A stretch of DNA of 64,000 bases from an uncultured Clostridia bacterium (GTDB taxonomy: Bacteria; Bacillota; Clostridia; Christensenellales; CALVMC01): contig CALVMC010000006.1 in the NCBI GenBank assembly GCA_944342015.1, positions 1-64,000 of the forward strand, given 5' to 3'. Shown here piece by piece: positions 1 to 64,000 of this stretch (position 1 is its first letter; each line of letters begins with the position of its first letter). The position numbers were made by a program, and so were the translations under genes. Below the pieces are notes generated by a model. The model did not search any database. It was given only the letters and a program-made list of their open reading frames with translations, and was not told where the DNA came from.

Positions 1-121
1 CTCGTATTACTCGTATTCTTCTTTACTCGTATTTTTCCATATTATTCAAAAACTTTTCTATGCAGTTGTCAAGGTGCGTAAATGCGACTTCTGTCGCATA
101 AGCCATAGCGTCGCTATGTCG
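1..121 (-). other. rRNA-operon-like spacer leading off the left edge
   Basis: This stretch lies downstream of tRNA-Ile on the minus strand and has no terminator. It contains, on the minus strand, ACCTTGACAACTGCATA (about 58-77), which resembles the CCTTGAAAACTGCATA-type string commonly found shortly before 23S rRNA in clostridial spacers. Two perfect inverted repeats (82-99, 7-bp stem; 104-118) could be processing stems. Three copies of ACTCGTATT (about 1-8, 9-17, 25-33) lie at the very edge. I infer that a 23S rRNA gene begins outside the window; this cannot be confirmed here. Confidence 0.55.
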
Positions 122-198
122 TGGTGGGCACAAGTGGACTCGAACCACCGACCTCACGCTTATCAGGCGTGTGCTCTAACCAGCTGAGCTATGAGCCC
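122..198 (-). tRNA. tRNA-Ile (GAT anticodon)
   Basis: A 77-nt cloverleaf with a 7-bp acceptor stem (GGGCTCA with TGTGCCC), D arm, anticodon loop CTGATAA giving GAT, T-loop TTCGAGT and an encoded CCA end at 122-124. It is separated from the upstream tRNA-Ala by one nucleotide (199), so both are cut from one transcript. Ala-Ile pairs with these anticodons are typical residents of the 16S-23S spacer, which matters here because no 16S gene lies upstream. Confidence 0.97.
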
Positions 199-199
199 G

Positions 200-275
200 T
201 GGTGGAGATAATCGGAATCGAACCGATGACCCTCTGCTTGCAAGGCAGATGCTCTCCCAGCTGAGCTATACCCCC
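200..275 (-). tRNA. tRNA-Ala (TGC anticodon)
   Basis: A 76-nt cloverleaf beginning GGGGGTATAGCTC, with anticodon loop CTTGCAA (TGC), T-loop TTCGATT and an encoded CCA at 200-202. The acceptor pairs GGGGGTA with TATCTCC using two G-U pairs. It is the first gene of the unit driven by the promoter at 314-342 and is followed one base later by tRNA-Ile. Confidence 0.97.
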
Positions 276-313
276 ACAGGATAACCGTACGGAATTTTCC
301 GAACAGCCTATAT

Positions 314-342
314 ATAATATCATTATGAAAACCATTTGTCAA
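314..342 (-). promoter_or_regulatory. Strong sigma-A promoter for the tRNA-Ala/tRNA-Ile unit
   Basis: On the minus strand a perfect -35 TTGACA (337-342) is followed after exactly 17 nt by -10 TATTAT (314-319). Transcription would start near 307 and reach tRNA-Ala after roughly 30 nt, too short to contain a 16S gene. This suggests the tRNAs and whatever follows off the left edge are transcribed independently of 16S rRNA. Confidence 0.85.
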
Positions 343-568
343 TAACTTTTCATAATTTTTTTGATAAATTTTTATTAATTTTTACTTATTTTTATTAAGT
401 AATTTGCTGAAAAAGTGCTAGTAGATATTGACTAAATTATTGACCGCACTCAAAATGAATTTAATATCGGATTTACAAAATATTTAAAATGCGATTATTT
501 ATTTGCGATTATTTATTATGGTATAAATATTTACTATATATAATTAATAAATATTAATGTAAATCAAA
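343..568. other. AT-rich gap between corA and the tRNA promoter
   Basis: No coding frame or RNA gene is visible. It contains a 12-bp direct repeat GCGATTATTTAT at 491-502 and 505-516, and AT-rich tracts. No convincing GC-containing terminator for corA was found, so corA transcription may end diffusely in this AT-rich DNA. Confidence 0.5.
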
Positions 569-1531
569 TTACATAAGTTTTTTCTTTTTAAGAAAAAGAC
601 CTATTATAATTGAAATGAGAACGCTTACTCCTACAATAATCCAGAATGCATAATCGAGTCCCTCGAAAGGAAGTTTAACATTCATACCGAAAATGCTTGC
701 AATTAAAGTAGGTATCGAAATAATCAGAGTAACCGAAGTTAAGAATTTCATGACAATATTAAGGTTATTTGAAATAACGGAAGCAAAAGCGTCCATTGTT
801 CCGCTTAAAATGTCACGGTAAATATTACACATTTCAATTGCCTGACTGATTTCTATTGAAACATCTTCGAGTAAATCGTTATCTTCTTCGAATTTTTTAA
901 GTCCGTCGAATTTTATAAGCTTACTTATAACATTCTCGTCGGATTTTAAAGAAGTGGAAAAATAAACCAGCGAATTTTCAAGGTCGAGAAGCTGAATAAG
1001 TTCTTTGTTTTTCATTGAACGGTGAAGTTCGCTTTGAATACGCTGACTCGACTTATTGATTTGTCTTAAATAATGCAGAAATTTGGTGGCGACATTGTAA
1101 AGTATCTGGAATAAAAATCTGGTATTTTTATTTATTGTAAAGCTTTTAACCCTTCCCCTGATAAAGTCACGCACTACCGCCGTTTCCTGTAAGCAAACGG
1201 TAATGAAAACTTCGTTTTTCAATATTATACCCAAAGGCAAGGTGGAGTAAGTATCGTGTCCGTTATCTTCTTCGATAATCGGAACATCGCAAATAATAAG
1301 AATGGCGCCGTCGTCGGTTTCCATACGGGCACCCTCGTCGTCGTCGAGAGGAGCTTTTAAAAAGTCTTCGCTGACATTTACTGCGCTTGCCACGAACTCT
1401 ATTTCTTTATCGGTGGGATTAGTTAAATTAATCCATTTTGATTTAAAAGAAAATTCCGGAGAAAAAAACTCTTCTTCGCTGAATGTAAGGAAATTATTTG
1501 TTTTTTGTTCGTTCTGAAAAACCTGAATCAT
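569..1531 (-). CDS. corA: CorA-family magnesium/divalent cation channel
   Basis: 320 residues, the normal size for CorA. The family signature GMN is at residues 282-284, at the end of the first of two C-terminal membrane helices (about 262-281 and 294-314), with a basic KKKK tail. The large N-terminal part is the cytosolic funnel domain. CorA forms a pentameric Mg2+ (sometimes Co2+/Ni2+) uptake channel gated by intracellular Mg2+. The ATG at 1531 has GGAGG 8 nt upstream. It is preceded by a 22-codon leader ORF and a good promoter, so it forms its own transcription unit. Ion specificity cannot be read from sequence. Confidence 0.93.
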   Translation of the reverse strand: MIQVFQNEQKTNNFLTFSEEEFFSPEFSFKSKWINLTNPTDKEIEFVASAVNVSEDFLKAPLDDDEGARMETDDGAILIICDVPIIEEDNGHDTYSTLPLGIILKNEVFITVCLQETAVVRDFIRGRVKSFTINKNTRFLFQILYNVATKFLHYLRQINKSSQRIQSELHRSMKNKELIQLLDLENSLVYFSTSLKSDENVISKLIKFDGLKKFEEDNDLLEDVSIEISQAIEMCNIYRDILSGTMDAFASVISNNLNIVMKFLTSVTLIISIPTLIASIFGMNVKLPFEGLDYAFWIIVGVSVLISIIIGLFLKKKKLM

Positions 1532-1571
1532 TCGTCCGCCTCCAAAATTTAGTACAGGCGGAAGTAATCTG

Positions 1572-1640
1572 CTAAATTAAAGGCAGCATTTTGCTTCCGC
1601 ACTTTTTATTAAAAGTATTACCGTAAGGTTCCGCTTCCAC
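1572..1640 (-). CDS. Candidate 22-residue leader peptide of corA
   Basis: GTG start at 1640 preceded by a perfect AAGGAGG (1649-1655) with 8-nt spacing, then 22 codons and TAG, ending 40 nt before the corA ATG. The encoded peptide begins MEAEPYGNTF and ends KMLPLI. Its 3' part and the following spacer form an inverted repeat GCGGAAG/CTTCCGC with a nested CTGC/GCAG stem. The ribosome-binding site is stronger than corA's own. I infer a leader peptide that could control corA by attenuation or coupling, by analogy with leader ORFs of Mg2+ transporter genes; no homologue is recognised. Confidence 0.5.
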   Translation of the reverse strand: MEAEPYGNTFNKKCGSKMLPLI

Positions 1641-1664
1641 AAAACCCACCTCCTTGCAAAAGAC

Positions 1665-1693
1665 AGTATAACACCAAAAAAATCAATTAGCAA
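1665..1693 (-). promoter_or_regulatory. Promoter of leader ORF and corA
   Basis: On the minus strand -35 TTGCTA (1688-1693) and -10 TATACT (1665-1670) are spaced by 17 nt. The start would fall near 1658, directly ahead of the leader ORF's ribosome-binding site, leaving a 5' UTR of only about 18 nt before the leader ORF. Confidence 0.7.
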
Positions 1694-1742
1694 GAAATTT
1701 AAAGTTTTTGAATATAAAAAATTTAAAAAATAAATATATTCA

Positions 1743-1776
1743 AATAAAATCGGACAAAACGAAAATATCTTGTCCG
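1743..1776 (-). terminator. Rho-independent terminator after the addBA operon
   Basis: Stem CGGACAA/TTGTCCG (1751-1757 with 1770-1776) followed on the minus strand by ATTTTATTTG. It lies about 60 nt past the stop of the membrane protein gene and upstream of the corA promoter, so it separates the two units. Confidence 0.65.
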
Positions 1777-1835
1777 AAATAAAATTAAATTATTAAAATT
1801 TAAAAAACATATTTAATTGAACCGTTTTTATTTTT

Positions 1836-2705
1836 TCATGCTATTTTGGCGCAGATTTTTCCGAGTGCGGCATTGAGTTTTATTTTTTCTTCTTCGGTGG
1901 TATAATCTTTATCTCTTACCGTAATAAGCATATTGGCAACCTGTTTCAAGGTATTTTGCGACACATTACAGCAAAGCATTTCATCTACTTTGGTAAGAAG
2001 GGTATTGAGTTTTGCGGGTTCTCTACCCTTTTTAAGAGCATTATCCGATACTGCATTGTATTCTTTTTTAATTTCCTCATATTCGCTTTTGTTATTGTTT
2101 TCGAAAATAAGTCTTGCAGAAACGCTGTCTCTGAAAAGGGAAAGTTTTTTCATTATTCTGTTCTGCCTTACACTGTAAACTATAACGAGAAGCCATCTTA
2201 AAATCCCGAAAAACACGAGCGGAGTGACTATACATACAAACTTGGTAATAGATTGAGCGGAAATCGCCATAAAAAACCACACATTTATTACAAATGTAAT
2301 AAGAGCGGTAAGGTCGAAAGTTGCGAAGGCTCTTTTTTCTTTAAGTTCGAATTTAAGAGAGGGAATAACTTCTAAATTAAAGAAATCCGAAATATTTTTT
2401 CCGTTTCTGAAAAGGATGAAATTTTTCCAGGCAAGTTTAAATCTTTTCGGGAATTTGGAAATACATTTTTTTTCGAAACGGTTAATGTTTTTGCAGTTTA
2501 ATTCTGAATTTTTCTTTAAGAATTTAGCGCTTTTTCTGAACCCTGTTATACACTTTGAATAGAACCCGTTAGTTAAAAGCAAGACGAGAAAGATTGCAAA
2601 AATCCAAGCAAGCGGCAGAATTACAAAAACGGTGCCTTTTGAAAATACCAACAATTCTAAAATTTTTTCCGATAAAAAATTAAAAAAATCAGCTGCGTTT
2701 GACAT
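1836..2705 (-). CDS. Unknown membrane protein linked to addA
   Basis: 289 residues; I do not recognise the family. Visible features: a hydrophobic helix at about 24-44, a basic cytosolic-looking stretch (about 50-125, many Lys/Arg), two more helices at about 131-150 and 155-178, and a helical charged C-terminal half (180-289). ATG at 2705 has AAGGAG upstream. It begins 31 nt after the addA stop with no terminator between, so it is probably the third gene of an addB-addA operon. A membrane-anchored partner of recombination enzymes would be new, but the link may only be transcriptional. Confidence 0.8.
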   Translation of the reverse strand: MSNAADFFNFLSEKILELLVFSKGTVFVILPLAWIFAIFLVLLLTNGFYSKCITGFRKSAKFLKKNSELNCKNINRFEKKCISKFPKRFKLAWKNFILFRNGKNISDFFNLEVIPSLKFELKEKRAFATFDLTALITFVINVWFFMAISAQSITKFVCIVTPLVFFGILRWLLVIVYSVRQNRIMKKLSLFRDSVSARLIFENNNKSEYEEIKKEYNAVSDNALKKGREPAKLNTLLTKVDEMLCCNVSQNTLKQVANMLITVRDKDYTTEEEKIKLNAALGKICAKIA

Positions 2706-2736
2706 ATAAATCTCCTTGATAAAAATATGTACACAG

Positions 2737-5700
2737 CTAATCGATTTTTACGGTTAAATTCCTTGAAAAGACATAAATATATTTTTCGTCTACCTTTCTT
2801 TTAAGCCATTTTTCGAGAGCTCCTGCATATAAATCGAGCTGCGGCTTGTAAGTTCGGATAATATTTTCCTTTGATTTACCGGTTTTTTTATAATCCACTA
2901 TAATAGTTTTATCTCCAAAAATGCAAAGGTCTATAACTCCCTGGACGAGTATTTTATCGGAAGAAGAGTTTTCTAAGATACTGTCTGCACCAACTGCGTT
3001 TATGAACCCGAACTCTCTTTTTATGTTTGCGTTTTTCGCAAGGGAAACGACGGGGCTTGTAATACATAAAAATATATCTTTCGGGTTTATGAGTTCAGCT
3101 TCTTCTTGGTTTAACAGATTTTCTGAGACCATATTTTCGATAGCGGTTTTAACCTGCTTTTCGTCGGTTAAAGAAAAATCTATATACTGCATAACTTTAT
3201 GGTAAGCCGTTCCCTCTTTTGCGTCGGAAGAAGAGAAAAGGGTAACCGAATGATTTTCATCTGTACGATTGCTGATTATTTCCGATACCGTATATTTTAT
3301 ACCAAGGTTAAGAGATTTTTGATAAGGATAAGAAAAAGATAGAATTTTGTCGATAATTTCGGCGTCCTTAATGTTTCCTTTTTTGAAAGACGCAATATTG
3401 TTTTCGGTTAAATCCTTTTGATAAACCCTTTCGTAATTAACATACTGTGATAATTTTTTGTTTTTGGCGGCGGCAAAAGAAAGCCATTCCATAAAGGAAA
3501 GCGCCTTTTCCGGCCGTCTGTGTTTTTGCGAAAACTCCCCTTCTTTGTAGCTTCCGCTGATAAAAAGATGATACTGCGCTCTTGTCAAAGCGACATAAAG
3601 AAGTCTTAGTTTTTCTTCGGCTATTTCCTTTCTTTTTTTGTCTACAATCAAATCGAATAGCAAATCGGAAGAATAGCACCTTTCCTTTTCATCGAAATAT
3701 TTTACCGCAAGTTTTAAATTTGCGTCCGCAAGATATGATTTATTGAGTTCGAAAGTAAAGCTTTTGTCGGCGCAGGTTAAAAAGACGACGGGAAATTCAA
3801 GTCCCTTGCTCTGATGGACGGTCATACATTTTACCGCATCGCCCCCGCTTTGAATTGCGGATAAATTGAGCAATGTCGGATTTTCCGTTATTGCCGGAAT
3901 GAAAGTATAGAGGTTTTTGCCGAAATTTTTAGCAGATAAACTCATAAAAATATTTTTTATTTTTTTAAGTTTTATTTCGCCGCCCGGTAAACTTAAAAGA
4001 TAAGTGTCGTAACCGGATTTTTTCAATATTTCGTCAAAAAACTCGTACAGTGAAAGATAGCCGCTTTTTACCCTGTCGCTGTCGGCTTGATTTAAAAAAG
4101 ATTTGATTTTTTCCGAAAGGGGTTTATCGAGTTCGGAATATTTTACAACTGCCGAAAAGAAATCTTCTTTTTGATAACACTTTCTGATTTCCACAAGTTC
4201 ATTTTCGCAAAATCCGCCAATGTTCGAGAGCATTGCCGCAGCCGTTATTATGTCGTTTTTAGGGTTGTAAATAAACTTCAAATAGTTTACGACTTCGGTA
4301 ACTTCCCTGTCGTCGCTGTCGGAAGTTATATCGCTGTCGGTGGGAATTCCCGCACGGTTCAAGGCTTTTACAATATATGCGCCTTCCTTTCTGTCCTGAT
4401 AAAGAACGGCAAAGTCGGAATATGAAAGCATTTTTTCGGCAGTATTGCCTTCCTTTACCGTTGAAACTTTTTTGCCGTACAAAGATAAAATCTTTTCCGC
4501 TACCGAAAAGCCTTCCGACATGCGGAGGGAAATTTCGTTTGAGCCTTTATCCTCTTCCACGCTGTAAACGCCGTCCGCTTCATCTTTTTCGTTGGATTTT
4601 TCCACAACCGAAATTTCGAAAGACGGAATATTCAAAGCTCCTTTGAATTCTCCGCCCGTTACAAGTTTTCCTTCTTTACGGTAATTAATCGAACCGAAAG
4701 TATCGGTCATAATTTCTGAAAATATCGAGTTTATATTTTCTATAATGCTGTCGGAGCTTCTGTAATTTTCGTTCAGAATATAACTTGTTCCCTCTTTTCC
4801 TTTTTCAAACTTTCTGTATTTGGATATAAATATTTCGGGCTGAGTCTGTCTGAATCCGTAAATACTTTGCTTACTGTCGCCTACGAGAAAAATTTTACCG
4901 AATTTTGAAACATTTTCTATAATAAAATCCTGAGAATAATTGGTATCCTGAAATTCGTCTACAAACACATAGTCGTAGCAAGACGAAATTTCCTTTTGAA
5001 TTGCTTTATCTCTAAGTAAAAGGCAGGCAAACTGTTCGAGATCGGAAAAGGTATAGACGCCGTTTTCTTCTTTATATAAACCGAAAAGAGAATCGACATC
5101 TTTTGTAAAGGAAACGAGAGTATTGCAAAGTTCGTATAATGACGGGAGTTTATCTTTTTCCTGCTTTAAATCGTAATCGCTTTTGATTTTCAAATTTTTT
5201 AACTCGTCGATAAAATTCTTATATTCTTCGTTGACGGAAGCATATTCGGGCAAAGAACTGCGCTTCAAATGTTTTTCGAATACTATATTCCTTTTTATAT
5301 GCAATGCTTCTTCGAGATTTTTGGAATTTATGATTTTATCGAGCGATAAAAGTAAATTTTTTATATAATCGGCTTTTTCGTTAAGACTTAAATTTTTAAG
5401 TTTCAAATCCAAATCGTCGTACTCTTGTTTTAAAATTTTACATTCGTTTACTATAAGTTGTTTTCTTAAATTGCAAAGAAAATCGAAATTTTCAATTTTG
5501 AAGTTATCGGCGCATTTATCAAGCCACTCTTCTTTGCTCGGCGCACAGCTTGCGAAAGAATAGATGTACGAAATGACTTTAACGAAATTATCTTCTCTGC
5601 CCCCTGCAATTTTATCGAAAGCGTTATAAAAGCTTTTATCCGAACCTGCAATTTTTTCCTTTATTAATTTTTTTACCGTTTCGGAAAAAATCTTTTTTTC

Positions 5701-6069
5701 GTCCGCCTCGTCCATAACGGAAAAGTCGGGGGAAATTCCGAGTTTATCGAAATGGAGTTTGACGATTTTTTTGCAAAAGGCGTCTATTGTTCCTATATCT
5801 GCGTCGAAAACCGAATCTGCCTGTTCTTTCAGAAAGTCTCCTTGCGTTTCGGCTTTTTTAACCAAGGCGGAAAAAAGTCTGAGTTTCATTTCCTTTGCCG
5901 CAGCCTGGGTAAAAGTGAGCATTAAAATGCGGTTTACTTCCAAGCCTTCTGAAATCAGTCTGCAAACCTTTTCAACCATTACGGAAGTTTTCCCGCTGCC
6001 GGCGGAAGCCGATACGAGAATTTCCTTTTCCTTTCCGTTTAATACTTTAAGTTGTTTTTCGTTCCACAT
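2737..6069 (-). CDS. addA: ATP-dependent helicase/nuclease subunit A (AddA)
   Basis: 1110 residues, slightly short for AddA (usually about 1150-1250). It has a UvrD-type helicase core: Walker A ASAGSGKT at residues 21-28, a VDEFQDT box, the SKGLEFP motif, and LLYVALTRAQ near the end of the helicase part. A RecB-family nuclease lies at the C-terminus (VDYKKTGKS, Asp near 1059). With AddB it processes double-strand ends to a regulated 3' overhang for RecA loading, the Firmicute counterpart of RecBCD. It starts one nucleotide after the addB stop (6070 is the only intervening base), so translation is coupled. Confidence 0.96.
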   Translation of the reverse strand: MWNEKQLKVLNGKEKEILVSASAGSGKTSVMVEKVCRLISEGLEVNRILMLTFTQAAAKEMKLRLFSALVKKAETQGDFLKEQADSVFDADIGTIDAFCKKIVKLHFDKLGISPDFSVMDEADEKKIFSETVKKLIKEKIAGSDKSFYNAFDKIAGGREDNFVKVISYIYSFASCAPSKEEWLDKCADNFKIENFDFLCNLRKQLIVNECKILKQEYDDLDLKLKNLSLNEKADYIKNLLLSLDKIINSKNLEEALHIKRNIVFEKHLKRSSLPEYASVNEEYKNFIDELKNLKIKSDYDLKQEKDKLPSLYELCNTLVSFTKDVDSLFGLYKEENGVYTFSDLEQFACLLLRDKAIQKEISSCYDYVFVDEFQDTNYSQDFIIENVSKFGKIFLVGDSKQSIYGFRQTQPEIFISKYRKFEKGKEGTSYILNENYRSSDSIIENINSIFSEIMTDTFGSINYRKEGKLVTGGEFKGALNIPSFEISVVEKSNEKDEADGVYSVEEDKGSNEISLRMSEGFSVAEKILSLYGKKVSTVKEGNTAEKMLSYSDFAVLYQDRKEGAYIVKALNRAGIPTDSDITSDSDDREVTEVVNYLKFIYNPKNDIITAAAMLSNIGGFCENELVEIRKCYQKEDFFSAVVKYSELDKPLSEKIKSFLNQADSDRVKSGYLSLYEFFDEILKKSGYDTYLLSLPGGEIKLKKIKNIFMSLSAKNFGKNLYTFIPAITENPTLLNLSAIQSGGDAVKCMTVHQSKGLEFPVVFLTCADKSFTFELNKSYLADANLKLAVKYFDEKERCYSSDLLFDLIVDKKRKEIAEEKLRLLYVALTRAQYHLFISGSYKEGEFSQKHRRPEKALSFMEWLSFAAAKNKKLSQYVNYERVYQKDLTENNIASFKKGNIKDAEIIDKILSFSYPYQKSLNLGIKYTVSEIISNRTDENHSVTLFSSSDAKEGTAYHKVMQYIDFSLTDEKQVKTAIENMVSENLLNQEEAELINPKDIFLCITSPVVSLAKNANIKREFGFINAVGADSILENSSSDKILVQGVIDLCIFGDKTIIVDYKKTGKSKENIIRTYKPQLDLYAGALEKWLKRKVDEKYIYVFSRNLTVKID

Positions 6070-6070
6070 A

Positions 6071-9000
6071 TTATTCTTCTTTCCGAACCGAGTCGGTTAT
6101 TGCGTTCTTGACTTTTTTATTTTGAATTCTGAAAGTTTTTTCGCTTAAACAGATATTTTTGTAGGAGCAAAAAGCGCATGAATTTGTATCGTCGTCCTCT
6201 CCGTCCCCGTGGGGTTTTCTTGCGATATAACCTTTATTCATTTCGGAAGACGCTTTCCGCGCAAGTTTTACTACATATTCTTTAACTTTATCGATTTCCG
6301 AAACAGAAAGCACGTTTTCTTCGGCTCTTACTTTAAATACTCCGTCTTTTACCGTAAGGCTTACGGGGAACACCGAGCTTTTTAAATTGTTTTCGCAAAG
6401 AGTAGTATCGAGATTTCTTACGATTTCAGTGTCGTCGGCAATCTGCCCTTTGAGTCTGAGCCTTTCGTCTTTGTTTTCGAATTTAACATATTTGTCGTTT
6501 ACCGGAAGATAAAATGCGCCGACCGCATTATAATCTTTTAAAGCGTTGAGATAAATATAGAGCTGAATTTTATTTCCGTAATATATATCTTTAAGGCTTG
6601 ATTTTATATTCGAAGAGGTTTTATAATCGATGACTATTGCGTTTTTTCCGAGTATATCTATTCTGTCGATTTTTCCTTTGATTTTTATATTCTCAAATAC
6701 TGCTTCGAAAGGACATTCCGTATCTTTTATTTCGAATTTACTTTTACTGAAATTATTATAAAGTTGAACGCAGATATTCGAACACTCTTTAATCATAATT
6801 TTATCGAAACCTTTAAGCTGTTCGAATATGTATTTATAAGAACCGGACGAGACGGTGGATTTTGCAATATTTTCGGCGGTAAGATAAGCCTGATTTTCGG
6901 TGGCGTTATGAGAAATTTGTTTAAAGAATTTTTCAAGCACGGTATGGACAAGACTTCCTCTGTCGAGAGCTTTGAGTCCGAACTCTTCTTTTTCTTTTAG
7001 TTTTAACGCATATTTCATAAAATGTTTGTAGGGACAATCGAAATATGTTTCGAGTTCGGTAGACGAAAGATTAACCGAAGAGCAAAGGCTGTCGAACTTA
7101 ACATATTCGCTGAAAGGCGTCCTGTCCTTTTCCTTGAACCCTACTACCGTATACAGAGCGTCGTAAAAATTTTGCAGATTTTTGGAGTAATAACCTTCTT
7201 TCATTTCGCCTTTTCTTTTTGCAAGCATATATTCGGCGTTTTTTCTCGTTGCGCAAAGCCCGGCAAAATCTTCGGTATTTTCGGGAAATTGTCCGAACGA
7301 AATTACCTTTAAATCGAATAGCCTTAAAAGTTCGGTTATCACCGCCGAAGGAGCGGTTTTCTGTCCTGAGCCGTCAAGTAGCGGATAGGAAATAAACAGT
7401 TCTTTTTCGGGTTTTATAAGCAGTTGAATAATATTGAATTTGTTTTCCTTTTTTACCGTTTTGAAATTCGGTTCAACAGAGATACCGCATTTTTTGAACT
7501 CATCGATTTCCCTTACCGTAAGTATTCCGTCATCGTTTCCGCTTTGCGGAAAACTGCCTTCCGTCGCTCCCGTTACGAAAAGATATTTAACTCCCGTATA
7601 ACGGGACTCGTTAGGCTCTCCGATAAAAACCGAATCGAGTTTTAAGGGAATAAAAGAAAGTTTTGCGCTCGAAACCGCGGTTTTTAAAATCTCGTAAAAA
7701 TTCTTAAAGGTATCGACGGACGAAGAGAATATTTTTTTCTGTTCGTCTAATATTTCGGTAAACTTTTCAAGTCCCCTTAAAGATGCTTCGGCGTTTTCGA
7801 TAAAGCCGTCATTTTTTTGGATGTCGGAAATTCTGTTTTCTTCATTCTCTAAATCGTTTAACTTTATAAATTCCGATACCGCTTTATAAAATTCGCTGAA
7901 AGGAATTTTGCTTTTTATAAAAAGGGGCTTTAAAGAGCCGATAAGTTTTAAACGCACCTTTTCGGCTTTAATTATCTCGTCTTCCTGTCCCTTTACGAAT
8001 TCCTTTTTGAACATTGAATAATTTATATTGTATTTATCGCAGTAATTTATGAAATCGAAGGCATATTCGCAATTAAAATGAGGGCTAAGCACGAATTTAT
8101 AAACGGCGTTTTTTTCAAAATCGGAAAGCACGGTATTCAATGCGTCCGTAATATAACTTATATGCGAAAGATTGGAAAGGGGAAATTTTTTATCTATAAA
8201 ATACGGAACGGCAAATCTTTCGAATATATCTTTAAAAAGCGGTTCGTATTCTTCTATATCGGGACAGACTATCGCAAAATCCTTGTAGCGGTCGCCTTTT
8301 AATATATAATTTTTTATTTTTTCGGCAATGAATACTATTTCGTTTTCCCGGTCTGCCGCACTATGAATACTAATACCTTTACCGTTCTCTTTCGGGCAGG
8401 AAGAATACCCGAAAAGTTCTTTTTCGATAACGGAAAAAGGCGGTTTTATCTCATCTTTCAGATTAAAACAGTTGACCTTTTCGCCGGACGAAAGAGCTAT
8501 GTTTTCGATTTTCTTAACTGTTTCGAAAGGATAAATTCTGTAATTAGCGTCTTTCCCTTTATCGATAAGAGCGACAGTGAAATTAAGAGCATTTTTCATA
8601 AGAAGTTCGACAAGTCTTAATTCCATAGCGTTGAAACTATAAAAATCGGTAACATAAATATCCGACCGGGAGATAAATGCGCTGTCGGCGATTATATCGG
8701 CAAGACCTTTGAGTCTGCTTGTGGTATCTATATAATTTTCTTCGAGAAGTTTAAGGTATTCCGAATAAATACAAGCGATATCGAGGGCTTTATCTTTTAC
8801 CTTGCCTTTAAGTTTTTTCGAAGCTTCGGCAAGCTGTTCAGAAGTATAATTACTGTTTCTTATCTGAGATATAACCGCAAATATCTGCTTGTCGAAACCC
8901 TGTTTTAAAGAAGATGAAGAATAAAGTCTTAGGCTGTTACCTGCTTTTTCCGACGCCTTTCTCATAAGCATTACGGCGCCTTCGGGAGAAAGGAATTTAC

Positions 9001-9238
9001 GGGTATCGTTTATAAGACGAACTGCAAGTCTTGAAAAGGAAAGTATTTCGGTATTAAAGGAACAATTTTCGGGCATAGCTTCAAGAAACAGTTTTTCGAG
9101 AGAAAGAGTGAACCTGTCCGGCGCTATAATAATATTATTGGAGCCGAGCCTGTCCTTTTTGTCTTTTTCTTTTATAAGCTCTAAAACCTTTAAAAAGGCA
9201 CCTTTAAAAGTGTTGGAAGTTATTATATTTACAGCCAT
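6071..9238 (-). CDS. addB: ATP-dependent helicase/nuclease subunit B (AddB)
   Basis: 1055 residues. The C-terminal nuclease has the DYK triad at 871-873. The four cysteines that hold the Fe-S staple of AddB-type nucleases are present: C735 (in CPYKHF) and C1021, C1024, C1030 (CAFCSYKNIC). The N-terminal half is the inactivated helicase-like scaffold. It partners AddA, the next gene. No Shine-Dalgarno precedes the ATG; instead an extended -10 box ends 6 nt before it, so the mRNA is probably leaderless. The lipoprotein gene is divergently transcribed from the same 105-bp intergenic region. Confidence 0.96.
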   Translation of the reverse strand: MAVNIITSNTFKGAFLKVLELIKEKDKKDRLGSNNIIIAPDRFTLSLEKLFLEAMPENCSFNTEILSFSRLAVRLINDTRKFLSPEGAVMLMRKASEKAGNSLRLYSSSSLKQGFDKQIFAVISQIRNSNYTSEQLAEASKKLKGKVKDKALDIACIYSEYLKLLEENYIDTTSRLKGLADIIADSAFISRSDIYVTDFYSFNAMELRLVELLMKNALNFTVALIDKGKDANYRIYPFETVKKIENIALSSGEKVNCFNLKDEIKPPFSVIEKELFGYSSCPKENGKGISIHSAADRENEIVFIAEKIKNYILKGDRYKDFAIVCPDIEEYEPLFKDIFERFAVPYFIDKKFPLSNLSHISYITDALNTVLSDFEKNAVYKFVLSPHFNCEYAFDFINYCDKYNINYSMFKKEFVKGQEDEIIKAEKVRLKLIGSLKPLFIKSKIPFSEFYKAVSEFIKLNDLENEENRISDIQKNDGFIENAEASLRGLEKFTEILDEQKKIFSSSVDTFKNFYEILKTAVSSAKLSFIPLKLDSVFIGEPNESRYTGVKYLFVTGATEGSFPQSGNDDGILTVREIDEFKKCGISVEPNFKTVKKENKFNIIQLLIKPEKELFISYPLLDGSGQKTAPSAVITELLRLFDLKVISFGQFPENTEDFAGLCATRKNAEYMLAKRKGEMKEGYYSKNLQNFYDALYTVVGFKEKDRTPFSEYVKFDSLCSSVNLSSTELETYFDCPYKHFMKYALKLKEKEEFGLKALDRGSLVHTVLEKFFKQISHNATENQAYLTAENIAKSTVSSGSYKYIFEQLKGFDKIMIKECSNICVQLYNNFSKSKFEIKDTECPFEAVFENIKIKGKIDRIDILGKNAIVIDYKTSSNIKSSLKDIYYGNKIQLYIYLNALKDYNAVGAFYLPVNDKYVKFENKDERLRLKGQIADDTEIVRNLDTTLCENNLKSSVFPVSLTVKDGVFKVRAEENVLSVSEIDKVKEYVVKLARKASSEMNKGYIARKPHGDGEDDDTNSCAFCSYKNICLSEKTFRIQNKKVKNAITDSVRKEE

Positions 9239-9244
9239 AAGATA

Positions 9245-9273
9245 ATTTTAACAGTAATAAGAAAACTTTTCAA
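9245..9273 (-). promoter_or_regulatory. addB promoter directly abutting the start codon
   Basis: Minus strand: -35 TTGAAA (9268-9273), 17-nt spacer, extended -10 TGtTAAAAT (core 9245-9250), then six nucleotides TATCTT and the addB ATG. Normal spacing places the transcription start at or next to the A of the ATG. Confidence 0.75.
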
Positions 9274-9304
9274 TTATTTAAAGCTTGTTGAGATAAATTA
9301 AAAC

Positions 9305-9333
9305 TTTGCAATTTTTAATTATTATGATATAAT
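9305..9333 (+). promoter_or_regulatory. Promoter of the lipoprotein gene
   Basis: -35 TTTGCA (9305-9310), 17-nt spacer, extended -10 TGaTATAAT (core 9328-9333). Start near 9340, followed by GAGGTGG and the ATG at 9356. Confidence 0.8.
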
Positions 9334-9355
9334 CAAATTACTTTTGAGGTGGATA

Positions 9356-10147
9356 ATGAAAAAAATATCTGTATTAATTCCTTTGATATTAATATTGGCC
9401 GTGCTGTTTTGCTCCTGTTCTGTTGCGGAAGAAAGTTTTATAGAGCCTTTCTGGAACAATTACGAAAAATTCAGTTACAATGTTTATGAAGGCGAAACTA
9501 AAAAAGGTACAATGACATCGGAAGTTAAAAAGGTTTATTCTGAAAGCGTGGTTTTCGAGACCGGAAAAACCGTTGAAGAAGCGTCCGGCTCCCTTCTGAC
9601 ATACAATCTTATACTCGATAACGGCGATTATGTCAAAAGCAAGGTACTGCTGAAAACCAATTTCGAGCCTGTATACTCCGAAAGATATTTTAAAAGAGGA
9701 GAAACCGAAACGGTAAGTTACTGTTCCTATGAAAACAATTACTGCAATTATACGATAACGGAAAACGGGAACACCGTTTCCGACAGAATAAAAATCAAAT
9801 CCCTTTACTGCGATAACGAAATAATTTATCTTATGGTAAGAGCGGCAAGGTTGGAAAACTCTGATTTTTCTTCCATAACATTTAATACTGCCGATATAAA
9901 AGCCGGAGAATTGAAGAAACTTATATGCACCAAATCGTCGACAGTCGATATTGTTAACGGCTACAACGACACTGCAAAATGCATTACCGTTTTAATAAGC
10001 GTGTCGGGCGAAAAAGGCACCCCCCTTTACGCCTACTATTCGTCCGAAGAAATAGACGCAAACGGAGTAAAGGTATTAAAAGCGCCGGTTCAAATCAAGG
10101 AAGGAAATTATACTTACACACTTTGCGGTATAGAAGCGACGGCATAA
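9356..10147 (+). CDS. Putative secreted lipoprotein of unknown function
   Basis: 263 residues from the ATG at 9356, chosen because GAGGTGG lies at the proper distance; an in-frame TTG at 9344 would overlap that ribosome-binding site. The N-terminus is a signal peptide (MKKIS, a hydrophobic run of about 15, then FCSCS). The cysteine context is not a perfect lipobox, so a lipid anchor is likely but not certain. The mature part is beta-rich with several Cys and recurring short strands (FSYNVYEG, KKGTMTSEV). I do not recognise the family. It ends with a strong terminator (10195-10233), so it is monocistronic. Confidence 0.8.
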   Translation: MKKISVLIPLILILAVLFCSCSVAEESFIEPFWNNYEKFSYNVYEGETKKGTMTSEVKKVYSESVVFETGKTVEEASGSLLTYNLILDNGDYVKSKVLLKTNFEPVYSERYFKRGETETVSYCSYENNYCNYTITENGNTVSDRIKIKSLYCDNEIIYLMVRAARLENSDFSSITFNTADIKAGELKKLICTKSSTVDIVNGYNDTAKCITVLISVSGEKGTPLYAYYSSEEIDANGVKVLKAPVQIKEGNYTYTLCGIEATA

Positions 10148-10194
10148 ATCAGAATTTAAATGGAATAATTTCGGCTTTTTTGAAAAGTTTATCT

Positions 10195-10233
10195 ATCTCC
10201 GCTCTTGAACGGTTCAGAGCGGAGATTTCTTTT
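10195..10233 (+). terminator. Rho-independent terminator of the lipoprotein gene
   Basis: An 11-bp perfect stem ATCTCCGCTCT/AGAGCGGAGAT (10195-10205 with 10216-10226), with further pairing inside, followed by TTCTTTTT. It lies about 50 nt after the stop codon. Confidence 0.85.
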
Positions 10234-10392
10234 TGCAAGGTATTTTTACATAATTTAATAAGTTTTTCGGCTTTTTTGATATTTAAAATAAGTTCGTCCA
10301 TAATAATCTTTATTTTTTCTTATTAAATTTTATTTATACCTCAGCGGTTTAATGCATACATTATTTAAAGAGTATAAATATAAGGAAGATAT

Positions 10393-11349
10393 ATGGTAGT
10401 AGAATTTTTAAACCAAGGAGTATACAACATAAACGGGAAATATCTTAAAAGCAACAAATGCAGGTTTAAAACTGACGGAATATATAATGTGCTGTTTTTC
10501 CCTGTATCGAAAGGGGTACCCGTGGCAACAAGAATTAAAATGAAAGACGGTAAGATAATACCGTTCGTAGGCGGCGAGTTTTACGATATGAAAAACCGTC
10601 TTAAAATAAGGCTGGAAGAAAAGACGGTTCAGGAATATATTCCCTCGAAAATAGTATTCAAAGACAGTTTTTCGGTAAGAGGAACAACGCACACGGCGAC
10701 CGTGCTTTATGAAGGGATAATGCGCCTTACGATAGAACATAAAGATAAGATTTTCAGCAGATTTTTGCCTAAGATAGAAGAGGCTACCGTAGGAAATTAC
10801 AACAGCGTTTTTCTCGTTTCGGGAATGCTGAAAAAAGGAATATATTTATGCGTGATAGTTTACGACGCAAGCGAAGACGATTATCGGGTGCTTTTTGAAA
10901 AGACGGTGGACTCTTTTCAGGTTACCGAAAAAGGAATACTTTGTAAAACAAATCTTTACGGCATGCTGAATACGGTAGAAGAATGTCTGTACAGCTATGA
11001 AAGTAACGGCTATAAACTTTCGGACAGAAAATTCAGGTACAGAACCCCTCATATATATCCTGAAAATTTTTATCCCCTGCTGTTATTGGAAAGCGTAAAA
11101 AACGAAGATTATGCTCTTGCCGAAAGTCTTGTTACGGAAGAACTGAAAGGAGATATAAAATCGGTCGGAAAATATCTCGGAGAATACATAATACCCGATT
11201 TCGAAGGAGAACAACTGACAAATGAGCCTGAAATACTTTTTAAAGAAAAAGGTATTTTTTATAAAAGTTCGGTTGTGTTTGAAATGGAAAAGGGAAAAAT
11301 AAGCAATATAATTAAGTCGCCTCGTGAAGAATTTTTGTTAAAAATATAA
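10393..11349 (+). CDS. Conserved-looking hypothetical protein, cytosolic
   Basis: 318 residues with no signal peptide or membrane helix; I do not recognise the family. The composition is soluble and beta-rich in the first two thirds (many alternating strand-like segments), with a helical stretch near residues 230-255 (LLLLESVKNEDYALAESLV). ATG at 10393 is preceded by AAGGAAG at suitable spacing. Codon use matches the neighbours. It sits 22 nt before the YugP-like ATG, but that gene has its own promoter overlapping the end of this one. Confidence 0.75.
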   Translation: MVVEFLNQGVYNINGKYLKSNKCRFKTDGIYNVLFFPVSKGVPVATRIKMKDGKIIPFVGGEFYDMKNRLKIRLEEKTVQEYIPSKIVFKDSFSVRGTTHTATVLYEGIMRLTIEHKDKIFSRFLPKIEEATVGNYNSVFLVSGMLKKGIYLCVIVYDASEDDYRVLFEKTVDSFQVTEKGILCKTNLYGMLNTVEECLYSYESNGYKLSDRKFRYRTPHIYPENFYPLLLLESVKNEDYALAESLVTEELKGDIKSVGKYLGEYIIPDFEGEQLTNEPEILFKEKGIFYKSSVVFEMEKGKISNIIKSPREEFLLKI

Positions 11350-11364
11350 TTTGTGTGTTATAAT
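11335..11364 (+). promoter_or_regulatory. Promoter of the YugP-like gene inside the preceding CDS
   Basis: -35 TTGTTA (11335-11340) overlaps the last codons of the preceding gene; an 18-nt spacer leads to extended -10 TGtTATAAT (core 11359-11364). The ATG is 6 nt further on, so the predicted start coincides with the start codon. The upstream in-frame GTG (11353) lies inside this promoter and is rejected as a start. Confidence 0.7.
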
Positions 11365-11370
11365 ACAAAT

Positions 11371-12117
11371 ATGATAAGCGAATTTTTTAAGTCGCTGGAC
11401 TTGGCGCAAACAATACTTATAATAGTATCGTTATGTTATATCCCCGTTCTTATATGGACGATTGTTGCAGGACTCAGAGTACAGAGCGTATTTTCGAAAT
11501 ACAACAAAATTCCGAGTTTGAACCGATACAATTCTTCAAGAGCGGCAAGAATGATACTCGACTCCTGCGGACTTTACGATATTCCCGTTAAAGATTGCAG
11601 CGGAAGTCTCAGCGACCACTACGACCCTAAAACAAAATGTATTTATCTATCCGCTTCCACAAAAGACAGCATTTCCGTTGCGGCTATTGCGGTTGCGGCG
11701 CACGAAGCGGGACACGCAATACAACATTCGGAAAACTATTTCTTCCTTAAAATCAGAAATATGTCGGTGCCCGTAGTCAACTTTTCTTCGATGATTGCCT
11801 TTCCTCTCATTATCATCGCAATTATACTCGAAGCGGTTATGGGAGTTACGCAGATTTCAAATACCGTGCTTCTTCTCGGAATAATATTTTATTCCGTTTA
11901 TCTTCTCTTTCTTTTTATAACATTACCTGTGGAATTCAACGCAAGCAAAAGGGCTCTTAAACTTATGGTGGAAAACAATATCATCAACGAAAGCGAACTT
12001 AAACCTGCAAAAAAGGTTCTTAACGCAGCGGCTATGACCTACCTTTCTTCCTTTGTATTTTCACTATTGCAGCTTTTAAGATTTCTTGCAATTTTTCTTT
12101 CGAACAGAAGAAGATAG
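11371..12117 (+). CDS. YugP-like membrane zinc metallopeptidase
   Basis: 248 residues from the ATG at 11371. The zincin motif HEAGH is at 111-115, flanked by membrane helices: one at about 13-33, two at about 126-150 and 160-185, and one near the C-terminus. After the third helix comes PVEFNASKRAL, the expected position of the third zinc ligand (Glu). This is the architecture of the YugP family (Zn_peptidase_2), whose substrates are unknown. There is no Shine-Dalgarno; a -10 box ends 6 nt before the ATG, so the mRNA looks leaderless. Confidence 0.88.
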   Translation: MISEFFKSLDLAQTILIIVSLCYIPVLIWTIVAGLRVQSVFSKYNKIPSLNRYNSSRAARMILDSCGLYDIPVKDCSGSLSDHYDPKTKCIYLSASTKDSISVAAIAVAAHEAGHAIQHSENYFFLKIRNMSVPVVNFSSMIAFPLIIIAIILEAVMGVTQISNTVLLLGIIFYSVYLLFLFITLPVEFNASKRALKLMVENNIINESELKPAKKVLNAAAMTYLSSFVFSLLQLLRFLAIFLSNRRR

Positions 12118-12212
12118 CGTCTTTTATTTTAAACGATTTATTTTAACTAAAAGACTATAAAAAATAAAATAATTTTTAATTAAAACATTTATTCTACAAA
12201 ACAGTAAAAAAC

Positions 12213-12234
12213 CTTTCTTTAAAGAAAGATTTTA
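12213..12234 (+). terminator. Weak terminator candidate after the YugP-like gene
   Basis: An AT-rich inverted repeat CTTTC/GAAAG around TTTAAA, followed by ATTTTATT, about 95 nt past the stop codon. The stem has little GC, so efficiency is doubtful, but nothing better exists before the convergent rplI terminator. Confidence 0.3.
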
Positions 12235-12302
12235 TTATTAATCTTTAAATAAATTTCAATAGATTTAATCACGAGCCGAAAGCCTGTTGAACGGCTTCGC
12301 AT

Positions 12303-12330
12303 AAAAAAACCGCCCTGAGTAAGGACGGTT
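12303..12330 (-). terminator. Rho-independent terminator of rplI
   Basis: Minus-strand RNA ACCGUCC/GGGCGGU (one U-G pair) followed by a run of seven U. On the plus strand the same stem has a C-A mismatch, so it is directional for rplI. Confidence 0.85.
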
Positions 12331-12346
12331 AAAATATTATTAACGA

Positions 12347-12793
12347 TTATTTTTCAGCCTGAACGAGCAGTTTTATTTTTGCGGAAATTTCGGGATAAAT
12401 TTTTATTTCGACTTCGTAAAGACCTTCGTTTTTTATGTTTTCTTTAAGAACTATTTTCTTTTTGTCTATATCGAAACCTGACTTTAAAAGTTCTTCGCTG
12501 ATTTCCTTTGAGGTAACGCTTCCGAAAATTTTACCGTTATCCCCACACTTTACGAATAAAGTAATTTCCTTTCCGAAAAGATTTTTTGCAAGATTTTCAG
12601 CCTCAGCCTTTTCGGCGGCTTTTCTGCGCTCTTCCGCTTCTCTTTTTTGTTTTGCCTCGTTTACGGCGCTTCCGGTAGCTTCTTTCGCTAAATTTTTCTT
12701 AATTAAGAAATTGCGGGCATAGCCGTCGCTGACATCGACTATATCGCCTTTTTTTCCTTGACCTTTTACATCTTCGAGTAAAACTACTTTCAT
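12347..12793 (-). CDS. rplI: 50S ribosomal protein L9
   Basis: 148 residues, standard length. The N-terminal signature [19 protein letters not shown] and the loop GYARNFLI bind 23S rRNA near the L1 stalk; a long charged helix (about 40-75) links to the C-terminal domain. L9 helps maintain reading-frame fidelity. It is monocistronic here, with its own promoter and terminator, rather than in the frequent rpsF/ssb/rpsR or dnaB neighbourhood. Confidence 0.96.
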
Positions 12794-12826
12794 AAAAACC
12801 TCCGAATCCTACTTGCGATTAAAAAA

Positions 12827-12854
12827 AGTATAACATAAATAAAGGAATTTACAA
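12827..12854 (-). promoter_or_regulatory. rplI promoter
   Basis: Minus strand: extended -10 TGtTATACT (core 12827-12832) with TTGTAA (12849-12854) 16 nt upstream as -35. Start near 12820, followed by GGAGG and the rplI ATG. Confidence 0.65.
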
Positions 12855-12928
12855 AACAAAAATAAATTAATTTTTTATGTATTAAATCTTATTCAAACGG
12901 AAACACTTATTTTCGTAAGGAGATTATT

Positions 12929-13234
12929 ATGAAAGATTTAAAATGTACAACCGCAAACTGCGAACACAATAAATTAGGAAAATGCCGTGCCGGAATAATC
13001 CATATAGACACAAAAGGATTCTGTGCCACAAAAATGAAAAGAGACGGCGGAATACTCGCTCAGAACTTTTCCGACTTCGAAGCAGCAAACACCGAGGAGA
13101 TGGAAAACGAAACCGATACCTTTGTAGAATGTCAGGCAAATTGCGTATTCAATAACAACAATGTATGCACAAAAGACGGAATAAAAGTATCGGACGGAAT
13201 ATTCAAAACAAAATGTTTCAGTAAAAGAACTTAA
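12929..13234 (+). CDS. DUF1540-type cysteine-rich protein, two repeats
   Basis: 101 residues with two copies of a small Cys module. Residues 1-31 have C6, C11, C19 and C32, and residues 68-99 have C69, C73, C80 and C96. This spacing is typical of DUF1540 proteins of Clostridia and Bacilli, where the cysteines probably bind a metal; function is unknown. ATG at 12929 has AAGGAG 7 nt upstream. It is a single-gene unit ending at a bidirectional terminator shared with rplL. Confidence 0.85.
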   Translation: MKDLKCTTANCEHNKLGKCRAGIIHIDTKGFCATKMKRDGGILAQNFSDFEAANTEEMENETDTFVECQANCVFNNNNVCTKDGIKVSDGIFKTKCFSKRT

Positions 13235-13270
13235 AGCTCATAATCCCCCCCAAATAAATTTTTTCATAAG

Positions 13271-13296
13271 AAAAAGGCGCAATTTGCGCCTTTTTC
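13271..13296. terminator. Bidirectional terminator between DUF1540 gene and rplL
   Basis: Stem GGCGCA/TGCGCC with a 3-nt loop, flanked by A5 and T5 tracts, so it can end both the plus-strand DUF1540 transcript and the minus-strand L10-L12 operon. It shows that rpoB is not read through from rplL here, unlike in most bacteria. Confidence 0.85.
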
Positions 13297-13326
13297 TTTA
13301 TACGTAAAGTTGTTAATGTAAAACAA

Positions 13327-13704
13327 TTATTTGAGTTCGACAGTTGCGCCTGCTTCTTTGAGTTTAGCTTCCATTTCAGCTGCGGCTTCTTTGCTAACGC
13401 CTTCTTTAATAGGCTTCGGAGCGCCGTCGACAAGAGCCTTAGCTTCGCCGATACCGAGTCCGGTGATTTCACGAACTGCTTTGATAACTGCGATTTTATT
13501 AGCGCCTGCTTCTTTAAGAACAACGGTGAATTCCGTTTTTTCTTCAGCGCCTGCTGCGGGAGCTGCGCCGCCTGCTGCGGGAGCTGCAACTGCCATAGCT
13601 GCTGCGCTTACGCCGAATTCGTTTTCTATTTCCTTAACGAGATCGTTAAGTTCGATTACTGTTAAACCTTTGATTTCATCTAATATTTTTTTAATATCTG
13701 CCAT
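13327..13704 (-). CDS. rplL: 50S ribosomal protein L7/L12
   Basis: 125 residues: N-terminal dimerisation helices, an Ala/Gly/Pro-rich hinge (about 35-53) and a C-terminal factor-binding domain with the [12 protein letters not shown] and [12 protein letters not shown] segments. It forms the mobile stalk that recruits EF-Tu, EF-G, IF2 and release factors. It follows rplJ by 19 nt and is the last gene of its operon. Confidence 0.97.
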
Positions 13705-13723
13705 TTTAATTTTCCTCCGATTA

Positions 13724-14212
13724 TTATTTTTGTTTTTCTGCTACCGCATTCAATGCTACGGCAAGTTTGCGTATCGGTGATTGAAGCATACCGAGAAGCT
13801 GAGCAATAAGAACTTCTTTTGAAGGTATCTTAGCAAGAGCCGATACTGTTGCGGCGTCGACGAACTTTTTGTCGAGCATACCGCATTTGCAAGTCATCTT
13901 TTTGAATTCCGCAATTTTATCGGTTACGATTTTGGCAGGAGCCAAAGGATTATCGGTTCCGATAGCGATTGCGGTGGTTCCGTTAAGGAACTCGTCATAG
14001 TCTGTATAACCTAAGTTGTTAAGAGCGATTTTAAGATATCTGTTTTTGTAAACTTTGTAGTCAACGCCTTCTTTTCTGAACGCATTTCTTAACACTGTGT
14101 CTTCGGCAACGGTAATTCCCTTATAATCAACGAGAACGAAAGAAGAACCGTTTTTGATTTTTTCGCCGATTTCAGCGACTATTTGCTTTTTCTCTTCCTT
14201 GTTGTTAGCCAT
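13724..14212 (-). CDS. rplJ: 50S ribosomal protein L10
   Basis: 162 residues, normal length. The N-terminal globular part ([19 protein letters not shown]) binds 23S rRNA, and the C-terminal helix (about 130-162) carries L7/L12 dimers. It lies behind a canonical L10 leader RNA (14228-14327) that allows autoregulation by the L10-L12 complex. AGGAGG precedes the ATG. Confidence 0.97.
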
Positions 14213-14227
14213 TTTAACCTCCTTTTT

Positions 14228-14327
14228 AAAAATAAAAACCTTCTTTTAGGCGAGCCTGAGAAAAGAAGGAAAAAGAGTTTTCACCTCAGCAAGAAATTAA
14301 GCCGAAAGGCACTTGCTTTCTCAGGCG
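14228..14327 (-). promoter_or_regulatory. L10 leader RNA with terminator/antiterminator
   Basis: On the minus strand a kink-turn-like hairpin is formed by GAGAAAGCAAG and CTTGCTGAGG, the hallmark of the L10-binding leader. Downstream is an intrinsic terminator: CCTTCTTTT/AAAAGAAGG (14239-14247 with 14261-14269) followed by U5. The strand GCCTGAGAAA of the L10 site (14317-14326) is fully complementary to TTTCTCAGGC (14254-14263) in the terminator's 5' side, so the two folds exclude each other. Known logic: L10-L12 binding favours termination. Confidence 0.9.
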
Positions 14328-14348
14328 GATATTTTGTTTTTTTAATTA

Positions 14349-15032
14349 TTAAATACGGTAAATAACTTTAACGCCGGGTCCCATAGTCGAGGCAACCGAA
14401 ACGTTTTTAAGATACTGACCTTTTGCAGCTGCGGGTTTTGCTTTTACGATAGCTTCGATAATGGTATTGAAGTTTTCGAGAAGTTTATCCGCACCGAAAG
14501 AAGCTTTACCGATAGGAACGTGAATATTTGCGAACTTATCGAGTCTGTATTCAACCTTACCTGCTTTAGTATCTTTAATTGCTTTTGCTACATCCATAGT
14601 AACGGTGCCGGATTTCGGGTTAGGCATAAGACCTTTAGGTCCTAAAATCCTTGCTATTTTACCTACGCTGCCCATCATATCGGGAGTGGTTATGCACACA
14701 TCGAAATCGAGGAAGTTTTCGTTCTGAATTTTTGCTATAATTTCGTCTCCGCCAACTATATCTGCGCCGGCTTTTTCAGCCTCATCGGCTTTAACGCCTT
14801 TTGCGATAACGAGAACTTTGACTTTTTTACCGCTTCCGTTGGGAAGTACGACAACGCCTCTGACCTGCTGGTCTGCGTTTTTAGGGTCTACGCCGAGTCT
14901 CACATGAAGTTCGATAGTTTCATCGAACTTTGCTTTTGCGTTATCGATAACGAGTTTGAGGGCGTCTTTGCTTTCGTATAACTTATTCTTTTCGACATTT
15001 TTAACTGCGTCTGAATATCTTTTACCTGCCAT
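14349..15032 (-). CDS. rplA: 50S ribosomal protein L1
   Basis: 227 residues from the ATG at 15032 ([13 protein letters not shown]), which has AAGGAGG at good spacing. An upstream in-frame start at 15053 would overlap rplK and is rejected. It contains the L1 signature ([14 protein letters not shown]). L1 forms the L1 stalk that helps eject deacylated tRNA, and often represses its own operon with L11. The start is 10 nt after the rplK stop. Confidence 0.96.
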
Positions 15033-15042
15033 AAGTCCCTCC

Positions 15043-15468
15043 TTACTCTTCAACTGTAACGCCCATACTGCGTGCCGTACCTGCGACCATTCTCATTGCA
15101 GCTTCCAAACTTGCGGCATTGAGATCGGGCATTTTCTGAGTTGCTATTTCTTTTACCTGCTCTTTTGTGAGCTTTGCTACTTTATCCTTATTGGGTTTAG
15201 CGCTGCCGCTTTCGATACCGCAAGCCTTTTTGATAAGTACGGGCACGGGCGGAGTTTTAAGGATAAAATCAAAGGAACGATCTGCGTAAATGGTGATTAC
15301 GACAGGAATGATAAAACCTTCTTGTTTTGCGGTTTTTTCATTGAATTCCTTTGTGAATGCAGGAATATTAATTCCGTGCGGACCGAGCGAGGAACCGACC
15401 GGAGGTCCGGGGGTTGCCTTGCCGGCGGGTAATTGCAGCTTTACTACTGCGCTGATTTTCTTTGCCAT
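15043..15468 (-). CDS. rplK: 50S ribosomal protein L11
   Basis: 141 residues, standard. It has the N-terminal domain with the proline-rich [14 protein letters not shown] segment, and a C-terminal domain that binds the thiostrepton loop of 23S rRNA. It is needed for factor-dependent GTP hydrolysis and stringent factor activation. The 70-nt gap from nusG contains a perfect hairpin GAAAGG/CCTTTC in the mRNA; no separate promoter was seen. Confidence 0.97.
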
Positions 15469-15538
15469 AGCTTTTTACCTCCTGAGCTATACAAATTTTG
15501 GTTTAGACGAAAGGCTTTGCCTTTCTCCCAATATTCAA

Positions 15539-16063
15539 TCAGATTTTTTCAATCTGGTTAAAATCGAGTTCGACCGGAGTAAGTCTTCCGAACATAGAAA
15601 TATTTACCTTGACTTTCTGACGGTCAATATTTATTTCGGTAATCTCTCCTATAAAACTTTCGAGAGCGCCGGTAATAACTTTAATATGATCTCCGACATT
15701 GTAATTGATATCTTTTATTTCGATTTTTTCAAGACCTATTCTCTTTACTTCGTCGTTAGTCAAAGGAATAGGAGTTCCCACGGGGCCGACAAAGCCGGTA
15801 ACGCCGGTGGTATTGATAACGAGATAACCTATTTCCTTAGTGTATTTCATTTTCATAAAAAGATAGGACGGAAATTTTTTGCGCTCTACTTTTTTTCTTT
15901 TGCCGTTACGCTCGACTATGTCTTCTTCCATAGGCATAACTATTTCTGCAATAAAATCTTGAAGTTTGTTATTTGCAACCATTTTTTTAAGATTTTCGAG
16001 CACTACGCTTTCGTAACCGGAAGTAGTATGAATAACATACCATTTCAAATCTTGATTATCCAT
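15539..16063 (-). CDS. nusG: Transcription elongation/antitermination factor NusG
   Basis: 174 residues from the ATG at 16063, with GGAGG close upstream; an in-frame GTG at 16069 lies in the ribosome-binding site and is unlikely. NGN domain (WYVIHTTSGYE, then FPSYLFMKM) followed by a C-terminal KOW domain (about 120-174, GDHIKVITGALESFIGEI). It binds RNA polymerase and influences pausing and coupling to ribosomes. The first 8 nt overlap the end of secE. Confidence 0.97.
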   Translation of the reverse strand: MDNQDLKWYVIHTTSGYESVVLENLKKMVANNKLQDFIAEIVMPMEEDIVERNGKRKKVERKKFPSYLFMKMKYTKEIGYLVINTTGVTGFVGPVGTPIPLTNDEVKRIGLEKIEIKDINYNVGDHIKVITGALESFIGEITEINIDRQKVKVNISMFGRLTPVELDFNQIEKI

Positions 16064-16394
16064 TTGCACCTCCGCCTACTAATAGATTAAGCAATGCGCT
16101 GAGACCGAAATCGATAAGACCTATAATAACAAGGAATATGAGAACAGCTGCAAGAACAACGCCGAGCTGAACCATAACTTTGCCGAACTTAGGCCAGTTT
16201 ATTTTTTTGAGTTCGGTACCCATTTCCTTTAAACCGCGCCACATTCTTTTAAAAATGTTAGGTTTACCGCTTTTGACTTTTTTAACCTTCTTCCCTGACG
16301 GCTGAGCCGCCGTCGAATCGGTAGAAGAAGATTCCACAACACGGCCAGAGGCTAACGGCAATTTATCTTCTTTAATTCTATTTTGCTTTTTCAT
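16056..16394 (-). CDS. secE: Preprotein translocase subunit SecE
   Basis: 112 residues. A basic, Ser/Lys-rich N-terminal extension (about 1-48) is followed by the amphipathic helix (RMWRGLKEMGTELKKINWPKF) and one membrane helix (about 72-95), the minimal Firmicute SecE form. It clamps SecY in the SecYEG channel. It lies between rpmG (8 nt away) and nusG (8-nt overlap), the standard order. Confidence 0.95.
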   Translation of the reverse strand: MKKQNRIKEDKLPLASGRVVESSSTDSTAAQPSGKKVKKVKSGKPNIFKRMWRGLKEMGTELKKINWPKFGKVMVQLGVVLAAVLIFLVIIGLIDFGLSALLNLLVGGGANG

Positions 16395-16402
16395 AAAACA
16401 CC

Positions 16403-16552
16403 TTATTTAGTTTCTTTATGCAAGGTATGTTTTTTGCAAAACTTACAATATTTTTTAAGTTCCAACCTGTCGGGCGTGTTTTTCTTATTTTTATAATTGT
16501 CGTAATTGCGTTGTTTACATTCCGTGCAAGCTAAAGTTATTCTGGTATTCAT
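16403..16552 (-). CDS. rpmG: 50S ribosomal protein L33, zinc-binding form
   Basis: 49 residues beginning [13 protein letters not shown]. Two CxxC pairs (C9/C12 and C36/C39) mark the zinc-containing L33 paralogue. It binds 23S rRNA near the E site. It is the first gene of the secE-nusG-L11-L1-L10-L12 operon, with a strong promoter just upstream and GGAGG before the ATG. Confidence 0.95.
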
Positions 16553-16597
16553 ATTTTAGCCTCCAAAAAAATTACACCCCTTTAAAGGTGCTTATTT

Positions 16598-16626
16598 AGT
16601 ATAACAAATGAAATTTGTTAAGTCAA
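16598..16626 (-). promoter_or_regulatory. Promoter of rpmG-secE-nusG-rplKAJL
   Basis: Minus strand: -35 TTGACT (16621-16626), 17-nt spacer, -10 TATACT (16598-16603). Start near 16591. The short leader contains an imperfect CACC/GGTG inverted repeat around TTTAAA. Confidence 0.85.
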
Positions 16627-16757
16627 ACGATTTTTAATATATTTTAAAATAATAAATTTAAAAAAAATATCGGTTTTTACAAGAAAGACACAAATCACAT
16701 TTTAAATCCTAAAAGAATAAATTGTTTATGGGAACCGTCGCCCGAAAAGGAGGTATT

Positions 16758-16898
16758 ATGTTTGCTACGAATGATTTGATATTATATTATATAATTTTAA
16801 GCAGTTGCCGTTGCAGATGCTGCCCGTGCAGTTGCAATAACTGTTCGGGAAGGCGCTGCTGCGGATTCACCCAGACAGGTTTTGGAAACTTTTTTTAA
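16758..16898 (+). CDS. 46-residue cysteine-rich mini-protein, unknown
   Basis: A short plus-strand gene with a textbook ribosome-binding site (AAAAGGAGG, 5-nt gap to ATG at 16758) and a strong terminator right after the stop. The product starts MFATNDLILYYIILSS, then has nine cysteines in 19 residues (C17, 19, 21, 22, 24, 26, 29, 34, 35) with Arg, Pro, Ser and Asn, and ends GFTQTGFGNFF. It resembles no family I can name. Possibilities are a metal-binding peptide, a spore or coat mini-protein, or a precursor of a disulfide-rich or modified peptide; no maturation gene lies nearby. A clear sigma-A promoter was not found. Confidence 0.65.
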   Translation: MFATNDLILYYIILSSCRCRCCPCSCNNCSGRRCCGFTQTGFGNFF

Positions 16899-16906
16899 TT
16901 AAACTA

Positions 16907-16940
16907 ACAAAAAACGCCGATTTCGGCGTTTTTTGTTTTA
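16907..16940 (+). terminator. Terminator of the cysteine-rich mini-gene
   Basis: A perfect 13-bp stem ACAAAAAACGCCG/CGGCGTTTTTTGT with an ATTT loop, whose 3' arm supplies the T run. It begins 8 nt after the stop codon, supporting the mini-gene as a real transcription unit. Confidence 0.85.
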
Positions 16941-17132
16941 GTTTTTGAGTTTTACTTTTTTTATTTTATTTATAACATTATTTTAACTTTTTACAAACTC
17001 TGAATATTGATATCGATATTGCAATCATTATATTTTATTTTTCTATACCTTTTAACAATTATAAGACTTTACCGTTTAGACTTAATTTGATTTTTAAAAC
17101 TTTATATTTTACCGATACCGATTAGATATAGT

Positions 17133-17393
17133 TTAATTATTTAAAGACTTTATATTTATTTCTATACCGTTTGTAATAATTTCATTCTTTTGCGACATAT
17201 AAGAAGCAGTTTCGGTATCAGACAAAGTAGTATAAGAAGAAGGCGGAGCGACTTTATTTGCTATTTTCGGAAAATTATAAAATAATATCGAAAGAACAAC
17301 CAAAACTGCAATAAAAACAAGTATCGAAGAAATTATAAACAAAAATATGCTTCCACCGGCCTGCATCTGAATACTTGTTTTATTTTTTCCCAT
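17133..17393 (-). CDS. Small single-pass membrane protein, unknown
   Basis: 86 residues: a short basic, Gln-rich N-terminus, one strong membrane helix (about 15-40, FLFIISSILVFIAVLVVLSIL) and a polar C-terminal tail of about 45 residues. I do not recognise it. AAGGTGG precedes the ATG, and a TTGACA promoter lies directly upstream, so it is an independent small gene in the tuf-rpmG interval. The tail is Ser/Thr/Asn-rich and probably extracytoplasmic or disordered. Confidence 0.7.
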   Translation of the reverse strand: MGKNKTSIQMQAGGSIFLFIISSILVFIAVLVVLSILFYNFPKIANKVAPPSSYTTLSDTETASYMSQKNEIITNGIEINIKSLNN

Positions 17394-17410
17394 TATTCCA
17401 CCTTATAAAG

Positions 17411-17439
17411 ATATTACAATATAATAATATTTTTGTCAA
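17411..17439 (-). promoter_or_regulatory. Promoter of the small membrane protein gene
   Basis: Minus strand: perfect -35 TTGACA (17434-17439), 17-nt spacer, -10 TAATAT (17411-17416). Start near 17404, just ahead of the AAGGTGG ribosome-binding site. Confidence 0.8.
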
Positions 17440-17583
17440 TATTAATAAATTTATTAAATAAATATTTTGTTTTCTTGATTTATTAATAAAATTTTTTACG
17501 AATTGAGTCAGTTACACAATAAATCAAATAGGTTTTTTAACGACAAAACCAATTTAATTAAATGGCTATATTTAATTTGATTA

Positions 17584-17617
17584 ATAAAAAAAAGCGACGC
17601 TTCCGTCGCTTTTTTTA
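17584..17617. terminator. Terminator of tuf
   Basis: Stem AGCGACG/CGTCGCT (17593-17599 with 17604-17610), flanked by A8 and T7 tracts, so it works in both directions. It lies just past the tuf stop and ends the fusA-tuf transcript. Confidence 0.88.
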
Positions 17618-17632
17618 TTATTTACTTTTTAA

Positions 17633-18838
17633 TTAAGCTTTAATTTTAGCAACAACGCCGGAACCTACCGTTCTTCCGCCTTCACGGATAGCGAAACGAA
17701 GACCTTCTTCGATAGCTATCGGAGTGATAAGTTCTATATCCATATTGATGTTGTCGCCGGGGATAACCATTTCAACGCCTTTGGGAAGAGTGATTACGCC
17801 GGTAACGTCTGTTGTTCTGAAATAGAACTGAGGACGATATCCGTTAAAGAACGGAGTATGACGGCCGCCTTCTTCTTTGGTAAGAACGTAAACCTGAGAA
17901 GAGAAGCTTGTATGAGGTTTAATAGAACCGGGCTGAGCAAGAACCTGACCTCTTTCGATATCGGTTCTCTGAATACCACGAAGAAGCGCACCGATATTAT
18001 CGCCTGCCATAGCAGAGTCAAGAAGTTTTCTGAACATTTCGATACCGGTTATTGTGGTTTCAACGATGTCTGTTCTGAGACCGACGATTTCTACTTTATC
18101 CTGCATTTTAAGAGTACCTCTCTCTACACGGCCGGTAGCAACGGTACCTCTACCTGTAATAGTGAAGACGTCTTCGACAGGCATAAGGAAGGGCTTATCG
18201 ACTGCTCTTTCAGGAGCGGGAATGTAAGAATCGATAGCGTCGAGAAGTTCTTGAATACATTTTGTTTCTTCTCCGTCTACCTTACCTGCGCTTGCTGCTT
18301 CGAGAGCTTTAAGAGCGGAACCTTTGATAATGGGGGTTTTGTCTCCCGGGAATTCATATTTGGTAAGAAGGTCTCTGATTTCCATTTCAACGAGTTCGAG
18401 AAGTTCGGGATCGTCAACCTGATCGCATTTATTCATAAATACAACGATATAAGGAACGCCAACCTGACGGGCAAGAAGAATGTGTTCTCTTGTCTGAGGC
18501 ATAGGACCGTCGGTAGCGGCAACAACAAGGATAGCACCGTCCATCTGAGCGGCACCGGTAATCATGTTTTTAACATAGTCTGCGTGTCCGGGGCAGTCAA
18601 CGTGAGCATAGTGACGAGTTGCAGTCTGATACTCAACGTGAGCGGTATTAATAGTAATACCTCTTTCTTTCTCTTCCGGAGCTTTATCGATTTCATCATA
18701 TTTCAAAGCCTGAGCGTTACCTTTAGCAGCGCAGTACATTGTTATAGCAGCGGTAAGAGTGGTTTTGCCGTGGTCAACGTGACCGATGGTACCGACGTTG
18801 ACGTGGGTTTTACTTCTGTCAAATTTAGCTTTAGCCAT
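17633..18838 (-). CDS. tuf: Elongation factor Tu
   Basis: 401 residues, near standard (about 397). G-domain motifs: [10 protein letters not shown] (P-loop, about 18-27), [12 protein letters not shown] (G3), NKCDQVDD (G4), then domains 2 and 3 ending in VVAKIKA. It delivers aminoacyl-tRNA to the ribosome A site. It lies 59 nt after fusA; a TATAAT box in that gap suggests an extra promoter for high expression. GGAGG precedes the ATG. Confidence 0.98.
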
Positions 18839-18867
18839 TTTTAATCCTCCTAAATCAATACGATTAT

Positions 18868-18897
18868 ATTATAATACTTTAATTTTTATTTTAACAG
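18868..18897 (-). promoter_or_regulatory. Possible internal promoter of tuf
   Basis: Minus strand: -10 TATAAT (18868-18873) with CTGTTA (18892-18897) 18 nt upstream as a weak -35. A second overlapping TATAAT follows. Internal tuf promoters are common, but the -35 is poor. Confidence 0.45.
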
Positions 18898-20988
18898 TTA
18901 TTTTTTCTCCGAAGAACTGCGTTCGGAAGTGATTTTGTCACTTATGTTCTTAGGAACTTCGGCATACCTGTCGAATTCCATTGTATAATTTCCTCTGCCT
19001 TGTGTCAAGGAACGGAGCACGGTTGAGTAACCGAACATTTCGGCAAGGGGAATATCGGCGTCAACGACTTCCACGCCGTTACGAAGTTCCATACCTTTAA
19101 GGGAACCTCTTCTGCTGTTTATGTTACCTATAACGTCGCCGAGATATTCTTCGGGCATTGTAACTTCGACTTTCATCATAGGCTCTAAAAGAACGGGGTT
19201 AGCCTTTTTAGCAGCCGATTTGAAAGCCATGGAACCTGCGATTTTAAAAGCCATTTCAGAAGAGTCTACTTCGTGGTAGCTACCGTCGGTAATGGTGACT
19301 TTAAAATCTACCATTTCATAACCTGCGATAACACCGCCCAAAGCGGCTTCTCTGATACCTGCCTCAACTGCGGGAATATATTCCTTAGGAATGGAACCGC
19401 CGACGGTTTTATCGAAAATTTCGATACCTTTACCGGGTTCGTTCGGTTCCATAATAATTTTACAGTGACCGTACTGACCTTTACCGCCCGACTGTCTGAT
19501 ATATTTTCCTTCGTCTTCGACTGACTTTCTGATAGTCTCTTTATAAGCAACCTGAGGCTGACCTACATTACATTCAACGCCGAATTCTCTCTGCATTCTG
19601 TCAACGATAATTTCAAGGTGCAACTCGCCCATACCTGCGATAATGGTCTGACCTGTTTCCTGATCGGTATAGGTCTTGAATGTAGGATCTTCTTCTGCAA
19701 GTTTAACGAGAGCTATACCCATTTTTTCCTGACCTGCCTTTGACTTGGGTTCAACGGCAACACGGATAACGGGTTCGGGGAATTCCATACTTTCGAGAAC
19801 TATCGGGTGGTCTGCGTCGCAAAGGGTGTCGCCTGTCGTCGTATCTTTAAGACCGATTATGGCGGCGATATCGCCTGCATAAATTTCGTCTACTTCCGTT
19901 CTGTTATTGGAATGCATTCTGACAAGTCTTCCTACCCTTTCTTTTTTGCCTTTGGTGGAATTGTAAATATACGAACCGCTTTTCAGAACCCCGCTGTAAA
20001 CTCTGTAAAAAGTAAGTCTTCCGACAAAGGGATCTGCCATAACTTTGAAGGCAAGACCGCAAAGGTTTTCGTCGTCGGAAGTTTTCCTCGTTTCTTCCGC
20101 CTTTGTATCGGGATTAATACCTTTTACGTCATCGATATCGAGAGGGGACGGCAGGTATTCGACGATAGCGTCGAGAAGGAACTGAATACCTTTATTTTTA
20201 TAAGCGCTTCCGCAAAGAACGGGAGTAACCTTCATGGCGATAACGCATTTTCTCAAAGCCCTTTTAATATCCTCTACGGAAATTTCTGCCCCTTCGAGAT
20301 ATTTTTCCATAATAGCGTCGTCGTTATCGGCAAGGGCTTCTATAAGTGTTTCTCTTGCTTTTTCGACGGCTGCCTTCATATCGTCGGGAACAGGAAGGGT
20401 TTCAAAAGAAATACCCTTGTCGTTTTCGTGATAAACGCAAGCTTTTTGTTCTATAAGGTCAACGACGCCCTTGAATGTATCTTCCTTACCGATAGGAAGT
20501 TCGATGGGAACGGCATTGGTTTTAAGACGCTCTTTCATCATTTTAACGGTATTTTCGAAGTTTGCGCCTATCGTATCCATTTTGTTTACGAAAGCTATTC
20601 TCGGAACACCGTATTTTGTAGCCTGTCTCCAAACGGTTTCAGACTGCGGTTCAACGCCGCCTTTTGCACAGAACAGAGCCACTGCGCCGTCAAGAATTCT
20701 GAGTGATCTTTCAACTTCGACGGTAAAGTCAACGTGTCCGGGGGTATCGATAAGGTTGATGCAATGCTCTTTCCACGAGACGGTGGTAGCTGCGGAAACG
20801 ATAGTAATACCTCTTTCCTGTTCCTGTTTCATCCAGTCCATAGTAGCGGCACCTTCGTGAACCTCTCCTATTTTGTGGGTTTTACCTGTGTAATAAAGTA
20901 TTCTTTCGCTGGTAGTGGTCTTACCGGCATCTATGTGAGCCATAATACCGATATTTCTTACCTTTTCAAGCGGAAACTGTCTTCCCAT
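18898..20988 (-). CDS. fusA: Elongation factor G
   Basis: 696 residues. G1 [13 protein letters not shown] (about 17-29), switch [18 protein letters not shown]4 NKMDTIG, followed by domains II-V; the C-terminal part contains [22 protein letters not shown]. It catalyses translocation and, with RRF, ribosome recycling. It is the third gene of the str operon, 9 nt after rpsG. Confidence 0.98.
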
Positions 20989-20997
20989 AAGCCCTCC

Positions 20998-21468
20998 TTA
21001 CCAACGATAATGTGCGAAAGCTTTATTAGCTTCTGCCATACGATGAACGTCTTCTTTCTTTTTGATAGCGTTGCCTGTATTATTGGAAGCGTCCATAATT
21101 TCAGCGGCAAGTCTTTCAATCATTGTTTTTTCACCGCGCTTTCTTGCAAACAGCACAAGCCATCTGATAGCGAGTGTCTGACGCCTGTCGGCACGGATTT
21201 CGAGCGGAACCTGATAGGTGGAACCGCCTACCCTTCTTGCTTTAACTTCGAGAACGGGCATTAAATTTTCCATTGCCTTGTTAAAGACTTCGAAAGGAGA
21301 TTGTTTGAGTTTCTTTTCTATTAATTCAAACGCACCGTAAGTGATTTGTTGAGCCGTACCTCTTTTACCGCTGATCATAACCTGATTTATAAGTTTGGTT
21401 ACGACCTTGCTGTTATAGACGGGGTCCGGTAAAACGTCACGCTTCGGAACGCCGGATCTTCTTGGCAT
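20998..21468 (-). CDS. rpsG: 30S ribosomal protein S7
   Basis: 156 residues, standard. It has the [21 protein letters not shown]-terminus and the [16 protein letters not shown] beta-hairpin near residue 75-90. It nucleates assembly of the 30S head and contacts E-site tRNA. It lies 50 nt downstream of rpsL in the str operon. Confidence 0.98.
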
Positions 21469-21518
21469 AATTTTTCCTCCTGATAAATTAGAATTGTAGT
21501 AGCATCCGAATAATTAAA

Positions 21519-21890
21519 TTATTTGGGTTTTTTTGCGCCGTACTTGGATCTTGCCTGCATGCGCTTTGCAACGCCTGCGGTATCGAGTGCACCACGGATA
21601 ATGTGATATCTTACACCCGGCAAATCCTTAACTTTTCCGCCACGGATAAGAATAACGCTGTGTTCTTGTAAATTATGGCCGATTCCGGGAATATAAACCG
21701 TACCTTCCATACCGTTTACGAGACGAACCCTTGCGATTTTTCTCAAAGCGGAATTAGGCTTTTTAGGGGAAGTGGTGGTAACCGAAAGGCAAACTCCTCT
21801 TTTTTGAGGACATTTTTCCATGATAGGAGCCGTCGATTTTTTAACCTGCTTAACCCTGCCCTGCCTGATAAGCTGATTGATTGTAGGCAT
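21519..21890 (-). CDS. rpsL: 30S ribosomal protein S12
   Basis: 123 residues, standard. The decoding-site loop [13 protein letters not shown] and the [10 protein letters not shown] loop keep the wild-type Lys residues at which streptomycin-resistance substitutions usually arise. It is the first gene of the str operon (rpsL-rpsG-fusA-tuf), behind a leader of about 300 nt with long-range structure and a good promoter. Confidence 0.98.
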
Positions 21891-22198
21891 ATTTTACCTC
21901 CTTTTCCATTAATATCGGATGAGCTATCCAGCAACCCTGAAGGATAAACTCTAAGCGGAGCGAGTCTGCCGCACACACCGTACAAGCCGACCGGCACCGT
22001 TTTTTGTTAAGTAAGTCTTTTGACCTTGCTTTACCAAACGATTTGAGTTTGATTGAAATTATCGAACAAAAGGATTCGATAAAACAATTATTAAAAAGAG
22101 TTTTACCCGAATTGCAACAAATATCCGAGCAAGGTACTTCTTTTTAAAGACTCTTTCGTCCGTAAAGAAAACCGCCGCAGTTTAAATTAACTGCAAGC
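21891..22198 (-). promoter_or_regulatory. Structured ~308-nt 5' leader of the str operon
   Basis: From the promoter at 22205-22233 to the rpsL start. Arms 22146-22152 plus 22129-22135 pair with 22014-22020 plus 22023-22029 (AGTCTTT..ACCTTGC with GCAAGGT..AAAGACT), closing a domain that contains a perfect 8-bp hairpin TTATCGAA/TTCGATAA (22059-22082). Between that domain and the ribosome-binding site is a GC-rich segment (about 21950-22005). No known ribosomal-protein leader class is recognised; autoregulation by S12 or S7 is an inference. Confidence 0.6.
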
Positions 22199-22204
22199 CT
22201 ATAT

Positions 22205-22233
22205 ATCTTACCAATTTTTAATTTAAAAGTCAA
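22205..22233 (-). promoter_or_regulatory. Promoter of the str operon
   Basis: Minus strand: -35 TTGACT (22228-22233), 17-nt spacer, -10 TAAGAT (22205-22210). It lies about 35 nt past the tsaD stop, so the str operon has an independent start near 22198. Confidence 0.8.
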
Positions 22234-22268
22234 ACAAAAAAATATATTTAAAATTTTAAAAAATTTTA

Positions 22269-23327
22269 TTATTTTTCATTGATTTTAAGGAATGGTCTGC
22301 AATCGAAATCGGTTTTTCTGTATCCCAATCCTTCTTTAATCATATAATAGGCCTGTACTCCTATCATTGCCGCATTATCGGTGCAGTAAAGATTTTTGGG
22401 ATAGTGAACATTTATATCGAGTTCGGAGGCTTTTTTCTCTACCCCTTTTCTTAAAACGGAATTAGCCCCGACGCCCCCTGCTATGCAAATCTGCTTAAAA
22501 CCCTTTTCAGCGGCGGCTTTTATGCAATTATCGATGAGCATTTCAAGAGCGGTTTTCTGAAAGGAAGCCGCAATATCGGCTTTATTTACCGTTTCGCCTT
22601 TGCTTTCCCTGTTTCTTATATAATTTATAACGGCGGTTTTGAGTCCGCTGTAAGAAAAGTTCAGCTGTGGTTTGTTTTTAAATGCTTTGGGAAAATCTAT
22701 AACCGGACTTCCCTGTTCTGCAAGTTTTTCAATAAGAGGTCCTCCGGGGTAGCCTAAACCCAATACCCTTGCGACCTTATCGAAGGCTTCTCCTGCGGCG
22801 TCGTCTACCGACTCACCTAAAATTTCAAGTTCGTTGTAACCTTTTGCTATTGCGACCGCCGAATGTCCGCCGCTTGCGATAAGGCAGACAAAAGGCGGTT
22901 TTATATCGCTGTCGATATAGTTTGCCGCTATATGACCTGCAATATGGTTGACTCCTATTATCGGTATGTCGAGAGCGAAAGCAAGGGCTTTTGCATAGGA
23001 CACCGTAACGAGAAGTGCGCCTAAAAGTCCGGCTCCTTCGGTTACCGCAACTGCGGATATATCTTTTAAAGTTACATTTGCCTTATCAAGGGCTTCTTTA
23101 ACTACCGTTCCGACTGCTAATGTATGGTTTCTCGACGCTATTTCGGGAACGACTCCGCCGAACCTTTTATGTATATCTATCTGTGAAGCTATGGAACACG
23201 AAAGAATTTTTCTTCCGAGGGTAACGCTTGCCGAGGTTTCGTCGCACGAGCTTTCGAGAGCAAGTATATAGAAATCTTCTTTTTCTTTAAGTTTAAGGAA
23301 TTTATCGTAAGCTTCTTCGTTATACAT
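22269..23327 (-). CDS. tsaD: tRNA N6-adenosine threonylcarbamoyltransferase TsaD
   Basis: 352 residues. Kae1/TsaD ATPase fold: ALESSCDETSAS at 23-34, metal-binding H128 and H132 (HIAGH), LIASGGHS and the C-terminal GGVGANSVLR. With TsaB and TsaE it adds the t6A modification to tRNAs reading ANN codons. There is an N-terminal extension of about 18 charged residues before the usual start; only one ATG fits. GGTG lies close to the ATG, a weak ribosome-binding site. Confidence 0.96.
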   Translation of the reverse strand: MYNEEAYDKFLKLKEKEDFYILALESSCDETSASVTLGRKILSCSIASQIDIHKRFGGVVPEIASRNHTLAVGTVVKEALDKANVTLKDISAVAVTEGAGLLGALLVTVSYAKALAFALDIPIIGVNHIAGHIAANYIDSDIKPPFVCLIASGGHSAVAIAKGYNELEILGESVDDAAGEAFDKVARVLGLGYPGGPLIEKLAEQGSPVIDFPKAFKNKPQLNFSYSGLKTAVINYIRNRESKGETVNKADIAASFQKTALEMLIDNCIKAAAEKGFKQICIAGGVGANSVLRKGVEKKASELDINVHYPKNLYCTDNAAMIGVQAYYMIKEGLGYRKTDFDCRPFLKINEK

Positions 23328-23370
23328 AATTCACCGATAAAATAATATCCGTTCCAATTTAATACTTGGC

Positions 23371-23393
23371 ATTTAAAATTTTCCGATACGGAA
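23371..23393 (-). terminator. Possible terminator of prfB
   Basis: A short stem TTCCG/CGGAA with an ATA loop, followed on the minus strand by AATTTTAAA, about 30 nt after the prfB stop. The stem is only 5 bp and the T run is broken. Confidence 0.35.
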
Positions 23394-23424
23394 TTTTATT
23401 GTCATTAAACTTTAAATAAAAAGG

Positions 23425-24525
23425 TTAAGACTTTTTAAGATATTCGGTAATAAACCCGTCAATCTCGCCGTCCATAACGGCATTTATGTTCGGATTTTCA
23501 TAGCCCGTTCTATGGTCTTTTACGAGAGTATATGGACAGAAAACATAGGAGCGTATCTGACTTCCCCATTCTATTTTTTTGAGTTCTCCTTTGAGTTCCT
23601 GTTCTTTTTGGAGCTGCTCGCTTTCCTTTCTTTCTATAAGTTTGGATATAAGCATATTCATAGCCGTTTCTCTGTTCTGTATCTGACTGCGTTGATTCTG
23701 ACACTGAACGACTATACCTGTCGGAATATGGGTTATTCTTATAGCCGATTCGGTTTTATTTACATGCTGACCGCCCGCTCCGCTGCTTCTGTAAGTATCT
23801 ATTTTAAGCTCGTCGGGGCTTATCTTTATTTCGGTATTATCGATAATTTCCGGCATAACTTCGAGAGAAGCAAAGGAGGTATGCCTTCTGCTGTTTGCGT
23901 CGAACGGTGAAATTCTGACCAGTCTGTGAACGCCTTTTTCGGCTTTAAGGTAACCGTATGCGTTTGTTCCCTTTACAAAGAAAGTAACGCTTTTGATTCC
24001 CGCCTCATCCCCGTTCTGTCTTTCCATTTCTTCACACTTAAAGCCTTGCCTTTCTGCGTACATCTGATACATTCTGTAAAGCATGGAAACCCAATCCTGC
24101 GCTTCCGTACCGCCCGCACCCGAATGAAGGGTCATTATTGCGTTGCATTCGTCGTACTTTCCTTTAAGAAGGGTTTTGAGCCAGATTTTTTCGAAATCCT
24201 TTTCCGCCTCTTCTCTTTCTTTTTTTATATAGGAAAGCTCTCCGCCGTCCTCTTCTTCTATGCAAAGATCGATAAGTTCCAAAAGATTTTTGAGTTTTTC
24301 TTCAAGGCTTTTAAGAGATCCGAATTTATCCTCCGCTCTTTTAAGCTCCGAACAGACCTTCTGAGCCTTTTCCATATCGTTCCAAAAGTCTTCTTTTGCC
24401 TGCAATAATTTAAGCTCCTCGATTTTATCCGAAAGAAGCTTTTTATCTTCGTCTTTAACAATGGCTTTGTATTTGCCGTCGATTTCCTGAACCTTTTCTT
24501 TTTCCTGTTCTAATTCAATAATCAT
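23425..24525 (-). CDS. prfB: Peptide chain release factor 2
   Basis: 366 residues, full RF2 length. It has the RF2-specific SPF motif ([12 protein letters not shown]), which reads UGA/UAA, and the catalytic GGQ at 251-253. The gene is one uninterrupted frame: there is no in-frame UGA or CTTTGAC slip site near codon 25, so the common programmed +1 frameshift is absent. No Shine-Dalgarno precedes the ATG and an in-frame TAA lies three codons upstream. It sits 107 nt downstream of secA, the usual pairing. Confidence 0.96.
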
Positions 24526-24540
24526 AAATATTTATACAAG

Positions 24541-24650
24541 CAACAATCTTTATTTTTATAGTTTAATTCTTATTCGAGCAATAATCTTTATTTTTACCGT
24601 TTGATTTTATATGGCAAGAAATTTTTTACCGTTTAATTTTTATTCAAACA
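24541..24650. repeat. Imperfect ~38-nt tandem repeats in the secA-prfB spacer
   Basis: Three degenerate copies of CAAnAATCTTTATTTTTAnnGTTTnATTTTnAT start near 24541, 24579 and 24615; the last runs into the secA 3' end. The copies differ by several bases and small indels. They may have arisen by slippage from the end of secA. Confidence 0.55.
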
Positions 24651-27314
24651 ACAGTTTTTATATTTTTTTCCGCTTCCGCAAGGACAAGGATCGTTTCTGC
24701 CTATCTTATCGCCCTTGTTGCGGACGGTCTGAACCTTATCTTCGTTCGTGGAAAGTTCGGCTTTCTTTCTCTCGTGAGTTATCTGCTTTTTGAATATTCC
24801 TTTAAACAAAGTGGTAACGGTCTGTTCCTGAATGGTTTCTATCATATGGTCGAACATTTCGAATCCTTCCTGCTGATAGGAAATTACCGGGTCTCTTTGT
24901 CCGTAGGCTCTGAGTCCGATTCCCTGCCTTAATGTATTCATAGCGTCTATATGTTCTATCCAGTTTCTGTCGACGCACCTTAGCATTACCACCCTTTCGA
25001 CTTCGGCAAAGTCTATACCTTGCTCTTTGGCTTCTTCTATCTTTTTATCGTAAGCCTTGTAAGCGCAGTCCAGAACTTCCTTTTTAATGAGATTTATATC
25101 TCCGTAATCGGCAAGTTTCAAGGTGACGACATTGCTTTCTTCGGGCAACAGTTTTTCTTCGAGAGCCTTATTGAACCCGTCGTAATCCCACTCCGATACA
25201 TCGGCTTTGAAATCGGCGTGAGCGGCTATTATGTCTTCTGCGACGCCGTCTGCCATTTTGAGTATCTGATCATGAACGTCAACTCCGCTTAAAACCTTGT
25301 TTCTTTCGCTGTAAATAATATCCCTTTGCCTGTTCATTACATTGTCATAACTTAAAACATGTTTACGAACGGAAAAGTTTCTGTCTTCGAGCATTCTCTG
25401 CGCCCTTTCCACCTGACTTGTAAGCATTTTGTTTTCTATGGGGACATTTTCCTCTATGTTGATAAATTCGGCTATTTTTTTCATTCTGTCCCCGCCGAAA
25501 ACTCTTATAAGGTCGTCTTCCATGGATATATAGAAACAAGTCGAACCTTTATCGCCCTGACGGCCGGAACGGCCTCTGAGCTGATTGTCTATTCGTCTGC
25601 TTTCGTGCCTTTCGGTACCGATTATGCGAAGCCCGCCCGCTTCTATTACCTTTGCTTTTTCTTCGTCGGTCTGCTTTTTGAATAACTCGTAGTAATGTTT
25701 ATATTCCTCTTTTGCTTTAAGAACCTGTTCGTCGTCGGTTTTTGCAAAGGAAGTAACCTGAACGAGAATTTCGTGAGGATATCCCGATTTTTCAAGTTTA
25801 GTAAGGGCAAGGTGTTCGGGGTTTCCGCCAAGCATAATATCGGTACCTCTGCCCGCCATATTCGTTGCAATAGTCACTGCGCCGAGTTTACCTGCCTGAG
25901 CGACAATTTCGGCTTCCTTTTCGTGGTTTTTTGCATTAAGCACGTTATGCGGAATTTTTTTGCGTCTTAAAAGTTCGGAAAGTTCCTCGGACTTTTCTAC
26001 CGTAACCGTACCTACAAGAACGGGTTGACCTTTTTTGTAACAGCTTTCGATATCTGCGATAACTGCGTTTAATTTGCCCTTTCTAGTAGTATACAATTTA
26101 TCGTTTTCGTCTTTCCTTTGAAGGGGCATATTGGTAGGAAGCACCATAACATCGAGATTATATATATTTCTGAACTCGTTCTCTTCGGTTTTTGCGGTAC
26201 CTGTCATACCGGCAAGTTTTTTATAAAGACGGAAATAATTCTGGAAAGTTATCGTCGCATAGGTTTTCGACTCGCCCTGAATTTTTACGCCTTCTTTTGC
26301 CTCTATCGCCTGATGCAGTCCGTCGCTGAACCTTCTTCCTATCATCATACGGCCGGTAAACTCGTCTACTATGATTATTTCTCCGTCGTTCACGATATAC
26401 TGGTCGTCTCTTTTCATTATGTAATTTGCTTTAAGGGCAAGGTGGATATGATTGTATAATTCGCTGTTTTCCACATCGCTGAGGTTTTCTATATTAAAAA
26501 AGCGTTCGGCTTTTGCAGTACCCTCTTCGGTAAGACGGACATTTTTTTCCTTTTCGTCAATCTCGTAATCGTCCCCTTCGGTAAGTCTTTTGGCAAAGTT
26601 GTTTGCCTGAATGTAAATCTGAGAACTTTTATCGCTTCTTCCCGAAATTATAAGCGGAGTACGTGCTTCGTCTATAAGGATACTGTCCACTTCGTCGATT
26701 ATCGCATAGTTAAGGTCCCTTTGAACCTTATCGTTAAGGCTTATTGCCATATTGTCCCTTAAATAATCGAATCCGAACTCGTTGTTTGTTCCGTAAACTA
26801 TATCGCAGTTATATGCGGCTTTCTTTTCTTCGAAACTCATTCCCTGAACTATAACGCCGACGCTTAGACCTAAAAATGTATAAATTTTACCCATCCACTC
26901 TGCGTCTCTTTTTGCAAGGTAATCGTTGACGGTAACAATATGAACTCCTTTACCGGTAAGTGCGTTAAGGTAGGCAGGAAGGGTTGCAACGAGAGTCTTA
27001 CCTTCGCCGGTTGCCATTTCGGCAATTCTTCTCTGGTGAAGCGCTATGCCGCCCATAACCTGTACGAAAAAGTGTCTGAGATTCAAAACTCTCGACGCAG
27101 TTTCTCTGACGCAAGCGAATGCGTCGGGAAGAATATCGTCGAGATTCATTCCTTCTTCGAGATTCTTTTTGAATCCGTCCGTGCAAGCACGCAACTGTTC
27201 GTCGCTCATCGAAGAGTATTTTTCCGACAAAGCCTCGACTTTATCTGCAATTTTTCTGACCTTTTTCAACTGACCTTCATTTTGTTTGGTCGTTAAGAAT
27301 CCGAATAATCCCAT
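24633..27314 (-). CDS. secA: Preprotein translocase ATPase SecA
   Basis: 893 residues. Walker A ATGEGKT at 101-107, the DEVDSILIDEART box, a second RecA-like domain with TNMAGRGTDIMLGG, and the C-terminal zinc-binding SEC-C motif CPCGSGKKYKNCC (Cys 877, 879, 888, 889), which binds SecB-like partners or ribosomes. It drives export through SecYEG. It precedes prfB on the same strand. No convincing promoter was resolved in the 353-bp region upstream. Confidence 0.98.
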   Translation of the reverse strand: MGLFGFLTTKQNEGQLKKVRKIADKVEALSEKYSSMSDEQLRACTDGFKKNLEEGMNLDDILPDAFACVRETASRVLNLRHFFVQVMGGIALHQRRIAEMATGEGKTLVATLPAYLNALTGKGVHIVTVNDYLAKRDAEWMGKIYTFLGLSVGVIVQGMSFEEKKAAYNCDIVYGTNNEFGFDYLRDNMAISLNDKVQRDLNYAIIDEVDSILIDEARTPLIISGRSDKSSQIYIQANNFAKRLTEGDDYEIDEKEKNVRLTEEGTAKAERFFNIENLSDVENSELYNHIHLALKANYIMKRDDQYIVNDGEIIIVDEFTGRMMIGRRFSDGLHQAIEAKEGVKIQGESKTYATITFQNYFRLYKKLAGMTGTAKTEENEFRNIYNLDVMVLPTNMPLQRKDENDKLYTTRKGKLNAVIADIESCYKKGQPVLVGTVTVEKSEELSELLRRKKIPHNVLNAKNHEKEAEIVAQAGKLGAVTIATNMAGRGTDIMLGGNPEHLALTKLEKSGYPHEILVQVTSFAKTDDEQVLKAKEEYKHYYELFKKQTDEEKAKVIEAGGLRIIGTERHESRRIDNQLRGRSGRQGDKGSTCFYISMEDDLIRVFGGDRMKKIAEFINIEENVPIENKMLTSQVERAQRMLEDRNFSVRKHVLSYDNVMNRQRDIIYSERNKVLSGVDVHDQILKMADGVAEDIIAAHADFKADVSEWDYDGFNKALEEKLLPEESNVVTLKLADYGDINLIKKEVLDCAYKAYDKKIEEAKEQGIDFAEVERVVMLRCVDRNWIEHIDAMNTLRQGIGLRAYGQRDPVISYQQEGFEMFDHMIETIQEQTVTTLFKGIFKKQITHERKKAELSTNEDKVQTVRNKGDKIGRNDPCPCGSGKKYKNCCLNKN

Positions 27315-27606
27315 AATTTCCTCACTTTTATATTAACTGAATAACAAATTTTTTATAATCTGCATTTTTATTTATCCGCTTAAACTTAATTACGGTATTT
27401 TAAATTACAGCAGTCAATAGTTTCTTATATCGTATAAAACAGACTAAGCCGTTGACTTCGTACAAAAATTACATCGACTTCCCTTTTTTTACCGTATAAT
27501 TTAACAATAATTTATCCGAAACAACAACTTGAATTTAATCGGCACTTATTATAATTGACCGAAAATCCGATTATTTCTTCTGCTGTTAAAAGACGGTAAC
27601 GGCGTT
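27315..27606. other. AT-rich gap between comF and secA
   Basis: No coding frame of interest. It should contain the secA promoter; TTGACT near 27410-27416 on the minus strand is a possible -35 without a convincing -10. On the plus strand a TATAAT-like box near 27550 precedes a hairpin at 27613-27632, which could mark a small RNA, but the -35 spacing is poor, so I do not call one. Confidence 0.4.
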
Positions 27607-27632
27607 AAAAAAACCGTAAACTGCTTTACGGT
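27607..27632 (-). terminator. Terminator of the metK-recD2-comF operon
   Basis: A perfect 8-bp stem ACCGTAAA/TTTACGGT with a CTGC loop and a run of seven U on the minus strand, about 35 nt past the comF stop. Confidence 0.85.
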
Positions 27633-27667
27633 TAATTTTACACTAATTTGTTTTTTTTGTAAACTTA

Positions 27668-28531
27668 TTATATATAAGGATTACAGTGCGGATTTTTAAA
27701 TGAAAAGGATTCTGGAAGATAAAAAGAAGAATTTTTATCTTTTTTGTATTTTTTCCTGTTTTTGACTCCGAATTTTTCTTTTACGATTATTTCATCGTCC
27801 ACGCTCTCGCCGTCCGCTTTAAGTTTTGTTGCCGCAAAACAGAGAGCGTTTACCGAAGCTGCGCCTGCCTTGTAAAGTTCCTTTGCTATTTCCGAAACGG
27901 TGGAACCTGTGGTAAAGGTATCGTCTATAATAACAACGGATTTTCCTTTTACGAGGTTTTTATCGGTAACGGAAAAGGCTCCGTTTAAATTGGTAAGTCT
28001 TTCAGCACGGGGCAGCTCGTGTTGACCTAATGTATCCCTTGTTTTTATTAAACAATCGCAATAGGAAACATTAAGTCTTTTGGCAAGTTCCCCTGCAAGT
28101 AAAACCGATTGATTATAGCCTCTCTTTTTAAGCTTTTTATCGCTCATCGGAACGCTGACAAGAATGTCGGCGGGAAAATTTTTCTCGGCAAACTCGTTAA
28201 GCATATAGTAAACGAGGGTTTTATAAAGATATTTCTGATTAGAGGTTTTAAATCTGTTTATAAGGGTTTTGGCTACTCCCGTATATATGAAAACCGAACT
28301 TGCGCTGTCGAAATATCTTTTATTGTTCTGACAGTTAAGACAGTATTTGCTTTCGTCGAGAATGGGAGAAGAACATTTTTGACATTTATTTCCGTTATTT
28401 TTAATGAGAGCGCTTTCGCAATCTTCGCAAAGTCCGCTTGTAGAATGTTCTTTTAACTCTTCGCCGCAAAAATTGCAGGTAAATTGTTCGGGAAAAATCA
28501 GATCGAGAATTTTAGTGAAAATTTTCAACAT
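27668..28531 (-). CDS. comF: ComF-family phosphoribosyltransferase-like protein
   Basis: 287 residues, longer than usual (about 220-240) because of a basic C-terminal tail of about 40 residues. An N-terminal double zinc ribbon (Cys 19/22, 35/38, 50/53, 64/67) precedes a PRTase-type domain with the PRPP motif IIDDTFTTGST at 201-211. ComF proteins assist single-stranded DNA handling during natural transformation. Its first 7 nt overlap the end of recD2, so it is co-translated with a helicase. No other competence genes are in the window. Confidence 0.92.
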   Translation of the reverse strand: MLKIFTKILDLIFPEQFTCNFCGEELKEHSTSGLCEDCESALIKNNGNKCQKCSSPILDESKYCLNCQNNKRYFDSASSVFIYTGVAKTLINRFKTSNQKYLYKTLVYYMLNEFAEKNFPADILVSVPMSDKKLKKRGYNQSVLLAGELAKRLNVSYCDCLIKTRDTLGQHELPRAERLTNLNGAFSVTDKNLVKGKSVVIIDDTFTTGSTVSEIAKELYKAGAASVNALCFAATKLKADGESVDDEIIVKEKFGVKNRKKYKKDKNSSFYLPESFSFKNPHCNPYI

Positions 28532-30747
28532 TGTTTTTCATCCTCCGCTTTTATGAAATCGGCAAGACAGCTGTATCTTTTTTGAGTATACCTGTTTTTC
28601 ACCATTTTTTCGAGGTTGATTTTATCTCCTACGAGAACCGCCATTTTTTTTGCTCTCGTTACTGCTGTATAAAGAAGATTTTTAGTAAGTATCATATAGT
28701 TACCGCTTGTAACCACCAGAAGACAGACATCGAACTCGCACCCTTGCGACTTATGAACGGTAATTGCATAAGCCAGAGTAATCTGGTCAAGGTCTCCTGC
28801 CGTATAAACCGCTTCCCTGCCGTCTTCGAAAAGAACGGTCAAGGTGCCTTCTTTTTTGTCTGCGTCTTTGACGATACCTATATCGCCGTTATAAATTCCG
28901 CTTCCGAGTTCTATGGTTTTTCCGGTATCCTTTTTCCAATCCAACTGATAGTTGTTTACAACCTGAATAACTTTGTCGCCCGTTCTGAAAGTGTATTCGT
29001 AAAATTTTATTTCCTTTTTATCGGGCGAAGGGGGATTTAAACTTTCCTGCAAACGGATATTTAAGTTTTCCACTCCGCATATACCTTTTTTCATGGGACT
29101 CAGAACCTGAATTTCCATAGGGGCGACATTTATGAATTTAGGTATTCTCTTTTTGCAAAGTTCGATAACGGTATTCAGCATTTCGTTAAGGTCTGAGGAC
29201 TGACTCATAAAAAAATCTTTGCTTTTATTGTCTATAATAGGCATTTTTCCTTTATTTATAAGGTGTGCGTTTTCGGCAATTAAACTGTTCCCGTCCTGAC
29301 GGTAGATAAATGTAAGACTGCTTACCGGAATAACTTCCGATTTTATTATATCGGAAAGAACGCTTCCTGCCCCCACCGACGGCAGCTGGTCTTTGTCTCC
29401 TACCAAAATAAATCTTGCTCCCGACTTTACAGCCTTTAAAAGAGCGTTGAAAATATATTCGTCCGCCATACTTATTTCGTCGATAATCACGGCGTCGGCG
29501 TCGAGTTTGTTATATTCGTCGTAAGTGAATTTTCCCATGCCGCTTTTGTAATCGGCGTCGAGTAATCGGTGAATGGTTTTTGCGTTTCTTCCCGTTGCGT
29601 CGGAAAGTCTTTTAGCAGCCCTTCCCGTCGGGGCGCAAAGAGCCACTTTAAGATTATTGTTTTCAAAAACAGAAATAACGCATTTTAATATAGTGGTTTT
29701 TCCCGTACCCGGACCTCCCGTAATCACGCTGACGCCTGAGTTTACGGAAGTTTTAACTGCGTTTTTCTGCCCCTCGTGAAGTTTATATCCCGTTTCCCTT
29801 TCAAAGTCTTGAATTTCTTTTTCGATATCGATATGAAAGCTTCCCGAGTTGCGGTGAAGAGAGATAAGTTTTTCGGAAATCGAAAGTTCGGTTCTGTAAA
29901 ATTTAGGAAGCATAACCGCCTTATAATTTTCTCTGTCAAAAACCGAAAGTTCTCCTAAAACCGCCATTTCCTTTATGCAATCGTTTACCTTTTCCAAATC
30001 TTCGCTTTCGGTAAATTCCAGAAGTTTAATGACTTCCTTTATTAGCAATGTCCAAGGAAGAAAGGTGTTACCCGACTTTGAAGCACTTTCGGAAAGTATA
30101 AATATAATTGCAGCTTTGATTCTGTATTCGCTGTTTTTCTCTATTCCGAAAGAGCGTGCTATTCTGTCTGCGGTAATAAAACCTATTCCGTCCACATCTT
30201 CGGTAAGTCTGTACGGATTTTTACTTACGACGCTGACCGTTGCCTGTTCATAGCAGCGGAATATTTTAATTGCATAGTTAAGACTTATCCCATAACTTTG
30301 CAAAAACATTACCGCCTGCTGCATGGCTTTGAACTTAATGTAACAAGAGGAAATTTCCTGAGCCTTTTTTGAACTTATTCCTTTTACCGCAGTTAGTTTC
30401 TGAGGTTGGTTTTCTATGACTTTAAGAGCGTTATCGGAAAAAGCCTCCACAATATTGCTTGCCGTGACTTCTCCTACTCCTTTAAACAGACCGCTTGCAA
30501 GGTATCTTACGATAGCCTCTTTTTTTGACGGTTCGACGAGTTTTACCGAACTTACCGAAAACTGTCTGCCGTAGCGGGAATTTTCGACGAAGTCTCCTTC
30601 GAGTTCGACTCCGAGTCCTTCCGCAACGCTCGGAAAAACCCCTACTGCGGTAAGTAAAGTACCGTTGTAATCGAGTCCTACTACGGAATAACCGCTTTCG
30701 GCGTTTCTGAAAATAACATCCTCGATTGTTGCGGTTATCTTTACCAT
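28525..30747 (-). CDS. recD2: RecD2-type 5'-3' DNA helicase
   Basis: 740 residues. N-terminal OB-like and helix-hairpin-helix regions (GLFKGVGEVTASNI, AVKGISSKKAQEI) characterise RecD2 enzymes that act without RecBC. Superfamily 1 motifs follow: Walker A GGPGTGKTT near residue 342, IIDEISMAD, and VHKSQGCEFD plus LLYTAVTRAKK at the end. It works in repair and replication-fork processing. Start and stop overlap metK and comF (1 and 7 nt), showing tight translational coupling. Confidence 0.96.
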   Translation of the reverse strand: MVKITATIEDVIFRNAESGYSVVGLDYNGTLLTAVGVFPSVAEGLGVELEGDFVENSRYGRQFSVSSVKLVEPSKKEAIVRYLASGLFKGVGEVTASNIVEAFSDNALKVIENQPQKLTAVKGISSKKAQEISSCYIKFKAMQQAVMFLQSYGISLNYAIKIFRCYEQATVSVVSKNPYRLTEDVDGIGFITADRIARSFGIEKNSEYRIKAAIIFILSESASKSGNTFLPWTLLIKEVIKLLEFTESEDLEKVNDCIKEMAVLGELSVFDRENYKAVMLPKFYRTELSISEKLISLHRNSGSFHIDIEKEIQDFERETGYKLHEGQKNAVKTSVNSGVSVITGGPGTGKTTILKCVISVFENNNLKVALCAPTGRAAKRLSDATGRNAKTIHRLLDADYKSGMGKFTYDEYNKLDADAVIIDEISMADEYIFNALLKAVKSGARFILVGDKDQLPSVGAGSVLSDIIKSEVIPVSSLTFIYRQDGNSLIAENAHLINKGKMPIIDNKSKDFFMSQSSDLNEMLNTVIELCKKRIPKFINVAPMEIQVLSPMKKGICGVENLNIRLQESLNPPSPDKKEIKFYEYTFRTGDKVIQVVNNYQLDWKKDTGKTIELGSGIYNGDIGIVKDADKKEGTLTVLFEDGREAVYTAGDLDQITLAYAITVHKSQGCEFDVCLLVVTSGNYMILTKNLLYTAVTRAKKMAVLVGDKINLEKMVKNRYTQKRYSCLADFIKAEDEKQC

Positions 30748-31892
30748 TATTTTGCCGCCTTTAAAATTTCCTGCACTTTATCGGTGCGCTCCCACGGAAA
30801 GTCTTTACCGAAATGTCCGTTTTTTGCCGTTTCGTAATAGATAGGATTTTTAAGATTTAAAGTATTTATTATATCGCTCGGTCTGAAACTGAATAAAGAG
30901 TTTACTATTTTATAAAGTTTATCGTCGCTTACAGTAGCAGTACCGAAAGCGTCGATATTTATTGCTACGGGATTGGCAACTCCTATTGCGTAGGCAACGC
31001 TTATCTGACACCTTTTACATATACCGCTTTTTACCAAATTTTTACAAACGTAACGAGCCATATATGCTGCGCTTCTGTCCACCTTAGAAGGGTCTTTTCC
31101 CGAAAATGCGCCGCCGCCGTGCGGAGCGAAACCGCCGTAAGTATCGACTATGATTTTTCTACCGGTCATACCGCTGTCGCCCTCGGGACCTCCCACAACG
31201 AACCTTCCTGTCGGATTGATAAAATATTTTGTATTTTGGTCTACGAGACTTTGGGGAATAACTTTATCGATAATTTCCTTTTTTAAAACCTTTCTTATCT
31301 CATCGATACCCGTTGTTTCCTTGTGCTGGGAAGAAAGAACCACGCTGTCCACTCTTACGACTCTTCCGTTTGAATACTCTGCCGTAACCTGAGCCTTGCC
31401 GTCGGGAAGAAGGAAGTCCACTATTCCCTTTTCTCTTGCTTCTTTAAGGGCATTCGTAAGCTTATGAGAGTAAACAAGGGGAAAAGGAAGAAATTCTTCG
31501 GTCTCGTCGGTAGCGTAGCCGTAAACCATTCCCTGATCGCCCGCTCCCATATCGCCGCCGTCAAAGGAACTGTCGACGCCGGCTTTTATGTCGGGGGACT
31601 GTTTGCTTATGGAAATTTTTATTTCGCTTTCTCCCGTATTGAAGCCGGAAGAAAGACTTCCGTAGCCGATATCTTTAAGTACGGAAAGAGCGCACTTTTT
31701 TAAATCCACGCTTGCATTCGATGTGATTTCCCCCATAATGAGAAGGAAATTTTTTGATATACATGTTTCGCATGCGACTCTTGAATTTTCGTCGACTTTA
31801 AGGTATTCGTCGAGAATTTTATCGGAAATCTGGTCGCAGACTTTATCGGGGTGCCCTACGGTAACGCTTTCGCTTGTGTACAGTTTATTCAT
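30747..31892 (-). CDS. metK: S-adenosylmethionine synthetase
   Basis: 381 residues, standard. Signatures include SVTVGHPDKVCDQISD (ATP), GAGDQGMVYGYA and the P-loop-like GGGAFSGKDPSKVDRSAAY. It makes SAM from methionine and ATP. AAGGAG precedes the ATG at 31892. Expression is gated by a SAM-I riboswitch with a terminator just upstream; that riboswitch starts only 13 nt after the rpoC stop, so metK appears to be fed by rpoBC transcription. It is followed by recD2 with TAATG overlap. Confidence 0.98.
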   Translation of the reverse strand: MNKLYTSESVTVGHPDKVCDQISDKILDEYLKVDENSRVACETCISKNFLLIMGEITSNASVDLKKCALSVLKDIGYGSLSSGFNTGESEIKISISKQSPDIKAGVDSSFDGGDMGAGDQGMVYGYATDETEEFLPFPLVYSHKLTNALKEAREKGIVDFLLPDGKAQVTAEYSNGRVVRVDSVVLSSQHKETTGIDEIRKVLKKEIIDKVIPQSLVDQNTKYFINPTGRFVVGGPEGDSGMTGRKIIVDTYGGFAPHGGGAFSGKDPSKVDRSAAYMARYVCKNLVKSGICKRCQISVAYAIGVANPVAINIDAFGTATVSDDKLYKIVNSLFSFRPSDIINTLNLKNPIYYETAKNGHFGKDFPWERTDKVQEILKAAK

Positions 31893-31908
31893 ATTTCTCC
31901 TTATGTAA

Positions 31909-31941
31909 TTAAAAGTAATGCCGGACGACAGACGCCCGGCA
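31909..31941 (-). terminator. Expression-platform terminator of the metK riboswitch
   Basis: Minus-strand stem TGCCGGGCG/CGTCCGGCA (one G-U pair) with loop TCTGT, followed by TTACTTTTAATT, ending 17 nt before the metK ATG. In S-box logic it forms when SAM is bound. It is also the only terminator after rpoC. Confidence 0.75.
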
Positions 31942-31959
31942 AAATAAATTTTTTAGGCT

Positions 31960-32054
31960 CTATCTTTCAAAAACTTTTCGTCTTTGCGGAAATTAGCACC
32001 GTTCAAGCGGTTGCTGCGCAATCACAGGGTCCGTCCCTCCTGCGCTCTCGATAG
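31960..32054 (-). promoter_or_regulatory. SAM-I (S-box) riboswitch controlling metK
   Basis: The conserved S-box core is legible on the minus strand: GAGGGACGGACCCTGTGA, GCAACC, GGTGCTAATTTCC and the closing GAAAGATAG, with P1 pairing CTATC (32050-32054) to GATAG (31960-31964). It senses SAM and represses metK when SAM is plentiful. It begins 13 nt after the rpoC stop codon, with no strong promoter in between. Confidence 0.95.
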
Positions 32055-32067
32055 ATTATTTATTAAA

Positions 32068-35000
32068 TTACTTTTCTTCGTCGTCGAAACCGAGCATACT
32101 CTCGATTTCGTCGAACTTGATTTCGTCCTCTTTGCGCACGATTTCTTTTGCGTTAACCTGAGGAGTTAAATTTTTATAGGCCTTAAGTCCCGTACCTGCC
32201 GGGATAAGTTTACCTATGATAACGTTTTCTTTAAGCCCTACAAGCTGGTCAACCTTATTCTTTATTGCAGCTTCGGTAAGAACTTTTGCCGTTTCCTGGA
32301 ATGCTGCCGCCGCAAGGAAAGATTCGGTTGCAAGAGAAGCTTTCGTAATACCGAGAAGGGTTCTCTTTGCGGTAGCGGGAACTCCGCCGTTTTCGAGAAC
32401 CTTATCGTTTTCGTCCTCGTATCTGAAAATATCCACCAAATCGTCGGGGAGCATTGTAGTGCTTCCCTGATTTTCGATTTTAACCTTTCTCAGCATTTGT
32501 CTTACGATAACTTCGATATGCTTGTCGTTGATTTCGACGCCCGAAAGTCTGTATGCCGACTGAACTTCCTTGGTAAGGTAATCCTGAACTCCCTTAACCC
32601 CTCTTGTACGAAGCATATCCTGAGGATAAATCGGACCTTTTGTAAGAGAAGAGCCGGGGGTAACCTTATCGCCCGTTTTTACCACAAGATGACTTGTGAA
32701 GGGAATATTGTAGGTTTTTTCGTCGCCGTTTTCGCCTCTTACTATAACGTCTTTTTTATTGCCTTTTTCAACGACTTCGACAGTACCGCTTATATCGGAA
32801 ATAACGGCAACGCCCTTAGGTCTTCTTGCTTCGAAAAGTTCTTCGACTCTCGGAAGACCTTGCGTAATATCGTCACTTGTAGCAACGCCGCCCGTGTGGA
32901 ATGTTCTCATTGTAAGCTGTGTTCCGGGCTCGCCTATCGACTGAGCGGCGATAGTGCCTACTGCTTCGCCGAGTTTGACTCTGTCTCTCGAAGCCATATC
33001 TCTGCCGTAACACTTAGCGCATACGCCGACTTTGGATTTACACGAAAGCACGCTTCTTATATACACCTCGGTAATACCTGCTTTTTCTATTTCGGAAGCC
33101 TGGTCTTCGCTTATCATGGTATCGGCAGGAACGATAACTGCCCCTGTTTTCGGGTCGACTATATCTTTAACGGAATATCTTCCTGCGATTCTGTCTCTTA
33201 AAGGTTCGATAATACCGTCTTTATCTCCTTTGATAGCGGAAACGAGAGTACCTTTTTTATCGCCGCAGTCTTCTTCTCTTATGATAACTTCCTGAGCGAC
33301 ATCGACAAGTCTTCTTGTAAGGTAACCTGAGTCTGCCGTTTTAAGAGCGGTATCGGCAAGACCTTTACGGCCGCCGTGCGAAGAAATAAAGTATTCGAGA
33401 ACGGAAAGGCCTTCTCTGAACGAAGCTTTAACGGGAAGTTCGATAGTCTTACCGGTAGGATCGGACATAAGACCACGCATACCTGCAAGCTGTCTTATCT
33501 GACCCATATTACCACGGGCGCCGGAGTCTGCCATCATCCAGATAGGATTGAGCTTGTCTGCTTCGAAACCTTCTTTAACGGCTTTTGTAACGGCGTCGGT
33601 AGCGTTTTTCCAGATACTTACGACATTGTTGTATCTTTCTTCGTTTGTGAGATAACCGTGTTTATACTGTTTTTCTATTTTAATAACTTCTTTTTCGGCT
33701 TCTTCGATAATCTGTTTTTTGCTTTCGGGAACCTTCATATCGAAAACGCTTGCTGTTATTGCGCCTATTGTAGAATACTTAAATCCTAAGGATTTTATTC
33801 TGTCGAGCACTTCGGAAGTTTCGGTAGAACCTTTATACTTGAAGCAAGCGTCGATAATTTTGGAAAGCTGTTTCTTTCCGACAAGGAAATCTATTTCGAG
33901 ATTTAAAGCGTTTTCCTTTTTACTTCTGTCGACGAAGTGTAAATCCTGCGGAATAGCTTCGTTGAAAATAATTCTTCCGACAGTGGTTTTAAGACGCTTT
34001 GAAATTCTCTCGCCGTTTACATCTTTTGTGACTCTTACTTCTATCAAAGCTTGAAGTTCTATTTCTTTAAGCTGATAAGCCATTTTCGCTTCTTCGGGAG
34101 ATTTGAATATTCTGCCTTCGCCTTTTGCCCCTTCCTTAATCATAGTAAGATAGTAAGAGCCGATAACCATATCCTGAGTAGGAGAAATGATAGGCTTACC
34201 GTCGGAAAGTTTAAGAATGTTGTTTGTCGAAAGCATTAAAAATCTTGCCTCAGCCTGAGCTTCGATTGAAAGAGGAACGTGAACTGCCATCTGGTCTCCG
34301 TCGAAGTCTGCGTTGAAGGCAGGACAAACGAGAGGATGAAGTTTAAGGGCTCTTCCGTCAACAAGCACGGGTTCGAAAGCCTGTATACCTAATCTGTGAA
34401 GAGTAGGAGCACGGTTTAAAAGAACGGGGTGGTCTTTTATGACTTCTTCGAGAATATCCCAAACCTGAGTGCGTTTTCTCTCGACGAATCTTTTTGCGCT
34501 TTTAATGTTCTGACAGTGAGCATACTCTACGAGTTTTTTCATAACGAAAGGTTTGAAAAGTTCGAGAGCCATTTCCTTAGGAAGACCGCACTGATACAGT
34601 TTAAGTTCAGGGCCGACAACGATAACCGAACGGCCGGAATAGTCTACACGCTTACCTAAAAGATTTTGTCTGAACCTGCCCTGTTTACCCCTTAAAAGGC
34701 CCGAAAGAGATTTAAGGTCACGGCTTCCGGGACCTGCAACCGCCTTTCCTCTTCTGCCGTTATCGATAAGAGCGTCGACAGCTTCTTGAAGCATTCTCTT
34801 TTCGTTTCTTACGATAATATCGGGTGCGTTTAAATCTATAAGTTTTTTAAGTCTGTTGTTTCTGTTTATAACCCTTCTGTAAAGGTCGTTCAAATCGCTT
34901 GTTGCGAATCTTCCGCCGTCGAGCTGAACCATAGGACGGATTTCGGGAGGAAGAACGGGAAGAACATCCAATATCATCCATTCCGGCTTATTTCCGCTCT

Positions 35001-35655
35001 GACGGAAAGCTTCGAGAACATCGAGACGCTTTGCCGCCTTAATTCTCTTTTGGTCGGAGCTTCCCGAAGCGATTTTTTTAATTTCCTCATACTCTTTGTC
35101 GAGATCTACATTTTGAAGAAGCTCTTTTATGGCTTCTGCGCCCATACCCACTCTGAAAGCCTTTGCGCCGTAGGTATCGACTGCTTCTCTGTATTCCTTA
35201 TCGGAAATAACCTGTTTTTTTACAAAGTTAGTCTCGCCGGGGTCGAGAACGACATAAGAAACAAAGTATAGAACCTGTTCGACGTCCTTAGGAGGCATAT
35301 CCACCATAAGGCTTATTCTCGACGGAACCCCTCTGAAATACCATATATGAGATACGGGAGCGGCAAGTTCGATATGTCCCATTCTCTCACGCCTTACCTT
35401 GCTTCGTGTAACTTCAACGCCGCACTTATCGCAGATAACGCCTTTGTATCTGATTCTTTTATATTTACCGCAGTGACATTCCCAGTCTTTTTGTGGTCCG
35501 AAAATTCTTTCGCAAAAAAGACCGTCTCTTTCGGGTTTTTGTGTTCTGTAATTTATAGTCTCGGGCTTTGTTACCTCGCCGTACGACCATTCCCTTATTT
35601 TTTCGGGAGATGCAATACCTATCTGAATAGAATCGAAATTATTTAGTTCGTACAT
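32068..35655 (-). CDS. rpoC: RNA polymerase subunit beta'
   Basis: 1195 residues. N-terminal zinc site ([20 protein letters not shown]), the catalytic NADFDGDQM loop with Mg-binding Asp 450, 452, 454, the second Cys cluster ([13 protein letters not shown]) and [28 protein letters not shown] of the trigger-loop region. No large lineage insertion is apparent. It starts 11 nt after rpoB. Downstream is metK with its riboswitch, not the usual L7Ae-like/rpsL genes. Confidence 0.98.
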
Positions 35656-35666
35656 CGATTACCCTC

Positions 35667-38600
35667 CTAATCTAAATCCTCGTCGTCATCGCCGCTGTCG
35701 GTGATGGAAAGCGAAACGGTATTTTCGTCGTCGTCATCGAAAAGTTTAAGGTCTTCGCTGATACCGTCTTCCGAGCCGAAGATTTCAAAAATGGAACCTT
35801 CTTCTCCTTTTTCTTCTTCGTCGTCGTTAAAGTTGATATCGATTTCGGTAAGGTCTTTATCCTTTTTAACAACGACATCGTTGTCACGGTCTTCGTCGAT
35901 AAGGTCTTTAAGGCCGATTTCCTCCTTGCTTTCGGTAAGAACTTTTACATCGAGAGCAAGACTCTGCATTTCTTTGATAAGAACCTTAAAGGATTCCGGA
36001 ATACCGGGTTCGCTTATATTAACGCCCTTGACGATTGACTCGTAGGTTTTAACTCTGCCTACCACGTCGTCGGACTTAACGGTAAGGATTTCTTGAAGAA
36101 GATTAGCCGCACCGTAAGCTTCGAGAGCCCAGACTTCCATTTCACCGAAACGCTGACCGCCGAACTGAGCTTTACCTCCGAGAGGCTGCTGAGTAACAAG
36201 GCTGTAAGGACCTGTTGAACGGGCGTGAATTTTATCGTCGACCAAGTGAACGAGTTTAAGCATGTACATATAACCTACGGTAACCTTGTTTTCGAAAGGT
36301 TCTCCCGTTCTTCCGTCGTAAAGCTGCATTTTGCCGTTTTCGGGAAGTCCGTTTTCGATAAAGAGTTGTCTTATATCGGTTTCGTTTGCACCGTCGAAAA
36401 CGGGGGTTGCGACTTTCCAACCTAAAAGTTTAGAGACAAGACCCAAATGCACTTCGAGCACCTGACCGATATTCATACGGGAAGGAACGCCTAACGGGTT
36501 TAAAACAATCTGTAAAGGTGTTCCGTCGGGAAGGAAAGGCATATCTTCTTTGGGAAGAACACGGGAAATAACGCCCTTGTTTCCGTGACGGCCCGCCATT
36601 TTATCGCCGACGGATATTTTTCTTTTCTGAGCGATATAAACTCTGACCAGTCTGTTTACGCTAGGGGGAAGTTCGTCTTTGTTTTCTCTTGTAAATTCCT
36701 TGACGTCTACAACTATACCGCCTTCGCCGTGCGGAACTCTTAAAGAGGTGTCACGAACTTCTCTTGCCTTATCTCCGAAAATCGCACGGAGAAGTCTCTC
36801 TTCGGGAGTAAGTTCGGTTTCGCCCTTAGGGGTAACCTTACCTACCAGGATATCTCCGCTCGAAACTTCTGCGCCTATCATAACGATACCGTTTTCGTCG
36901 AGATTTCTGAGTACGTCGTCGCCGAGGTTAGGAATATCTCTTGTTATGATTTCTTCGCCGAGTTTTGTATCTCTTGCTTCGAGTTCGTATTCTTCTATAT
37001 GGATTGAAGTAAACACATCGTCTTTAACGAGATCCTCGCTTATGAGAATTGCGTCTTCGAAGTTATAGCCTTCCCAGGACATAAATCCTACGAGTATGTT
37101 TCTTCCGAGGGCAAGTTCGCCGCCGTCGGTTGACTGTCCGTCGGCAAGAACGTCGCCTTCTTTTACAATCTGCCCTATTTTTACGATAGGTTTCTGATTA
37201 ACGCAGGTTCCCTGATTGCTTCTTTCGAATTTTTTGAGTCTGTAAACATCCTTTTCTTTACCGGTATCCACGACTATGCTTGTATCGGAAGCCTTTACAA
37301 CGGTACCCCCTCTTTTTGCGATAACCATAACGCCGCTGTCGTATGCGACCTTGTGTTCCATACCGGTTCCGATAATCGGAGCTTCCGGTCTTAAAAGAGG
37401 AACTGCCTGTCTCTGCATGTTAGAACCCATAAGAGCACGGTTAGTATCGTCGTTTTCAAGGAAGGGAATAAGAGAAGTCGCAACGGAAATAAGCTGTTTC
37501 GGCGAAACGTCCATATAATCGACTTCGGAAGAGTTGACTTCTACGATTTCTTCCCTTCTTCTGCAAGTTACACGGTCTTCGAGAAATCTGCCGTTCTCGT
37601 CAAGCGGAACGTTAGCCTGAGCGACAACGTATCTGTCCTCTTCTTCTGCGGTAAGATATTCTACTTTATCGGTAACGATACCTTTCTGCTTATCTACCTT
37701 TCTGTAAGGGGATTCGATAAATCCGTATTCGTTTATTTTCGCATAGGTTGAAAGAGAAGTTATAAGACCGATATTCTGACCTTCCGGAGTTTCGATAGGA
37801 CACATACGGCCGTAATGGGAGTGGTGAACGTCACGCACGTCGAAGCTTGCTCTTTCTCTGTTAAGACCGCCGGGGCCGAGTGCCGAAAGTTTTCTTTTGT
37901 GAGTAAGTTCTGCAATCGGGTTGGGCTGATCCATAAACTGTGAAAGCTGAGAAGAACCGAAGAACTCTCTTATAGCGCTTGTAATAGGTCTTATATTGAT
38001 AAGACTTTGAGGACTTATTGCGCTTAAATCCTGCGCTACGCTCATTCTTTCTTTAATAACTCTTTCCAGTCTTATCATACCTATTCTGAACTGGTTTTGT
38101 AAAAGTTCCCCAACCGAACGAACCCTTCTGTTACTCAAATGGTCGATATTGTCAACCATACCGAATCCCTGAGAAAGGGAAAGGTTATAGGAAACGGAAG
38201 CGACGATATCTTCAACCGTAACATGTTTTACGACGAGATTGTCGACATTCATTTCGATAGCTTTCAAAAGAGATTTTTTATCTGTAAACTCCTGCATTAA
38301 CTTTGAAAGGAATGGAAAATAAACAAGTTCTTTTATGCCGAGGTCTTCTGCGTTGCAGTCTAAAACCTTTTCGATATCCACGGTTGCGTTACCTATCATT
38401 TTGAAAGGAATACCGGTCGGAGCTTTAACCCATACTTCGTTAAGGCCGCTGTTCTGAATTTCCCAAGCCTTTTCAAAAGTTATTTTGTCGCCTTTTTTAG
38501 CGAGAATTTCACCGGTTAAAGGACTTACTGCGTCTTCTTCGAGAACCTGACCGTTAATTCTGTCGGCAAGAGAAAGTTTGGAATTGAACTTGAATCTTCC

Positions 38601-39416
38601 TACCCTTGCAAGGTCGTATCTTCTCGGGTCGAAGAAGATATTTTTGATAAGCAAATCGACGCCTTCGACAGTCGGGACTTCGCCCGGTCTGAGTCTTTTA
38701 TAGAGTTCTACTTTTGCTTCTTCGCAATTTTTAACCACATCTTTTTCTATGGTTTTTGCAATCATATTGTCGCCGCCGAAAAGAGTCATAAGCTCTTCGT
38801 CCGTTCCGAACCCTAAGGCTCTTAAAAGAACGGTAGCGGTAATTTTTCTTGTTCTGTCGACATGTACCCAGAGCAAGTTATTTGCGTCCTGCTCGAATTC
38901 AAGCCAAGCTCCTCTGTTCGGCATAACGGTGGTCTGATACCTGTAAATACCGTTTTTGTCGTACTCTTTTGCAGAGTAAACGCCGGGACTTCTTACAAGC
39001 TGGCTGACAATGACCCTTTCGGCACCGTTAATAACGAAAGAACCGCTTTCGGTCATCAAAGGAATATCACCCATAAAAACTTCCTGGTCGATAGGCTCGT
39101 TTGTTTCCTTGTTTATAAGACGAACCTTGACTCTGAGCGGAAGAGCATAGGTAGCATCTCTGTCCTTGCACTCTTTGACATCGTACTTAGGCTCGCCCGT
39201 TAAAGTGTAATCGAGGAAATGAATTTCCATTCTTCCGCCGAAATCCTGTATCGGAGAAATCTGGTCGAGTACTTCCTTGATTCCGTACTTAAGGAAATTC
39301 TTATAAGATTCCTTTTGCACTTCGATAAAATACGGAATTTCCAGCGTCTCTTTTATTTGCGAGAAGCTGTATCTGTCAGTATTTCCGAATTTTACCTTAT
39401 GAATTCTTTGAGACAT
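35667..39416 (-). CDS. rpoB: RNA polymerase subunit beta
   Basis: 1249 residues with an acidic C-terminal tail (about 50 residues rich in Asp/Glu). The rifamycin pocket reads [24 protein letters not shown]; His506 aligns with E. coli H526 and Lys509 with R529, which is usually Arg. Catalytic-region motifs ([34 protein letters not shown]) are intact. It has its own promoter and a GC-rich, terminator-like leader hairpin. AAGGAGAG precedes the ATG. It is not adjacent to rplL. Confidence 0.98.
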
Positions 39417-39470
39417 TTTGTCACTCTCCTTAAATTTATTTGAAAGGCCGATGAACCGTTTTCAATCTTT

Positions 39471-39520
39471 AAAAACCGCCCCTTACCCGCGAAAATTACC
39501 CTGCGGGACACAAAAAGGGG
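39471..39520 (-). promoter_or_regulatory. Terminator-like hairpin in the rpoB leader
   Basis: In the minus-strand RNA, CCCCTT (39515-39520) pairs with AAGGGG (39479-39484), enclosing CCCGC/GCGGG (39503-39507 with 39486-39490), and CGGTTTTT follows. It lies between the rpoB promoter and the rpoB ribosome-binding site, so it could act as an attenuator or be read through by default. Confidence 0.5.
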
Positions 39521-39548
39521 ATATTACCACATAATAATGCAAGTATAG

Positions 39549-39577
39549 ATTATAACTTAAATTTGTAAAGGTGTAAA
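39549..39577 (-). promoter_or_regulatory. rpoBC promoter
   Basis: Minus strand: -35 TTTACA (39572-39577), 17-nt spacer, perfect -10 TATAAT (39549-39554). Start near 39542, giving a leader of about 125 nt. Confidence 0.85.
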
Positions 39578-39629
39578 GTATTTTTAACAAATTAATAAAA
39601 TTTTTTCAAATTTTAAAATTTTAAAAAAA

Positions 39630-39667
39630 TAAACCGAAAAAGACTTATCCGATAAAAGATAAGTCTT
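39630..39667 (-). terminator. Terminator of carAB
   Basis: A perfect 10-bp stem AAGACTTATC/GATAAGTCTT with an 8-nt loop, followed on the minus strand by TTTCGGTTTATTTTTTT, about 30 nt after the carB stop. Confidence 0.75.
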
Positions 39668-39697
39668 TAAAACGAAGATAATAATTACAAAAATCAA

Positions 39698-42600
39698 TCA
39701 ACCTTTTATTTTAACCTTTCCGTTGATTTTTTCCACATCTTGAAGCGAACAAAGTTTAAGGTCCTTATCGCTTTTATTTATTTTCAAAGCATTGACGAAT
39801 GCGCCTACCGTATCGAGCGAAGTGAAGCAGGTTGCGCCCTGTTCTACTCCCATACGGCGGATTTTGAAACCGTCTCTGTTTGAATTTCTTCCTTTTGTAG
39901 GAGTATTGATTATGACTTTGACTTTACCCGATTTTATCAAATCGGAAATATCGTCCGACTCGTGCAATTTTTTAACGGTAACGGAATTTATTCCTTTATC
40001 TTTAAGAAAGGTTGAGGTTCCGCCCGTTGCGTAAATTGTAAATCCCATATCGGCAAGGCTTTTAACGAGGGGCGCCGCTTCTTCCTTGCAGTTGTCGGAA
40101 ACCGAAACGAATACTCCGCCGCCCTTAACTACTTTCAGCCCGCTTGCAAACAATCCTTTAAGAAGGGCTTCGTTGTAATTTTCGGAAAGACCTAAAACTT
40201 CGCCCGTTGATTTCATTTCGGGGCTTAAAGATATTTCGAGGTCGGGAATTTTATCGTTGCTGAATACCGGAACTTTGATTGCATATACCTTAGAAGCCTT
40301 GTGAAGTCCCGTACCGCAGCCCATGGCTTTTAATTTTTCGCCAAGGCAGCAGCGTGTCGCAAGCTGAACCATCGGAATATCGGTAACCTTACTGATATAA
40401 GGAACGGTTCTTGAAGAACGGGGATTGACTTCTATTACATAAAGATCTTCGTCTTTAAGGATATACTGAATATTGATTAATCCTATCGTACCCGTTCCGA
40501 ATGCGAGTTCTTTTGTCATTTTTACGATTTTATCTATTGTTTTTTCAGAAAGACCTACGGGAGGATAAACGCTTATGCTGTCGCCGCTGTGAACTCCCGT
40601 TCTTTCTATATGTTGCATTATTCCCGGAATCAATATATCTTTACCGTCGCATATTGCGTCTACTTCGAGTTCCATACCCGAGATATACTTGTCTACAAGA
40701 ACGGGGTGTTCCTGTTTATTCATACAGATAATATCCATATACTCTTCGATATCCGAACTCTTGTAGGCGATTTCCATACCCTGACCGCCTAAAACATAAG
40801 AAGGTCTTACCAAAACGGGATAACCGAGTTCTTCTGCGGCTTTTACGGCTTCCTCTTTATTGAATACGGTGAGTCCTTTGGGGCGGGAAATATTCAGTTT
40901 TTCCAAAAGCTCGTCGAAGGCTTCCTTATCTTCTGCGTCGTTTATGGATTTAACGCTTGTTCCGAGAATTTTGAATCCGCCCTTTTCCACAGCTTCGGCA
41001 AGTTTGATTGCAGTCTGTCCGCCGAACTGAACTATTACCCCTTCGGGCTTTTCGAGTTCGAGAATGTTCCATACTTCTTCGCTTGTCAAAGGCTCGAAGT
41101 AAAGTTTGTCCGATGTATCGAAATCGGTGGAGACTGTTTCGGGGTTGTTGTTTATTATTACAGCCTGATATCCGAGTTTTTTAAGAGCCCATATACAGTG
41201 AACCGAACAATAGTCGAACTCTACTCCCTGACCTATTCTTATAGGACCGCTTCCGAGAACAACGACGGTTTTTTTGGAATGGTCGGGAATACTCTCGTTT
41301 TCCTGCTCGTATGTCGAATAGTAGTATGGACTTACCGCTTCGAATTCCGCACCGCATGTATCCACCATTTTATATACCGGCATAACATTGAACTGTTTTC
41401 TTAAATTTCTGATATATCTTTCGTCGGTTCCGCACCAGCCTGCAATGGCTTTATCGGAAAATCCCGTCTGTTTCAATTTTTTAAGAGTATGAGCGTCGAG
41501 ACAGTCTAATTTTTCCTTTTTCACCTTTTCTTCGAGTTGAACAATATTGTTGAGTTTTGTTAAAAACCATTTATCTATCTGAGTAACTTTATTGATAAAG
41601 GAAATATCGGTTTTTCTTCTTAACGCTTCGCAAACGCAGAAAAGTCTTTCGTCGTTTTTGATTTTAAGATTTTCTTTCAAATCCTTGTCGCTCATCTCTA
41701 AAAACTTCTTGCTTTCGGTCGAGTAGTAGCCGAGTTCGAGTGACCTTAATGACTTTAAAAGAGCCGATTCGAAGTTGCTTCCTATCGACATAACTTCGCC
41801 TGTGGCTTTCATTCTCGTTCCGAGAGTTTTATTTGCCGCCGTGAATTTATCGAAAGGCCAGCGGGGAAATTTACAAACGACATAATCTATCGTAGGTTCG
41901 AAACAAGCATAAGTTTTACCCGTAACCATATTTTTAATTTCGTCAAGATGGTACCCTACCGCAACAAGAGAAGCGACTCTTGCGATAGGATATCCCGTAG
42001 CTTTGCTTGCAAGAGCGGGAAACACGGGGATTAACTTCTATAACGGCATATTTCATACTCTCGGTGTCGAGAGCAAACTGAACGTTACAGCCGCCGCAGA
42101 TTTTAAGGGCGGAAATAATATTTAAACTTGCCGTTCTGAGCATCTGATATTCTTTTTCCCTTAATGTTTGAGAAGGAGCAAGCACTATGCTGTCGCCGGT
42201 ATGAATTCCTACCGGGTCGAGATTTTCCATATTACATATAGTTATAACGTTACCTGCCGAATCTCTCATTACTTCGTATTCTATTTCCTTCCAGCCTGCA
42301 ACGGATTTTTCTATAAGGCACTGTCCTACACGGCTTGCTTTAAGACCGGCTTTGCAGATTTCTTCAAGTTCCTTACGGTTATCCGCCATACCTCCGCCGG
42401 TACCGCCTAAGGTATATGCGGGTCTTACGATAAGAGGGAATCCTGCCTTTTCGGAAAATTCCAAAGCCTCTTCGACTTTATGAACTATAACGCTCTCGAT
42501 ACAAGGCTCGCCTATTTCTTCCATTGTTTTTTTGAAAAGTTCTCTGTCTTCCGATTTTTTTATGGAATCGACGGTGGTACCGAGAAGCTTTACATTATGT

Positions 42601-42929
42601 TCTTCTAAAAATCCGCTTTCTGCTATTTCGCAGGCAAGATTAAGTCCCGTTTGTCCGCCGAGAGTGGGAAGAATGCTGTCCGGTTTTTCTTTGATAATAA
42701 TATTCTTTATGACTTCTACCGTAAGCGGTTCGAGATAAACTTTATCCGCCATGTTTTTATCGGTCATAATGGTTGCGGGGTTGCTGTTTACAAGGACGGT
42801 TTCTATACCTTCCTCTTTGAGAGCCTTACAAGCCTGAGTTCCCGCATAGTCGAACTCTGCCGCCTGTCCTATCGCAATAGGACCGCTTCCGATTATAAGT
42901 ACCTTTTTTATGGATTTATCTTTTGGCAT
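39698..42929 (-). pseudogene. carB: Carbamoyl-phosphate synthase large subunit, frameshifted
   Basis: Two overlapping frames cover one carB. Residues 1 to about 304 run from 42929 to NPRVSRS near 42014; the remaining ~770 residues continue in another frame from [15 protein letters not shown] to 39698. Together they give about 1075 residues, the normal CarB length, with both ATP-grasp halves and the C-terminal MGS-like allosteric domain. The first frame runs on only to a TGA at 41943. Family sequences read VSRSSALASK at the junction; adding one more copy of CCGCTCTT (rc of 42011-42018) restores exactly that. It is either a real 8-bp deletion or an assembly error. Start overlaps the carA stop (TAATG). 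Confidence 0.9.
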
Positions 42930-44005
42930 TACTTTTTACCCCCTTGCTTGAATTCTCTTGCAAGTCTGTTGAACTTGCCGAAAAGGTGTTCGGTGTCGTT
43001 AGGACCAGGGCTTGCTTCGGGGTGGAACTGAACGGAAAAACTTATTCCGTCGTTATAAATAATACCTTCGACGCTTCTGTCGTTCCAGTTGGTATGGGAA
43101 ACCCTGCCGAATCCCTTTACGGTATTTTCGTCAACGGCATAACCGTGGTTCTGACTTGTTATGAAAACCTTACCGCTGTCAAGATCTTTTACCGGGTGGT
43201 TGGAGCCCCTGTGACCGTATTTGAGTTTATAAGTGTCCGCACCGTGCGCAAGGGCAAGAAGCTGATGGCCTAAACATATTCCGAAAAGTGGTTTTTTGCC
43301 GACAAGCTTTTTAATCTGTTCTATTTCGAACTCGTTGTCTTTGGGGTTACCGGGGCCGTTTGTCAGCATAATGGCGTCGGGATTGTCTTTTAAAATATCT
43401 TCGGCTTTGGTAAAGCAAGGATAAACCGTAGACTCGAATCCGTTTCTTGTTAAAGAGTCCAAAATGTTTCTTTTAAGACCGTAATCTATAACTGCGGCTT
43501 TCAGTCCGTTTTTCAAAGGCACGGTGTATTTTTTCTGAGTGGTAACCGACTGAACGGACTTTTCTATTTTATAATTCTGAACTTCGAGAAGTTGTTTGGC
43601 TGTCGGGAGCTTCTGAGAAATAATTCCCATCATAGTACCCATTTCTCTGATTTTTCTCGTTAAAGCACGGGTATCGATAGAGCGCAAAGCGACGATTTTA
43701 TTTTCTTTAAGATAGCTGTCGAGAGTGTTTTCGCAGTGCCAGTTGCTCGGCGCTTCGCAGTAATCCCTTACTATAAACCCCCTTACCTTCGGGGAATCCG
43801 ATTCGGTATCGTTAGAGTTTACCCCGTAATTGCCTATGAGCGGATAGGTCATATTGACAATCTGTCCTACATAGGAAGGGTCGGTAAGAAGTTCCTGATA
43901 ACCTGTCATTCCGGTATTGAAAACAACCTCGCCTATAACGTCGCCTTCATATCCGAAAGACGCACCTTCAAAAATAGTTCCGTCAGCAAGAGTTAAATAA
44001 GCCAT
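42929..44005 (-). CDS. carA: Carbamoyl-phosphate synthase small subunit
   Basis: 358 residues, standard. The N-terminal CarA domain ([16 protein letters not shown]) is followed by a class I glutamine amidotransferase domain with nucleophile Cys244 in GICLGHQ and a downstream His/Glu dyad (FHPEA). It releases ammonia from glutamine and channels it to CarB for carbamoyl phosphate, the precursor of pyrimidines and arginine. AAGGAGG precedes the ATG. The leader carries a PyrR-like attenuator. It is intact although carB is broken. Confidence 0.97.
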
Positions 44006-44021
44006 TTAAACCTCCTTTGTA

Positions 44022-44131
44022 TAAATAAAGTCTTACACGGACTCGTAGCAAGACTTAAACAAGATATTCCGAAAACGCCCTCAAAAGGGTTTGCCGAAAA
44101 ATATTTCAAATCTTACGAGTATCTCTGTACT
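44022..44131 (-). promoter_or_regulatory. PyrR-like attenuator in the carAB leader
   Basis: Three mutually exclusive elements in order on the minus strand. (1) Hairpin AGTA-CAGAGA-TACT (44118-44131), matching the PyrR loop pattern CNGNGA with a covarying stem. (2) ACTCGTAAGATTT (from 44120), complementary to AAGTCTTGCTACGAGT with a 3-nt bulge. (3) Stem AAGTCTT/AAGACTT with inner ACG/CGT (about 44028-44056), then TTATTTAT. This is the anti-antiterminator, antiterminator, terminator arrangement of pyr operons. The loop departs from the published consensus in its stem bases. Confidence 0.6.
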
Positions 44132-44154
44132 GCGCTTAAAGATTAATTTTAAAT

Positions 44155-44183
44155 AGGATACAACATTTATCGGATTTTGTAAA
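44155..44183 (-). promoter_or_regulatory. carAB promoter
   Basis: Minus strand: -35 TTTACA (44178-44183), 17-nt spacer, -10 TATCCT (44155-44160). The predicted start near 44148 lies just upstream of the PyrR-like loop, giving a leader of about 143 nt. Confidence 0.6.
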
Positions 44184-44446
44184 GGATATAAAAGTCATTA
44201 TTGCCGATTTTTTTATTAATTTTTATTTCGGTAAAATTCTGAAAATAACGACTCAAAGTTGAAAATCATGCTCAAAAATCCGAAATGCTTTTCGACTGAT
44301 AAAGTAGAATTAAAACCGAAAAGGAATTGAGTCCGGCGAATAAGTTCAAAACAAAAAATAACCTATTTTGAAATACACTCCAAAATTCAGACAAAATTTT
44401 AAACGCGCATTTTATTTTAATTGTGTCGAATAAATTCGAAAAACTA
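44184..44446. other. Intergenic region between carA and the HAD gene
   Basis: Between two divergent promoters. It is AT-rich with no open frame of note, RNA structure or repeat that I can support. Confidence 0.5.
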
Positions 44447-44475
44447 TTGCCCTTAAATATTTATTGTGTTAAAAT
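44447..44475 (+). promoter_or_regulatory. Promoter of the HAD gene, abutting its start codon
   Basis: -35 TTGCCC (44447-44452), 17-nt spacer, extended -10 TGtTAAAAT (core 44470-44475), then six nucleotides and ATG. The transcript would begin at the start codon. Confidence 0.65.
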
Positions 44476-44481
44476 AAATAT

Positions 44482-45183
44482 ATGGTAAATTTTGGCAATT
44501 TGTTTTTCGACTTCGATATGACTCTCGCCTATCGTTTAAAAATGTGGCGGGACACGGTAAAAGAACTTCTGTCGGAAGAAAACATTAAAGCCAAAAAAAC
44601 AGACTGCCCCGATTTTTTTAAAGACCGTAAATATCCGTGGGCAAGAAGCGACCTTTCTCATACGGAATTTTTTAAAGGGCTTAAATGGTGGGAGTTCGTC
44701 AAAAGATATATCGTTGAAAAGCTTTCCGAAAAATACCCTTACGAAACGGCTGAAAGAGTAGCGGAAGCTTTTCCGAAAAGGTATTGCGACATAAAATATT
44801 GGCGGGTATTCGAAGATACCGTACCTACCCTTAAAAAGCTTAGAAAGGAAGGATATAAGCTGTTCATATTATCCAACCATGTACCGGAAGCAAGAGAAAT
44901 TGCGGGAAAACTTAAACTTGACATTTACTTTGACAAAATGATATTTTCGTCAGAGTACGAATACGAAAAGCCTAACATAAAGATATTCGAATACGCATTG
45001 AAAGAATGCGGAGCAAAAGCCGAAAATTCTCTTATGATAGGCGACAATTACGAAGCGGATATACTGGGCGCATTAAAAGCGGGAATCAAAGGGATACTCG
45101 TTCGTAAAGACAACCTGTATGATTATCCTTACTACTGCAAAGATTTCACTCTGCTTTCGGAAACGATAAAGCAAATTAAATAA
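44482..45183 (+). CDS. HAD-superfamily hydrolase (phosphatase)
   Basis: 233 residues. HAD motifs in order: motif I DFDMT (nucleophile Asp10, acid/base Asp12), motif II ILSNH, motif III Lys in EKPNIKIFEYAL, motif IV IGDNYEADILGALKAG. A helical cap domain with many Trp/Tyr residues (about 20-100) gives the PGP/HAD-IA-like layout. It dephosphorylates a small phosphorylated metabolite; the substrate cannot be told. There is no Shine-Dalgarno; the promoter suggests a leaderless mRNA. It precedes rqcP by 128 nt. Confidence 0.88.
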   Translation: MVNFGNLFFDFDMTLAYRLKMWRDTVKELLSEENIKAKKTDCPDFFKDRKYPWARSDLSHTEFFKGLKWWEFVKRYIVEKLSEKYPYETAERVAEAFPKRYCDIKYWRVFEDTVPTLKKLRKEGYKLFILSNHVPEAREIAGKLKLDIYFDKMIFSSEYEYEKPNIKIFEYALKECGAKAENSLMIGDNYEADILGALKAGIKGILVRKDNLYDYPYYCKDFTLLSETIKQIK

Positions 45184-45311
45184 TAAATATGCAAGGAAAT
45201 TAAAAATCAGACTCAATGGGCATAAAGGCTGAAAAATTCAAAGTCCTATGCTATAAATAAATCAAAGAGTGAATAAGAATTTTTTCTTTTAAGTTTATAT
45301 AGCGGTATGAT

Positions 45312-45566
45312 ATGAGAATAGACAAATATTTGAAAGTAACAGGAATAATAAAAAGAAGAACGGTGGCAAACGGGGCTGCCGATAACGGAAGAGTATATCT
45401 CAACGGCAGAACGGCAAAAGCCTGCACTGCCGTAAAAGAGGGAGATATAATAGAAATAGACTTCGGCACCAAAATGCTGAAAGTTAAGGTACTGAAAACG
45501 GAAAACCTGAACCGGAAAGAAAGTTCGGCATACGAAATACTTGGAGATGAAAATGGTAAAAACTAA
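45312..45566 (+). CDS. rqcP: S4-domain RNA-binding protein RqcP
   Basis: 84 residues, an S4 domain alone. It begins MRIDKYLKVTGIIKRRTVAN and contains GRVYLNGRTAKACTAVKEGD, the family pattern of RqcP (YabO/Hsp15-like). RqcP works with RqcH in C-terminal alanine tailing of stalled nascent chains on 50S subunits. No good Shine-Dalgarno is visible. Its last 14 nt overlap the start of ispDF. Confidence 0.88.
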   Translation: MRIDKYLKVTGIIKRRTVANGAADNGRVYLNGRTAKACTAVKEGDIIEIDFGTKMLKVKVLKTENLNRKESSAYEILGDENGKN

Positions 45567-46683
45567 CGTTATACTTGCTTGCGCAGGGTCGGGAAAAAGA
45601 ATGGGACTCGGAATCAACAAACTGCTTTTAAGAGTGGGCGGATTAACCGTCTTTGAAAGGAGTCTTGCGCCATTTCTTTACAATGAAAACATTTCTAAAA
45701 TAATTATAACATATGCGCCCTCGGACCTACCTTATATCAAATATTTTACTACCGGAAAGGAAAAAGAAATAGTACTTTCGGAAGGCGGAAAAACGAGATT
45801 CGAATCGATTAAAAAAGCAATGTTCTACATAGACGACGATGCCGATATAGTTATGGTACACGACGGCGCAAGACCTTTCGTATCGCAAAAGATAATAAAT
45901 AACTGTATAAAGAAAGCAAAAGAAACGGGAGCCTGCGCGGCGGCTATCCCCGTCACCGATACGGTAAAAGTAGTCAAAGACGGAAAGATAATAAAAAGCG
46001 AGGACAGAAGCAAATACTATTTTGCTCAAACCCCTCAGGCATTTAAAAAGCAGGCGCTTATAGAAGCGTACAACAAAGCGGACGGAGATTTTACCGATGA
46101 CAGTTCGGTTTACGAAAAATTCGTAGGGCCTGTCGATATTGTTGAAGGTGACAGCGAAAACATTAAAATCACAACTCCCGTGGACATATGCAGGTTTATT
46201 CCGAGAAATTACACCGTCGGAGTCGGTTTCGATACCCATAAACTCGTTGCCGGAAGAAAACTTATTTTAGGCGGTGTGGAAATAGAACACTATTTAGGAC
46301 TCGAAGGTCACAGCGACGCAGATGTCCTTCTTCACGCAATTATGGACAGCCTTCTTTCCGCTTGCGGCGAAAGAGATATAGGAGTACAGTTCCCGGATAA
46401 CGACCCGAGGTTTAAAGATATATCGAGCATAGAGCTTTTAAAAAGAGTTTACGAAAAGGTAGCAAAGAAGAACTTTATAGTAAACAATGTTTCCGCCGTG
46501 ATTCTTGCCGAAAGGCCCCGTCTTTCTCCTCATATACCTAAAATGTGCAAAAAAATTGCAGACATACTCAATATCAATGAAAGCGCAGTATGCATATCCG
46601 CAACAACCACCGAAGGTATGGGAAGCGTCGGAAGGCAAAAAGCAATAAGCGTTTCGGCAACTTGCAGCCTTATCATTTATTGA
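45553..46683 (+). CDS. ispDF: Bifunctional IspD-IspF (MEP isoprenoid pathway)
   Basis: 376 residues from the ATG at 45553 (GGAG 6-7 nt upstream). Residues 1 to about 215 are IspD (VILACAGSGKRMG, CTP binding; VHDGARPFV), which couples MEP to CTP. Residues about 220-376 are IspF (VGVGFDTHKL, GLEGHSDADVLLHA, FPDNDPRFK), which makes the cyclic diphosphate MEcPP. The fusion joins pathway steps 3 and 5; the fourth enzyme, IspE, is not in the window. It ends at a bidirectional terminator shared with rplQ. Confidence 0.96.
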   Translation: MVKTNVILACAGSGKRMGLGINKLLLRVGGLTVFERSLAPFLYNENISKIIITYAPSDLPYIKYFTTGKEKEIVLSEGGKTRFESIKKAMFYIDDDADIVMVHDGARPFVSQKIINNCIKKAKETGACAAAIPVTDTVKVVKDGKIIKSEDRSKYYFAQTPQAFKKQALIEAYNKADGDFTDDSSVYEKFVGPVDIVEGDSENIKITTPVDICRFIPRNYTVGVGFDTHKLVAGRKLILGGVEIEHYLGLEGHSDADVLLHAIMDSLLSACGERDIGVQFPDNDPRFKDISSIELLKRVYEKVAKKNFIVNNVSAVILAERPRLSPHIPKMCKKIADILNINESAVCISATTTEGMGSVGRQKAISVSATCSLIIY

Positions 46684-46718
46684 AATTTTACATTTTATAT
46701 CGTATATTAAAACAAAAT

Positions 46719-46750
46719 AAAAAACAGCTTTTAAAGCTGTTTTTCTTTTT
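46719..46750. terminator. Bidirectional terminator between ispDF and rplQ
   Basis: Stem AAAACAGCTTT/AAAGCTGTTTT, followed by CTTTTT on the plus strand and preceded by an A-rich run serving the minus strand. It ends both the ispDF transcript and the alpha operon. Confidence 0.8.
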
Positions 46751-46773
46751 CTGTTAATAAATAAAGGTTTATT

Positions 46774-47280
46774 TTATACAAGTTCTACGATAGCCATTTC
46801 AGCGGCGTCGCCTCTTCTTTGACCTAATTTTATAACCCTTGTATAACCGCCGCCCTTTCCGTTTTCCTGATTACGCTTTGCGTATTTGGGAGCGTACTCT
46901 CTGAAAATCTTTTCTATGAGCGGATGGTTGACATCCTTGTTTTCGTTACGGTATTCGCTTTTGGACTGGTCCTTACTCTTGACCGGTTTAAGGTCGACAA
47001 GACCTGCCATAAGTCTGCGTCTTGCGTTAAGTTTTTTAACGCCGTCGTTTTCAAACTTGACATTGACGGCATTTCCTTTAAGGTTGACTTTCTTTTTCGT
47101 TGCCGTAGCGACATCGTCATAGGAATTGATTGCAAGAGTAAGCATTTTTTCGGCATATCTGCCGATAGCCTTTGCTCTGTCGACGGTTGTTTCTATTCTT
47201 CCGTACCAAAGAAGTTCTGAAGCCTGATTTTTAATAATAGCCATTCTCTGGTCGGTAGGTCTGCCTAATTTTTTAGCCAT
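46774..47280 (-). CDS. rplQ: 50S ribosomal protein L17 with internal insertion
   Basis: 168 residues, against about 115-130 in most bacteria. The conserved halves (KLGRPTDQRMAIIKNQASE, RIETTVDRAKAI at the start; YAPKYAKRNQ, GGYTRVIKLGQRRGDAAEMAIVELV at the end) flank an inserted charged segment of about 45-50 residues (about 58-110). L17 binds near the tunnel exit. Insertions at this place are known in Clostridia. It is the last gene of the alpha operon, 12 nt after rpoA. Confidence 0.96.
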   Translation of the reverse strand: MAKKLGRPTDQRMAIIKNQASELLWYGRIETTVDRAKAIGRYAEKMLTLAINSYDDVATATKKKVNLKGNAVNVKFENDGVKKLNARRRLMAGLVDLKPVKSKDQSKSEYRNENKDVNHPLIEKIFREYAPKYAKRNQENGKGGGYTRVIKLGQRRGDAAEMAIVELV

Positions 47281-47292
47281 TGTTTCTTCTCC

Positions 47293-48270
47293 TTACTCGT
47301 CCTTATTGCGTAAATTGAGTCCGAGTGCGTTAAGTTTCTGAATTACTTCGTCAAGTGATTTCCTGCCGAGATTTCTAACTTTAAGCATATCGTCTTCCGA
47401 AAGTTTAGTTAAATCTTTTACGGTATGGATAGCGGCTCTTTTAAGACAGTTATAAGAACGAACGGATAAATCCAAATCTTCGATATTTTTATCGAGAATT
47501 TTATGTTGTTTATCGTTATCGGTATTAATGATTATTTCGTAGCCGCTCATCATATCGACGAGATTAACAAATAATTTAAGGTGATCTTCCATAATTCTCG
47601 AAGCAAGGCTTACAACCTCCTTAGGAGTGGAAGCGCCGTTTGTAGAAACTTCGAGAGTGAGCTTATCATAGTTCATACTCTGACCGACACGGGTACCCTC
47701 AACCGAATAGCTTGCGCTTTCTACGGGAGTAAAGATAGAATCGATCGGAATATAACCGATAGGCTGTTTAACCGATTTATTGTTATCGGCGGAGACATAA
47801 CCTCTGCCTACACCTAAAACGATTTCCATATCGAGTTTAGCGCCTTCATCTAAATGACAGATATAAAGGTCGGGATTTTTTATTTCGACTTCGGAATCGT
47901 GTTCGATGTCTTTTGCGGTAACATCGCCCGGAGTGCTTTTTCTGATATAAACGGTTTTTGTATAATCGTTATCGGAATAGTTGACTTCGTTAAGTTCGGG
48001 CGAATTGATTTTAAGAGCAAGACTTTTAATGTTAAGAATTATTTCCGAAACATCTTCTCTTACATTCGGGATAGTGGAAAATTCGTGACTAACCCCGTTG
48101 ATTTTAATGCCGAGAGCGGCAGCGCCCGGAAGAGCGGAAAGAAGGATACGCCTTAAAGCGTTACCCAAAGTTGTTCCGAAACCTCTTTCCAAAGGTTCGA
48201 TAACGAATTTAGCGGATTTGTCTTTTTCGCTTTCCTCACAGACAATTTTCGGTTTGATAATCTCTATCAT
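47293..48270 (-). CDS. rpoA: RNA polymerase subunit alpha
   Basis: 325 residues. The N-terminal assembly domain ([23 protein letters not shown]) is joined by a linker to the C-terminal domain (ELDLS-like [28 protein letters not shown]) that contacts UP elements and activators. It lies between rpsD (15 nt upstream) and rplQ. Confidence 0.98.
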
Positions 48271-48285
48271 TTGATTCCTCCCGTC

Positions 48286-48909
48286 TTATTTGGAATAGAG
48301 CTCGACAATCATATGTTCGGCAATTGTCGGGTCGATATCTTCTCTTTCAGGCAAAGCGGTAATCGTTCCGCTGAGCTTTGCGTTGTCGAAGGTGAGCCAT
48401 TTCAAAGTCGGAGTGGGTTTTGCACTTTTAAGTTCTTTGAAATTCATCTTTTCCTGTTTGTTTTCCTTAACGGCTATAATGTCGCCGACGCTGACAAGAT
48501 AAGAAGGAATATTGACTTTTTTGCCGTTTACCGTAATTAAACCGTGATTTACAATTTGTCTTGCCTGAGCACGGGAAGTTCCGAGACCTAATCTGTAAAC
48601 TACGTTATCGAGTCTGCGCTCTAAGAGAACAAGCATATTGGTACCTGTAACTCCGCGCATTTTTTCAGCTTTAAGATAGTAGTTATGGAACTGTTTTTCT
48701 CCGAGGCCGTAAATTCTTTTGGTTTTTTGTTTTTCACGAAGCTGCTGACCGTAGTCTGTAATTTTTTTTCTGCTGACGCCGTGCTGACCGGGAACAGAAC
48801 TTCTTTTAACTAATGCGCATTTTGCCGAATAACATCTGTCGCCTTTAAGGAAGAGTTTAGCGCCTTCCCTTCTGCACTGACGACAATCGGGACCTGTATA
48901 TTTAGACAT
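48286..48909 (-). CDS. rpsD: 30S ribosomal protein S4
   Basis: 207 residues from the ATG at 48909 ([16 protein letters not shown]), which has AGGAGG upstream; a longer in-frame start inside rpsK is rejected. Only part of the N-terminal zinc-knuckle cysteines is present (CRQC). An S4 RNA-binding domain lies at about 95-160. It is a primary 16S 5'-domain binder and usual translational repressor of the alpha operon. Confidence 0.97.
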
Positions 48910-48920
48910 ATATAACCTCC

Positions 48921-49313
48921 TTACAGTCTTCTGCGTTTCGGGGGACGGCACCCGTTATGGGGTATCGGCGAAACATCTTTAATCAAAGTTACTTCGAGTT
49001 CAGCGGTTTGAAGAGCACGGATAGCGGATTCTCTGCCGTTACCGGGACCCTTAACATAGACTTCGACTGAACGGAGTCCGTATTCTTTTGCTCTTTTAGC
49101 TGCGTCTTCCGCTGCCATCTGAGCTGCAAACGGCGTACCTTTTCTGGAACCTGAAAGTTTAAGTTTTCCGGCGCTGGACCAAGAAAGAACATTGCCGAAA
49201 GTATCACTTATAGTTACTATTGTGTTGTTGAAGGAAGAGTGAATATGTACGATACCTTTGTCAACACGCTTGGAATCTTTACGCTTTTTAGCTGTGCTTT
49301 TAGCTGCTGCCAT
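48921..49313 (-). CDS. rpsK: 30S ribosomal protein S11
   Basis: 130 residues, standard, with a Lys-rich start ([15 protein letters not shown]) and the [18 protein letters not shown] and [15 protein letters not shown] segments. It forms the platform of the 30S subunit near the mRNA exit and Shine-Dalgarno helix. It follows rpsM by 10 nt. Confidence 0.98.
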
Positions 49314-49323
49314 ATTCTACCTC

Positions 49324-49695
49324 CTACTTGCTTTTTTTACGGCTGACCGTGCGCTTGGGACCTTTGCAGGTTCTTGCGTTTTGCTTAGTGCTTTGGCCAC
49401 GGCAAGGAAGATGTTTTCTGTGACGAACACCCCTGTAACAGCCTATTTCATTAAGCCTTTTAATATTTAACATTACTTCTCTTTTTAAATCGCCCTCGAC
49501 GGTAACGTGCTTTTCAAGGTATTCACGGATAGCCGAAATCTGCTCTTCCGTAAGGTCCTTGACTCTTGTATCGGGATTTATACCGGTAGCTTCGAGCACT
49601 TTATTCGAGGTTACTCTGCCTACACCGTAGATGTAGGTTAAACCGATTTCCACTCTTTTTTCGCGTGGTAAATCTACACCAGCTATACGAGCCAT
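49324..49695 (-). CDS. rpsM: 30S ribosomal protein S13
   Basis: 123 residues, standard: [19 protein letters not shown], the helix-two-turn-helix region, and the basic tail [23 protein letters not shown] reaching P-site tRNA. It is the first gene after the internal promoter at 49827-49855, with a leader of about 125 nt. Confidence 0.98.
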
Positions 49696-49764
49696 TAAAA
49701 TACCTCCGTTAGGTTTTGCGGGTTATTACCCTGTTAGTAATATATAAACACCCGATACTTGCAC

Positions 49765-49790
49765 CTGTATGAAATCGGAATGATACAGGC
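49765..49790 (-). promoter_or_regulatory. Hairpin in the rpsM (alpha operon) leader
   Basis: A perfect 7-bp stem CCTGTAT/ATACAGG with a 12-nt loop, extended outward by further pairs, in the mRNA between the internal promoter and rpsM. S4 often regulates this operon through leader structure; whether this hairpin serves that role is inference. Confidence 0.45.
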
Positions 49791-49826
49791 TCAGCCGCTT
49801 CATATCCGGGAATTTAACAGAACATT

Positions 49827-49855
49827 ATTATAACACAAATAAAATTAAATAACAA
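49827..49855 (-). promoter_or_regulatory. Internal promoter of the alpha operon
   Basis: Minus strand: -35 TTGTTA (49850-49855), 17-nt spacer, extended -10 TGtTATAAT (core 49827-49832). It lies just after rpmJ and drives rpsM-rpsK-rpsD-rpoA-rplQ. Confidence 0.8.
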
Positions 49856-49884
49856 ACGATTTTGATATAAAATTCGTTTTGATT

Positions 49885-50001
49885 TTAACCTTGTTTTTGT
49901 TTATGGCTTTTGCTTTTAGGACATATAACCATAACATTGCCGTGTCTTTTAATGATTTTACATTTATCGCACATAGGCTTTACAGATGGTCTTACTTTCA
50001 T
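49885..50001 (-). CDS. rpmJ: 50S ribosomal protein L36, zinc form
   Basis: 38 residues: [21 protein letters not shown], with the C-x2-C-x12-C-x4-H zinc ligand set of the canonical L36. It sits between infA and rpsM as usual. The start has an appropriate GGA-rich ribosome-binding site. Confidence 0.96.
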
Positions 50002-50059
50002 ATTTATCCTCCATTGATAGCGGTAAATCTTTAATCAAAGAAAAACCGATAATTGTAAA

Positions 50060-50281
50060 TTAGTTTTTGCTTCTCCAAACGATTCTGCCTTTGGTCAAGT
50101 CATAGGGACTCATTTCGACCGTGACATTATCGCCTTCGAGAATTTTTATATAGTTCATTCTGAGCTTGCCCGAAAGGTAAGCGAGAATGACTCTGTCGTT
50201 TGAAAGTTTTACTTTAAAGTTAGCGTTAGGCAGTACTTCCACGACTTTGCCTTCGGCTTCGATAACATCGTCTTTTGACAA
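50060..50281 (-). CDS. infA: Translation initiation factor IF-1
   Basis: 73 residues, a single S1-like OB fold: [48 protein letters not shown]. It occupies the A site of the 30S subunit during initiation. GGAGG lies before the ATG. It lies 12 nt after the KOW protein gene. Confidence 0.97.
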
Positions 50282-50293
50282 AACATTTACCTC

Positions 50294-50533
50294 CTAATCG
50301 CTGTTTAAGTATTTGTACAGCTTTTTATCCGACCCGGGTTTATCCGAAAGATAATCGGGATTGCCGTCTGATAATTTTACGACATGCTTTATATTCTTTG
50401 TTTTCGGACTTTGAATCGAGTGGTGCTTTCCGTCGCACACGAGAATGAATTTCTCGTTAATAATATCTGCGACCATATATCTGCAACCTTTATCTCTGCC
50501 CGATTTTGAAAGAACTATATCACCTATAATCAT
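50294..50533 (-). CDS. KOW-domain RNA-binding protein (L14e-like)
   Basis: 79 residues. The N-terminal KOW-type beta barrel (MIIGDIVLSKSGRDKGCRYMVADII) is followed by a polar, Lys/Asp-rich tail. Similar proteins occur between map and infA in many Clostridia and resemble archaeal L14e/L27e; the exact role is unknown but likely ribosome-linked. It starts 7 nt after map. Confidence 0.85.
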   Translation of the reverse strand: MIIGDIVLSKSGRDKGCRYMVADIINEKFILVCDGKHHSIQSPKTKNIKHVVKLSDGNPDYLSDKPGSDKKLYKYLNSD

Positions 50534-50540
50534 ACGAGCC

Positions 50541-51284
50541 TCACAGTGTCAGAATTTCCGCACCGTCTTCTGTAATAAGAACGGTATTTTCGTAATGAGC
50601 GGAAGGTTTTGAATCTGCCGTAACTATTGTCCAGCCGTCGTTTAAAACATTGACTTCATAAACGCCCGCATTAATCATAGGTTCGATTGCAACCGTCATA
50701 CCGGCTCTGAGTCTGAGACCTCTTCCCGGCTTACCGTAGTTAGGAATGTTGGGGTCTTCGTGAAGATTGAGTCCCACTCCGTGCCCTACAAGAGATCTGA
50801 CAACTGAAAAGCCGTTATTTTCCGCATGGCTTTGAATAGCATAACCTAAATCGCCGAGTCTTACTCCGTCTTTCAATGTTTCAAAGCCTTTAAAGAAACA
50901 TTCTTCGGTAACCTTGATAAGTTTTTCTTTCAAAGGGCTTATTCTACCTACCGGAAAGGTTCTTGCAGCGTCCGAGTGGAAGGAATTTTTATATGCTCCT
51001 ACATCTATGCTGACTATTTCGCCTTCCTGTAAAACTCTGTCCGAAGGGATTCCGTGCACAACCTCGTCTTCAACGGATATGCAAGCCGAAGCGGGATACC
51101 CGTTATAGCCGAGAAAGGACGGTACGGCTCCGTGTTTTTTTATAAAATCGAAAATCAGTAAATCGAGTTTTTTGGTAGTAATTCCCGGTCTGATTTCGCT
51201 TTCTATCATTTTAAGTAAATCTCTGACAATCAGGCAGGGCTCACGCATTCTTTCGATTTGCTCTGCCGTCTTAACTATCATCAT
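50541..51284 (-). CDS. map: Methionine aminopeptidase, type I
   Basis: 247 residues (or 246 from the adjacent second ATG). Pita-bread fold with the metal ligands expected in SIDVGAYKNSFHSDAARTF (two Asp), VGHGVGLNLHEDPN (His), IEPM (Glu) and the C-terminal Glu (HYENTVLITEDGAE). It removes initiator Met. The start overlaps the adk stop (ATGA, 4 nt). Confidence 0.97.
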   Translation of the reverse strand: MMIVKTAEQIERMREPCLIVRDLLKMIESEIRPGITTKKLDLLIFDFIKKHGAVPSFLGYNGYPASACISVEDEVVHGIPSDRVLQEGEIVSIDVGAYKNSFHSDAARTFPVGRISPLKEKLIKVTEECFFKGFETLKDGVRLGDLGYAIQSHAENNGFSVVRSLVGHGVGLNLHEDPNIPNYGKPGRGLRLRAGMTVAIEPMINAGVYEVNVLNDGWTIVTADSKPSAHYENTVLITEDGAEILTL

Positions 51285-51898
51285 TTACTAAGCTCTTTTA
51301 AGATAATTTCGGAAAGTTTGTTAATTTCAGCGCTTCCGTCTACGGTGACAAGTTTGCCTTGTTTGTCATAGTAATCGATTAAAGGTTTTGTCTGCTGATT
51401 ATAAACGGAAATTCTGTTTTTAACGGTTTCTTCCTTATCGTCGTCTCTCTGATAAAGTTTTGCGCCGCACTTGTCGCATATATCGGAGCTGTGAGTGGAA
51501 ATATGATAACTTGCACCGCACTGACACATTCTTCTGCCTGTTATACGGGCTGTTAAAAGAGCGGTATCGATATCGATATTTACTACTTTATCTATTGAGG
51601 CAAATTTATCGAGTTCCTGAGCCTGTACTACCGTTCTCGGGAAACCGTCGAGAAGATAACCTTTTTCGCAGTCACTCTCTTGAAGTCTGTTTTTCATAAG
51701 CCCTATAACCACTTCGTCGGGAACGAGCTTTCCGCTGTCGATATAACTTTTGGCAAGTTTACCGAGTTCGGTTTCTTCTTTGATATTTTTTCTTAATATG
51801 TCCCCTGTCGAGATATGGGGTATTGAAAGTTTATCGCAAATTATCTCAGCCTGAGTTCCCTTACCTGCGCCGGGTGCGCCTAAAAATATAACTTTCAT
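51281..51898 (-). CDS. adk: Adenylate kinase, zinc-lid type
   Basis: 205 residues from the ATG at 51898 (MKVIFLGAPGAGKGTQAE), with AAGGAG upstream; an in-frame ATG 48 nt earlier is not preceded by a ribosome-binding site. P-loop GAPGAGKGT, the DGFPRT motif, and a LID with four Cys (CQC, CDKC) holding zinc, as in Gram-positive enzymes. It interconverts AMP, ATP and ADP. It is separated from secY by an unusually long 381-nt gap. Confidence 0.97.
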   Translation of the reverse strand: MKVIFLGAPGAGKGTQAEIICDKLSIPHISTGDILRKNIKEETELGKLAKSYIDSGKLVPDEVVIGLMKNRLQESDCEKGYLLDGFPRTVVQAQELDKFASIDKVVNIDIDTALLTARITGRRMCQCGASYHISTHSSDICDKCGAKLYQRDDDKEETVKNRISVYNQQTKPLIDYYDKQGKLVTVDGSAEINKLSEIILKELSK

Positions 51899-52279
51899 TT
51901 TTATCTCCTTTTTATAAATCTCTTTTGGGTTGCCCTGTTTCCGCATTTACGGAAATTTTTATGTCTATGTTCTATTAAGATTATTAATGAACATACTTGC
52001 TTTTAAAAGCTGCCTGCCCTTTACCGTATTGTTATAATTCGGTTTTTCTTTTAAATCGGCAGCCTGTCCTTTTATCTCTCGTTTTAATAGGTAATTGCAG
52101 TTACCGATATTTAAGAAATAATTAGTTTTTCAGACTTTCGTTTTTTTATTTTATTAATTTTTTACGACAGATATTAATTCATCCGAATTACCTTGGACGG
52201 CAATTTATTCAGTCTTATTTCCATCGATTATTTAATAAAACTTAACTTTATTTCAAGTAACTTGTATTCAATTAACTTT
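51899..52279 (-). other. 381-nt gap between secY and adk, structured but non-coding
   Basis: secY and adk are normally a few bases apart. Here the gap has no supportable ORF. On the minus strand GCTGCC (52058-52063) pairs with GGCAGC (52009-52014), enclosing ACCG/CGGT (52040-52043 with 52023-52026) and followed by TTTTAAAA; TTTCCG/CGGAAA lies nearer adk (about 51939-51956). It could hold a terminator for secY and a promoter/leader for adk, but no clear promoter was found. Confidence 0.5.
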
Positions 52280-53596
52280 TTATTTCAAGAAACCTTTGTA
52301 ATGCTTCATCATAATCTGAGACTCTAACTGTTTGTTGAGTTCGAGAGCAACGCTGACTACGATTAGCATACCCGTTGCAGAGAAAGCATTGTAAAGAGCC
52401 GTTCCTGATTGCTGTCCTATTGCCGTAAAAATCAAGCTCGGGATAAGAGCGACAAAGGCAAGGAACAACGCTCCGAAAAGTGTGATTCTGTTATTGATTC
52501 TTCTGAGGTAATCGCTTGTAGGCTTGCCCGGTCTTATTCCCGGAATAGAGCCTGCATATTGCTGAATGTTTCTTGCGATATCGTCGGGGTTAAACTGAAT
52601 CTGCGCATAGAAGTAAGAGAAGAATATGATAAGCAGAAACATAATAATCGAATAAGCCCAGGTACCCGTTCCGAGATACTGCGAATACCAGATATAGAAA
52701 TCGCTGTCAGGCCAGAAGGACGCAATCATCTGCGGGAACATAAGGAAGGAAGAAGCGAATATAATCGGCATAACGCCGGAAGCGTTTACCCTTATAGGAA
52801 TATTCGAGGACTGCCCTCCGTACATTTTGTTTCCTTTGACTTGTTTAGCGTAAACTACGGTAATTTTTCTTTCCGACAAGTCCACAAAAACTATTAAAGC
52901 GAATACTGCTATAACTATAAGAATGTACCCTAAAATATACCATATAACTTCTGTATTTGTAGTAGCAGTCTGGAATGCGCTTATGAAATTTGTTCCTGCC
53001 GTTGCAATGATACCGACAAAGATAATAATGGAAGTACCGTTAGAGATCCCGTATTCGGTAATTTTTTCGGCAATCCACATAACGCCGACCGAACCGCCCG
53101 TAAGAATAATGATAACCATAATCATTGTAAAGACGGTACCTAAGGTCTCTCCGTTTGTGAAGACATCTCTTATTGCGCCGCTGTTATTCCATGAAATAAC
53201 TATACCGATAGCCTGAACTATACCGAGAACGATAGCGACATATCTTGTAATCTGAACCATTTTTGCTCTGCCTTCTTCGCCGCCCTTTGAAAGTCTTTCG
53301 AGCGGAGGAATGACGAGAGTCAAAAGCTGCATTATAATAAAAGAGTTGATATACGGGACGATACCCAAAGCAAACAGCGTGCCGTTACTTAAAGAACCGC
53401 CTGTAATAGTCGCCATAACGGAAAAGAAATCGAAGCCGGCATTTTCACCGCTGAAAAGGCCTTGAACGGCGTCGATGTCGAGTCCGGGAACAGGAATATA
53501 ACATCCAATTCTGAAAATCACTATAAACAGAAATGTAAGAAGTATTTTTCTTCTTACGTCTCTGTCTTTAAAAGCGTTTACCAATGTATGAAACAT
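52280..53596 (-). CDS. secY: Preprotein translocase channel subunit SecY
   Basis: 438 residues, ten membrane helices expected and visible as alternating hydrophobic runs. It starts [31 protein letters not shown]. Cytosolic loops with conserved basic residues (GKPTSDYLRRINNRITLFGA) contact SecA and the ribosome. It forms the protein-conducting channel with SecE. The ATG overlaps the rplO stop by one base (TGATG). Confidence 0.97.
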   Translation of the reverse strand: MFHTLVNAFKDRDVRRKILLTFLFIVIFRIGCYIPVPGLDIDAVQGLFSGENAGFDFFSVMATITGGSLSNGTLFALGIVPYINSFIIMQLLTLVIPPLERLSKGGEEGRAKMVQITRYVAIVLGIVQAIGIVISWNNSGAIRDVFTNGETLGTVFTMIMVIIILTGGSVGVMWIAEKITEYGISNGTSIIIFVGIIATAGTNFISAFQTATTNTEVIWYILGYILIVIAVFALIVFVDLSERKITVVYAKQVKGNKMYGGQSSNIPIRVNASGVMPIIFASSFLMFPQMIASFWPDSDFYIWYSQYLGTGTWAYSIIMFLLIIFFSYFYAQIQFNPDDIARNIQQYAGSIPGIRPGKPTSDYLRRINNRITLFGALFLAFVALIPSLIFTAIGQQSGTALYNAFSATGMLIVVSVALELNKQLESQIMMKHYKGFLK

Positions 53597-54039
53597 CAGA
53601 GCACCTCAGCCTTGCCGCCGGCATTTTCGATAGCTTTTGCCGCCGATTCGGAAAATTTATTTGCTTTGACGGTAAGTTTTTTAGTAAGCTTTCCGTCGCC
53701 GAGAATTTTCAAACCATAGGGTTCGATTTTGGAAACAATACCCTTTTTGAGAAGTTTTTCCGCATTAACGACAGCACCGTCGTCGAAAGCGTTGAGTTGT
53801 TCGAGGTTTACGATAGTATACTCTTTTTTGAATATATTGGTAAAACCTCTTTTAGGAACCTTTCTGATAAGGGGCATTTGTCCGCCTTCGAAGCCGGGTC
53901 TTACTCCGCCTCCGCTTCTTGCCCATTGACCTTTGTGACCTTTACCGCTGGTTTTACCTAAGCCCGAACCGATACCTCTGCCGAGTCTTTTAGCTTTGGT
54001 TTTAGCTCCGGGAGCAGGCGCCATATTATGTAATTTCAT
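53596..54039 (-). CDS. rplO: 50S ribosomal protein L15
   Basis: 147 residues: [38 protein letters not shown], the Gly/Lys-rich rRNA-threading N-terminus, and a globular C-terminus. It is a late 50S assembly protein, located in the usual place before secY. Confidence 0.97.
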
Positions 54040-54050
54040 ATAACCCTCCG

Positions 54051-54248
54051 TTAAACTTCCTCGACTTTAACCAAGTGATTAACAACGCTAATCATACCTC
54101 TTAAGGTAGCGGTATCGTCGTGAATTTTAAATGAATTAATTTTATCGAGACCTAATGCAGCTACGGTATCCTTTTGTTTTTTAACGCAACCGATAGTGCT
54201 TTTCACGAGTGTAACTTTAACTTTTTTGTTATCGGATTTTTTTGCCAT
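54051..54248 (-). CDS. rpmD: 50S ribosomal protein L30
   Basis: 65 residues: [27 protein letters not shown], the compact ferredoxin-like L30 fold. It binds 23S domain II and 5S-proximal rRNA. It lies between rpsE and rplO. Confidence 0.96.
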
Positions 54249-54255
54249 AATTCAC

Positions 54256-54768
54256 TTAACCTCTTATTTCGTCGGGGGTTTTACCGCGAAGAGCGGCTAT
54301 TTCCTCGATAGTTTTAAGCTGTTTAAGAGCGTCAACAGTCGCCTTAATGCTGTTGATAGGATTATTGGAACCGATAGATTTGGTTCTGATATCCTTTATA
54401 CCCGAAACTTCGAGAAGACTTCTTACCGCACCGCCTGCGATAACACCGGTACCGGCGGAAGCGGGGAACATCAAGACCTTTCCTCTTCCGAAAATACCTA
54501 CGACTTCATGAGGAATACTCGTACCTGTAATCGGGAAACTGAACATATTCTTTTTAGCGGCATTGGTAGCTTTTTCGATGGATTCTGCAACTTCCGAAGC
54601 CTTACCCGTACCTACGCCGACCTTACCGTTCTCATCGCCAACAACGACAAGGGCTGCAAATCTCATAGTTCTTCCGCCTTTTACGACTTTGGTAACTCTG
54701 TTGACTGCAACGACTTTTTTTGCTATATCGCTGTCGGTTTTCTGAGCTCTGTCATCTCTTTTAACCAT
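54256..54768 (-). CDS. rpsE: 30S ribosomal protein S5
   Basis: 170 residues. The double-stranded-RNA-binding-like N-terminal domain ([35 protein letters not shown]) precedes the S5 C-terminal domain ([15 protein letters not shown]). It takes part in decoding fidelity and mRNA helicase activity at the entry tunnel. Confidence 0.97.
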
Positions 54769-54779
54769 AATAGTCCTCC

Positions 54780-55148
54780 TTAAAATTCCAGGCCGGCTTT
54801 ACGAGCGCCTTCGGCAACTTGCTGAACTCTGCCGGTGTAAATGTAGCCGCCTCTGTCGAAAACAACTTGTTTTATACCTTTTTTAACTGCTTTTTTACCG
54901 ATAAGTTCTCCTACCATGAAAGCGGCTTCGCTTTTGGTTTTACCGGAAACTTTTTCCGAAAGAGCCTTTTCGGTAGTAGAAGCGGAAATCAATGTTTTAC
55001 CGGCATTATCGTCGATGAGCTGAGCATAGATATGAGCGTTACTTCTGTAAACGCAAAGTCTCGGCATTTCGGCGGTACCGTTAATTTTGCTTCTGATTCT
55101 TTTATGTCTGTCCTTTCTGACAAGATTTTTATCAACTTTATTAAACAT
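54780..55148 (-). CDS. rplR: 50S ribosomal protein L18
   Basis: 122 residues: basic N-terminus ([30 protein letters not shown]) and C-terminal [28 protein letters not shown]. It binds 5S rRNA in the central protuberance, next to L5. Confidence 0.97.
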
Positions 55149-55159
55149 AATTAACTCCT

Positions 55160-55699
55160 TTATTTACCGGCCGTCTTGCCTTCTTTTCTTTCGATAACTT
55201 CGTCGTTATAACGAATACCGTAACCGTGATAAGGTTCGGGCTTTTTAAGAGCTTTGATATTTGCGGCGCATTGACCTACTGCCGCTTTATCTATGCCCTT
55301 AACGGTAATTTCGGTTGCGCTCGGGCATGTAATGGTAATACCTGCGGGAGTTTCCATTTCGATAGGATGGGAAAAACCGAGGTTCAAAACGAGTTTCTTA
55401 CCGCTCATAGCGACTTTATAACCTACGCCGTTTACAACGAGTCCTTTTTCGTAACCTTTTGTAACGCCGTTAACCATATTTTGTATCAACGCACGGTAGA
55501 GACCGTGAAGAGATTTTGCTTCTTTTGTTTCGGCTCCTCTCGTAACGTGGACTTCGTCTCCTTCGACTTTAACCGAGATGGGAGCTGTATAATTTTGTTT
55601 AAGTTCACCCAAAGGTCCTTTAACAGTGACGATACTGTCCTGAACGGTAACAGTGGTACCTGCGGGTATTTTTATTGCTAATCTACCTATTCTTGACAT
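55160..55699 (-). CDS. rplF: 50S ribosomal protein L6
   Basis: 179 residues from the ATG at 55699 ([17 protein letters not shown]), with AAGGAGGG at good spacing; an upstream in-frame start inside rpsH is rejected. Two repeated L6 domains, ending with the [11 protein letters not shown] signature. It lies near the sarcin-ricin loop and factor site. Confidence 0.97.
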
Positions 55700-55709
55700 A
55701 ATACCCTCC

Positions 55710-56108
55710 TTACCAGATATAAGCGAGAACTTCACCGCCGACATTTTCGGCTTTGGCTTGCTTATTTGTCATAATTCCCTTTGAAGTGGAAATTATCGCT
55801 ATACCGAGTCCGTTAAGAACGGTAGGAAGTTTATCGCAATTTGCGTAAACTCTGAGACCCGGTTTACTGATTCTTTTAAGACCGTTTACAACTTTTTCGC
55901 CTTTGCTGCTGTATTTAAGTTTAATAACTATTTTACCCTGAACGCCGTCTTCCACCAGCTCTGCGCTTTCGATGTAGCCCTCGCTGACAAGGATATCGGC
56001 AATTGCCTTTTTTGTTTTAGAGGCGGGTACTTCAACTGTTTCGTGTTTTGCAGTTAGCGCATTTCTGATGCGGGTAAGCATATCTGCAATTTGGTCGGTT
56101 ACTGCCAT
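55710..56108 (-). CDS. rpsH: 30S ribosomal protein S8
   Basis: 132 residues, standard: [24 protein letters not shown] and the C-terminal [31 protein letters not shown]. It is a primary 16S central-domain binder and the classical repressor of the spc operon. Confidence 0.98.
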
Positions 56109-56125
56109 AATATTTTATATCCTCC

Positions 56126-56311
56126 TTACCAGCTTGACTTCCTTACGCCGGGTATCTGCCCTTTGTAACATAATTCTCTGAAACATATTCTGCAAATGCC
56201 GTATTTTCTGAGCACGGAATGAGGTCTTCCGCATATTTTGCATCTTGTATATGCTCTTGTAGAATATTTGGGAGCTCTTTGCTGTTTCATTATCATTGCT
56301 TTTTTAGCCAT
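56126..56311 (-). CDS. rpsZ: 30S ribosomal protein S14, zinc type
   Basis: 61 residues with two CxxC pairs (CKIC and CRIC), the short zinc-binding S14 (type Z) used by Gram-positives. It assembles in the 30S head beside S3 and S10. It lies 3 nt after rplE. Confidence 0.96.
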
Positions 56312-56314
56312 AAA

Positions 56315-57202
56315 TTAAGCCTCCTTTTTGACGAAGGGAAGACCTAAAAGTTTAAGAAACTCTTTTGCTTCTTCGTCGTTTTTAGCGGTAGTTACGAAGC
56401 AGATATCGAAACCTCTGATTTTTTCTATCTGGTCATAAGATATTTCCGGGAAAATAAGCTGTTCCTTGATACCGGTAGCGTAATTTCCTCTGCCGTCGAA
56501 AGACTTATCCGAAAGGCCTCTGAAATCTCTAACTCTCGGTAAAGCTATTGAAATAAACTTATCGAGAAAATCGTACATTCTTTCTCCTCTCAGCGTTACT
56601 TTCGCACCGATAACTGCGCCCTGTCTGAGTTTGAAGTTTGCGACGCTCTTTTTGGCTTTTGTCGGAATAGGTTTCTGACCTGCAATCATTTTCAATTCTT
56701 CGATAGCCATCTGAACGCTTTTAGAATTGTCTTTTACATCGCCGAGTCCCATATTAAGAACTATCTTATCGAGCTTCGGAACCTGATTGATGTTTTTATA
56801 TCCGAACTTTTTGATAAGAGCGGGAACAACGGTATTTTTATAATGAAGCTTTAATCTGCTTTGTTCTGCGTCGCTCTTTTTTGCGGGAGCCTTCTTTTCG
56901 GCTACGGCTTTTTTGGGAGCGGCAGAAGTTTTGCTCTCGGTTTTTGCGGGAGCTTCGCTTTCAGCAGCCGCTTTTGCAGTTGTCTTGCTTGCAGCCGGCT
57001 TCTTTGCAGCCGTTGTTTTAGAAGCAGCGGTCTTTTTAACGGTTTCGCTTTTCTCGTTTACCGTTTTTGCGGAAGCACTCTTTTCGGTTGCCGTTTTTGC
57101 GACTGTTTTCTTTTCCGCAGAAGCCTTGCTTTCGGTTGTCTTTTTAGCTTTTTCTTTTTCGGTTGCAGTTTCCTTAGCAACCTGAACTTTATTTTCAGCC
57201 AC
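56315..57202 (-). CDS. rplE: 50S ribosomal protein L5 with long N-terminal extension
   Basis: 295 residues against about 179 in the family. Residues about 115-295 are ordinary L5 ([38 protein letters not shown]). Residues 1-114 are a Lys/Ala/Thr/Glu-rich, probably disordered tail. Translation starts at GTG 57202, overlapping the rplX stop (TAGTG), with GGAGG 9 nt upstream inside the last rplX codons. No internal Met precedes the core, so the extension is likely made. L5 holds 5S rRNA and touches P-site tRNA. Confidence 0.95.
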
Positions 57203-57747
57203 TATTCTTTACCTCCGTCTGAGGTTTTATCGGCGTCGGCCGCCGTCCTCTTTTTTACTGTGGTTTTAACTTCGGTTTTGACTTCGGTTGTATTTTCTGC
57301 TGCCGAAGTTTTCTTTTTGGGAGCGTTCTTTTTTACGGGTTCGGCGGAAGTCTCGGCTTCTTTACCGTCGGTTTTCTTTACTGCCTTTTTAGCCTTTTTA
57401 ACGGCGGTTTTTGCTTTGTTTTCGGCAATAACCGAACCGCATTTTACGCATACCCTGACTTTATTTTCTTTTCCGTCGTTATTTTCGATTTTATGACCTA
57501 CTCTTGTAGGTTTGCCGCAGCTTGCGCAAACGAGCATTACATTGGAAACGTCGATAGAACCTTCTCTTTTGACTATTCCGCCCTTTTGCTGAGCGTTTCT
57601 GGGCTTTGTGTGTTTTGAAACGATATTGACGCCTTCTACGACAACACGGTGCTGGTCTTTAAGAACGGCAATAACTTGTCCCGATTTACCTTTATCCTTA
57701 CCGCTTATAACTTTAACGGCGTCGCCTTTTTTAATACTGTAATTCAT
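57202..57747 (-). CDS. rplX: 50S ribosomal protein L24 with long C-terminal tail
   Basis: 181 residues against about 103. The core (1 to about 108) has the KOW motif ([20 protein letters not shown]) and a zinc-ribbon-like pair CASC (74-77) and CVKC (100-103). Residues 109-181 are a Lys/Ala/Thr/Glu-rich tail ([20 protein letters not shown]) of the same composition as the adjoining L5 extension. L24 initiates 50S assembly and sits by the tunnel exit. Confidence 0.95.
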
Positions 57748-57759
57748 TTTACTCCTCCA

Positions 57760-58128
57760 TTAAAGCACTTCGGGGGCAAGAGAAATAATCTTCATATAAT
57801 CTTTTTCTCTGAGTTCCCTTGCGATAGGCCCGAAGATACGGGTTCCTCTTGGCATTTTCTGGTTATCTATAATAACTGCGGCATTATCGTCGAATCTGAT
57901 ATGAGAACCGTCGGGTCTTCCTATACCCTTACTTGTTCTGACGATAACCGCCTTTACGACATCGCCTTTTTTTACTACGCCGCCGGGAGAAGCGGATTTA
58001 ACAGAAGCTACGATAACATCGCCTATGTTGCCGCTTCTTCTGAAAGAACCGCCAAGCACTCTGATACACATAAGTTCCTTAGCACCGGTATTATCGGCTA
58101 CATTGAGTCTTGTTTGTGGTTGTATCAT
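57760..58128 (-). CDS. rplN: 50S ribosomal protein L14
   Basis: 122 residues, standard: [27 protein letters not shown] and the C-terminal [29 protein letters not shown]. It forms inter-subunit bridges with 16S rRNA. Confidence 0.98.
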
Positions 58129-58139
58129 TATCCTTCCTC

Positions 58140-58409
58140 CTATTTAGCCTTTTCGATAATTTCTACAAGGCGCCAGCATTTGTCTTTGCTTAAAGGTCTT
58201 GTTTCGGCTATTAAAACTTTATCGCCGATACCGCAAGCATTCTGCTCGTCGTGAGCTTTAAGCTTTTTGGTTCTGTTGATTGTCTTCTTATATAACGGAT
58301 GTCTTACCTTTTCGGCTATTGCAACCACAATGGTTTTATCCATTTTGTCGCTGACCACAAGGCCGACTCTCGTTTTTCTCAGATTTCTCTGCACATTGTT
58401 TTCTGCCAT
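58140..58409 (-). CDS. rpsQ: 30S ribosomal protein S17
   Basis: 89 residues, OB fold: [45 protein letters not shown]. It is a primary binder of the 16S 5' domain, in the standard position between rpmC and rplN. Confidence 0.97.
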
Positions 58410-58420
58410 TTTCCTGCCTC

Positions 58421-58654
58421 CTACTTAGCCTTTCTGGCCGTTTTTTTGGACGGCTCTTTGGCAATATTCAACTCTCTTTGACGAATAACGGTTTTAACTC
58501 TCGCTATATCTTTTTTACACTGTGAAAGCTGATTTCCGTTAGTAAGCTGACCGGTTGCGTGTTTGAAGCGGAGATTGAAAAGTTCCTGTTTCAATGCGCC
58601 CAATTTTACCGCTAATTCTTCGTTGTTCATTTCGAATATTTCTTTGGTTTTCAT
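58421..58654 (-). CDS. rpmC: 50S ribosomal protein L29
   Basis: 77 residues, two long helices: [29 protein letters not shown], with a basic C-terminal tail (SKKTARKAK) longer than the minimal form. It sits at the tunnel exit with L23 and helps dock SRP/trigger factor. Its start overlaps the rplP stop by one base. Confidence 0.97.
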
Positions 58655-59103
58655 CAGACGTTACCTCCTGCGGTGTCCGCATCGAGTTTGTTTTGCTCGT
58701 CTCTGAGCATGATTTTTGTTCCTATTCCGAGTTTGTGAGAGGCAAGTCTTAAAGCTTCTCTTGCGATTTCCTCGGAAACTCCTGCCATTTCGAAAAGGAC
58801 TCTGCCCGGTTTAACAACCGCTACCCAATATTCGGGAGCGCCTTTACCGCTACCCATACGGGTTTCGGCAGGTTTTTTGGTAACCGGTTTGTGCGGGAAT
58901 ATGTCTATCCATACTTTACCGCCTCTTTTAGTGTATCTTGTCATAGCGATACGGGCAGCTTCTATCTGATTAGAGGTAAGCCATCCGGGTTCTGTTGCGA
59001 CCAAACCTATTTCACCGTAAGCAATAATGTTACCTTTGGTTGCACGACCTTTCATTCTGCCACGATGAACACGTCTTCTTTTAACTCTTTTAGGCATTAA
59101 CAT
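58654..59103 (-). CDS. rplP: 50S ribosomal protein L16
   Basis: 149 residues from the ATG at 59103 ([19 protein letters not shown]), with AAGGAGG 8 nt upstream; longer in-frame starts lie within rpsC. The loop [21 protein letters not shown] is conserved. It shapes the A-site tRNA elbow contact. It overlaps the end of rpsC by 14 nt. Confidence 0.97.
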
Positions 59104-59767
59104 TTGCATTACCTCCTTCGGCTTTCTTTTCAGCCTTAGTGAAAATTTCACCTTTGTAAATCCAAACTTTAACGCCGATGATACCGAATGTCGTAAGAGC
59201 TTCGGCAAATCCGTAATCGATATCCGCTCTTAAAGTTTGAAGAGGAATAGAACCCTCGTGATAGTGTTCCGATCTTGCGATTTCAGCGCCGTCAAGTCTG
59301 CCGGAAACCATGGTTTTGATACCTTTTGCTCCGCCCTTCATAGCCTTGGACATTGCCTGCTTCATAGATCTTCTGAAAGAAGCTCTTTTTTCAAGCTGTG
59401 AAGCGATATTTTCCGCTACAAGCTGAGCGTCGATATCGGGTCTTTTAACCTCGTGAATATTTATGTTTACATTTTTATCTTTGCACATTGCGCTGACTTC
59501 TTTTTTGATTATTTCAACGCCTGCGCCTGCTTTTCCTATAACGACACCCGGACGAGCCGTATAAATATTAACATTGAGTTTGTTAGCGGCTCTGTCGATG
59601 GTGATTTTGGAAATACCCGACTGATAATATTTCTTTTTAAGGAATTTTCTGATATTGTAATCTTCTATAAGATTTGCCGAAAAATCCTTTTTCGAAGCAT
59701 ACCATTGAGTATCCCAATCTTTTATTATGCCTACTCTTAAACCATGCGGATTAACTTTCTGTCCCAT
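59090..59767 (-). CDS. rpsC: 30S ribosomal protein S3
   Basis: 225 residues: [23 protein letters not shown], a KH type II domain ([19 protein letters not shown]) and the C-terminal S3 domain ([22 protein letters not shown]). It lines the mRNA entry tunnel. It follows rplV by 10 nt. Confidence 0.98.
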
Positions 59768-59777
59768 TCTGTCCTCC

Positions 59778-60167
59778 TTAGGCGTTTACCGTATCGAGTA
59801 TAACGGTAATATGACTTGTTCTTTTATTTATTCTGTGCGCTCTGCCGTGAGAAACGGGATTGATACGTTTAAGTATCGGACCCTGATCGCAGAAAGCTTC
59901 GGCTATAAATAAATCGCTTTTGCTGAGGTTCATATTGTTCTCCGCATTAGCCGCAGCCGAGTTAACCAATTTAAGCACGGGTTCGGAAGCAGCTTTCGGA
60001 GTATTTTTGAGTATAGCGACAGCGTCGGTATACTTAGCGCCTCTTATTATATCGAGGACTATTCTCACTTTATAAGGAGAAATTCTGACATATTTAGCGA
60101 CAGCTTTTGGTCTTTTGTCCGCATTGGCTTTACGCTGAGCGGCTTTTTCTCTGATTCTTGTAGCCAT
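59778..60167 (-). CDS. rplV: 50S ribosomal protein L22
   Basis: 129 residues, with a basic N-terminal extension ([19 protein letters not shown]) before the usual [22 protein letters not shown]. The beta-hairpin tip [18 protein letters not shown] reaches into the exit tunnel near the macrolide site. Confidence 0.97.
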
Positions 60168-60179
60168 TTTATCCTCCTA

Positions 60180-60458
60180 TTACTTCTTGCCCGTGGTTTT
60201 TTCACCGGCGTGACCTTTAAAGGTTCTTGTGGGAGCGAACTCCCCGAGTTTATATCCTACCAAATCTTCGGTGATATAAACGGGCACATGTTTTCTTCCG
60301 TCGTGAACGGCTATTGTATGGCCGACCATTTCGGGAAATATCGTAGACGAGCGTGACCAGGTTTTAATAACCTTTTTTTCGTTCTTCTCGTTCATTTCGT
60401 TTATTTTTTTCATAAGGCTTTCTTGCACGAAAGGACCTTTTTTAACAGACCTGCTCAT
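60180..60458 (-). CDS. rpsS: 30S ribosomal protein S19
   Basis: 92 residues, standard: [64 protein letters not shown]. It lies in the 30S head, partnered with S13. Confidence 0.98.
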
Positions 60459-60471
60459 TTATATCCTCCAA

Positions 60472-61299
60472 TTAATTGACACGCTTGATAATATATTTAT
60501 CGGTGTTATTCTTTTTCTTTCTGGTTTTATAACCCAAAGTAGGTTTGCCCCAGGGAGAAACAGGACCTGCCATACCGACAGGAGACTTGCCTTCTCCGCC
60601 GCCGTGCGGGTGGTCGCACGGGTTCATAACGACACCCCTTACGGAAGGTCTTATACCCATATGGCGCTTTCTTCCCGCTTTACCGAGAGAGATGATTTCG
60701 TTTTCGATATTTCCGACCTGCCCTATCGTGGCTCTGCAATTAATGAGTATGTAACGCATTTCGCCACTCGGCATTCTTATGATAGCGTACTTACCTTCTT
60801 TTGCCATAAGCTGAGCTTCGATACCGGCAGACCTTGCAATCTGACCGCCCCTTCCCGGGTTAAGTTCTATATTGTGAACCATGGTACCTACGGGAATATT
60901 TGCAAGCGGAAGACAGTTTCCTACTTTGATATCCGCATTTTCGCCGCTTGTTATTATATCGCCTTTATTAAGACCTACGGGAGCGAGAATATATCTCTTT
61001 TCGCCGTCGGCATAGTTTAATAAAGCAATATTTGCGGTACGGTTCGGATCGTATTCTATTGAAACAACCTTTGCGGGTATGTTATCCTTATTTCTTTTGA
61101 AATCTATAATTCTGTACTTCTGTCTGTTTCCGCCGCCTATATGCCTTACGGTAATTCTGCCCTTGGCGTTTCTGCCGCCCGATTTGGACTTGGAAACGAG
61201 AAGGCTTTTACAAGGCTTGTCGGTAGTAATTTCCGAATAAGTCGAAGTCGTGTAGAAACGACGGGCAGGAGAAGTAGGTTTATATCTTTTAACAGCCAT
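60472..61299 (-). CDS. rplB: 50S ribosomal protein L2
   Basis: 275 residues, standard: [22 protein letters not shown], the central OB/SH3 domains, and the conserved loop [21 protein letters not shown] with the His that supports peptidyl-transferase assembly. It follows rplW by 14 nt. Confidence 0.98.
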
Positions 61300-61313
61300 T
61301 TTTTAATCCTCCT

Positions 61314-61604
61314 TTATGCCAGACTCTCGAAGAACTCGATTGCCTTGCTCTCCTTAGTAAGCTGAACTACAGCTTTTTTGAAATTCGGGCGTCTGCCCTC
61401 GTATTTACCTTGTCTTTTAAGTTTGCCCTCGCAGTTTATTGTATTGACCTTAGCCACTTTTACGCCGAATATTTCTTCGACGGCGGTCTTTATCTGCGTT
61501 TTTGTTGCCGACGGAATAACTTTGAAAGTATATCTCTTTTCGGCGATACCCGAATAACTTTTTTCCGAAAGAACGGGTTTAATAATTATATCGTAAGAAT
61601 TCAT
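61314..61604 (-). CDS. rplW: 50S ribosomal protein L23
   Basis: 96 residues from the ATG at 61604 ([17 protein letters not shown]), which overlaps the rplD stop by one base (TAATG); a longer in-frame start lies inside rplD. L23 docks trigger factor and SRP at the tunnel exit. Confidence 0.97.
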
Positions 61605-62230
61605 TAAGCGTAGACCTCCTGAATTTTTTTGATAGCCTCTTTTGAGATGACGCATTTTGCGTTACGCACGAGGTCGTACACATTTATGGAATCGACATTG
61701 AGAGTGGTAAGCTCTTCGATGTTTTTAGAAGCTCTTAAAACGTTTTCGTCGTCGTTTTCGAGAACGAAAAGGGTCTTTTTGTCGAAACCGAAAGCCTTTA
61801 ATATTGCGGCTATATTTTTTGTTTTAGCTTCTTCTATTGCGAATGAATCGATAACAAGGATATCTCCGTCCGCAAGTTTTTTGGAAAGTGCGCTTACCAA
61901 AGCCGCTTTTTTCATTTTCTTATTGATTTTCTGAGAAAAGTCTCTCGGCTTGGGAGCGAAAACCACGCCGCCCTTTATCCATTGCGGAGAACGGATAGAA
62001 CCTTGACGGGCTCTTCCGGTACCTTTCTGACGCCAGGGCTTTGCGCCGCCGCCTCTTACTTCGCTTCTTGTTAAAGTGGATTTTGTTCCCTGTCTTTTGT
62101 TAGCGAGCTGAGCTACGACAACCTGATGAATGAGAGATTCGTTATATTCGCGTTCGAACACTTCGCTTTTAAGCTGCATCGAACCTACAACATTGGCGTT
62201 TTTATCATATACTTTAACTTTCATACTCAT
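61604..62230 (-). CDS. rplD: 50S ribosomal protein L4
   Basis: 208 residues. The extended tunnel loop ([35 protein letters not shown]) is intact. It is a tunnel-constriction protein and, in many bacteria, the autoregulator of the S10 operon. GGAGG precedes the ATG at 62230. Confidence 0.97.
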
Positions 62231-62241
62231 TTTAAGCCTCC

Positions 62242-62871
62242 TTACGCCTTCACGGACTGCTTAACGATAAGCAAGCCGCCTTTGGCTCCGGGCACTGCGC
62301 CTTTTACGAGAAGGAGATTTCTTCCTTCGTCGATTTTGACGATTTCGAGGTTCTGAACAGTTACCTGTTCGTTACCGTACTGACCGGGCATCTTTTTATT
62401 TTTGAAAACTCTCGAAGGGTCGGAGTTTGCAGAAAGCGAACCTACTCCCCTATGATAACCTGAACCGTGAGCCATAGGTCCTCTGTGGGTGTTCCATCTC
62501 TGAATGGTTCCCGAAAAACCTCTACCCTTTGAAGTTCCGGTAATATCCACCTTGTCGCCTGCGCTGAATACCGAACATTTGATTTCCTGTCCGACTTCGT
62601 AGGCAGAGCAATCGTCGAGTTTAAGTTCTCTTAAAAATCTGCAAGGCGTAACCTTAGCCTTTTCATACTGACCTTTAACCGGTTTTGTTACATTTTTTTC
62701 CTTAACGGTGCCGAAGGCAACCTGAACGGCATCGTATCCGTCTTTATCGACGGTTTTCTTCTGAACGATAGGGCAAGGTCCGGCTTCTATAACGGTAACC
62801 GGAATCATTATGCCGTCTTCTTTGAAGATTTGGCTCATACCGAGCTTTTTTCCAATGATTGCTTTATTCAT
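62242..62871 (-). CDS. rplC: 50S ribosomal protein L3
   Basis: 209 residues: IGKKLGMSQIFKEDGIMIPVTVIEAGPC, VDITGTSKGRGFSGTIQRW and the loop HRGPMAHGSGYHRGVGSL that reaches toward the peptidyl-transferase centre. It initiates 50S assembly. Confidence 0.98.
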   Translation of the reverse strand: MNKAIIGKKLGMSQIFKEDGIMIPVTVIEAGPCPIVQKKTVDKDGYDAVQVAFGTVKEKNVTKPVKGQYEKAKVTPCRFLRELKLDDCSAYEVGQEIKCSVFSAGDKVDITGTSKGRGFSGTIQRWNTHRGPMAHGSGYHRGVGSLSANSDPSRVFKNKKMPGQYGNEQVTVQNLEIVKIDEGRNLLLVKGAVPGAKGGLLIVKQSVKA

Positions 62872-62898
62872 AAATAAAGTTCATCCTCCGCTTTTTTA

Positions 62899-63207
62899 TT
62901 ACAGTTTTATTTTTATATCCACGCCTGCGGGCAAATCGAGTTTCATTAAAGAATCGACTGTCTTCGAAGTAGGATTATAAATATCGATTAATCTTTTATG
63001 AGTTCTGAGTTCGAACTGTTCTCTGCTGTCCTTGTCTTTGTGAGGAGCTCTGAGAATTGTTACAACTTCCTTTTCGGTAGGAAGAGGAATAGGACCGGAA
63101 ACTTTGATACCGGTGCTTTTAACGGTTTCCACTATTCTTGCAGCGGAACTGTCGATTAAGTTGTGGTCGTAAGCTTTAAGCTTGATTCTGATTTTTTGAC
63201 CTGCCAT
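62899..63207 (-). CDS. rpsJ: 30S ribosomal protein S10 (NusE)
   Basis: 102 residues, standard: [29 protein letters not shown] and [39 protein letters not shown]. It is a 30S head protein and also a partner of NusB/NusG in antitermination. It is the first gene of the long S10-spc cluster, with a leader of about 210 nt from a strong promoter. AGGAGG precedes the ATG. Confidence 0.98.
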
Positions 63208-63314
63208 AGGTGTTCAATCCTCCTGTTTATACCCGGATAGCGGTTGACTTATGAGAGCCTGACCTATATATAAAGGACTTGCCGTTCACTCGTTCGTGTG
63301 TGTCGCTGCCCGCT

Positions 63315-63340
63315 TTTTAAAAAAGGGTTTCCCCTTTCCG
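63315..63340 (-). promoter_or_regulatory. Terminator-like hairpin in the S10 leader
   Basis: Minus-strand RNA AAAGGG-GAAA-CCCTTT (63332-63337 with 63322-63327), a GAAA tetraloop stem followed by more U residues. It lies mid-leader between the promoter and rpsJ. L4-mediated attenuation is known for S10 leaders elsewhere; that this hairpin serves it is inference. Confidence 0.45.
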
Positions 63341-63422
63341 GTCGTTTAATTATTTAAACTAGTCCGCGAAAACTATCCCGTAGGTAACCTTCCGCATCAT
63401 CCTTTTTTTGTGCAGCTTTTAT

Positions 63423-63451
63423 ATTCTATAATAAAAAAAATTCCTTGTCAA
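63423..63451 (-). promoter_or_regulatory. Promoter of the S10 operon
   Basis: Minus strand: perfect -35 TTGACA (63446-63451), 17-nt spacer, -10 TAGAAT (63423-63428), start near 63416. The -35 lies inside the terminator of the preceding gene. Confidence 0.85.
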
Positions 63452-63466
63452 ACATTTTGCAAGGAA
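63433..63466 (-). terminator. Terminator of the gene at the right edge
   Basis: Stem TTCCTTG/CAAGGAA with an inner CAAA/TTTG and a run of eight T on the minus strand. It ends the truncated gene 63527-64000 and overlaps the S10 promoter. Confidence 0.8.
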
Positions 63467-63526
63467 ATTTTTTAATTTTTTTACGGCTTCTTGTTCGGTT
63501 TTTAACGGAAATTTTTACCTTTAATT

Positions 63527-64000
63527 TTAATTTTCCGGCTTCTTTATATTTTTCAAAGGATCGTTGTTATCATAACTCAACTGTTGATTTGCGTTTCCGT
63601 TTTCATAACTTATGTTCGATACCCCGAATGCGTTGAGCAGTCCTTCTTCGTCCGAAATTTCCTGATTAGCCGTATATAAATCGTCCCAACCGTATCCGTA
63701 TGTCAGAATATTATCGACAAAAGAATGGGAATATCCGGTCGGCTGAGCTTTTGCATATCCGTTATTGTTTTCGGATTTTGTATTTAAATTATCCGCACCG
63801 GTTTTGCTTGAAATATCGGCATTTAGAGAAATGTCGTCTTTGCGTGTTTCGCTTTCTTTAAACGAATCCGATTTTATCTCTTGAGAAATACTTTGCTTTA
63901 CCGGCTCTTCTTGAACGGTTTCTTTTATTTCCTGTTTGCTTTCAAAATTAGTTCTGTCGTCGTTATTTGCTTTTTCGTTCGTCCTGCTTGAATAATTGCG
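63527..64000 (-). CDS. 3' part of an unknown gene, cut by the window edge
   Basis: 157 codons remain open to the edge; the start lies outside. The product is strongly polar and probably disordered: rich in Asn, Ser, Glu, Lys and Asp (NEKANNDDRTNFESKQ), with a Tyr/Asp-rich patch (ILTYGYGWDDLYTANQ) and a basic end IKKPEN. No domain is recognisable. The stop is followed about 60 nt later by a strong terminator, supporting a real gene. It may be the tail of a larger secreted, membrane or cell-division protein. Confidence 0.6.
   Translation of the reverse strand, partial: RNYSSRTNEKANNDDRTNFESKQEIKETVQEEPVKQSISQEIKSDSFKESETRKDDISLNADISSKTGADNLNTKSENNNGYAKAQPTGYSHSFVDNILTYGYGWDDLYTANQEISDEEGLLNAFGVSNISYENGNANQQLSYDNNDPLKNIKKPEN

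Follow-up and report, generated by a model that had tools for sequence, protein, structure and literature searches.

A probable gene for a small cysteine-rich peptide, found in one genus of a Clostridia order, between rpmG and tuf

Is the short cysteine-rich reading frame between rpmG and tuf in an uncultured Clostridia bacterium a gene and, if so, what might its product do? In the window, i.e. the whole 64,000-nt stretch of DNA that was analysed, the open reading frame (ORF) occupies positions 16758-16898 of the plus strand (46 codons), and its product, MFATNDLILYYIILSSCRCRCCPCSCNNCSGRRCCGFTQTGFGNFF, consists of a hydrophobic N terminus (residues 7-16), a core with nine cysteines within the 19 residues 17-35 (at positions 17, 19, 21, 22, 24, 26, 29, 34, and 35) and a conserved tail, RRCCGFTQTGFGNF. 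A Shine-Dalgarno (SD) sequence, AAAAGGAGG, is located at 16745-16753 on the same strand, 4 nt before the ATG, and an intrinsic terminator (16906-16937, with perfectly paired arms of ~15 bp and a T-rich tail) starts 7-8 nt after the stop codon. The first-pass annotation, which had described the SD, the ORF, the cysteine count, and the terminator, is borne out on all of these, with a terminator stem of 14-15 bp where it had given 13 bp. Its remark that routine gene calling would miss so short a gene is questionable, since 141 nt exceeds the usual 90-nt length limit of Prodigal. The window contains one other stretch of nine cysteines in 19 residues (~13549-13608, plus strand), which results from reading the Ala-rich rplL linker, encoded on the minus strand, in a shadow frame. 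Cysteine density alone is therefore weak evidence, and the rplL shadow calls for caution in scans that rely on it.

The ORF is flanked on one side by rpmG (16403-16552, minus strand), followed by secE-nusG-rplKA, and on the other by a gene for an 86-aa protein, tuf (minus strand), and fusA. The 86-aa gene (17133-17393, minus strand) adjoins tuf, converges on the ORF and encodes a single-span membrane-like protein with no significant Pfam match. The terminator hairpin can be read as a terminator on both strands, and it is probably bidirectional and may be shared with this converging gene. No metal-related gene was seen among the adjacent genes, which are ribosomal or translational. A gene on the opposite strand, where the TGC cysteine codons would read as GCA alanine codons, was considered and rejected: there is no ORF of at least 30 aa, and the shadow frames contain stops.

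A copy of the ORF was found in an uncultured Eubacteriales MAG (CASFOZ010000005.1), the sole other genome compared from the genus and family of the window. In this sister species it also lies between rpmG and tuf, with its position, orientation, and reading frame unchanged, the SD invariant and the terminator stem (CGCCGA..TCGGCG) largely kept, and the two products (MFATNDLILYYIILSSCRCRCCPCSCNNCSGRRCCGFTQTGFGNFF and MFTANDFIMLYIILNSCRCRCCPCGCNNRSRRRCCGFTQTGFGNFLN) are identical at 36 of 45 aligned residues. Among 396 genomes of the order these two are the only credible copies. The other 394 and IMG/VR yielded no relative, and in those relatives that were inspected no gene like it lay upstream of rpmG. 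Other matches in the order were weak (best E 1.6e-4, with an internal stop; many others also with stops) and were set aside as noise of cysteine composition; those in a Streptomyces and a planctomycete covered short cysteine stretches only and were also treated as noise. The data support a gene that appears restricted to one genus of a Clostridia order. Loss of the frame in relatives, which the first-pass annotation had named as evidence against a gene, is not seen within the genus, in the two species that represent it, while beyond the genus the search for conservation recovered no copy.

The two ORFs differ at 21 nucleotides over 45 codons, 13 of them at third positions, with no indel and no stop. 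Codons 1-16 carry one silent and six replacement changes, codons 16-45 carry eight synonymous and three nonsynonymous changes (NG86 dN 0.043, dS 0.68, dN/dS ~0.06), and at codons 36-45 all five changes are silent (P 0.002). When equal numbers of transitions and transversions were placed at random in the ORF, which is how all P values for these counts were obtained, 0.9% of placements left the protein as well conserved as is observed and free of stops (P ~0.009). The cysteine core (residues 17-35), with three silent and three replacement changes, is compatible with chance (P 0.37). It is thus chiefly the tail GFTQTGFGNF, rather than the cysteines, that speaks for coding, and the selection tests are weak because they compare only two species. 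For the ORF, dS (0.60) and dN (0.10) are comparable with the values for the 86-aa gene next to it (0.45 and 0.16), which is fast evolving between both species.

Could the ORF nevertheless be a chance frame inside a conserved intergenic region? The comparison of just two species leaves room for this, as does the occurrence of nine-cysteine stretches that shadow another gene. However, the SD, the ATG, the open frame, and the terminator have jointly been kept over 21 substitutions without a stop, which is more than chance. The excess of silent changes argues in the same direction, as do a core richer in GC (0.60) than its flanks (0.19-0.30) and an opposite strand with no ORF of at least 30 aa. 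With both the ortholog and the silent-site excess against it, we consider a chance frame improbable. Since the sister species keeps the same place and the same reading frame, we judge from this comparison that the ORF is probably a real protein-coding gene and, its frame being under coding selection, that it is probably translated. The first-pass annotation had called the gene convincing, and both the ortholog and the substitution pattern uphold this.

Conservation is not limited to the ORF. A 35-nt leader, ATTGTTTATGGGAACCGTCGCCCGAAAAGGAGGTA (16721-16755, plus strand), which includes the SD, is identical in the two species, in contrast to the variable ORF and the likewise variable sequence farther upstream. 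The leader block with the SD is present in a single copy in its genome and, with up to 3 mismatches allowed, occurs once in one other genome of the order; GAATANATTGTTTATGGG, at the same tolerance, was found 17 times per genome against 9-10 times for the reversed control, mostly as sites with 3 mismatches. A longer product starting at the in-frame ATG at 16728 was rejected because no SD precedes that ATG and the upstream codons show no silent change, and the absence of silent change around it argues for a signal at the nucleotide level. The invariant leader presumably controls transcription or translation of the ORF. Upstream of it, a short block conserved between the species, AAATCACATTTTAA (16692-16705, plus strand), may be a promoter or operator element. 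An intergenic block at 16593-16657, in which the species differ at ~2 of 65 nt, contains the rpmG promoter (minus strand, TTGACT-17-TATACT) and an A/T-rich upstream element; the near invariance of this A/T-rich sequence, which surrounds the rpmG promoter and extends upstream of it, is consistent with an UP element. A weak sigma-A-like site on the plus strand (TTGTTA-17-TATATT, 16615-16643, 9/12 match) falls within the stretch that also holds the divergent rpmG promoter; sites of this kind often occur there by chance, and this one has a weaker -35 element in the sister species. The locus, between rpmG and tuf, is best explained as a self-contained transcription unit with its own leader, SD, ORF, and terminator.

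The cysteine codons may also form an mRNA hairpin (16808-16864, plus strand) of 23 pairs and -32.9 kcal/mol, or -26.9 kcal/mol in the sister species. The locus might accordingly encode a structured small RNA, composed of leader, hairpin, and terminator, in which the ORF is secondary or untranslated. The leader is indeed better conserved than the ORF, the hairpin is more stable than dinucleotide shuffles (z -3.2), 22 of its 23 pairs are kept in the sister species, and one compensatory change from A-U to G-C would explain the replacements S25G and C29R. Yet retention of the pairs (P 0.40) and the compensatory pair (P 0.19) are both compatible with chance, the hairpin is only marginal against synonymous-codon shuffles (P 0.03 and 0.04), and downstream of it the changes fall at third codon positions of the frame. 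Rfam returned no match above the gathering score, and when leader and hairpin were combined in a covariance model, a search of 200 genomes retrieved the two known loci and nothing else. We regard a small RNA as unlikely. A dual-function transcript, in which the invariant leader and the cysteine-codon hairpin would respond to a cue such as metal or the supply of charged tRNA-Cys and govern production of the genus-specific peptide, with RNA and protein co-selected, appears very improbable.

What, then, might the peptide do? Eight of the nine cysteines are kept in the sister species, C29R being the loss, and CxC and CC motifs are present. The N-terminal residues differ between the species yet stay hydrophobic. 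AlphaFold placed a helix at residues 4-16 with low confidence (mean pLDDT 49), in a model too poor to serve as a structure-search query, and, at ~10 residues, the hydrophobic stretch is shorter than is usual for a transmembrane helix. No Pfam family was found for either ortholog at E up to 10, and NCBIfam and PHROG gave no match to the peptide, as expected for an orphan gene; a phage origin is likewise not indicated by PHROG or IMG/VR. A sequence search of the PDB returned only von Willebrand factor (E 1.4), which we attribute to chance.

The most likely mechanism, to which we assign a probability of roughly 0.4, is that of a genus-specific, membrane-associated, metal-binding small protein. 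A short hydrophobic N-terminal helix would be embedded in the cytoplasmic membrane or lie on its surface. The tail, rich in Arg and Cys and in a reduced state in the cytosol of an anaerobe, could bind thiophilic metal (Zn, Cu, or Fe) via its CxCxCCxCxC cluster, so that the peptide of 46-47 residues might serve as a small buffer for metal or work together with a membrane protein. The metal role is proposed by analogy with two groups. FeoB-associated Cys-rich peptides are also short, with a hydrophobic N-terminal segment followed by a Cys-rich tail. Bacterial metallothioneins (SmtA, PflQ2MT, PmtA) are small and Cys-rich with CxC motifs, and SmtA also has nine cysteines. In contrast to metallothioneins, the peptide has no histidine, a hydrophobic N terminus and an Arg-rich core, and it matched no metallothionein profile in Pfam or NCBIfam. 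FeoB-associated peptides are common in Firmicutes (PMC8749426), but the peptide described here has no Pfam match to them even at E 10, and its gene does not lie beside feoB. The mechanism is thus an analogy to two groups, and profile membership was found in neither. The suggestion made in the first-pass annotation of a metal-binding or disulfide-rich peptide is compatible with the sequence, though the cysteine core has no measurable excess conservation and one cysteine is an arginine in the ortholog.

The main rival is a disulfide-linked role in a spore layer, modelled on CdeC and CdeM of C. difficile and CotY/ExsY of the B. cereus group, with the Cys-rich tail cross-linked in the coat or exosporium. 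Sporulation is plausible because the genome encodes spoIVA and two genes that we take, from gene order and length, to be sigE and sigG, and the lineage probably does sporulate. Both clostridia and bacilli that form spores carry very Cys-rich spore surface proteins (PMC7677010, PMC6101409), and the outer layers of clostridial spores contain such self-assembling proteins (PMC7677010). A gene for a 101-aa DUF1540 protein (12929-13234, plus strand; PF07561, E 1.2e-8), a domain also found in the C. difficile exosporium protein CdeA, lies 3.5 kb away behind a sigma-F-like promoter identified by eye (GTATT-N15-GGAAACACT, 12879-12907). In a comparison by eye with consensus sequences, a sigma-E-like CATATACT was also seen before spoIVA and a sigma-F-like GTATA..GGCGAAAAAT before sigG, whereas no sigma-E/F/G-like promoter was seen upstream of the ORF and its leader matches no such consensus. 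For the sporulation sigma factor that had been suggested to act on the gene, candidates are encoded in the genome, but no promoter of that type was recognised upstream of it. Moreover, CdeC, CdeM, and CotY/ExsY are several times longer than 46 residues and gave no profile match, coat proteins do not usually start with a hydrophobic segment, and neither genome yielded a member of the SASP family, so that sporulation itself is no more than probable. A spore-layer role is possible, though on balance doubtful. Size, hydrophobic start, a basic Cys-rich tail and an own terminator would also suit a small secreted, modified, or toxic peptide (a RiPP-like precursor, a bacteriocin, or a type I toxin). 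For a RiPP precursor, however, conservation is reversed, with a variable start and a conserved Cys tail, and no maturation gene was seen among the adjacent genes inspected; no basic residue precedes the hydrophobic part, so there is no ordinary signal peptide, and no convincing antisense promoter opposes the ORF. This class of explanations seems quite unlikely.

Like the lineage-specific smORFs in the GMSC catalogue, the gene is a conserved small ORF with no functional annotation, which is usual for such genes (PMC11364881). It is credibly an orphan small gene of a kind already known, with a leader that is unexplained. On its own it changes no established picture; it adds, on evidence open to checking, one more credible small-protein gene from an uncultured genus of clostridia that belongs to no database family, and its tightly conserved leader provides a concrete handle on how the gene is controlled.
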